Below are positions 1-34,071 of a DNA stretch of 34,071 nucleotides, piece by piece. Positions within the stretch are counted from its first letter, which is position 1; each line of letters begins with the position of its first letter. The notes under the pieces are model-generated. The model ran no database searches and was not told the DNA's origin. It worked only from the letters and a program-made list of their open reading frames with translations. A program made the translations under genes and the position numbers. The DNA comes from Myxococcales bacterium UBA5297 (GTDB lineage: Bacteria; Myxococcota; Myxococcia; Myxococcales; UBA5297): NCBI GenBank assembly GCA_002408385.1, contig DHSB01000099.1, positions 1-34,071 on the forward strand, written 5' to 3'.

Positions 1-74
1 AGCGACCGGTGGGATGAAGCGATGGACATCACCCTTCACACCGCGCCAGTCGGCCTCCGGGTATTGCGGGCCGC

Positions 75-275
75 ATGATCAGGATGGCATCCACTCCCGA
101 CGCGCCTTTGCTTGTTCCCCATGCCACCGTCTTGCCGCACTTCGAGCAGCTAACCGTTCCTCTTGCCGAGGCGGCAGCAACTCTCAGATGCGAAATGGAA
201 GTCCTGCGAAACACCCGCGACCTCCTCCTCCCCCGCCTCCTTTCCGGCCAACTCTCCCTGGAGAAAGCCGCATGA
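75..275 (+). pseudogene. hsdS: C-terminal remnant of type I restriction specificity subunit HsdS
   Basis: The 66-residue reading frame ends in the helix typical of the C-terminus of HsdS, the subunit that gives a type I restriction-modification complex its DNA target. The visible signature is the run L-R-N-T-R-D-L-L-L-P-R-L-L-S-G near residues 45-59, preceded by a P-H-F-E-Q-L segment as in the last conserved region of HsdS. The same frame has a stop at 15-17, so an intact HsdS cannot read through from the left. A different frame, open from base 1, stops at 76-78 and overlaps the ATG at 75 by four bases. The gene is therefore truncated, split or frameshifted here. Its stop overlaps the hsdR start (ATGA at 272-275), the usual translational coupling. 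The identification as HsdS is fairly firm; whether a functional HsdS exists upstream cannot be seen. Confidence 0.65.
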
Positions 276-3200
276 CCTCGCACCCGTACACCGAGAAGGC
301 GCTGGTCGAGCAATCGGCAGAGGAGATCCTCTCCGCACTCGGTTGGACCACGGTGTCGGCAGGCGAGGAATCCTTTGGTGCGGCCGGGACCCTCGGCCGC
401 GAGACCACGCGCGACGTCGTGCTCGTCCCTCGGCTGCGCATGGCTCTCACCAAGCTCAACCCGAGCGCCCCGTCCTCGGCGATCGACCTCGCGGTCGACG
501 AGCTTCTCCGCGACCGGACGGCGATGGACCTCACGGCGGCCAATCGCGAGATCCATCGGCTCATCACCGAAGCCGTGAAGGTCACCTTCAAGAACCCGCA
601 GACCGGCAAGGACGAGCCGGTCGCGCTCCGCGTCGTCGACTGGGAGTCGCCCGAGAACAACGACTTCCTCGCCGTCCGCCAGCTCACGCTCAAGGGACCG
701 CTCTACAACTGCATCCCCGACGTCGTGCTCTTCGTGAACGGCCTGCCCTGGGTCGTCATCGAGCTGAAGCGGCCCGGCATCGGCGTGCGCCAGGCTTTCG
801 ACGAGAACCTCACCAGCTACAAGCACCCGCAGAACGGCGTCCCGCGACTCTTCGCCTACAACGCGCTGCTCATCGCCTCGAACGGCACCGACAGCAAGGT
901 CGGCTCGCTCACGGCGGACTGGGGCCGCTTCTTCGACTGGAAGCGCATCGAGCGCGAGGACGAGCCGCGCAAGGTCTCGCTCGAGGTGCTGCTGCGCGGC
1001 ACCTGCGACAAACGCCGGCTCCTCGACCTGGTGCAGAGCTTCACCCTCTTCTCCGAGCACAAGACCGGGCTCGCGAAGATCATCGGGCAGAACCACCAGT
1101 TCCTCGGCGTCAACAACGCCATCGACGCCACGCTCAAGGCGCGCGACGAGGGCCACGGCCGCGCCGGCGTCTTCTGGCAGACCCAGGGCTCGGGCAAGAG
1201 CTTCTCGATGGTCTTCTACGCCCAGAAGATCCTGCGCTCGATCCCGGGCAACTGGACCTTCGTGGTCGTCACCGACCGCGTCGAGCTCGACCTCCAGATC
1301 GCCAAGACCTTCGCGGCCTGCGGCGCGGTCGACGACGCGAAGAAGTGCCACGCGACCAGCGGCGCGCACCTGCGGCAGCTCCTCGGCGAGAACCACCGCT
1401 ACGTCTTCACGCTCATTCACAAGTTCCAGACCGCCGACGTCCTCTGCGACCGGCGCGACGTCATCGTCATCGTCGACGAGGCGCACCGCACGCAGTACGA
1501 CCAGCTCGCGATGAACATGCGCGCCGCGTTGCCGAACGCGCTCTTCGTCGCCTTCACCGGCACCCCGCTCATCGCCGGCGAGGAGCGCACCCGCGAGGTC
1601 TTCGGCGACTACGTCTCGATCTACGACTTCCAGCAGTCGGTCGAGGACAACGCGACGGTCCCTCTCTACTACGAGAACCGCACGCCCGAGCTGCGGCTCA
1701 CCAACCCCAACCTCAACGAGGACCTCTACGAGGTCATCGACGAGGCCGCCCTCGACGACGAGGGCGAGGCGCGGCTGCAGAAGCTGCTCGGGAAGCAGTA
1801 CCACCTGATCACGCGTGACGACCGGCTCGACACCATCGCCGGCGACATCGTCGAGCACTTCCTGGGGCGCGGGTTCCAGGGCAAGGCGATGGTCGTCTCC
1901 ATCGACAAGGCGACCGCGGTGCGCACCTACGAGAAGGTGCGCCGCGAGTGGGAGGCGGAGAAGAAGCGGGTGCGCGCCGAGCTGGCCCGCTACGACAAGG
2001 ACGACGGCGAGGACTACGGCCTGCGCCAGCGGCTGAAGCGGCTCGAGTACGTGGACATGGCGGTGGTCGTCTCGCCGGGCCAGAACGAGATCGAGGAGAT
2101 GCACAAGCTCGGCATCGACATGGTGCCGCACCGCAAGCGGATGGCCGAGTCGCAGCCGCCGCTCGACGAGCGCTTCAAGGACCCGGAGGACCCGCTCTCC
2201 ATCGTCTTCGTCTGCGCGATGTGGCTGACCGGCTTCGACGCGCCGAGCGTGAGCACGGTCTATCTCGACAAGCCGATGCGCAACCACACGCTGATGCAGA
2301 CCATCGCGCGCGCCAACCGCGTCTACCCGGGCAAGCACAGCGGCGTGATCGTGGACTACGCCAACGTCTTCGCGTCGCTCGAGAAGGCGCTGGCGCTCTA
2401 TGGCGCGGCGAGCGGCGGGCGCACGCCGGTGCGCGACAAGGCGGCGCTGGTCGGCGAGCTGCGGGCGACGCTCGCCGCGCTCGACGCGTTCTGCAAGGGC
2501 CAGGGCGTGAAGCTCGCGGGCATCGAGAAGAGCAAGACCGCGCTCGAGCGGCTGACGCGGGTGGCCGAAGCGGCGAACGTGCTGCTGTCGCCCGACGAGC
2601 GGCGCAAGGCGTTCCTCGCGCAGGCGCGGCTGAGCGAGCGGCTCTACAAGGCGGTCAAGCCGCACAAGAGCGCCTCGGAGTTCGCGGTGCGCATGGCGAC
2701 CGTGACCGCGCTCGCCGAGAGGATTCGGGCCGAGACCGCGCCCGAGAAGCAGGACATCGCCGACGTGCTGCAGCGCATCGGGCAGGTGCTCGACCGCTCC
2801 ATCGAAGGCGCGGGGATAGCGAGCGAGGGCCCGCCGCCCATCGACCTGTCGCGCATCGACTTCAAGGCGTTGGCCGAGCGGTTCAAGGAGTCGGAGACGA
2901 AGAACCTCGACCTGGAGCGGCTCAAGGCGGCGATCCGCGCGCAGCTCGAGCGGCTGATAGCGGTGAACGAGACGCGGGTCGACTTCCGGGAGCGGTTCGA
3001 GAGCCTCATCGAGGCCTACAACGCGGGCAGCCGGCAGATAGAGCAGCTCTTCCTCGACCTGTTGGAGCTGGCGCAGTCGCTGACCGAGGAGGAGACGCGG
3101 CACGCCCGGGAGCGGCTCACCGAGGAGGAGCTGGTGGTCTTCGACCTGCTCACGAGGCCGGGGCCGGAGCTGACGACCGAGGAGCGCGACGAGGTGAAGA

Positions 3201-3406
3201 AGGTCGCGCGCAGGTTGCTGAAGAAGCTGCGGTCAGTCTTGACGGTCGATTGGCGCAAGACGGCGATGGCTCGGGCGCGGGTGCAGGACGCGATCGAAGA
3301 GGCGCTCGATGAGGGGCTGCCGCGGGCTTACTCGCCGGAGGTGTTTAAGGCGAAGGCTGGGGCGGTGTTCCAGCATGTTTACGAGCATTTGCGGTGGGTG
3401 GCGTGA
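272..3406 (+). CDS. hsdR: Type I restriction enzyme endonuclease/translocase subunit HsdR
   Basis: HsdR is the ATP-dependent DNA translocase and nuclease of type I restriction complexes. The 1044-residue product has the family's usual length and domain order. The N-terminal PD-(D/E)xK nuclease shows D150 in P-D-V-V-L and E164/K166 in V-V-I-E-L-K-R-P. Walker A is T-Q-G-S-G-K-S at about 304-310, motif II is D-E-A-H at 402-405, and motif III is F-T-G-T-P at 428-432. The second RecA lobe carries L-T-G-F-D-A-P near 651-657 and Q-T-I-A-R-A-N-R just after. A helical C-terminal domain follows. The frame stays open for 86 codons upstream, but the ATG at 272 begins the family-like sequence M-T-S-H-P-Y-T-E-K and overlaps the hsdS stop, so I chose it. 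hsdM must lie to the left, outside the window. Its last 303 bases are repeated downstream at 4374-4675. Confidence 0.95.
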   Translation: MTSHPYTEKALVEQSAEEILSALGWTTVSAGEESFGAAGTLGRETTRDVVLVPRLRMALTKLNPSAPSSAIDLAVDELLRDRTAMDLTAANREIHRLITEAVKVTFKNPQTGKDEPVALRVVDWESPENNDFLAVRQLTLKGPLYNCIPDVVLFVNGLPWVVIELKRPGIGVRQAFDENLTSYKHPQNGVPRLFAYNALLIASNGTDSKVGSLTADWGRFFDWKRIEREDEPRKVSLEVLLRGTCDKRRLLDLVQSFTLFSEHKTGLAKIIGQNHQFLGVNNAIDATLKARDEGHGRAGVFWQTQGSGKSFSMVFYAQKILRSIPGNWTFVVVTDRVELDLQIAKTFAACGAVDDAKKCHATSGAHLRQLLGENHRYVFTLIHKFQTADVLCDRRDVIVIVDEAHRTQYDQLAMNMRAALPNALFVAFTGTPLIAGEERTREVFGDYVSIYDFQQSVEDNATVPLYYENRTPELRLTNPNLNEDLYEVIDEAALDDEGEARLQKLLGKQYHLITRDDRLDTIAGDIVEHFLGRGFQGKAMVVSIDKATAVRTYEKVRREWEAEKKRVRAELARYDKDDGEDYGLRQRLKRLEYVDMAVVVSPGQNEIEEMHKLGIDMVPHRKRMAESQPPLDERFKDPEDPLSIVFVCAMWLTGFDAPSVSTVYLDKPMRNHTLMQTIARANRVYPGKHSGVIVDYANVFASLEKALALYGAASGGRTPVRDKAALVGELRATLAALDAFCKGQGVKLAGIEKSKTALERLTRVAEAANVLLSPDERRKAFLAQARLSERLYKAVKPHKSASEFAVRMATVTALAERIRAETAPEKQDIADVLQRIGQVLDRSIEGAGIASEGPPPIDLSRIDFKALAERFKESETKNLDLERLKAAIRAQLERLIAVNETRVDFRERFESLIEAYNAGSRQIEQLFLDLLELAQSLTEEETRHARERLTEEELVVFDLLTRPGPELTTEERDEVKKVARRLLKKLRSVLTVDWRKTAMARARVQDAIEEALDEGLPRAYSPEVFKAKAGAVFQHVYEHLRWVA
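3104..3406 (+). repeat. Direct repeat copy 1: 3' end of hsdR
   Basis: This 303-bp segment, the functional hsdR C-terminus, recurs in direct orientation at 4374-4675 with roughly 18 differences by eye. Similarity starts abruptly at GCCCG(G/A)GAGCGG on the left. On the right it fades some 30 bp past the stop codon. The repeat unit including the sequence between the copies is about 1.27 kb. Confidence 0.9.
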
Positions 3407-3500
3407 GGCGGGGAGGCCGCGTCCGTGACGGCTGATAGCGTGCGACATATCCGGCTATTCGGGTGCAGGCATCACAACGGACAAAGTAGGGAGAGAGGAC

Positions 3501-4298
3501 ATGGGGCTCGAAGGAAATCGGCGTCATCCGCTTCTTGCCGCAGCGGGCATTCTAATTGCGCTCTTGACGATTCTTCCGAATTCGGCGCTCGGCCAAGTTG
3601 TCTGTCCAGCAGGCCTGGTCACCCCTGATCAGGTGCATTGCTGCTGGCCTGGGCAGTGGTGGTCTTCGGCCAACAAGAGTTGTGCCGGGGAACCTGAGTG
3701 CCCGGCCGGATATCGGGTAATAGGAAACAACTGTGTTGTGTCAGCGGCTGGTCCTCACCTCGAGCAGTTGCCCGATCAAGCCGCTCCCGTCGTCGTGAGA
3801 TTCTTAGACGAGGCTGGACGCTCCTATTTCGTGGCCGACCCGATGTCGGGCCAGTCCTGCACTGCTCCGTGCGCGCTCACTCTGCCAGCAGGGCCGCACA
3901 GACTGAGGATTACCTACGGTAAGCGGTCGTTCACCCAGAAGCTTCATGTCTACCCTGACCGGCTGTCTGATCCGTTTGACCTGCGCACGCCGCGGCGGGG
4001 GATGAAGGCAATGGGCGTCGCGGGCTTGATCGTAGGGCCCATCTTCATAGGTGGTACGACCCTTCTCACCGTCATGGTCGCTGGTACCGACGAGTTCTCA
4101 CCGGAAATGATGGTCGCGGGATACGCGGTCGGAGCGGTCGCATTAGCGGCTGGGTGCTTCGGGATGGCGTTTAGGGGGCAGGAACGCTTGGTGCCAATGC
4201 GAGGACAACGAGGTCGCCTGGCTCTACCCGATTCGTTGGAGATAGGGTTTTCGCCGATGCGGCGCGGTGCAGTCGCGGCGGCCAGTTTCCGGTTCTGA
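3501..4298 (+). CDS. Hypothetical secreted Cys-rich protein with PEGA-like region and two membrane helices
   Basis: I do not recognise a named family for this 265-residue protein. A signal peptide covers residues 1-31 (hydrophobic core about 10-25, likely cut after A-L-G). A Cys-rich stretch at 35-78 follows, with the C-C-W-P-G and C-P-A-G-Y-R patterns seen in many myxobacterial envelope proteins. Residues about 96-151 resemble a PEGA-type beta domain (L-T-L-P-A-G-P-H-R-L-R-I). Two hydrophobic helices lie at about 171-194 and 203-224, and the protein ends in phenylalanine. The ATG at 3501 has a purine-rich ribosome site (GGAGAGAGG) a few bases upstream. Base composition is visibly less GC-rich than hsdR, and the gene sits exactly between the two hsdR tail copies, so it was probably brought in by the event that made the duplication. 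An envelope location is inferred; no activity can be assigned. Confidence 0.75.
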   Translation: MGLEGNRRHPLLAAAGILIALLTILPNSALGQVVCPAGLVTPDQVHCCWPGQWWSSANKSCAGEPECPAGYRVIGNNCVVSAAGPHLEQLPDQAAPVVVRFLDEAGRSYFVADPMSGQSCTAPCALTLPAGPHRLRITYGKRSFTQKLHVYPDRLSDPFDLRTPRRGMKAMGVAGLIVGPIFIGGTTLLTVMVAGTDEFSPEMMVAGYAVGAVALAAGCFGMAFRGQERLVPMRGQRGRLALPDSLEIGFSPMRRGAVAAASFRF

Positions 4299-4373
4299 CC
4301 GTATGGTGCTGGGTTCTTGGGCCAAACATGAAGCCCCTCGCTTGGTGGCCGACCTGAAAGTGACAGCGGCGGC
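4299..4373. other. Short spacer up to the left edge of hsdR tail copy 2
   Basis: No gene or clear terminator is visible. The sequence is unrelated to the DNA preceding the first tail copy at 3104, so the left edge of the duplication falls at about 4373. Confidence 0.6.
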
Positions 4374-4675
4374 GCCCGAGAGCGGCTCACCGAGGAGGAG
4401 CTGGTGGTCTTCGACCTGCTTACGAGGCCGAGGCCGGAGCTGACGACCGTGGAGCGCGACGAGGTGAAGAAAGTCGCGCGCAGGTTGCTGAAGAAGCTGC
4501 GGTCAGTGCTGACGGCGGATTGGCGCAAGACGGCGATGGCGCGGGCGCGGGTGCAGGATGCGATCGAAGAGGCGCTCGATGAGCGCCTGCCGCGGGCTTA
4601 CTCGCCGGAGGTGTCAAGGCGAAGGCTGGGGCGGTGTTCCAGCATGTTTGTGAGCATTTGCGGTGGGCGGCGTGA
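4374..4675 (+). pseudogene. Duplicated, frameshifted hsdR 3' end (copy 2)
   Basis: This is a second copy of the final hundred codons of hsdR, lacking the rest of the gene. About 94% of bases match copy 1 by eye. Codons run in frame through the E-E-E-L-V-V-F-D-L-L segment, the K-V-A-R-R-L-L-K-K-L helix and D-W-R-K-T-A-M-A-R-A. At 4611-4616, GTGTTTAAGG of copy 1 has become GTGTCAAGG, losing one base, so the last 20 or so codons are out of frame and run on to 4718. Several changes alter amino acids (for example E to V, G to R, Y to C), as expected for a non-selected or separately derived allele. It is not a functional gene. It may be the displaced original tail after insertion of 3501-4298, or a piece of another hsdR allele. 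Confidence 0.88.
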
Positions 4676-4842
4676 GGCACGAGGGCGGCCGCGCGAACGG
4701 CGTGCGTGCATGAGGTGACAGCGTCGCCGCATGGCCGAGCGGTTGTATGAACGCCGACCAGGCAAAGCGTCGTCGTCGGCGAGTCCTGACCGTCGCCACC
4801 AGATTCACGTGGGAGCCTTGCTAGGGGTGCGTTCTCTCACTT
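4676..4842. other. Gene-free stretch before the HTH/ImmA gene
   Basis: No coding frame is convincing here. The first 25-30 bases still resemble the DNA after the hsdR stop. Bases 4732-4755 look like the D-arm region of a serine or leucine tRNA, but no matching acceptor stem or T-arm can be built, so no tRNA is called. Confidence 0.5.
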
Positions 4843-4867
4843 GTTCGGGGGTTGTCGACAGCCGAAC
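4843..4867. promoter_or_regulatory. Possible operator: interrupted palindrome upstream of HTH gene
   Basis: GTTCGG at 4843-4848 and CCGAAC at 4862-4867 are inverted arms around a central perfect palindrome TGTCGACA (4853-4860), ending 21 bases before the ATG at 4889. The arms are not placed symmetrically about the centre, so this could be either a binding site or a hairpin. The position suits autoregulation by the XRE-type domain encoded immediately downstream. Confidence 0.35.
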
Positions 4868-4888
4868 GAGCGAGATGCTTGAGGTACG

Positions 4889-6289
4889 ATGACCGCGATG
4901 AAGACCTTCGCTGCCAGCCTCTCAGAGGCGCGTGCGGCCGCCGGGCTGTCGCTCGAGCAGCTCGCAGAGGCCTCGAACCTCGAGGTAGCGACGCTCAGAG
5001 CGCTCGAAGCCGGCGAGGAGCAGCCCAACTCCGAGCAACTGGACCGAATCTCGCTCATGTTCGGCGTTCGGCCTCTCGACTTTGTTACGGGGAGCGCCGC
5101 AAAGGGCCCTGCCACCCTGCTTCTCAAGTCTTCGGCCAACGCTGGGAAGGCGAGCCTGGAGAGGCTGCTTTCACTCAATTGGGGCCAGGGCATCGGGGAG
5201 TTTTTCCGCGTCGCCCGCGATCTCCGCGACCTGAACGAAACACTCGGATGCCCGCGCAAGGAGTTGCCTGCCGATCTCGCCGCACACCTAGCAGACAAGC
5301 AGCTGAACGAGGGTGAACGACTCGCCGACGCAGTGCGCGAGAGGTTGGGCCTGGGCGACAAGAAGATCGACTCGATGCGCGATCTTCTGGAGGGCCTCGG
5401 AGTTGCGGTCGTCTGGACTGATCCCGAGGAGTTCGCCAAGGCGGTGGATGGTTCGTCGACGGTCGATCCGATGCCAACCGTCCTCGTCAATCTGGTCGGC
5501 GGGCATGATCAGTTCTGGCGCAACCGCATGACGATGGCACACGAGCTCTGCCACATCCTGTTCGACCTGAAGCAGGGTGGCGCCGAGGCCATGGTGAGCC
5601 CCGACGTCGGGCTGAATGAGCAGGGCCGCAGGGGCGCTCGGTGGAACCTCTTCGAAGGCTTTGAGGACATCGAGAGCCGTGCAGATGCATTTGCGGCGTG
5701 CTTTCTCGCGCCGCGACGCGGCGTGCAAAGGGCGGTTGCCGGCATCCCGCCCGCGAGCGAGCAGGCAATTCGCCGCGTCGGCAAGAAGTATGGCGTGGGG
5801 CGTACGGTCGCCATCAATCGGCTTTGCGATGTCTTTCGCCTGGGCTTTGCCGAGCGCAGCAGTCTGGCTTCGAGAAGGCCGTGGTGGCCAGCCGAGGGAT
5901 TCGAAAGAGACTGCGCCGAAGAGGACGAAATCGGCCTGCGAAGGGGCACGCTTCGTCGAAAGGCGCTCCAGGCGTATTGCGAAGGCGCGATCGACGCGGT
6001 CGAGGTCAGAGAGCTCCTGCGCGTTGCGCTGACCGAAGAGCTGGACGAGCCTTCTGTTCCCAAATCGCGACGGGCGCCGGTGGTCTCGGTCGAGGACTCG
6101 CTCAGAAGGCACGCCCAGCGCTTTCTTGCACGAGAAGGCTTACGCAACTATTTCCCGTCCAAGGTCGTCGCCGTGGACGAGGAGTGGATCATTGATGTCA
6201 TCCGGGCGGACGAGCCCTCGCGTGTCAGGCTGACGCTTCGTATGTCGCCGGGCGGAGAGGTGCTCGACGTCTCGAGGCGTCGTGGCTGA
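4889..6289 (+). CDS. XRE-type HTH protein with ImmA/IrrE metallopeptidase domain
   Basis: The 466-residue protein combines a DNA-binding domain and a zinc peptidase domain, an architecture known from phage immunity regulators (ImmA), the Deinococcus IrrE/PprI family and Xre-COG2856 toxin-antitoxin-like modules. Residues about 5-62 form an XRE helix-turn-helix (G-L-S-L-E-Q-L-A-E-A-S-N...L-R-A-L-E-A-G-E). A helical linker spans about 65-150. The peptidase follows, with H-E-L-C-H at 218-222 and a third likely zinc ligand E262 in I-E-S-R-A-D-A-F-A-A. Residues about 300-466 form a charged C-terminal domain I do not recognise. The ATG at 4889 follows a GAGG; ATG 4898 is an alternative three codons later. 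The stop lies inside the next gene, so the two are co-translated. Inferred role: a protease-regulated repressor that cleaves itself or a partner on a stress or invasion signal. Confidence 0.85.
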   Translation: MTAMKTFAASLSEARAAAGLSLEQLAEASNLEVATLRALEAGEEQPNSEQLDRISLMFGVRPLDFVTGSAAKGPATLLLKSSANAGKASLERLLSLNWGQGIGEFFRVARDLRDLNETLGCPRKELPADLAAHLADKQLNEGERLADAVRERLGLGDKKIDSMRDLLEGLGVAVVWTDPEEFAKAVDGSSTVDPMPTVLVNLVGGHDQFWRNRMTMAHELCHILFDLKQGGAEAMVSPDVGLNEQGRRGARWNLFEGFEDIESRADAFAACFLAPRRGVQRAVAGIPPASEQAIRRVGKKYGVGRTVAINRLCDVFRLGFAERSSLASRRPWWPAEGFERDCAEEDEIGLRRGTLRRKALQAYCEGAIDAVEVRELLRVALTEELDEPSVPKSRRAPVVSVEDSLRRHAQRFLAREGLRNYFPSKVVAVDEEWIIDVIRADEPSRVRLTLRMSPGGEVLDVSRRRG

Positions 6290-6770
6290 CGCCGATTTTC
6301 ATGTCGAGCAGACATGGCCCAACTCCTGTGTCGCGGCGTGCATGTGCATGGTTCGCGCGCGGCAGGGCGAGAGCTTTGACGAGGCCCAATTCCACGATGG
6401 GGCGGGCCCGGCCGGCCAGCCCATCGAGCTCGCGGCTGCTCTCCTCCAGAGCCGGACCGAGGTGTGGAATTCAGAAGAGCTGGAGACGCTGAAGGTGCGC
6501 CTAGCCACGGGGCATTGGGCGATCGTCACCCTCTTCGGCCCCCGCTACATGTCGAGGCTCGCCAATCCGCCACCATCGAAGCACGGCGCTTTGTGTACGC
6601 CGGGTGATTTCCCGGCTCCTCTCCATGCAGTGGTGGCCGTCTCGGCGAATAGGCGAGGCATCGCTCTGCTTGACCCCTTCTTCGCGAAGGCGGCTCAACC
6701 GGTCGTGCTTTCGAATGAGGGTTTTCTGTTCGCGTGGACTGGCCAAGTGGTCTTCGCGCAGGTGCCCTGA
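6282..6770 (+). CDS. C39/papain-like cysteine peptidase domain protein, partner of the ImmA/IrrE gene
   Basis: The 162-residue protein is almost entirely a papain-fold cysteine peptidase-like domain of the C39 type. Near the start, V-E-Q-T-W-P-N-S-C-V-A-A-C gives the oxyanion Gln (Q10) and catalytic Cys (C16). P-L-H-A-V-V-A-V supplies the His (H115), and L-L-D-P-F-F the Asp (D131). No signal peptide or membrane segment is visible, so it probably acts in the cytoplasm, unlike the C39 domains of bacteriocin exporters. It starts at GTG 6282 and overlaps the upstream stop by eight bases, so expression is coupled to the HTH/metallopeptidase protein. The overlap suggests a fixed stoichiometric pair, for instance an effector and its controller. 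Catalytic residues appear intact, but substrate and role are unknown. Confidence 0.75.
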   Translation: MADADFHVEQTWPNSCVAACMCMVRARQGESFDEAQFHDGAGPAGQPIELAAALLQSRTEVWNSEELETLKVRLATGHWAIVTLFGPRYMSRLANPPPSKHGALCTPGDFPAPLHAVVAVSANRRGIALLDPFFAKAAQPVVLSNEGFLFAWTGQVVFAQVP

Positions 6771-6785
6771 TTGCTCGATTGCTCG

Positions 6786-6993
6786 GAGCACCAGAGTTCG
6801 TTCCGCGTGAACAGCCCGAATCCGCAAGAGTGGCCGGATTCACGGACCGAGTTGCCGGAGGTCTTCGTCCAAATCGGGCCTGGGCGGCGAATCGGCGAAT
6901 CCCTCGACTCCGAGGCTCCCGCTGGTCGCCTCTACGCTCGGGATGAGCGGAGTTCGCCCACAAGTTGCTTAGGCGGGACGAACTCAGGAGCAC
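6786..6993. repeat. Short element bounded by imperfect 21-bp inverted repeats (MITE-like)
   Basis: Bases 6786-6806 and the reverse complement of 6973-6993 match at 17 of 21 positions, with the core GAGTTCGT(T/C)CCGC. They enclose about 165 bp with no coding sequence. One end of the same core recurs at 25054-25069 and another at 31184-31205. No target duplication could be made out. A small non-autonomous mobile element is the simplest reading, but a plain intergenic repeat is also possible. Confidence 0.45.
6902..6950 (+). repeat. 49-bp dispersed intergenic repeat, copy 1
   Basis: This segment, beginning CCTCGACTCCGAGGCTCCCG, is repeated at 24965-25013 with only two mismatches. It lies inside the inverted-repeat element, and at both sites the inverted-repeat core follows within about 50 bp. 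Confidence 0.8.
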
Positions 6994-7015
6994 TAGGTAC
7001 GCGGCCTTCAAAGGC

Positions 7016-7103
7016 TGGCTGCCCGGCATCCGGCCGCCACGCTGGGTGCTCGAGGTCGTATTCGAGGACCGGCTCAAGAACTACGACCCCGCCCCGGCGA
7101 AGT
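7016..7103 (+). pseudogene. Fragment of a Uma2-family gene
   Basis: These 88 bases match 8099-8186 of the intact Uma2 gene at 81 positions by eye and translate to the same G-I-R-P-P-R-W-(V/A)-L-E-V-V-F-E-D core. The frame has no recognisable Uma2 sequence on either side, so this is a decayed copy. It begins 23 bp after the right end of the inverted-repeat element. Confidence 0.75.
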
Positions 7104-7376
7104 GTCCGGCACGCTGGGCGCTCATTGCCGATGCCGAGGCCACGCTGCACACGGCGGCTCGAGCTCAGGCCGGTCGCCCGCTGCTACGAGACGCCATGCC
7201 ATGGTCCGCGGCACGTGCGGGAGAGAGAGAATTCTCATCAAGCCTGGCGCTGCGCTGCTGGTGAGGAGAGCGAGGGTCGAAATGACGGCCGAGCGGGCGC
7301 CTCCGAAAGCGCGGCAGCCGTCTCGAGTTCCAAGCCCGTGCCTATGCTGAAGTACAGGGTGGAGCCGTAGGCGCCC
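7104..7376. other. Gene-free, degenerate stretch
   Basis: No frame reads like a protein for long. On the minus strand about 20 codons ending near 7379 (G-A-Y-G-S-T-L-Y-F-S-I) have plausible codon use but run into a stop soon after, so they may be another gene fragment. Nothing further could be supported. Confidence 0.4.
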
Positions 7377-7631
7377 ATGGACCTCTACAGTGATGCGGCC
7401 AGAGCCTATTTCTTGACGGCCTGCTACCAGGTTGGCCCGGTGGTTCAGTGCTACCGCTGCAAGTACCGGCGGGGCGCGGCCGGCTGCAAAAAGAAGGTTG
7501 TCCGCAAGCGCGGTGGGGTGGCGAAAGACATCCTCTTCAGCCGCGCCATCTGCCCATACAAGAAGCTCGTGGCAGAGCCCGCGCGGCCGATACCGTGCCG
7601 GGTGTACGGATCACCGGAACACCCCTTGTGA
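7377..7631 (+). CDS. Small Cys- and Lys/Arg-rich hypothetical protein
   Basis: This 84-residue frame is not recognised. Its codon use, with G or C in most third positions, fits real genes in the window. It has C-Y-R-C-K-Y near residues 24-29, a basic stretch (C-K-K-K-V-V-R-K-R), and further Cys residues in A-I-C-P-Y-K-K and I-P-C-R-V, which could form a small zinc-binding fold. GGTGGAG lies about 15 bases before the ATG, a little far for a good ribosome site. It sits in the repeat-rich tail of the accessory island between a dead and a live Uma2 copy. It may be a small regulator or only a lucky open frame. Confidence 0.4.
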   Translation: MDLYSDAARAYFLTACYQVGPVVQCYRCKYRRGAAGCKKKVVRKRGGVAKDILFSRAICPYKKLVAEPARPIPCRVYGSPEHPL

Positions 7632-7816
7632 ACGCCATAGGCGGGGGCGAGCAGATTCAGACTGCCGCAATCGTGTGCGTGGACGCTGGCTACGCCCTGG
7701 CGGTCGTCTTCGTCTGCGCCCGGGCCCGCCGACGACGTCGCCGATGAAGAAGCAGAATTGGGAATCCGATCGGCGCTGCGTCCGTGAGCTCGGCACGTGA
7801 GGGCTATCTTCCCTTC

Positions 7817-8569
7817 ATGAGCCAGAAGCAAGAGAGCCAGAGGCCCCGAATCCCCGCCGACCTGTCGGCCTGGGAGATCCGCGGGGAGCACATCGCGCAG
7901 TGTCCGGAGCAGGGCGAGATCATCGGCGTGCTCAGATCCTCGTTGGAGCAACTCGCCCGGCAGCGTGGCTGGAAGAGCGTCCGGGTCGGGTCCGACAACT
8001 ACTTTGCCTGGATTCGCGAGCGGCCGCTGGTGCGGGTCTCACCGGACGTCTATCTCCTCGACGACCCTCCGCCCGACGTCCGCGACCACTGGAGAACCTG
8101 GCTGCCCGGTATCCGACCGCCACGCTGGGCGCTCGAGGTCGTATTCGAGGACTGGCACAAGAACTACGACCCGGACCCGGCGAAGTACGAAATGCTCGGC
8201 ACGCGCGAGCTGGTCGTCTTCAGGCCCGACGCGGTGGGGCGCGTCGATTCATCCAGCCAAGTGCCGCTGACGGTATTTCGCCGCACGGAACAAGGAGCGC
8301 TCGTCGTCTCGTATCGGGGACCTGGGCCGGTGTTCTCCGAGGAGCTCGGCGTGGCGCTGGTGGTCGTGGGCGAAGGCGACGGGCCGCTGCTGCGGCTATC
8401 CGAGCTCGGCATGAAGGCCCTTCCGACCGAGGCGGAGGCAGAGGAAGCCGAGCGTGCCGTGCGAATCGCAGCGGAGAAGGCGCTCGCAAAGGCGGAGGCG
8501 GAGTTCGCCGCGGCCAAGGCGCGCATCGCCGAGCTCGAGCGAGAGCTATTTGGGAAGAAGCGGCAGTAA
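7817..8569 (+). CDS. Uma2-family (DUF820) restriction-nuclease-fold protein with C-terminal coiled coil
   Basis: Uma2/DUF820 proteins have a PD-(D/E)xK nuclease-like fold and occur in many copies in cyanobacteria, myxobacteria and related genomes; their function is unsettled. In this 250-residue product the core residues are D77 (S-P-D-V-Y-L), E107 (A-L-E-V-V) and K115 or K123 (in D-P-A-K-Y-E-M-L-G). Residues about 204-245 are an Ala/Glu/Lys-rich coiled coil, a common tail in this family. I chose ATG 7817; a GTG at 7784 in frame would add 11 residues. A partial copy lies 1.1 kb upstream and a second, divergent Uma2 gene is at 31312-31869. No partner gene is evident. Confidence 0.85.
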   Translation: MSQKQESQRPRIPADLSAWEIRGEHIAQCPEQGEIIGVLRSSLEQLARQRGWKSVRVGSDNYFAWIRERPLVRVSPDVYLLDDPPPDVRDHWRTWLPGIRPPRWALEVVFEDWHKNYDPDPAKYEMLGTRELVVFRPDAVGRVDSSSQVPLTVFRRTEQGALVVSYRGPGPVFSEELGVALVVVGEGDGPLLRLSELGMKALPTEAEAEEAERAVRIAAEKALAKAEAEFAAAKARIAELERELFGKKRQ

Positions 8570-8742
8570 TGTCGCCGGCGAATCGACGCGGCAGGGCTCG
8601 AGTGCTCGCCGTGGTGCGGGTAGCCGAGGCGAAGGCTCGTTCTTTCATGCGACGGGCGATCTCGTGCTCGGGCTTTAAGGCGTGGGCGTGGCCATAGGTA
8701 GCCGAGCCTGTTCGTAGCCAGGTTCCCGCGAAGGAGAACCGA

Positions 8743-9699
8743 ATGAGCCTTCCGCTCGCCTTCGTCCTCTTCATCGTCGGTCTCGGCCTCGTCCTCTACT
8801 TCGCCGAGAAGCTGGTTTCGGCCGTGGTCGGGACCGCGGTGGCCTTCCGGGCCTCGGCCTTCTGGATCAGCGTCGTCTTCGTCGGCTTTGACCCCGAGAA
8901 CCTCGCGGTGGGCGCCACCGGCAGCTACGAAGGGCTCTTCGGCATCGCGCTCGGCTCGGTCATCGGCGCGACCATGGTCGCCATTGCGCTGGCCCTGGGC
9001 GTCACCGCGCTCGTCGTGCCGCTGCAGTTCGGCGAGGCTCCTCGCCGCATCCTGCTCGTGCCCGTCGCCGCCGTAGCGCTCGCCTCGGGGCTGATGGTCG
9101 ACCGCGCGCTGTCTCGCGTCGACGGAGTCATCCTGCTTCTCGGCTACGTCGTGGCGGTCGTCTATCTGCTGCGTCTCAAGCGCGGGGGCGTCGACATCAA
9201 GCCCGGCGGCGAAGTCCAGGAGACGCTGGAGAAGGAGAAGCCAGCGGGCCGATGGAAGTCGCTCGGTCTGCTGGTGCTGTCGCTCGCCGCCATCGTGGTC
9301 GGCAGCGAGATGGTCATCTCGGCGTCCCGGCGGTTCATCGCCGGCCTCGGCTGGTCCGACACGCTGTTCGGCATGACCCTGCTCGCGTTCCTGATCAGCA
9401 TCGAGGAGCTGGCCCGCGAGCTGCCGGCGGCTATCAGGAAGAGGCCGGACATCACCTACGGGAACGTCGCCGGGTCGGTGCTCGCGTTCTTTCTCTTCAA
9501 CCTCGGCGTCATCGCGCTCGTTCGCCCGATAAGGGTCGACGCGCAAACGCTCACCTTCTACCTGCCGATCTGCGCGGGCACCGTCGTGCTGACCTCGCTC
9601 CTCGTGGCGACGCGGCGGGTGCCACGGTGGGCGGGCGCGCTGCTCGTCGCGGTGTACGCGGCGTTCGTGGCGCTCGGAATCCTGGGCGTCGAGCCCTGA
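8743..9699 (+). CDS. Sodium/calcium exchanger (CaCA) family membrane protein
   Basis: The 318-residue, very hydrophobic protein has two halves, each with one alpha-repeat, as in YrbG-type calcium/cation antiporters of the inner membrane. Repeat 1 reads G-F-D-P-E-N-L-A-V-G (48-57) followed by G-I-A-L-G-S-V-I-G-A. Repeat 2 reads S-I-E-E-L-A-R-E-L followed by I-T-Y-G-N-V-A-G-S-V-L. A charged loop (about 145-172) separates the halves. The acidic residues of both repeats are present. However, the usual G-S-N signature is G-S-V or G-A-T here, so ion selectivity may differ from classical calcium exchangers. AGGAG precedes the ATG. The gene stands alone and is followed by a strong hairpin. Confidence 0.85.
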   Translation: MSLPLAFVLFIVGLGLVLYFAEKLVSAVVGTAVAFRASAFWISVVFVGFDPENLAVGATGSYEGLFGIALGSVIGATMVAIALALGVTALVVPLQFGEAPRRILLVPVAAVALASGLMVDRALSRVDGVILLLGYVVAVVYLLRLKRGGVDIKPGGEVQETLEKEKPAGRWKSLGLLVLSLAAIVVGSEMVISASRRFIAGLGWSDTLFGMTLLAFLISIEELARELPAAIRKRPDITYGNVAGSVLAFFLFNLGVIALVRPIRVDAQTLTFYLPICAGTVVLTSLLVATRRVPRWAGALLVAVYAAFVALGILGVEP

Positions 9700-9737
9700 G
9701 GGTTCACGGTCTACTCCGGCGCCGCCCGGCGCCTGGG

Positions 9738-9768
9738 CGAGCCCTCGCAGTCGCGCAGCGAGGGCTCG
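9738..9768 (+). terminator. Strong hairpin downstream of the exchanger gene
   Basis: CGAGCCCTCGC (9738-9748) and GCGAGGGCTCG (9758-9768) form a perfect 11-bp stem with a nine-base loop, 38 bases after the CaCA stop. No T-run follows, so it is either a GC-type terminator or an mRNA-stabilising hairpin. Confidence 0.55.
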
Positions 9769-10088
9769 AGGTGCTGCAGGCTCACCAAGTCGCTGCGGTG
9801 GAAGCCGACGTCCGCCAGAAGGAGTCGATCGGCGGCGAGAAGCGCGCAGACGCCTATCAGCATCCACGAATCGGCCGAGGGCCAATCGGCTCTGCAAAGC
9901 CGGCCGCTTCCGGTGCGCAACCGGCATCCGTGGCCAGGCGCGCGCTTGGACGTCAGCACCAAGGCAAGCCCAGCGCGGTAGCGCCGCACGCCGCGGATTG
10001 GTGCGGGAGACGGTGCGAGTCGGAGAGGGCGATGCACCGTCCTGCCGCGACAGCGCCGGGCGACCTGCAGCGATGAAATGGCGATCGC
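9769..10088. other. Gene-free stretch between convergent genes
   Basis: No convincing coding frame is visible on either strand. A minus-strand frame ending near 9711 is open for about 100 codons but has Arg/Pro-rich composition and no ribosome site. It would also run through the hairpin, so I do not call it. Confidence 0.5.
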
Positions 10089-10877
10089 CTAGTTCGGTGC
10101 GAAGACCTCGTCCGGACAGCGGAAGGCAGTGCCCGTTCCGCCGTCGCCCTCGACGAGCCGGACGTAGTTCGCGCCCATCTCCGCCGCCTGGCGCTTCATG
10201 TTGGCCTGCTGCGTCTCGATCACGATGGACTTGCCGAGCACCTGACCCGCTTCGACGCATTGCGGGGGCGGATCGGACTTCAGCAACCGGACCTTCTCCT
10301 CGGGGATCGGCGCGGCCGGCTGCGCGCTCGCTGGAGCCGAAGCGCTGAGCTCGGGCGGACAGCGGAAGGCCGTGCCCGTTCCGCCCTGACCCTCGAGCCG
10401 GACGTAGTTCGCGCCCAGCGCGGCGGCCTGGCGCTTCATGTTCGCCTTCTGCGAGGCGAGCGACATCGACTTGCCGAGGACCTGCCCGGCCTCGACGCAC
10501 TGGAAAGGCGGATCCGACTTCATCAACCGGACCTGTTCTTCGGGAATCGGCGCGGCCGTTTGCGCGGCCGAGGGGTCCGTCGGACCAAAGAGCTCGGGCG
10601 GGCAGCGGAACGCGGTGCCCGTGCTGCCCTCACCTTCGAGGCGGACGTAGTTCGCGCCCAGCGCGGCGGCCTGGCGCTTCATGTTGACCGTCTGCGTCGC
10701 GAGCCGGATCGACTTGCCCAGCACCTGCCCGGCCTCCGTGCAGGCCGGCGGCGGATCCGACTTCATCAACCGCACCGCGGCCTCGGCCGTCGACAGGTTC
10801 CCGGCCTGCGCTCCCTTCGACGACGCACATCCGGCTGCCAGAGACGTGGCGGCCACGACCACTACGAAACGGCGCAT
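10089..10877 (-). CDS. Lipoprotein with three tandem DUF4156-like repeats
   Basis: The 262-residue product has a lipoprotein signal peptide with lipobox L-A-A-G-C17. Three near-identical repeats follow at about 35-93, 115-173 and 195-254 with a period of 80 residues. Each has V-R-L-(M/L)-K-S-D-P-P, then C-x-E-A-G-Q-V-L-G-K-S, N-M-K-R-Q-A-A, G-A-N-Y-V-R-L and T-G-T-A-F-R-C-P. The two Cys per repeat probably form a disulfide. The pattern resembles DUF4156-type small lipoproteins, which usually carry one such domain. Linkers are Ala/Pro-rich (A-A-P-I-P-E-E). The start at 10877 is supported by GGAGAGAA just upstream and by the signal peptide. It is probably an envelope lipoprotein of unknown function. 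The DNA repeats are themselves highly similar, indicating recent duplication or gene conversion. Confidence 0.85.
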   Translation of the reverse strand: MRRFVVVVAATSLAAGCASSKGAQAGNLSTAEAAVRLMKSDPPPACTEAGQVLGKSIRLATQTVNMKRQAAALGANYVRLEGEGSTGTAFRCPPELFGPTDPSAAQTAAPIPEEQVRLMKSDPPFQCVEAGQVLGKSMSLASQKANMKRQAAALGANYVRLEGQGGTGTAFRCPPELSASAPASAQPAAPIPEEKVRLLKSDPPPQCVEAGQVLGKSIVIETQQANMKRQAAEMGANYVRLVEGDGGTGTAFRCPDEVFAPN

Positions 10878-11202
10878 TCTTCTCTCCTCGGATCGGCCAC
10901 TGCTGCCAGTGGCCTCAGTGGTGCCCGACCTTTCGCACTGGGAATCGAAACGAGCAACAGGGCGCGAAGGGCGCGCAAGGATTGCGAGCGGCATTTCCGC
11001 GTCTTGGTCGGCAGGCCAGAGGTCGGCGCATATGGGCTTCGGCGAGAATGCGGGCCGCTTCGGGTCAGCGAGGTGAGCGGGCGGCCTGTTTGCTCGTGGC
11101 AGCCAACTTCTGGTCGCAACTCGGCGAGGGCAGTGGGCCCCGGGCTGGCCGAAGCTGCAGCTTCAACCTCCATCGCCTCGGAAGCGCACTCGTCCTGCCC
11201 AC
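10878..11202. other. Gene-free stretch between lipoprotein gene and nuoN
   Basis: This holds the upstream region of the triple-repeat lipoprotein gene and the 3' region of the nuo operon, both on the minus strand. A perfect 14-base palindrome GAAGCTGCAGCTTC lies at 11151-11164 but has no loop or T-run. No gene is visible. Confidence 0.5.
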
Positions 11203-12672
11203 CTAGAACAGCAGCTCCGCCCCGCGCCTCGCGATCTCCATCACCGTGCCGGGCCCGATGCCAAGCACGACGACGGCCGCGCACGCGAGGCCCAGGCCCC
11301 AGCTCGTCGCTGCCGAGCGATCCAGGTCCTCGGTCTCGCCCGGCGGCGCGTGGAAGTACATCGAGACGATGACGCGCAGGTAGTAGTACGCGGCAATCGC
11401 CGAGGTGACGACGCCGACGATCACCAGCGCGAGCTGCCCGGCGTCGAGCCCGGCGCGGAAGACGAGCAGCTTGCCCATGAACCCGGCGGTGGCGGGGATG
11501 CCGGCGAGCGACAGCAGGAAGACCGCCATGAAGAGCGCGAGCACGGGGCGCCGCTGCGCGAGGCCGGCGAAGCGCTCGAGGTCCCAGGCCTTCTCGGCGT
11601 CGAGCTCGTTGCGCTCGATCACCGCGGCGATGCCGAAGGCGCCGACCGCGGCGACGGTGTAGGCGGCCAGGTAGAAGAGCAGGCCTTCGGCGCCGGCCAC
11701 CCGGCCGGCGTAGACGCTCGCCGACGAGAGGCCGACCAAGGCATAGCCGGCGTGGGCTATCGACGAGTACGCGAGCATCCGCTTGACGTTCTGCTGCGGC
11801 AGCGCGAGCAGGTTGCCGACGATCATCGAGAGGATGGCGAGCGCCTCGACGACCGGGCCCCAGTGCTGCGGCGCGCCGCCGAAGGCGACGGCGATGGTGC
11901 GGAAGAACGCGGCGAACGCGGCGGCCTTCACCCCCACGGCCATGAACGCGGTCACCGGGGTCGGCGCGCCCTCGTAGACGTCGGGCGCCCACATGTGGAA
12001 GGGCACCGCGGCGACCTTGAAGGCGAAGCCGACGGAGATGAGCGCGATGGCCGGGCCGCCTATCCACGGGTTGAGCGTCGCCTTGGGCAGCTCGGCGAGC
12101 TGGGTCGAGCCGGTCGCCCCGTAGGCCAGGGCGACGCCGTAGAGGTAGAGCGCGCTCGAGAAGGCGCCGAGCAGGAAGTACTTGAGCGCGGCCTCGGTCG
12201 CGCGCTTGTCGCGCCGCAGCCAGGCGGAGAGCGCGTAGGTCGCCAGCGACATGATCTCGAGGGCGATGAAGACGAGGACGAGGTCGGCGGCCATCGCCAG
12301 CAGGGTCATGCCGCTCGCCGCGAAGAGCAGCAGCGCGTAGTACTCGCCGCGCTCAGCGTCGCGGGCGCGCAAAAAACCCTTGGAGAGCAGCACCGAGAGC
12401 AGCAGGCCGCCGCTGACGGTGGCGACGATGAAGGACTGGAAGAGGTCGGGCTGCACTACGGTCCGAAAGAGGCTGTCGTTGGACAGGGTGACCGGCTCGG
12501 CGATCTGCAGGAGCGCCAGGGACAGGGCGAGGCCCGCCGCGCCGGCCGCGACGGCCGCCTGATAACCGCGGTTGCGGCACTCGAGGAAGGCCTCGGACAG
12601 CAGCAGCACGCAGGCGCCGAACGCGAGGGCGACGGTGGGGAGCAGGATGAGGAGGTCGGCAGCGCTGGGCAT
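11203..12672 (-). CDS. nuoN: NADH-quinone oxidoreductase subunit N
   Basis: NuoN is one of three antiporter-like proton-pumping subunits in the membrane arm of respiratory complex I. The 489-residue protein has about 14 hydrophobic helices. It shows the family hallmarks E-I-M-S-L-A-T-Y-A-L in the fifth helix, A-A-L-K-Y-F-L-L-G-A-F-S-S-A with the key lysine, F-H-M-W-A-P-D-V-Y-E-G-A-P-T-P-V, and M-L-A-Y-S-S-I-A-H-A-G-Y. It is the last gene of the minus-strand operon, nine bases after nuoM. Confidence 0.96.
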   Translation of the reverse strand: MPSAADLLILLPTVALAFGACVLLLSEAFLECRNRGYQAAVAAGAAGLALSLALLQIAEPVTLSNDSLFRTVVQPDLFQSFIVATVSGGLLLSVLLSKGFLRARDAERGEYYALLLFAASGMTLLAMAADLVLVFIALEIMSLATYALSAWLRRDKRATEAALKYFLLGAFSSALYLYGVALAYGATGSTQLAELPKATLNPWIGGPAIALISVGFAFKVAAVPFHMWAPDVYEGAPTPVTAFMAVGVKAAAFAAFFRTIAVAFGGAPQHWGPVVEALAILSMIVGNLLALPQQNVKRMLAYSSIAHAGYALVGLSSASVYAGRVAGAEGLLFYLAAYTVAAVGAFGIAAVIERNELDAEKAWDLERFAGLAQRRPVLALFMAVFLLSLAGIPATAGFMGKLLVFRAGLDAGQLALVIVGVVTSAIAAYYYLRVIVSMYFHAPPGETEDLDRSAATSWGLGLACAAVVVLGIGPGTVMEIARRGAELLF

Positions 12673-12681
12673 GAAGGCTTC

Positions 12682-14469
<1,788 letters not shown>

Positions 14470-14508
14470 GGTCTCGTGGTCGATGCCGGGGCGCTGCCGC
14501 GAAGCCGC

Positions 14509-16623
14509 CTAGTTGCCGCCGAAGAGCTGGAAGAGGTCCTTCCCCACGCTGAGGACGAAGGCGACGGTGACCACCGCGCCGATGGCCATCACCGCGGCGT
14601 AGCGCTGCAGGTCGCCGTTCTGCAGGTAGCGCAGCGCGCGGCCCGCCCAGCCTGTCACCCGCGCCGGCCCGTGGACGAGGAAGCCGTCGATGGCCCTCCT
14701 GTCGACGAGGTGGAAGGCGAGCGTCGCGACCGCGCGCAGCGGCAGGACGAGGGCGAAGTGGAAGACCTCGTCGACGTAGAACTTGTGGGCGACGAGCGCG
14801 TGGATCCAGCGCACCGGCCGCCTCTCGAAGAGCGGCGCGAGCTTGGCGATGCCGCCGCGGCGGTAGAGCCACCAGGCTGCGCCCAAGCCCGCCCAGGCGA
14901 CGGCCAGGGCGAGGGCCATTGCGCCGAGCAGCCCTTGGTGCGCGGCGGCGGGATCGACGCCGAGGATGCGGTTGGCCAGGCCGAAGACCGGGGAGGTGAA
15001 GTTCTGGAAGAGTGGCTCGCGCAGGCCCGAGCGCGTGGTCATCGCGAACGGCGCCCAGGGCCAGCCCCAGACCACCGCGACGACGGAGAGGGCGCCCAGG
15101 ATCCAGAGCGGGATGGTGACCGCCAGCCCGCGCTCGGTCGCGTGCGCGGCCTGCTCGGAGCGCGGCTCGCCCTCGAAGACGAGGAAGTAGAGCCGGAACA
15201 TGTAGAAGGCGGTGCCCAGCGCGGCGAGCGTCCCGACGATCCAGGCGAGGTGCGCGACCCCGGCGGGCCCGGCGGGCGCGGCGGCGTGCGCGAAGTGGAG
15301 GATGGCGTCCTTGGAGAAGAAGCCCGAGAGCGGGGCGACGCCGGTGATGGCCAGCGTGGCGATGAGGAAGGTCGCGCTCGTCGACTTCATCCGCCGGCGC
15401 AGGCCGCCCAGCTTGCGGATGTCCTGCTGGTGGTGGCAGGCGAGGATGACCGAGCCGGCGCCGAGGAAGAGGCAGGCCTTGAAGAAGGCGTGCGTGACCA
15501 GGTGGAAGACCGCCTGCCACCAGGCGCCGACGCCGGCCGCGAGCACCATGAAGCCGAGCTGCGAGACGGTGGAGTAGGCGAGCACCTTCTTCAGGTCGTT
15601 CTGCGCGCAGGCCAGCAGCGCGGCGAAGAGCGCGGTGAAGGCGCCGACCGCGGCGACCATGGCCATCGCGGTGGTCGAGAGGGCGAAGAGGAAGCTGAGC
15701 CGGGCGAGCAGGTAGACGCCCGCGGTGACCATCGTCGCCGCGTGGATGAGCGCCGAGACCGGGGTCGGCCCGGCCATCGCGTCGGGCAGCCAGACGTAGA
15801 GCGGGAACTGCGCGCTCTTGCCGGCCGCGCCGAGGAAGAGAAAGAGGCAGGCCAGGGTGATCGCGTGTCCGTAGGTGAGGCCGAGCGCGGCGAGCGGGCC
15901 GCTCGAGACCACGGCGCCCAACCGGCCGGGGCCGAAGGCGCGCACCGCGCCGGCCAGGCTGTCGCCGCCCGTCCCGAGCGGCTGGATGGAGGTCGTCCCG
16001 AAGAGCGCGAGCAGGGTGAAGATGCCGAGCAGGAAGCCAAAGTCGCCGACGCGGTTGACGACGAAGGCCTTGCGCCCGGCAAGCGCCTTGGCGTCGTCGT
16101 CGTACCAGAAGCCGATGAGCAGGTAGCTGCAGAGGCCGACGCCCTCCCAGCCGACGAACATCAGGACGAGGTCGTTCGCCAGCACCAGGAGCAGCATGAA
16201 GCCGACGAAGAGGTTCAGGTAGGCGAAGTAGCGCGCGTAGTCCTTCTCCTCGGCCATGTACTCGATCGAGTAGACGTGGATGAGCAGGCCGACGCCGCTG
16301 ACCACCAGGGCGAGCACGGCGTTGAGGTGGTCGACGAAGAGGCTGGCGGCCACGCTGATGCCGCCGGCGGAAAACCAGGTGCCGAGCGTGCTGCCGATCG
16401 AGACGACCGGGCCGGAGGCGAAGAGCACCGGGAAGGCCATCGGCAGCAGGATGAGCGCGACGAGGAGGCCCGCGGTCGCCACCGTGCCGCAGGCGATGAG
16501 GTGCACGTCCGGGCGACGCAGCCGCCGGCCGAACAGGCCGAGCGCCGCCGCGCCGAGCAAGGGCAGCAGCGGGATGAGGAAGAGCGAGTCTTCGATGGTC
16601 TTGACGTCCCAGTCGATCTTCAT
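14509..16623 (-). CDS. nuoL: NADH-quinone oxidoreductase subunit L
   Basis: NuoL is the distal proton-pumping subunit of complex I, with the long lateral helix that runs along the membrane arm. The 704-residue length is slightly above usual. Hallmarks are F-V-G-W-E-G-V-G-L-C-S-Y-L-L-I-G (E160), L-W-L-P-D-A-M type sequence in Y-V-W-L-P-D-A-M-A-G-P-T-P-V-S-A-L-I-H-A, and H-A-F-F-K-A-C-L-F-L-G-A-G-S-V-I. It is in the nuo operon, 15 bases after nuoK. Confidence 0.96.
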   Translation of the reverse strand: MKIDWDVKTIEDSLFLIPLLPLLGAAALGLFGRRLRRPDVHLIACGTVATAGLLVALILLPMAFPVLFASGPVVSIGSTLGTWFSAGGISVAASLFVDHLNAVLALVVSGVGLLIHVYSIEYMAEEKDYARYFAYLNLFVGFMLLLVLANDLVLMFVGWEGVGLCSYLLIGFWYDDDAKALAGRKAFVVNRVGDFGFLLGIFTLLALFGTTSIQPLGTGGDSLAGAVRAFGPGRLGAVVSSGPLAALGLTYGHAITLACLFLFLGAAGKSAQFPLYVWLPDAMAGPTPVSALIHAATMVTAGVYLLARLSFLFALSTTAMAMVAAVGAFTALFAALLACAQNDLKKVLAYSTVSQLGFMVLAAGVGAWWQAVFHLVTHAFFKACLFLGAGSVILACHHQQDIRKLGGLRRRMKSTSATFLIATLAITGVAPLSGFFSKDAILHFAHAAAPAGPAGVAHLAWIVGTLAALGTAFYMFRLYFLVFEGEPRSEQAAHATERGLAVTIPLWILGALSVVAVVWGWPWAPFAMTTRSGLREPLFQNFTSPVFGLANRILGVDPAAAHQGLLGAMALALAVAWAGLGAAWWLYRRGGIAKLAPLFERRPVRWIHALVAHKFYVDEVFHFALVLPLRAVATLAFHLVDRRAIDGFLVHGPARVTGWAGRALRYLQNGDLQRYAAVMAIGAVVTVAFVLSVGKDLFQLFGGN

Positions 16624-16638
16624 GGCGGGCTCGGGGCG

Positions 16639-16995
16639 TTAGAGCTTGAGCGTCCTCACTTCGTCGACGTTGGTGGTCCCGCGCACCCGCTGCAGGGCGA
16701 TGACGATGGCCAGGCCCACGGCGGCCTCGGCGGCCGCGACGGCCATCACCAGGATGGCCGTGACGTGCCCGGAGAGATCGGCGTGGACCCGCGCGAAGGC
16801 GAGGAAGGTGAGGTTGGCGGCGTTGAGCATCAGCTCGATGCTCATGAACATGGTCAGCGCGTTGCGCCGGGTGACCACGCCGAGCATGCCGATGGCGAAG
16901 AGGATGGCGGCGAGCAGCAGGTAGTGCTCGAGGATGACCCCGGGGGCGAAGGTGGCGGCGAGCGTGAGCAGGCTGGGCGAAGGCAGCGAGGGCAT
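16639..16995 (-). CDS. nuoK: NADH-quinone oxidoreductase subunit K
   Basis: NuoK is a three-helix subunit of the complex I membrane arm taking part in proton transfer. The 118-residue protein has both conserved glutamates, E54 ([12 protein letters not shown]) and E90 ([10 protein letters not shown]). They correspond to E36 and E72 of the E. coli protein with an 18-residue N-terminal extension. The start is directly adjacent to the nuoJ stop with no gap, so the two are tightly coupled. A later start would remove the extension, but I see no better one. Confidence 0.94.
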
Positions 16996-17544
16996 CTAGA
17001 TCTTCCCCTTGGCGACGGCGACCGCGCCGACGATGGCGACGAGCAGCAGCAGCGAGACGGCCTCGAGCTGCAGCAGGTGCTCGCGGAACAGCAGGTCGCC
17101 GACCGCGGCCACCGAGCCGAAGCCCTCGGGCAGCTTCTGGTAGGGGATGCGAATCCACATGATCGGCCCGCGGGCGCCCTGGCGCAGGCCGAGGAAGCTG
17201 AGCGCGAGTCCGACCAGCCCGACCGAGAAGAGGCCGCCGACCAATTTGAAGAGGGTGACCCGCCGCCGCCCGAGCGCCTTGGCGTCGAGCGCCAGGAGCA
17301 TGATCGCCATGAGGAAGAGCACCATGATCGCGCCGGCGTAGACGATGATCTGCAGGATGCCGACGAAGTGGGCCCCGGCGAGGATGAAGATGGCGGCGAG
17401 GAAGAAGAAGGTGCTGATGAGCGAGAGCGCGCCGTAGAGCGGGTTGCGCGCGAGCACGACGCCGAGGGCGCCGGCTATCGTGAGCAGCGCCAGGGGATAG
17501 AAGAGCCAGTGCTCGAGGGTCAGGCTGGCGAGAAAGCTGGACAC
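16996..17544 (-). CDS. nuoJ: NADH-quinone oxidoreductase subunit J
   Basis: NuoJ is a five-helix subunit at the core of the complex I membrane arm. The 182-residue product begins at a GTG (M-S-S-F-L-A-S-L) two bases after the nuoF stop. It shows A-R-N-P-L-Y-G-A-L-S-L-I and the characteristic V-G-I-L-Q-I-I-V-Y-A-G-A-I-M-V-L-F-L with its pi-bulge helix. The long open frame upstream of the GTG is antisense or overlapping noise within nuoF. In most bacteria nuoG, nuoH and nuoI separate nuoF from nuoJ; here they do not. Confidence 0.94.
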   Translation of the reverse strand: MSSFLASLTLEHWLFYPLALLTIAGALGVVLARNPLYGALSLISTFFFLAAIFILAGAHFVGILQIIVYAGAIMVLFLMAIMLLALDAKALGRRRVTLFKLVGGLFSVGLVGLALSFLGLRQGARGPIMWIRIPYQKLPEGFGSVAAVGDLLFREHLLQLEAVSLLLLVAIVGAVAVAKGKI

Positions 17545-17546
17545 GC

Positions 17547-18869
17547 TCAGGTCTCTCCTCTGCCCGCGCCCGCGAAGAGCTCGTCGGCCTGCTCGCCCCA
17601 GGGGTGAGGGAAGGGACAGCGCCGCTCGCGGAGGTGGGCTTCGAACTCGGCGCGGAACTTGTCGAGGAACGCGCGCACCGGCATCGCCGCCGCGTCGCCG
17701 AGCGGGCAGAGGGTGCGCCCGAGGATCGAGCCGGTGAGCCCCTTGAGCAGCGCAAGGTCGCCCTCGGCGGCGCGCCCCTCCTCGAGGTGCCGGAGGATGC
17801 GCGCCATCCACGGCGTGCCCTCCCGGCACGGGGTGCACTGGCCGCAGGACTCCTCGGCATAGAAGCGCGCGATGCGCCAGGCGACCCGCACCATGCAGGT
17901 GCTCTCGTCGAGGACCACCACCCCGCCCGAGCCGGCCATCGAGCCGATGGCCTTGAGGGCCTCGTACTCGGCGGCGACATCGAGCTGCTCGGCGGTGAGC
18001 ACCGGGCAGGAGGAGCCGCCGGGGATGACCGCCTTGACCTTGCGGCCGCCGGGGACCCCGCCGCAGATCTCCTCGACGATCTGGCGGAAGGTGGTGTCGA
18101 GGGTGATCTCGTAGACGCCCGGCTTGCGCACCGCGCCCGAGACGCTGACCAGGCGCGTGCCGCCCGACTTTTCGGTGCCGAGCGCCGCGTAGCGCTCGCC
18201 GCCCATCGCCAGGATGGCCGGGACGGTGGCCAGGGTCTCGACGTTGTTGACGATGGTCGGGCAGCCGAACAGGCCGCTGACCGCCGGAAACGGAGGTTTG
18301 AGGCGAGGCCAGCCCTTCTTGCCCTCGAGCGACTCGAGCAGCGCAGTCTCCTCGCCGCAGATGTAGGCGCCGGCGCCGAGGTGGACGTGGACCTCGAGGG
18401 CGAAGTCGCGTCCGCAGAGCTTGGGGCCGAGGATGCCGGCCTCGCGCGCCTCGTCTATCGCGCGCTCCAGGATGCGCGCCTGCGTCGCGAGCTCGCCGCG
18501 CAGGTAGACGTAGGCGGTGTGCGCGCCGATGGCCCAGGCGGTGATGGCGATGCCCTCGAGGAGCTGGTGCGGGCTTTTCTCGATGCAGTACCGGTCCTTG
18601 AAGGTGCCCGGCTCGGACTCGTCGCCGTTGACGCACAGGTAGCGCGGGCGCGGGTCGTCCTTGGGGAGAAAGGACCACTTGAGGCCGGTCGGAAAGCCCG
18701 CGCCGCCGCGGCCGCGCAGGTTGGAGCGCTTGACCTCGTCGACGACCTGGGCCGGCGCGAGCTCGAGCGCCTTGCGCAGCGACCCGTAGCCCCCGCGCTG
18801 CTGGTAACCGGCGAGCGTGTCGACGCCCGGCTCTCCCCAGTGATTGGTCAGGACGTTGGCGAGTGGCAT
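17547..18869 (-). CDS. nuoF: NADH-quinone oxidoreductase subunit F (NADH/FMN-binding)
   Basis: NuoF oxidises NADH with its FMN and passes electrons to an N3 iron-sulfur cluster in the peripheral arm of complex I. The 440-residue protein has G-R-G-G-A-G-F-P-T-G at 53-62 and the FMN/NADH region C-V-N-G-D-E-S-E-P-G-T. It also has G-A-G-A-Y-I-C-G-E-E-T-A-L (165-177), and the cluster ligands C342, C345, C348 (S-C-G-Q-C-T-P-C) and C388. The ATG at 18869 lies 28 bases after nuoE. Confidence 0.96.
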   Translation of the reverse strand: MPLANVLTNHWGEPGVDTLAGYQQRGGYGSLRKALELAPAQVVDEVKRSNLRGRGGAGFPTGLKWSFLPKDDPRPRYLCVNGDESEPGTFKDRYCIEKSPHQLLEGIAITAWAIGAHTAYVYLRGELATQARILERAIDEAREAGILGPKLCGRDFALEVHVHLGAGAYICGEETALLESLEGKKGWPRLKPPFPAVSGLFGCPTIVNNVETLATVPAILAMGGERYAALGTEKSGGTRLVSVSGAVRKPGVYEITLDTTFRQIVEEICGGVPGGRKVKAVIPGGSSCPVLTAEQLDVAAEYEALKAIGSMAGSGGVVVLDESTCMVRVAWRIARFYAEESCGQCTPCREGTPWMARILRHLEEGRAAEGDLALLKGLTGSILGRTLCPLGDAAAMPVRAFLDKFRAEFEAHLRERRCPFPHPWGEQADELFAGAGRGET

Positions 18870-18897
18870 CGGGGCGGCATCCTCGAGGATTCGGCGC

Positions 18898-19389
18898 TCA
18901 GTCGAGCTGGGCGAGCAACTGGTCGATCGTCTCCGGAGTGACGTTCTCGAGGTGCTCCTCGTCGACCTGCAGGCAGGGCGCAGTGCCGCAGGAGGCCAAG
19001 CACTCGGCCTCGCGCAGCGTGACGCGCTTGTCGCTGGTGGTCTGGCCCGAGCGGATCCCCAGGCGCTGCTCGAGATGCTCGAGGAGGCTCTCGGCGCCGC
19101 GCAGCGAGCAGGAGACGTTGGTGCAGACCTCGACGAGGTGCCGGCCCAGAGGCTCGGGCCGCATCATCACGTAGAAGGTCGCCACCTCGCGTGCCCGGCA
19201 GGCGGAGACCCCGAGGCGTCCGGCGACGTGCTCGAGCGCCGCGGGCGGCAACCAGCCGAGGATCTGCTGGGCGAGCCGAAGGGCAGGCAAGAGGGCGGCA
19301 GACTTCCGGTCGGCGGGGTAGCGCGCGAGGACGCGAGCCAGCTCCTCGTCGAAGCGCCGCTGTTGCTCCTCTGAGAATGGGACGCTCAT
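18898..19389 (-). CDS. nuoE: NADH-quinone oxidoreductase subunit E (2Fe-2S)
   Basis: NuoE carries the off-pathway N1a [2Fe-2S] cluster of complex I and pairs with NuoF. The 163-residue product has the thioredoxin-like fold signature with ligands C89 and C94 (C-T-N-V-S-C) and C130 and C134 (C-L-A-S-C-G). The upstream frame is open, but ATG 19389 gives the expected length and N-terminus (F-S-E-E...R-Y-P-A-D-R-K-S-A). It is the first gene of the operon. The divergent PilZ-receiver gene begins 174 bases away, so this gap must hold both promoters. Confidence 0.95.
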   Translation of the reverse strand: MSVPFSEEQQRRFDEELARVLARYPADRKSAALLPALRLAQQILGWLPPAALEHVAGRLGVSACRAREVATFYVMMRPEPLGRHLVEVCTNVSCSLRGAESLLEHLEQRLGIRSGQTTSDKRVTLREAECLASCGTAPCLQVDEEHLENVTPETIDQLLAQLD

Positions 19390-19563
19390 GCGCCTGAAAG
19401 CCTCCGCGGAGGGCTGGGCACGGGCCACGGCCTCGCTAAGGTCGCCAAAACAGCCGGGTTCTTGAATTCTGCCCCGGGGGCGGGCAGAGAGGGGCGGCAA
19501 CGCTATTGGCCGGCAGCGACCATTGTCAAGACGCGGCGTTTGCCACTAACATCGGCACCAACC

Positions 19564-20304
19564 ATGGCTTCCGAAGGCCCAGATCTGCGCGCGCATCCGC
19601 GCTTTCCGCTGTTGCTGCAGGTCGACTATCCGGATCACGAGGGCTACCTCGCCGACGCGACCGAGAACCTCTCGGCCAGCGGCGCGTTCGTCAGGACCGA
19701 CCGTCAGCTCTCGGTGGGCGACCGGCTGCCGATGACCCTGTCGTTTCCGGGGCTGCTCGAGCCGCTGACCGTCATCGGCGAGGTGATGTGGGTGCGCTCG
19801 GCGCGCGAAGGGCTGCCGGCGGGCATCGGGGTGAGGATCCCAGCGGATAGGGCCGAAGACCGCGACAAGCTCGCGCGGGTCCTCGACAGCACTGCGGAGC
19901 GCAAAGTGGACCTTCGAGGGCGCGCCTACCGGATCCTTCTGGTCGAAGACAACCCGCACATCATGGAGCTGTACGAGTACGTGATGACCAAGTTGGCCCG
20001 GTCGGACAAGGTCAGCATCGAGGTCAGCGTCGCCAAGGACGGGTTCGACGCGCTCGAGCGGCTGGCGCGGGAAGGCTACGATTTGGTCGTCACCGACCTC
20101 TACATGCCGGTGCTCGACGGCTTTGAGTTCATTCGCAAGCTGCGCGCCGACGACCGGACCCGGCACGTGCCGGTGGTCGCCATCAGCGCAGGCGGGGTCG
20201 ACGCCCAGGAGCTCGCCGAGACCGCGGGAGCCAACGTCTTTTTGCGCAAGCCGGTGCGCTTCATGGACGTGCTCGAGACCGTCAAGTCGCTGCTGGGGAT
20301 TTGA
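19564..20304 (+). CDS. PilZ domain-response regulator receiver protein
   Basis: The 246-residue protein joins a PilZ-type domain to a CheY-like receiver. The N-terminal part (about 6-110) has R-A-H-P-R (9-13) and N-L-S-A-S-G (35-40), which fit the RxxxR and (D/N)xSxxG cyclic-di-GMP contacts. Its F-P-G-L-L-E-P-L and G-E-V-M-W-V-R segments are those of the PilZ variant expanded in Myxococcus (TIGR02266-like). The receiver (about 121-246) has acidic E128/D129, phospho-acceptor D178 (V-V-T-D-L-Y-M-P), S208 and K229 (L-R-K-P). No output domain follows. It would be a single protein sensing both a phosphorelay and a nucleotide second messenger, in the cytoplasm. ATG 19564 is chosen because it starts just before the PilZ fold; the frame is open about 34 codons further. 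Confidence 0.9.
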   Translation: MASEGPDLRAHPRFPLLLQVDYPDHEGYLADATENLSASGAFVRTDRQLSVGDRLPMTLSFPGLLEPLTVIGEVMWVRSAREGLPAGIGVRIPADRAEDRDKLARVLDSTAERKVDLRGRAYRILLVEDNPHIMELYEYVMTKLARSDKVSIEVSVAKDGFDALERLAREGYDLVVTDLYMPVLDGFEFIRKLRADDRTRHVPVVAISAGGVDAQELAETAGANVFLRKPVRFMDVLETVKSLLGI

Positions 20305-20614
20305 GGAAGCTCGGCGGGCCCGACGCGCTTCGAGCCGTTGGGGTGCTGCGAGTTTTCGACCACGACTCGAGCCCCGCTCCAGCGCACGGGGAGAGCCAAG
20401 CTCCGGGCGCCGGCGACAAGAGCCACGGTCTGCGAGCGGGACCTCGGACTCTCAGAAAACCGAGACCAACCGGGGGCCTTTCCGTGACGGCAGGCGCCCG
20501 ATGCCCGGGAGGAGGCAGGAAACAAGCGAGTGATCTCCCGGACTTAGTCGCACGAAGAGGGCTCGGCACGTCCGTGGCACTAGCTGGCCAGCAGACCACT
20601 TCAGGGGAAAGACC
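20305..20614. other. Gene-free leader upstream of the Cys-rich secreted protein gene
   Basis: About 310 bases have no credible gene. I looked for cyclic-di-GMP riboswitch features because of the neighbouring PilZ gene and found none of the conserved core bases. A short CTCGG/CCGAG stem occurs near 20445-20465. It is presumably the promoter and 5' leader of the gene at 20615. Confidence 0.5.
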
Positions 20615-22387
20615 ATGAACCTCAATTCGGCGTTCCGGTTGGCTGTCATCACCGCGTTGGGCCTGGGCGCGTCGGGCTTCGGTCCGGGGAGCTGTGGCCC
20701 TGGGCTCGAGCCGGAGCCCGCGCTGTGTGAAGGGTTGAGCGAGGAGGCCTGCATCGACACCGAGGGCTGTGCGCCGACCTACTTCCAGACTCTGTGCGCT
20801 TGCGCGCCCTGCGCCCGGGAGGACGACCCGTGCCCGCCTTGTGACTGCGACGCTCCTCAGTACGCCGGCTGCGGCGTGCAGCAGCCTGATCAGCCGCCCC
20901 CGCCCCCTCCGCCGTCGCCTTGCGAGAACCTCGACGAGCAGACCTGCATCGCCCACCCGGCCTGCCGGCCCGTCTACTTCGAGCCCGAGCCGGGCACCCG
21001 CTGTGGACCCGCGGGGCGCTGCCTCGGCGCCTTCGCCGGCTGCGTCGATGGGCCGACGACCCCGCCACCGCCGCCCTGCGAGCTGCTCGAGGAGCGCGCC
21101 TGTCTCCAGCGCGCCGACTGCGAGCCTGCTTATGATCGTTGCGCAGACGGCGAGCGTTGCGGCGGAGGCTTCGCCGGGTGCCGCACCGCCTGCGCCCCGG
21201 TGGCCTGTGCGATGTGGTGCGAGAACGGCTTCGCCCGCGACGCCCGCGGCTGCGAAATCTGCGCCTGCGCCGAGCCGGGTTGCTCCTCGGATCGCGACTG
21301 CGCGGCGGGCCAGCGCTGCGTGTCCCCGGAGTACGAGGCCGGCGACGAGGGCAGGCCGGCTCCCCGAGGCGTCTGCATTCCCGGCCCGCGCGAGTGCCTC
21401 GCCGACTCCGACTGCGCGCCCGGCGAGCGCTGCCTGCTCCCCGACTGCGCCACCGAGGCCGATTGCCGCGGCTCGGCCGGCTTCTGCGAGCCGTTCTCCC
21501 AAGAGTGCAGGGCCGACGCCGACTGCGGCGTGGGCGAGGTCTGCCGACAGGACCCGACGCACCCCTGCTCGTGGGGCCCGTGCCCGATGCACGAGCCTGC
21601 CCCGCCGATGCTCTGCCTGCCCGCCTGTTCGAGCTTGGATGAGCGGTCGTGCAGCCAGCGCCCCGACTGCGGCGGGGTCTACGGCTCTGCCTGTGACTCG
21701 AGCGGCAACTGCACGCCGGACCGCGAGTTTCGCTGCGAGGACGCCAACGGCACGTGCGAACCGGTGCTCTGCGACATGTGGTGCCCGAACGGCTTCCAGC
21801 GCGACGCGCGCGGCTGCGAGATCTGCGCATGCATCCCGGGCTGCCGCAGCGACGCCGACTGTGCGCCGGGGGAGAGGTGCGAGGCCGCGATGGAGACCTG
21901 CGACCCTGCAGGCAACTGCGCGGCGTACGAGGGCGTCTGCCGCCCCGCGGGCTGCCGGGTTGACCACGAGTGCGGCCCGGGGATGGTCTGCCTCGGCTGT
22001 CCGCCCAACGCGCTGTGCGAGCTGCCGGGGGTCTGCGCGCCGCAGGGCGCGTGTCTGAGCGACGCCAACTGCGCGGCGGGCGAGTCCTGCATCTTCCTGA
22101 TGTACGACTGCCTGGGCGAAGACGGGCTGCCGTGCTGGGGTTTCGGGTTCTGCAGTAGCGCCGAGCCGGGCTGCACCTCCGACAGCGACTGCGCGGCGGG
22201 CCAACGCTGCGAGCTTGTCGATTCCTGCACCGCCCTCGGCTGCCCGCCGCCAGGAGGGGTCTGCCGCGACCTCGAGTGCGAAAGGCTCGACGAGACGAGC
22301 TGCCTGCGGCGCCCGGGCTGCTCGGCGACCTACGTGCCGAGCGGACAGGGTGGGCAGATGGTCTTCCAGGCCTGTCAGACGCTCTGA
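20615..22387 (+). CDS. Large Cys-rich secreted repeat protein with two antistasin-like modules
   Basis: The 590-residue protein has an N-terminal hydrophobic segment (about 9-22) fit for export, then almost wholly disulfide-type modules. Two nearly identical antistasin-like modules lie at about 193-218 and 381-406, with the pattern C-x-M-W-C-x-N-G-F-x-R-D-A-R-G-C-E-I-C-A-C. Antistasins are small protease-inhibitor folds best known from leeches. Modules of the type C-x-S-D-x-D-C-A-x-G-(E/Q)-R-C recur near 223, 261, 298, 410, 447, 480 and 520. Modules L-D-E-x-(T/S)-C-x-x-R-P-x-C recur near 103, 155, 339 and 555. Proline runs at about 94-102 and 150-154 act as linkers. AGGGGAAAG precedes the ATG. 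It is probably extracellular or surface-bound; protease inhibition or adhesion is only a guess. A clear terminator follows. Confidence 0.88.
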   Translation: MNLNSAFRLAVITALGLGASGFGPGSCGPGLEPEPALCEGLSEEACIDTEGCAPTYFQTLCACAPCAREDDPCPPCDCDAPQYAGCGVQQPDQPPPPPPPSPCENLDEQTCIAHPACRPVYFEPEPGTRCGPAGRCLGAFAGCVDGPTTPPPPPCELLEERACLQRADCEPAYDRCADGERCGGGFAGCRTACAPVACAMWCENGFARDARGCEICACAEPGCSSDRDCAAGQRCVSPEYEAGDEGRPAPRGVCIPGPRECLADSDCAPGERCLLPDCATEADCRGSAGFCEPFSQECRADADCGVGEVCRQDPTHPCSWGPCPMHEPAPPMLCLPACSSLDERSCSQRPDCGGVYGSACDSSGNCTPDREFRCEDANGTCEPVLCDMWCPNGFQRDARGCEICACIPGCRSDADCAPGERCEAAMETCDPAGNCAAYEGVCRPAGCRVDHECGPGMVCLGCPPNALCELPGVCAPQGACLSDANCAAGESCIFLMYDCLGEDGLPCWGFGFCSSAEPGCTSDSDCAAGQRCELVDSCTALGCPPPGGVCRDLECERLDETSCLRRPGCSATYVPSGQGGQMVFQACQTL

Positions 22388-22413
22388 GGCAGGGCCTTTC
22401 GGAGACGAGCGAG

Positions 22414-22448
22414 AGGGCCGGCGGCCATGGGCCACCGGCCCTTTCTTC
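22414..22448 (+). terminator. Intrinsic terminator after the Cys-rich protein gene
   Basis: AGGGCCGG (22414-22421) pairs with CCGGCCCT (22435-22442), with an inner GGCC/GGCC pairing, followed by TTCTTC. It lies 27 bases after the stop at 22387. Confidence 0.75.
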
Positions 22449-22613
22449 ATCGCGGGAGGCAGGAGGCCCGGCGCACGGGCGTCAATGAGGTGTCGGGAGA
22501 TGCTCTGCGGGGTATCGCGCGAGGCGCAGGCGCGCCGCCGTCTCGGCGGCCTGCGTGCGCCAATGAAGAAGAGGCGCCCAAGCGAGGCTTGAGAAGGATT
22601 TCTCGACGGGTCT

Positions 22614-22850
22614 TCAGCTCTGGTCGTCCTCGCCGAAAAACTCCTTCTCGGGGTCGGGCGGAGGGACGACCTGCAGATGCGACCGGTTCGCCTCCGGGTC
22701 GCGCAGCGGGCTCATCGAGCCGCGATAGCCGAAGCGCCGCGCTCTGCGGACCGGCCGGTCCCAGGGCCGGCCGCCAGCCAGGAGCTTGGCGACGATCAGC
22801 ACGAAGAACAGCACGCCGACGAGCAGGAACTTGTTGTCGAATTCGAACAT
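22614..22850 (-). CDS. Small single-helix membrane protein, hypothetical
   Basis: The 78-residue product starts M-F-E-F-D-N-K and has one hydrophobic helix at about residues 8-25 (F-L-L-V-G-V-L-F-F-V-L-I-V-A-K). A basic stretch (R-P-V-R-R-A-R-R) predicts the C-terminal part in the cytoplasm. That part is soluble and charged, with P-P-P-D-P-E-K-E-F-F-G near the end. AAGAGG lies just before the ATG. I do not recognise the family. It is isolated, with no clear operon partner. Confidence 0.65.
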   Translation of the reverse strand: MFEFDNKFLLVGVLFFVLIVAKLLAGGRPWDRPVRRARRFGYRGSMSPLRDPEANRSHLQVVPPPDPEKEFFGEDDQS

Positions 22851-23251
22851 GGCCTCTTACCAACCGAGAGTCCGGGCAACTGATCGCATCTTGAGCCAGG
22901 GCGCGGCCCGGCTCAACGGCGGCCCGCCGCTCGACCGCGACGGCAGGCCGCCGTCCACGGTCGCGCCAGCTTGGGTCGTTCGACCGCAGGCACGAATCGC
23001 CGCGGCGCCGAAATCATTTCCTGCCGCCAAGCCGGCTGCCTCAACGTCGCTTTGACCAATCAGGCGCTGCCGCCAGCGGCCGTGAGGCCTGGAAGGCGGC
23101 TCCGGAGCCGCGCTCGCAGGGCAGCGCAAGAGGGCCAGGCGAACTTTCCCGAAAACGAAGCCGAGGCTCGAGCCGCGGCCGGTGGCTTGCCGGACCGGTA
23201 TGCGATTGGCCGGAACGCCGTCTGGCGGCTCGTGACCGGCCGCCGCAGGGG
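22851..23251. other. Gene-free stretch between two minus-strand genes
   Basis: This 400-base interval contains the upstream region of the small membrane protein gene and the 3' flank of the CglC-like gene. A perfect 16-base GC palindrome (GCGGCTCCGGAGCCGC, 23096-23111) is the only structure seen. No coding frame looks real. Confidence 0.5.
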
Positions 23252-23716
23252 TTACGAGCGCGGCTTGATGCAGTACTTGGCCGAGGCGCCCGAGCCGAAG
23301 ATCTGCTCGTAGGTCTGCGGGTCTTCCTGCTCCAGCGCGTCGAGGAACGACTGATCGAGCAGCAGTTGCGTGCACTTGAGCGTCTTCTCGTTACCCTCGA
23401 AATCCGGCTGACAGTCGAGATCGTCGATGCAGGGCGCGGTGCAGTAGCCGCGGGCCATGCCCAGCTCGTTCTCGGGATTGGCCGAGCCCGCGGTGCGGAT
23501 GCACACGAGGTCGTCGCATTCGGCCGAGCCGAGGGCGATGTAGTCGACCGCGGGGTCGGCAACCTTGTCCTCGGAGATATCCTCCGGGCCATTGTCGCCA
23601 GGCCGGGTCATCTTGCAGGTCGCGCCGAGATCCTTGGTCGAGCTGCAACCGACCAGGCCGCCGGCGGCCATCAGGCTGCAGAGGAAGGCTGTTCCCACGA
23701 AGCGAATCATCGCCAT
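23252..23716 (-). CDS. cglC: CglC-like lipoprotein (adventurous gliding motility family)
   Basis: The 154-residue protein has a lipoprotein signal with lipobox L-V-G-C24, then D-L-G-A-T-C, Y-I-A-L-G-S-A-E-C-D-D-L-V-C-I-R, G-Y-C-T-A-P-C and L-L-L-D-Q-S-F-L. It ends with a single Cys near the terminus (K-Y-C-I-K). From memory this layout, with its F/Y-I-x-x-G-S-x-x-C-x-D-L-V-C-x-R core, matches the myxobacterial CglC lipoprotein needed for adventurous gliding. I could not run an alignment, so the name is tentative while the lipoprotein call is firm. Start at ATG 23716; an ATG two codons on is also possible. It is divergent from the PP2C gene, with 225 bp between. Confidence 0.65.
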   Translation of the reverse strand: MAMIRFVGTAFLCSLMAAGGLVGCSSTKDLGATCKMTRPGDNGPEDISEDKVADPAVDYIALGSAECDDLVCIRTAGSANPENELGMARGYCTAPCIDDLDCQPDFEGNEKTLKCTQLLLDQSFLDALEQEDPQTYEQIFGSGASAKYCIKPRS

Positions 23717-23941
23717 GCCCCTGACTGCGCGGAATCGCGGATTTCGGCCAGTGTTGAGCGTGGTGCTCAGCGGTCAAAACGGAACGAAGAAGCTACCATC
23801 GCCCTCCCCACCGGGCAACTTCGTCACCCCCCTGGCGGTCGTTCGCCCTGCACGTTGCCTGTGTCCCCGAAATTGACCGATGCTTTTGCCGTTTGGTACT
23901 TAGTCCGGAACCTTTACCCCAGCGTAGGATTCGGGGGACAC

Positions 23942-24712
23942 ATGCGTCTCGAAGTGGCCGGCAAGACCCACGTCGGCATGAAGCGCAACCACAACGAAGA
24001 CAACTTCCTCCTCTTTCCGGAGGAGAACCTCTTCTGTGTTGCCGACGGCATGGGTGGGCACTCGTCAGGCGAGGTCGCGAGCAAGATCGCGGTGAGCGAG
24101 ATCGCCGAGTTCTTCAAGATGACCTCGGCCGACGAGGACGCGACCTGGCCGTTCAAGATGGACAAGGCCCGCTCGTATGACGAGAACCGCCTCGCGACTG
24201 CGGTCAAGCTGGCCAACTCGCGCATCTTCGAGTCGAGCCAGAACGACCCGAAGTACCGCGGCATGGGCACGACGATCGTCACCAGCTACTTCACCGAGAA
24301 GGGCGCTCTGGTCGGGCACGTGGGCGACAGCCGCGTCTACCGCTATATCGCCGCCGAGCAGAAGCTGGCTCAGGTCACCGAGGACCACTCGCTGCTCAAC
24401 GACTACATCAAGGCGAAGAAGCTGACGCCCGAGGAGATCGAGGCGTTTCCGCACAAGAACGTCATCGTGCGCGCCCTCGGCATGAAGGACAGCGTCATCG
24501 TCGATGTCTCGCGCATCGAGCCGCGGCAGGGCGACATCTTCCTGCTCTGCTCCGACGGTCTCTCGGGAATGATCTCCGACGAGGAGATGCGCTCGATTCT
24601 CGCGAAGCAGACCGATCTGGAAAAGGCGGTCGCCAATCTGATCGACGGCGCGAACGCGGCGGGCGGCAACGACAACGTCACCTGCGTGCTCGTGCGCTGG
24701 CACGAGAAGTAA
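23942..24712 (+). CDS. PP2C-type serine/threonine protein phosphatase (Stp1/IreP-like)
   Basis: PP2C enzymes are metal-dependent phosphatases that reverse Hanks-type kinase signalling, which is heavily used in myxobacteria. The 256-residue protein is a complete catalytic domain. R-N-H-N-E-D (D20), V-A-D-G-M-G-G-H (D35), G-H-V-G-D-S-R (D129), C-S-D-G-L-S-G (D205) and G-G-N-D-N-V-T (D244) provide the metal ligands. There are no membrane segments, so it is cytoplasmic. The ATG at 23942 begins directly before the domain. An insertion rich in charged residues at about 61-82 is slightly longer than in the smallest homologues. No kinase gene is adjacent in the window. Confidence 0.94.
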   Translation: MRLEVAGKTHVGMKRNHNEDNFLLFPEENLFCVADGMGGHSSGEVASKIAVSEIAEFFKMTSADEDATWPFKMDKARSYDENRLATAVKLANSRIFESSQNDPKYRGMGTTIVTSYFTEKGALVGHVGDSRVYRYIAAEQKLAQVTEDHSLLNDYIKAKKLTPEEIEAFPHKNVIVRALGMKDSVIVDVSRIEPRQGDIFLLCSDGLSGMISDEEMRSILAKQTDLEKAVANLIDGANAAGGNDNVTCVLVRWHEK

Positions 24713-24759
24713 CGGGGCGGCAGTCGAGAGTCGAGAGTCCGGGCTCTTCGGAGCTCGTT

Positions 24760-24784
24760 GGTAGGGGCGCAAAGCAATGCGCCC
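24760..24784 (+). repeat. 25-nt hairpin repeat, copy 1 (possible terminator)
   Basis: GGTAGGGGCGCA...TGCGCCC forms a 7-bp stem (GGGCGCA/TGCGCCC) 48 bases past the PP2C stop. The same 25-nt sequence in the same orientation relative to its gene lies after the porin-like gene at 32149-32173. Confidence 0.6.
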
Positions 24785-24964
24785 GTCCCGGAAATCGAGC
24801 ACGGTCTCAGTTGCCCGCCGGCAGAGCGCCATCTCGAAGCCGAGCACCAGACTTCGTGCGGCGGCCGTAGCCTGGTCACGCCTCCCTGCGAAATCACCGG
24901 GAGAGGCACGCCCCTCCCCGCCGCGGTCGATTTTGGGAATCAGGCACCGAGATGGCCGCCCGCG

Positions 24965-25013
24965 CCTCGACTCCGAGGCTCCCGCGGGTCGCCTCTACGC
25001 TCGGCATGAGCGG
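24965..25013 (+). repeat. 49-bp dispersed intergenic repeat, copy 2
   Basis: It matches 6902-6950 at 47 of 49 bases, in the same orientation, and is followed 40 bp later by the core ACGAACTCAGGAGCAC, as in the first copy. Confidence 0.8.
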
Positions 25014-25053
25014 TGCGCGGCGGCCTCGCCCCAAGTCGCTCGAAGAGACTCGC

Positions 25054-25069
25054 ACGAACTCAGGAGCAC
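25054..25069 (+). repeat. Inverted-repeat core ACGAACTCAGGAGCAC
   Basis: It is identical to 6978-6993, the right end of the inverted-repeat element. No matching left end was found here, so this copy seems truncated or diverged. Confidence 0.6.
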
Positions 25070-25311
25070 GCTGAGGGGCCCGTTCGAGGCTTCAAGAGGT
25101 GTCGCGAAATCTCCCTGGCCTCGGACCGCCTCCCGCTCACCCCGAGCATTGCCTCCCGGGGAACGCGGGCGGCTGACCGGCCTTCGCTCGAGGGGTCCAG
25201 CGACAGCTTTTCAGCTCGGCGAGGCTCCCAGGCACCGGGCGGACCGACGGTAGGAAGAGCGCGCTCAGCGCGCCGCTCGCGCAGCGGGCCTATTCCCTCG
25301 CTCGAAAGACC

Positions 25312-25342
25312 AAGGGCGCACGCCGCAGCGGCGCACGCCCTT
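25312..25342 (-). terminator. Hairpin terminator after the activase fusion gene
   Basis: AAGGGCG pairs with CGCCCTT around an inner CGCCGC/GCGGCG stem with two mismatches between. On the minus strand it lies 29 bases after the stop at 25372 and is followed by GGTCTTTC. Confidence 0.6.
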
Positions 25343-25371
25343 GTTCCCGGCCCTCCGGTTGCTCGAGCGCT

Positions 25372-28300
25372 TCAGTTCGGCCGCGCTCGCGGAGGCTGCT
25401 CACAGCCGCAGCCGGAGCAGCTTTCGCAACCGGTCGCCTCGGCGCCGGCACCGACGGTCGCGCGGCTGCTCTCCTGGCTGCCCGAGGTGACTGCCGAGCT
25501 CTCGCGGATCCCTCGGCTGACGTTGTGCGAGAAGATCTCGATGCGGCTCACCACGTTCGGCGGGTAGGGATTGCCGTCGTTCTCGAGCGAGATCACCGGC
25601 AGCCGCCGCTCGCGCGCCCACGGCGCGAAGAGCGCCTCGATAAGCCGGCCCGGCAGGCAAGCGAACGGCGCGATGATCGCCACGCCGTCATACCCCTCGT
25701 CCATCGCCACCGCGGCCACCGCTGGCGACAGCGAGGCTTCGCTCTCGAGCTCCGGGGTCGTGAACTCGGTCGAGCGGGCCATGATCCGCTCCATCCCGTG
25801 CGGTGACTCGGGGATGAGGCCGCTGGCGCCGAGCTCTTTGACGATCTTGTGCTCGACCCACCCCTTCCAGAGCATCTCGACCTTCAGGTAGGCGAGCTTG
25901 CGCGCTTCCGGCGAGATCAGCCGACGCATCGCGGGCATCGCGGCGAGCGACTTGCGCAGCTTCCTCACCTGGTCGTAGTCCAGGTAGTGGATCCACTCGG
26001 AGAGGCTGGTCACCTTGGGCACGATCTCCTTGTCGGCCAGGTGCGCGATGAGCGTCTCGACCGAGAAGTCGTCGCGGCGCACGAAGATCTCGCCGACGAC
26101 CAGCACCCGCCGCGCCCGCGACATGCGGCGCTTGAGCCGGATGCCGCCCAGCTTGCGCGCCCAGCGCGCCAGACCGTGCTCGAGCGCGGCGGTCCCGCGC
26201 CCGGCCGCCTCCACCATCTCCTCGCACACCGCCTCGTAGACGGCCTGGGCCTCGGCGCGGTCGGCCGCCAGCGCGCGCAGCGCCATCTGGACGTCGACCA
26301 TGTAGTCGCTGAGGACCACCGACCACCACGCCCGCTTGTTGAACTCGCCGCCGAGCTCCGCGTACGAGTTGTCCGAGTTGAGCGAGAGGACGACGACGTT
26401 CTTGTAGCCGAGCTCCTGGAAGAGGCTCTGGTAGAAGACCGCGTACTGCCCGGTGCGGCAGGGTCCGGTCGTCAGCGGCATGAAGAGCAGGTAGACGCGG
26501 TTCGGGTCGGTCTCGTTCTCGGCGAAGTACTTCAGGTAGGCACCGAGCACGAGCAGCGCGGGGATGCACTCCTTGCCGCTGGCCACCGCGCGGGCGCGCG
26601 CCGCGGTCTGCACGTCGGCCGGCGCGAGCGCCACCGAGTCGATGCCGTAGTCGCGCGCGATCTGCGAGATGAGCCGGGTGCCCAGCGCGCCCATCGACGG
26701 CCAGATCAGCTTGACCCGCGGGTCGCGCAGGCCCATGCGCTCGCCGGTGCGGCGGTGGACGATGGTCGCGTCCTCGCCCTCGAGCACGACGTCCCAGTCG
26801 CGCTCGACCATCATCGGCTCCTCGGTCACCTGCGCGCGCCGGTAGCCCTCGATGATGTCGAGGAAGGCCTCGATGCGCGTGTCGACGCCCGCGTCGGCGG
26901 TGTGCGAGTCGAGCTCGAGCACCAGGAACGGCTTGGTGTTCGAGACCCAGCGCAGGTAGTGGAGGATGAACGAGTCGGGGGCGCAGCTAAAGTTGGTGAC
27001 GAAGGTCGCGAAGACGTTCGGGTGCTTCTTGAGCTGGGTGACGGCCTTGAGGTTCTGCTGGCCGTAGTACCAGTACATGTTCGGCAGGATCTCTTCGTCC
27101 TCGACCGGCACGAAGTCGAACGGCAGCAGCGTGTAGCCGCGCGTCTTGAACTTGCGCGGGATGCCCATGTTCGCCTCGGCGGCGAACGCGTTGTAGGGCC
27201 GGCCGCACAGCACGATGACCGGCCGCTTGGCGCTCTTGGCCTCCTCGAGCACGCGCGCGCCGATCTCGCGGCCCTCCTTGTAGCAGGCGATCTGCTTGGC
27301 GACGGCGATCCGATAGGCGCGCTCGGCTTCGTCGCGGCCGATGCCCATCTGCGCGGCCACCTCGACCATCGGCTCCAGGCCCGCGTCGAAGCCCTGCGTG
27401 AAGTCGAGCACCGGGCGCAGGATGCGCCGGTCGTTCAGCTTGAACGCGGTGCGCAGGTAGTACGGCAGGCCCTGCATGATCGGGCACAGGCAGGCGTGCA
27501 CGTCGCTCTCGTAGCTGGGCATCGCCTTGAACTGCGGCAGGAACCAGAAGTCGGACTTCGTCTTGAGCATCGACTCGGTCATGCCGTGGGCGATCTCGGC
27601 CGGATAGCAGAAGCTGCTCTCGCAGCGGGCCGCGCCCTTCTCGTCGATCTCGTCGACGAGCCGGGTGCCCACCCCGATCTCGTGGAAGAAGTTCGAGTAG
27701 AGCGGCCAGAGCGAGTGGACGCTCAAGGTCTTGGGCACGCCCACGGTGATCGCCCGGGAGGTGCCCAGGTCGGGCGGCGGCGCGTACTTCTCGAAGTAGA
27801 GCTGCTCGCGCACCTCGGTGTAGTCGACGACGTCGTCGGTGTCGGCCACCTTGCGGCGCAGGTTCGCGTACTTGTTGCAGCGTCCACCGAAGTGGTAGCG
27901 GTGGTCGCCGACCTTGAGGATGCGGATGGGGCAGTAGTTGTCGCAGGCTTTGCAGCGGTACTCCTTCTCGTAGACGATCTGCCGCGAGATCAGGTCGTCG
28001 AGCGAGTAGTCCTCGAGCTGCAGCTCGCCGGCGGCCAGCTTCTCGAGCGCGAGCAGGCCGACGCCGAAGCAGCCCATCAGCTCCGGGTCGGGCGGGACGA
28101 TGATCTTCTTCTCGAGCAGCGAGGCGAAGGCGTAGGCCACCGCCGGGTTCTTGGCGACGCCGCCCTGCAGCACGATGTGCTCGCCGACCCGCCGGTTGCC
28201 GACGACGCGGTTGAGGTAGTTGGCGACGATCGACAGCACCAGGCCGGCGACCAGATCCTCGCGGGCCGCGCCTTGCTGGATGGCCTTGCGGATGTCGGAG

Positions 28301-29736
28301 TTGATGAAGGCCGAGCAGTGCTCGCCGAAGCGCAGCGGCGAGGCCGCCTTCATCGCGATGGGGCCGATCTCTTCGGCGCGGCGGATGTCGAGGTCGCCGG
28401 CGGCCGACTCCTCGAGGAACGAGCCGGTGCCCGCACTGCAGGCCTCGTTCATCGCGTAGTCCACCGGGACGCGGTTGCGCAGGTAGACGTACTTCGCGTC
28501 CTGGCCGCCGATCTCGAAGATGGTGTCGATGTCCCGGTCGAAGAACGTGGTGCCGACGGTGTGGGCGATGATCTCGTTGTAGATGCCCGGGGTCTCGCAG
28601 TAGACCCCGAGCAGCTCGCGGCTCGAGCCGGTGGTGGCGAGGAGGCGGATCCTGGGGCGGGCGCCCTCGCCGAGCGTCGCCTCGATCTGCCCGCGCACCT
28701 CCTCGAGGCAGCGCTTCAGCGAAGCGACCGGATCGCCCAGGGTGCGCCCGTAGTGGCTGGCGACGATCTCCTTGGTCTCCATGTCGATGAGCGCGACCTT
28801 GGTCGTCGTCGAGCCGCCGTCGACCCCGAGGACGAAGTCGCGCCCGGCCTTGGCCGTACCGCGGCGCGAGGGGACGAAGACGACCTTGGCCTGCGCTTCG
28901 GAGAGCGGCTTGCCGCGCGCGTACTCGATGGCAGCGCCGTGGACGAGCGCGTCGAACGCCGGCAGCGCTCGGCCCTGCTCGCCGGCCAGGAAGGCTGCGC
29001 CGTAGGCCTCGAGGTAAGGCGCCTGCTCGGGGACGACGAGCTCGACCGAGGGCAGCCCTTCGCGCACGAAGCGCAGCAGGTGCGGATTGCCGGTCGCGCC
29101 GCCGACCACGAGCACGCGCCCCTTCTCGATGCGCGCCTTGGCGAGGAACTCGAGCACCTTGCGCGCCATGACGTTCGAGAGGCTGAGGACGATGTCGTTC
29201 TTGTTGGCCTCGCCCTTGTTCAGCTTGTGCGTGCAGTCGCTCTTCATGAAGACCGAGCAGCGGGCCGACAGCCGGCTCACCGTGGCGGTGGCGACCTCGG
29301 GGCGATCGACCGCGTCGAGCTCGAGGTCCATGCGCTTGAGCTGCTGGGCGAAGAACTCGCCGGTGCCCGAGGCGCACTTGTTGCCGGCGTAGGTGTTCAC
29401 GATGTTCCGGTTGGCGTCGACGGTGTAGACGACCAGATCCTCGCCGCCCACCGAGACGACCGCGTCGACGTCGAGCCCGAGCCGCTGCACTGCCTCCTCG
29501 ATGGCGACCGGCGCGATGACACTCGGGATAGCGAAGCTCTTGCGGCCTTCCTGTCCGGTGACGACAGCAGGAATGCCGGGCGAGACGCCGCGCTCGCCGA
29601 GGATGCGCTGGACGGTGCCGGCCAGGTCTCCGTCGTGCGCGCGAATCTCCGACCACTCCTCGCGACCAGCGCGAACAAAGCAGATCTTGACGTTGGTCGA
29701 GCCGATGTCGATGCCCAGGCTCGCTTGGTCGCTCAT
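25372..29736 (-). CDS. Double acyl-CoA dehydratase activase (BcrA/BadF-type ATPase) fused to DUF2229/HgdB-like reductase region
   Basis: The 1454-residue protein contains two ASKHA-type activase ATPase domains. The first (about 5-270) starts G-I-D-I-G-S-T-N-V-K and has N-K-C-A-S-G-T-G-E-F-F. The second (about 300-570) has G-V-D-G-G-S-T-T-T-K, I-G-G-Q-D-A-K and N-E-A-C-S-A-G-T-G-S-F. A Cys cluster (C-K-A-C-D-N-Y-C-P) near 595 follows, then a DUF2229/COG3580-type region from about 660 that resembles the iron-sulfur reductase subunits of 2-hydroxyacyl-CoA dehydratases. Known relatives use ATP hydrolysis to push electrons to very low potential through a [4Fe-4S] cluster. The Cys residues of the activase motif are present. 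The tail has C-E-S-C-S-G-C-G-C, perhaps another metal site. ATG 29736 has AGGAGAG upstream. No substrate dehydratase lies nearby, so the reaction is unknown. Confidence 0.9.
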   Translation of the reverse strand: MSDQASLGIDIGSTNVKICFVRAGREEWSEIRAHDGDLAGTVQRILGERGVSPGIPAVVTGQEGRKSFAIPSVIAPVAIEEAVQRLGLDVDAVVSVGGEDLVVYTVDANRNIVNTYAGNKCASGTGEFFAQQLKRMDLELDAVDRPEVATATVSRLSARCSVFMKSDCTHKLNKGEANKNDIVLSLSNVMARKVLEFLAKARIEKGRVLVVGGATGNPHLLRFVREGLPSVELVVPEQAPYLEAYGAAFLAGEQGRALPAFDALVHGAAIEYARGKPLSEAQAKVVFVPSRRGTAKAGRDFVLGVDGGSTTTKVALIDMETKEIVASHYGRTLGDPVASLKRCLEEVRGQIEATLGEGARPRIRLLATTGSSRELLGVYCETPGIYNEIIAHTVGTTFFDRDIDTIFEIGGQDAKYVYLRNRVPVDYAMNEACSAGTGSFLEESAAGDLDIRRAEEIGPIAMKAASPLRFGEHCSAFINSDIRKAIQQGAAREDLVAGLVLSIVANYLNRVVGNRRVGEHIVLQGGVAKNPAVAYAFASLLEKKIIVPPDPELMGCFGVGLLALEKLAAGELQLEDYSLDDLISRQIVYEKEYRCKACDNYCPIRILKVGDHRYHFGGRCNKYANLRRKVADTDDVVDYTEVREQLYFEKYAPPPDLGTSRAITVGVPKTLSVHSLWPLYSNFFHEIGVGTRLVDEIDEKGAARCESSFCYPAEIAHGMTESMLKTKSDFWFLPQFKAMPSYESDVHACLCPIMQGLPYYLRTAFKLNDRRILRPVLDFTQGFDAGLEPMVEVAAQMGIGRDEAERAYRIAVAKQIACYKEGREIGARVLEEAKSAKRPVIVLCGRPYNAFAAEANMGIPRKFKTRGYTLLPFDFVPVEDEEILPNMYWYYGQQNLKAVTQLKKHPNVFATFVTNFSCAPDSFILHYLRWVSNTKPFLVLELDSHTADAGVDTRIEAFLDIIEGYRRAQVTEEPMMVERDWDVVLEGEDATIVHRRTGERMGLRDPRVKLIWPSMGALGTRLISQIARDYGIDSVALAPADVQTAARARAVASGKECIPALLVLGAYLKYFAENETDPNRVYLLFMPLTTGPCRTGQYAVFYQSLFQELGYKNVVVLSLNSDNSYAELGGEFNKRAWWSVVLSDYMVDVQMALRALAADRAEAQAVYEAVCEEMVEAAGRGTAALEHGLARWARKLGGIRLKRRMSRARRVLVVGEIFVRRDDFSVETLIAHLADKEIVPKVTSLSEWIHYLDYDQVRKLRKSLAAMPAMRRLISPEARKLAYLKVEMLWKGWVEHKIVKELGASGLIPESPHGMERIMARSTEFTTPELESEASLSPAVAAVAMDEGYDGVAIIAPFACLPGRLIEALFAPWARERRLPVISLENDGNPYPPNVVSRIEIFSHNVSRGIRESSAVTSGSQESSRATVGAGAEATGCESCSGCGCEQPPRARPN

Positions 29737-29937
29737 GGAAGTCTCTCCTGCTGGTTTGCGTGTCACCCAAGGACTCGGGGAGCAGGGGTCCTAACAAGGA
29801 CTTCTCCAATCGACAACAGCAGCAGGCACGCGATTTGATGACGCGTCGCGCCAATCCGCTGCGTCAGAGCGAGCCCTGCGATTCGCGGCATTCTCGGGAG
29901 AGAATGAAGCCACGAGGGCGCCTTGAAAGGACCGCCG

Positions 29938-31158
29938 ATGAACGTGCATCTCCGCCTCGTGAGGACGGCGCTCGCCTGCCTGCTCGGCCTTTCCGCCTGC
30001 GGAAATGAGGCGCCGCCGGTCGTTCGCATGGATGGGAGCGAAGCGCTCGATTCGGGCATCGTGGACAGCCGCTTCGATGCCGCCGGGCCCGATGCGGGTT
30101 CAGTTGACGCGGGCACGAACGACGGCGGCGAGATCGATGGAGGCACCTCGGACGCCTCTGACGAAGATGGCGGCCCGTCGGATGCCTCGGGCGCCGACGC
30201 GAGCGACCCGGCGGATGCAGGCGACCCGGCGGATGCAGGCGATCCCGCAGATGCGAGCGACCCGGCAGATGCGGGCGGCCCGTCGGATGCCTCGGGCGCC
30301 GACGCGAGCGACCCGGCGGATGCGGGCGAGACCGATTCGGGAAGCGCAGACGCCGGAGCTTCCGGGGAGTCGTGCGCCAACCCCTCGACCTTCACATCGA
30401 CTCAGGGCAGCGTCACCTGGAGCGGAAACACGGCAACGCGCGCGGACGATGCCCAAGGCTCGTGCGGCGGTGCCGGCGGTGGCGATCTCGTCTACAGGTT
30501 CTCGACAAGCTCGCCGATGAATCTGCGTGTGAGCGTGATCCCCTCGGACGGCGTGCTGCAGCCGGTCGTCTACCTACGCAGCGGCCATTGCCACAACGCC
30601 GAGGTTGCGTGTGCTGTCCCGTCGGAGCCTGGGGCCGACGCCTATCTGCCGGTCGACGGTCTCTCGCCGGGCGACCACTACCTGTGGATAGACAGCCAGG
30701 CCGGCGCAGAGGGCGGCTTCGACGCGATGCTGATTCTCACCGCGCCAATCGAAGGCGATTCCTGCTCCCTGCCGAAGTCGCTCGTTTTCTCTGGGGGCAG
30801 CGAAGGCCGGACAGCCCAGGCCTTTGGCAACACGCGCACGATGATCGAAGACACCGCGGGAAGCTGCGGCGGCGCAGAGGGCAAGGACCTCGTGTTCACC
30901 TTCACCACGGATGCTGTGCTGGACCTGGAGGCAACCCTGGTTCCCAACACGCCGACGTTCCAGGCGGTGATGTACCTGCGCTCGACCTCCTGCGATGGGC
31001 CCGAAGTCGCTTGCGCGTCCGCGCCCTTCGTCGGACAGGACGTGACGCTTCGGGCCGCCGGATTGTCGGCTGGGGCCTACTACCTCTGGATCGACGGCCT
31101 CGCCGAGACGGCTGGCTCCTTCATCCTGGATGCGACCTTGTCACCGCCTTCTCCCTGA
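29938..31158 (+). CDS. Lipoprotein with Asp/Ala/Gly-rich linker and two beta-sandwich repeats
   Basis: The 406-residue product has a lipoprotein signal with lipobox L-S-A-C21. A low-complexity linker (about 40-140) follows, made of D-P-A-D-A-G-type units, as in many surface lipoproteins of Myxococcota. Two similar domains are at about 144-268 and 273-404. Each has C near its start, S-C-G-G-A, D-L-V-(Y/F)-x-F, V-(V/M)-Y-L-R-S, E-V-A-C-A and Y-Y/H-Y-L-W-I-D-x, resembling prepeptidase C-terminal (PPC-like) beta domains that bind or present at the surface. AAAGGA precedes the ATG; a TTG at 29923 is in frame but less likely. It is divergent from the activase gene. Function unknown; an outer-membrane surface display role is inferred. 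Confidence 0.85.
   Translation: MNVHLRLVRTALACLLGLSACGNEAPPVVRMDGSEALDSGIVDSRFDAAGPDAGSVDAGTNDGGEIDGGTSDASDEDGGPSDASGADASDPADAGDPADAGDPADASDPADAGGPSDASGADASDPADAGETDSGSADAGASGESCANPSTFTSTQGSVTWSGNTATRADDAQGSCGGAGGGDLVYRFSTSSPMNLRVSVIPSDGVLQPVVYLRSGHCHNAEVACAVPSEPGADAYLPVDGLSPGDHYLWIDSQAGAEGGFDAMLILTAPIEGDSCSLPKSLVFSGGSEGRTAQAFGNTRTMIEDTAGSCGGAEGKDLVFTFTTDAVLDLEATLVPNTPTFQAVMYLRSTSCDGPEVACASAPFVGQDVTLRAAGLSAGAYYLWIDGLAETAGSFILDATLSPPSP
30169..30323 (+). repeat. Intragenic minisatellite in the lipoprotein linker
   Basis: A 50-base block occurs twice with no mismatch, at 30169-30218 and 30274-30323, and shorter GACCCGGC(G/A)GATGC units fill the space between. The period is a multiple of three, so copy-number change would lengthen or shorten the linker without breaking the frame. 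Confidence 0.85.
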
Positions 31159-31183
31159 GCCGGAGCTCACGCACCGATTTCTC

Positions 31184-31205
31184 GGAGCGCCGGCCTTCGT
31201 GCCGC
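31184..31205 (+). repeat. Inverted-repeat core, diverged copy beside a Uma2 gene
   Basis: It matches 6785-6806 at 17 of 22 bases, with GGAGC, TTCGT and CCGC conserved. It lies 26 bases past the lipoprotein stop and about 110 bases from the Uma2 stop. Confidence 0.4.
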
Positions 31206-31311
31206 GCGGGAGCGCTCAGGAGCTGCATGAGGGCTCGATGGCATTGTCGCCGGGAGAGGTGGCGCGAATGTTCGGCATACGAGCGCCAACGATCCCTCGG
31301 GCGAGGTCCGC

Positions 31312-31869
31312 TCAGCCGAGCACCTGGGAGACGGGCACCTCGACGTCCGGGAACGCATCGGGCCGGAGCACGCCCGCGGTCACGCTCTTGAGCTCGGTGT
31401 AGTCGCCTTCCAACGGCCGGCGCCGCACCTCGATGCGCCTCTTGACCAGATCGACGACCCAATATTCCGGGACGCCGGCCTCAGCGTAGATGCGCGACTT
31501 GAGCTCGCGGTCCTTGCGCCGGGTGGCGTCGGCGACCTCGACGATCAGGAGCGCACGCGCCGGATGCGCCTTGGAGTAGTCGCCGGGCGGCACGAGGGCG
31601 AGATCGGGCTCGGGTTGGGAGTCATCCGAAGCGGCGAACGGCATTTGAGTGCGCACGCGCGCGCTTCCGTGGGTCGCCTCGACGAGCAACTCCTGCAGCT
31701 TGGTGATGACTTCCGCGTGCTCCGGTCCCTGTGGCGCCATTCGGATGAGCGCTCCGGCGAGTAGCTCGACGCGTTCGTCCCCGAGCAATCCCTGCTCGAC
31801 CATGCGGTCGTATTCCTGCCGACTAAACGGCCGGACGGTTTCCGGGGCGATGAGGTCGGGATTGATCAT
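31312..31869 (-). CDS. Uma2-family (DUF820) nuclease-fold protein
   Basis: The 185-residue protein is a standard-length Uma2 domain: E35 (R-V-E-L-L-A-G), D89 (P-E-P-D-L-A-L-V), E111 (L-I-V-E-V-A-D) and K124/Y128 (L-K-S-R-I-Y-A-E-A-G-V-P-E-Y-W-V-V-D). These fit the PD-(D/E)xK core of the family, so it may be catalytically competent; the biological role of Uma2 proteins is not established. The frame is open further upstream, but ATG 31869 gives the canonical N-terminus. It differs clearly from the Uma2 gene at 7817, so it is a separate lineage, not a local duplicate. It is convergent with the lipoprotein gene. Confidence 0.9.
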   Translation of the reverse strand: MINPDLIAPETVRPFSRQEYDRMVEQGLLGDERVELLAGALIRMAPQGPEHAEVITKLQELLVEATHGSARVRTQMPFAASDDSQPEPDLALVPPGDYSKAHPARALLIVEVADATRRKDRELKSRIYAEAGVPEYWVVDLVKRRIEVRRRPLEGDYTELKSVTAGVLRPDAFPDVEVPVSQVLG

Positions 31870-32227
31870 TAGAAAAAGGATAGCAGCGGGGACTGGAAAT
31901 CGCCGGGCGCCGCCGCCGCGGTCGGGAAGCTGTCGGGCAAGCCTCCTCTCGTCGGCCACAGCTTTGGCAGCCTGTCGTAGAGCCAGGTGACCGAGCGCGT
32001 AGAGGAACGCTCCCTTCGTCCGGCGGGGACGCGGATCGCAATAGCTTCAATGCAATCTTGCAGGTTCCGCGGAGCCGTGTGCCTCAGCTCTCGGGGAGTA
32101 ACCGAGCGTGGACCGAGCCTTCTATGACCCAGCGGGGCCTGCGGGGCCGGGCGCATTGCGATGCGCCCCTACCAACCCCGGCCCCGGTTCGGGAAAAGCC
32201 CTGCCTGTCGACCCTCGATCGTCCCCC
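31870..32227. other. Gene-free stretch with hairpin repeat
   Basis: About 360 bases lie between the Uma2 start and the end of the porin-like gene. They hold the 25-nt hairpin repeat at 32149-32173 and, presumably, the Uma2 promoter. I see no gene. Confidence 0.5.
32149..32173 (-). repeat. 25-nt hairpin repeat, copy 2 (possible terminator)
   Basis: On the minus strand it reads GGTAGGGGCGCATCGCAATG and on, with stem GGGCGCAT/ATGCGCCC and a 4-base loop. It sits 55 bases after the stop of the gene at 32228, mirroring copy 1 at 24760. Confidence 0.6.
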
Positions 32228-33967
32228 TCAAAACACCCACTTCGTCTGCACGAAGAGCGACCGGTACTCGTGCAGCGCGCCGAATGGCCGATCCTTCGGG
32301 CCGCCGTAGTAGTCGATTCCCACGGCGACCGTTCCGGTCTCGGCGAAGCGATAGAGCAGCGAGGGCCTGACGAGGTAATCGCGGCCGACCCAGTTCACGA
32401 AGGCGAGGGCCGAGAGCTCGAGCTCGTTGTCGGCGCTCTCGAAGGTCAGCCGCAGCGTCGAGGCCGGCCGGTTCTGGTCCTGGTAGTTGTGCAGCAGCGC
32501 GTTGGCCGAGGCGAGCCCGCGTTGGATCTCGGCCTCCATCGGGTCGTCCGCCGTCACCGCTTCCGGCCCCTGGAAGCTCGGGTAGTAGCGCCAGAGCATC
32601 TGGCCGTGCACCCGCACGTGCTCGCCGATGGGGCGCTCGATTCCCACCACGGCATCGAGCCCCGACGGCTCGACCAGCGGGCTCGTGCCGTCGGGGTTCG
32701 CGGTCGCGCGCCAGGCGCCTTCGAAGCGGAAGATCCACTTGTCGTACGAGAAGGAAGCCTCGGCCCCGACGGCGTCGAGCCGGTTGAATTCCTGGGTAAT
32801 CGACGCGCCCTCGATGCCGATGGAATCGAGCGCGAGCTCGGACAGGTGCGAGTAGCCGTGGAACCCGACGAGCGCCGCGTCCCAGCCTGTGCCGAGGTAG
32901 CTCGCCTTGATCGCAAAGGCAGACTCCGAGAGCTTCGCCGCCGGCGAGGCGGCTTCGAGCTCGATGAGCCCGGCCGGCAACGCCGATGAAGGAATGAGCA
33001 GCCGCGACCGCGGCGCGATGGGGGTCCACGACAGGCTCAGCGTGAATGGCGAGCTGCCGGAGTCCGGCGTCCAGCTCACCTGCGCCGTGAGCGAGCCGAG
33101 CCTGCGCAGCTCGTCATCGGAGGCGAGGAAGGTGTAGTCGCGCGCGCCCAGGAAGTCGGTGGGGTTGTAGCCGTCGGCGTTGCCCCAGGGGATGACCTGC
33201 TGGCCCACGCGCAGCTCGAGGCCGCTCTTGGCGAAGAGGAAGTAGGCCTCGCGGATGCGCGCCCTGAAGTGCTCGGACGATTCGACGCGGGCCTGGAAGG
33301 CGTCTCCGGTCAGCGTGAACCCCGCGCTCGCGACCTCGCCTATCGACGCTTTTCCGCTGAGCCACAACGACGCGGAGAGCTGCCGGATGCTGTCCTGGAA
33401 GGGCTGCTTGGTGAACGGGGCGAACAGGTGCGTGAAGAGCCGGCCGGAGATGAGCGGGCCGCGCGCCTCTTCCTCGGACGGCCACGGAGGGAGCGCAGCC
33501 TCCGCGGGGTCGGGCCCCCAAGGCGGCGCCGAGGGCGCCTCGTCGGCGGAGGGTGCGGTCGCGAGCGGGTCCTTGGCGACAGCGGGGACGGGCTCTGGCC
33601 GGGTCGGGCTCGGGGCGGGCGCCTTGGAGCCGAAGGGCCGGGACTTGGGCGGATGCTCGCCAGCAAGGGTCGCCGGGGTCGGCATGTCGCGGCGACGCCG
33701 GATGAAGTCGGCGCGGTCCCACGAGTACTCGGAGCGCTCGCGCGCGAACCGGTACCTGTCCTGTTCGAACTCCTCGAGCGCCTCCTCGCGCTCGGCCTCG
33801 AGCATCATGCGGCGCTGCAGCTCGCTGTAGCGCGTGCTGCGCTCGGCCCGGCGCCGCGGCGGTGGGGTCCATGCCTCGGTCCCCGAGACCTCATCGAGCG
33901 GATCCTCGGCCAGGGCGGGGGCACTGGATGACACGAGCAGGGCGATGAGTAGGAGGCGCCGGATCAC
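32228..33967 (-). CDS. Outer-membrane beta-barrel protein, DUF1302-like, with Pro-rich N-terminal region
   Basis: The 579-residue product begins at a GTG. It has a signal peptide (about 1-20, cut after A-L-A), an Arg/Glu-rich helical stretch at about 38-95, and a Pro/Ala-rich linker at about 104-165. The remainder alternates in the manner of a beta barrel and ends in phenylalanine (T-K-W-V-F), the outer-membrane insertion signal. R-V-G-Q-Q-V-I-P-W-G-N-A-D-G-Y-N-P-T-D resembles the conserved strand of DUF1302-type porins, which are associated with lipid or hydrophobic substrate uptake. The N-terminal region would lie in the periplasm and is unusual for that family. No strong ribosome site precedes the GTG. 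Barrel assignment is firm; family name and substrate are not. Confidence 0.75.
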   Translation of the reverse strand: MIRRLLLIALLVSSSAPALAEDPLDEVSGTEAWTPPPRRRAERSTRYSELQRRMMLEAEREEALEEFEQDRYRFARERSEYSWDRADFIRRRRDMPTPATLAGEHPPKSRPFGSKAPAPSPTRPEPVPAVAKDPLATAPSADEAPSAPPWGPDPAEAALPPWPSEEEARGPLISGRLFTHLFAPFTKQPFQDSIRQLSASLWLSGKASIGEVASAGFTLTGDAFQARVESSEHFRARIREAYFLFAKSGLELRVGQQVIPWGNADGYNPTDFLGARDYTFLASDDELRRLGSLTAQVSWTPDSGSSPFTLSLSWTPIAPRSRLLIPSSALPAGLIELEAASPAAKLSESAFAIKASYLGTGWDAALVGFHGYSHLSELALDSIGIEGASITQEFNRLDAVGAEASFSYDKWIFRFEGAWRATANPDGTSPLVEPSGLDAVVGIERPIGEHVRVHGQMLWRYYPSFQGPEAVTADDPMEAEIQRGLASANALLHNYQDQNRPASTLRLTFESADNELELSALAFVNWVGRDYLVRPSLLYRFAETGTVAVGIDYYGGPKDRPFGALHEYRSLFVQTKWVF

Positions 33968-34071
33968 GCGGGCGATTCTAGAAAAGAGTCGCTGCGATGG
34001 AGAAATCGGCCTCGCGCGTCGCTCGGGTCGACCGAAGAACGGGCCCGAAGCGCCTCGCCGGTCATGCTGAT

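What the first reader, a model, noticed from the sequence alone, without database searches (positions are those of the whole stretch)
4889..6770. Overlapping XRE-ImmA/IrrE metallopeptidase and C39-like cysteine peptidase: candidate undescribed two-protease system
A DNA-binding metallopeptidase with intact H-E-L-C-H and a small, apparently cytoplasmic C39-like cysteine peptidase with intact Gln/Cys/His/Asp share an 8-base overlap. XRE-COG2856 genes are known partners in toxin-antitoxin and phage-regulation modules, but a dedicated papain-fold partner is not one I know. The pair sits beside a type I restriction locus and decayed elements, a typical defence-island setting. Hypothesis: the HTH protein represses the operon and restrains the cysteine peptidase, and its metallopeptidase responds to damage or infection.
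Basis: partly seen in the sequence, partly recalled or inferred. Interest (0 to 1): 0.72.

Follow-up and report, generated by a model that had tools for sequence, protein, structure and literature searches.

The report
Paired regulator and papain-like protease genes
Two overlapping genes, a DNA-binding metalloprotease-type regulator and a small papain-like protease, sit side by side in a dozen genomes of myxobacteria and their relatives, which suggests a toxin-antitoxin-like switch whose killer would be a protease.

Summary

The pair is conserved. I read the context of 13 intact C39 genes: 12 directly follow such an XRE-M78 gene, one a type ISP restriction enzyme. All 13 keep the four catalytic residues; the M78 site is kept in 11 of 12.

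Best reading: a RosmerTA-like toxin-antitoxin module whose toxin slot holds a papain-fold protease, restrained by a PepSY-like tail. Pairing and conservation are shown; toxicity, inhibition and trigger are inferred. Four searches of open-licence papers found no description. New variant of a known kind.

The parts
4889..6289 (+). XRE-ImmA/IrrE (M78) protein, 466 aa, predicted antitoxin/repressor with a metallopeptidase domain
   Evidence: (best PADLOC model RmrA, E 2.9e-21)
4901..5095 (+). HTH (XRE) domain, residues 5-69
5279..5890 (+). M78 (ImmA/IrrE) metallopeptidase domain, residues 131-334, H218-E219-L-C-H222 with E262
6086..6286 (+). C-terminal PepSY-like domain, residues 400-466, seen only in C39-associated XRE-M78 proteins among those tested
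6282..6770 (+). C39/papain-fold cysteine peptidase, 162 aa, Q10-C16-H115-D131; predicted toxin/effector, probably cytoplasmic
   Evidence: hydropathy maximum 1.19 over 19 residues
4835..4875 (.). interrupted 14-nt inverted repeat upstream of the first gene, candidate operator (weak)
   Evidence: 9 of 400 dinucleotide shuffles of 4690-4888 hold one as good
272..3406 (+). hsdR, type I restriction subunit, neighbour; the start at 272 is my choice within the ORF 14-3406
   Evidence: REase_I models (given from 119)
4373..4693 (+). duplicated hsdR 3' end (copy of 3103-3421, 93%), a remnant to the left of the pair

Best explanation
The two genes form a RosmerTA-like toxin-antitoxin (abortive-defence) module with a new kind of toxin. 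The first gene product binds the operator through its HTH and holds the second product, a cytoplasmic papain-fold (C39-like) protease, inactive; a PepSY-like tail found on the C39-paired proteins is the likely inhibitory surface. On a trigger (DNA damage or phage infection, by analogy with IrrE/CapP/ImmA), the M78 domain or another protease removes or alters the antitoxin, the operon is derepressed and the C39 protease cuts one or more essential cell or phage proteins, so that growth or phage replication stops. Shown: the pair, its conservation, intact catalytic residues, and the match between tail and C39 partner. Inferred: autoregulation, inhibition by the tail, toxicity, trigger and substrate.
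Confidence: 0.55

Rival explanations
1. Regulatory protease switch without toxin: the C39 peptidase is an anti-repressor that cleaves the XRE-M78 protein (or a third repressor), and the pair controls a stress or developmental regulon, like ImmA/ImmR or IrrE/DdrO with roles divided differently.
For: CapP and IrrE/PprI (M78 part) and DdrO (HTH part) are among the nearest folds of the first protein. C39-type peptidases cut at double glycines (PMC12136450, passages), and 5 of 12 XRE-M78 proteins hold an LVGG just before the HExxH helix.
Against: The LVGG is missing in 7 of 12. I noticed no third gene common to the loci in the ORF lists (by eye, no clustering was run). In the same slot, nine tail-less XRE-M78 genes carry PIN-like genes, a toxin class.
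Confidence: 0.2
2. Plain addiction or maintenance module of small mobile inserts: a protease-based TA pair that stabilises the insert, with no defence role.
For: Patchy distribution. In the window, L007 and L113 the pair lies beside or between direct repeats of a neighbouring gene's 3' end.
Against: One locus lies between PglX- and PglZ-type BREX genes (L006), one near AriA/AriB-like genes (L109), and one C39 gene is coupled to a type ISP restriction enzyme.
Confidence: 0.15
3. The C39 protein is a leader-peptide peptidase for a bacteriocin or RiPP, and the XRE-M78 protein its regulator.
For: The closest folds are PCAT1 and ComA peptidase domains, which act on double-glycine leaders.
Against: No ABC-transporter part is fused to it. 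I noticed no exporter of that kind beside it in the ORF lists (read by eye and by a PADLOC scan, not by a full Pfam scan). Linkage is to XRE-M78 or a restriction enzyme.
Confidence: 0.05

Closest known systems
RosmerTA (RmrA/RmrT), the ImmA hub of type II toxin-antitoxin/phage-defence systems
   Same: First protein has the HTH plus M78 architecture and matches RmrA models best (E 2.9e-21); two coupled genes; the partner gene varies between systems (PMC10440598 passages).
   Different: Partner is a papain-fold protease; the partners described in the passages seen are a membrane-depolarising toxin and PIN-like nucleases, and the words cysteine, peptidase, papain and C39 do not occur in that main text. 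The antitoxin has an additional PepSY-like tail. No toxicity or defence tested here.
XRE-COG2856 fusions with PIN toxins (Makarova et al. 2009)
   Same: Same fused XRE-M78 protein followed by a toxin-like gene; nine tail-less relatives read in the same class have PIN-like partners.
   Different: C39 instead of PIN; extra tail; the terms cysteine protease and papain do not occur in that paper's main text (PMC2701414).
Cpe1/CdiA-CT papain-like protease toxins with immunity proteins
   Different: Those belong to T6SS/CDI delivery proteins used against neighbours and countered by immunity proteins (PMC12136450 passages); here a free-standing protein beside a DNA-binding M78 protein.
CapH/CapP and DdrO/IrrE
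   Different: There repressor and protease are separate proteins and no papain-fold partner is described (recalled, not tested).
PepSY domains of YpeB
   Different: YpeB has three PepSY motifs and is a spore protein (PMC12331253 passages); Pfam finds no PepSY in the XRE-M78 proteins.

Membership tests
RosmerTA / ImmA-hub type II TA | antitoxin with HTH and M78 domain | tested here: met
   best RmrA model E 2.9e-21; Pfam HTH_3 and Peptidase_M78
RosmerTA / ImmA-hub type II TA | coupled, conserved second gene | tested here: met
   12 of 13 intact C39 genes directly follow XRE-M78
RosmerTA / ImmA-hub type II TA | second gene belongs to a described RmrT toxin family | tested here: inconclusive
   no PADLOC match for protein 2 at E 1 or better; I did not check which RmrT models that library holds
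RosmerTA / ImmA-hub type II TA | toxicity of the partner neutralised by the antitoxin | not testable with these tools
   needs expression assays
RosmerTA / ImmA-hub type II TA | anti-phage activity | not testable with these tools
   needs plaque assays
Peptidase C39 / papain-like cysteine proteases | papain fold | tested here: met
Peptidase C39 / papain-like cysteine proteases | Gln/Cys/His/Asp set | tested here: met
   13 of 13 loci; 20 of 20 (Gln, Cys) and 22 of 22 (His, Asp) rows of A4 that cover the site
Peptidase C39 / papain-like cysteine proteases | passes Pfam's curated C39 cut-off (22 bits) | tested here: not met
   window 13.4 bits, L008 21.1 bits; L007 and L009 no match at E 1; hence 'C39-like' and not a filed member of PF03412
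PepSY domain | PepSY fold | tested here: inconclusive
M78 (ImmA/IrrE) peptidase | HExxH plus third-ligand Glu | tested here: met
   window and 10 further of 12 members; lost in L112

The most novel reading that the evidence does not exclude
A portable protease effector with a matched tail: the C39-like protease is a toxin cartridge that at least two unrelated prokaryotic defence proteins (an XRE-M78 protein and a type ISP restriction enzyme) have taken up, each carrying a small extra C-terminal domain that holds the protease in check until infection. To my knowledge these would be the first infection-triggered papain-fold protease toxins controlled by a PepSY/cystatin-like inhibitor tail in a cytoplasmic toxin-antitoxin setting.
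Probability: 0.25. Interest if true: 0.85.

Novelty: new variant of a known kind. Interest (0 to 1): 0.68.

Why it matters
Known toxin-antitoxin toxins mostly cut or modify RNA or hit gyrase, membranes or other targets by means other than proteolysis (recalled); a protease in the toxin slot of the ImmA/Rosmer hub would add a new killing chemistry to a network known for partner swapping. The match between a tail domain on the antitoxin and the identity of the toxin gives a simple test of how such antitoxins change partners, and the coupling of the same protease to a type ISP restriction enzyme would tie protease effectors to restriction in bacteria.

Tried and rejected
Chance overlap of two ORFs: rejected by conserved pairing. 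The single-sequence protein search for C39 found only itself; the relatives appeared only through the neighbours of XRE-M78 genes and then a profile. Viral contigs gave no confirmed match for either profile; plasmid and phage records gave none for the XRE-M78 protein at E 1e-10 (C39 was not searched there). Double-glycine self-cleavage site in the XRE-M78 protein: present in 5 of 12 only, not general. Co-evolution by mirror tree: r 0.72 with all 12 (5 of 20000 permutations) but r 0.25 without L108 and L109 (2135 of 20000), so not used. Pfam did not confirm PIN for eight PIN-like partners of the class, nor did a PDB profile search. PIN is my reading of their motifs, supported by weak below-cut-off Pfam hits in L030, L056 and L057 and by a clear DUF4411/PIN partner in L113; two partners (L015, L016) had no match. 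Similarity between the restriction-enzyme tail and the XRE-M78 tail: 7.6 bits and no hhalign match, so shared origin is not claimed. Type ISP C-termini also vary in other ways: of eight other enzymes read, four stop within 16 residues after the common end, one (L160) runs on for 40, and three carry what looks like an S24/LexA domain (my reading). L099, a partial C39-like hit (E 6e-5), was not counted. Joint structure prediction was not run: both prediction jobs went to the single proteins. sigma-70 promoter scan: none found.

Full report

Is the pair conserved? Starting from the first protein: a homologue search gave 15 proteins, one of them (99% identical) the window's own or nearly so; their alignment gave 82 relatives in GTDB species genomes, of which the best 80 loci were kept. 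The four nearest, all Myxococcota (L006-L009), have a C39-like gene directly downstream. A profile of four C39 proteins found none in the other 76 loci, some of which are short contigs. Starting from the C39 side: a profile of 22 sequences found it in 10 of 317 genomes of the class of Polyangium sp. 15x6 (E 1e-6 or better, ten candidates scored per genome), and all ten have an XRE-M78 gene immediately upstream. Four of these ten genomes had been reached by the first route: three through the pair (L006-L008), one (L098) through another XRE-M78 gene. In the window's own phylum sample 2 of 195 genomes have it, the window's and G141. With the window and L009 this makes 12 XRE-M78 pairs. The thirteenth C39 gene, in G141, starts at a GTGA overlapping the stop of a 1694-aa type ISP restriction-modification enzyme. 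The context of the others was not seen.

Are the active sites kept? Gln10, Cys16, His115 and Asp131 are present in 13 of 13 C39 proteins. The M78 ligands His218, Glu219, His222 and Glu262 are kept in 11 of 12 XRE-M78 proteins; in L112 they read V, V, Q, S while its C39 partner is intact. So the C39 site is the more strictly kept. Between the two closest pairs of loci the XRE-M78 protein is 88% and 86% identical, the C39 protein 74% and 51%, with dN/dS below 0.4 for both.

The restriction-enzyme case. The G141 type ISP enzyme aligns with LlaBIII over 18-1614, where LlaBIII ends (1574 of 1578), and has 80 further residues. In 14 other genomes with a match to its C-terminal part (3 of 195 and 11 of 317) no match extends past position 394 of 464, so the extra part is not shared; some of these matches are pieces that end earlier. 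But type ISP C-termini vary in other ways too, and the tail shows no convincing similarity to the XRE-M78 tail.

Surroundings. The window pair lies beside hsdR. L006's pair lies between PglX- and PglZ-type BREX genes, and L109's about 4.6 kb from AriA/AriB-like genes. L113's follows a second XRE-M78 gene with a DUF4411/PIN partner. The G141 gene is coupled to a restriction enzyme, and L144's ends in an hsdR-like fragment. In the other eight of 14 loci I noticed nothing of the kind among the 100 ORFs called within about 7 kb by a simple GC3 rule; the PADLOC tally shows only the first 25 of 79 families, so weaker hits may be hidden. No background rate was computed.

How it probably works. XRE-M78 proteins are a hub antitoxin (RmrA) that pairs with different toxins (PMC10440598, passages), and earlier work linked COG2856-XRE fusions to PIN and RelE toxins (PMC2701414, passages). 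The C39 gene occupies the slot where relatives carry a PIN-like gene, and papain-fold proteins of this shape can stop growth from inside the cell: Cpe1 inhibits growth when expressed in E. coli, cuts GyrB and ParE at a double glycine and is neutralised by a bound immunity protein (PMC12136450, passages). I therefore read the pair as a toxin-antitoxin or abortive-defence module in which the tail, the HTH protein or both restrain the protease and M78 or another event releases it. Nothing here measures toxicity, binding or a trigger.

Novelty. Searches of the open-licence papers for papain-like with ImmA and toxin-antitoxin, PepSY with antitoxin, C39 with Xre, peptidase and toxin-antitoxin and cysteine protease toxin with toxin-antitoxin listed no paper whose title or abstract start describes such a pair; only the listings were seen, and subscription papers and preprints are not covered. 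PADLOC-DB 2.0.0 has no model that matches the C39 protein. I file it as a new variant of the RosmerTA/ImmA-hub kind, not as a proven member, because membership of a described toxin family is not shown and function is untested.

Noticed in passing
window 3103-3421 and 4373-4693; L007 5719-5877, 8210-8368, 9374-9526; L113 5916-6060 and 9251-9395: Direct repeats of a neighbouring gene's 3' end (89-93% identical) near the pair in three loci. In L007 and L113 copies lie on either side of the pair; in the window both hsdR copies lie to its left. This suggests insertion at gene 3' ends with the end restored.
   Followed up: partly
window 75-275: A short ORF ending at the presumed hsdR start reads by eye like the C-terminal end of an hsdS specificity subunit; the rest would lie before the contig start.
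   Followed up: no
window 4835-4875: Interrupted inverted repeat TCTCACTTGTTCGG / CCGAACGAGCGAGA just upstream of the first gene, a possible operator; 9 of 400 shuffles do as well.
   Followed up: partly
L112 7002-8240: XRE-M78 protein that has lost all four metal-site residues while its C39 partner is intact: a natural test of whether M78 catalysis matters.
   Followed up: yes
L159, L161, L162 (type ISP enzymes of G267, G412, G455): Type ISP restriction enzymes with an extra C-terminal domain that looks by eye like an S24/LexA peptidase.
   Followed up: no
L113 4345-6026 and 7336-9199: Two XRE-M78 modules in a row, one with a DUF4411/PIN partner and one with a C39 partner.
   Followed up: partly
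L006 41-11074: The pair sits between PglX- and PglZ-type BREX genes, with a weak AbiEii-like gene also there.
   Followed up: partly
window 7015-7103 and 8098-8186: An 89-bp stretch of the gene at 7784-8569 (Uma2-like by eye, not tested) is repeated upstream at 92% identity, a decayed copy to the right of the pair.
   Followed up: no
window 10094-10776: Three tandem copies of about 240 bp inside a lipoprotein-like ORF (10089-10994, minus strand).
   Followed up: no
L008/L109: Between these two loci the XRE-M78 protein is 86% identical but the C39 protein only 51%: the putative toxin evolves much faster than its partner.
   Followed up: partly
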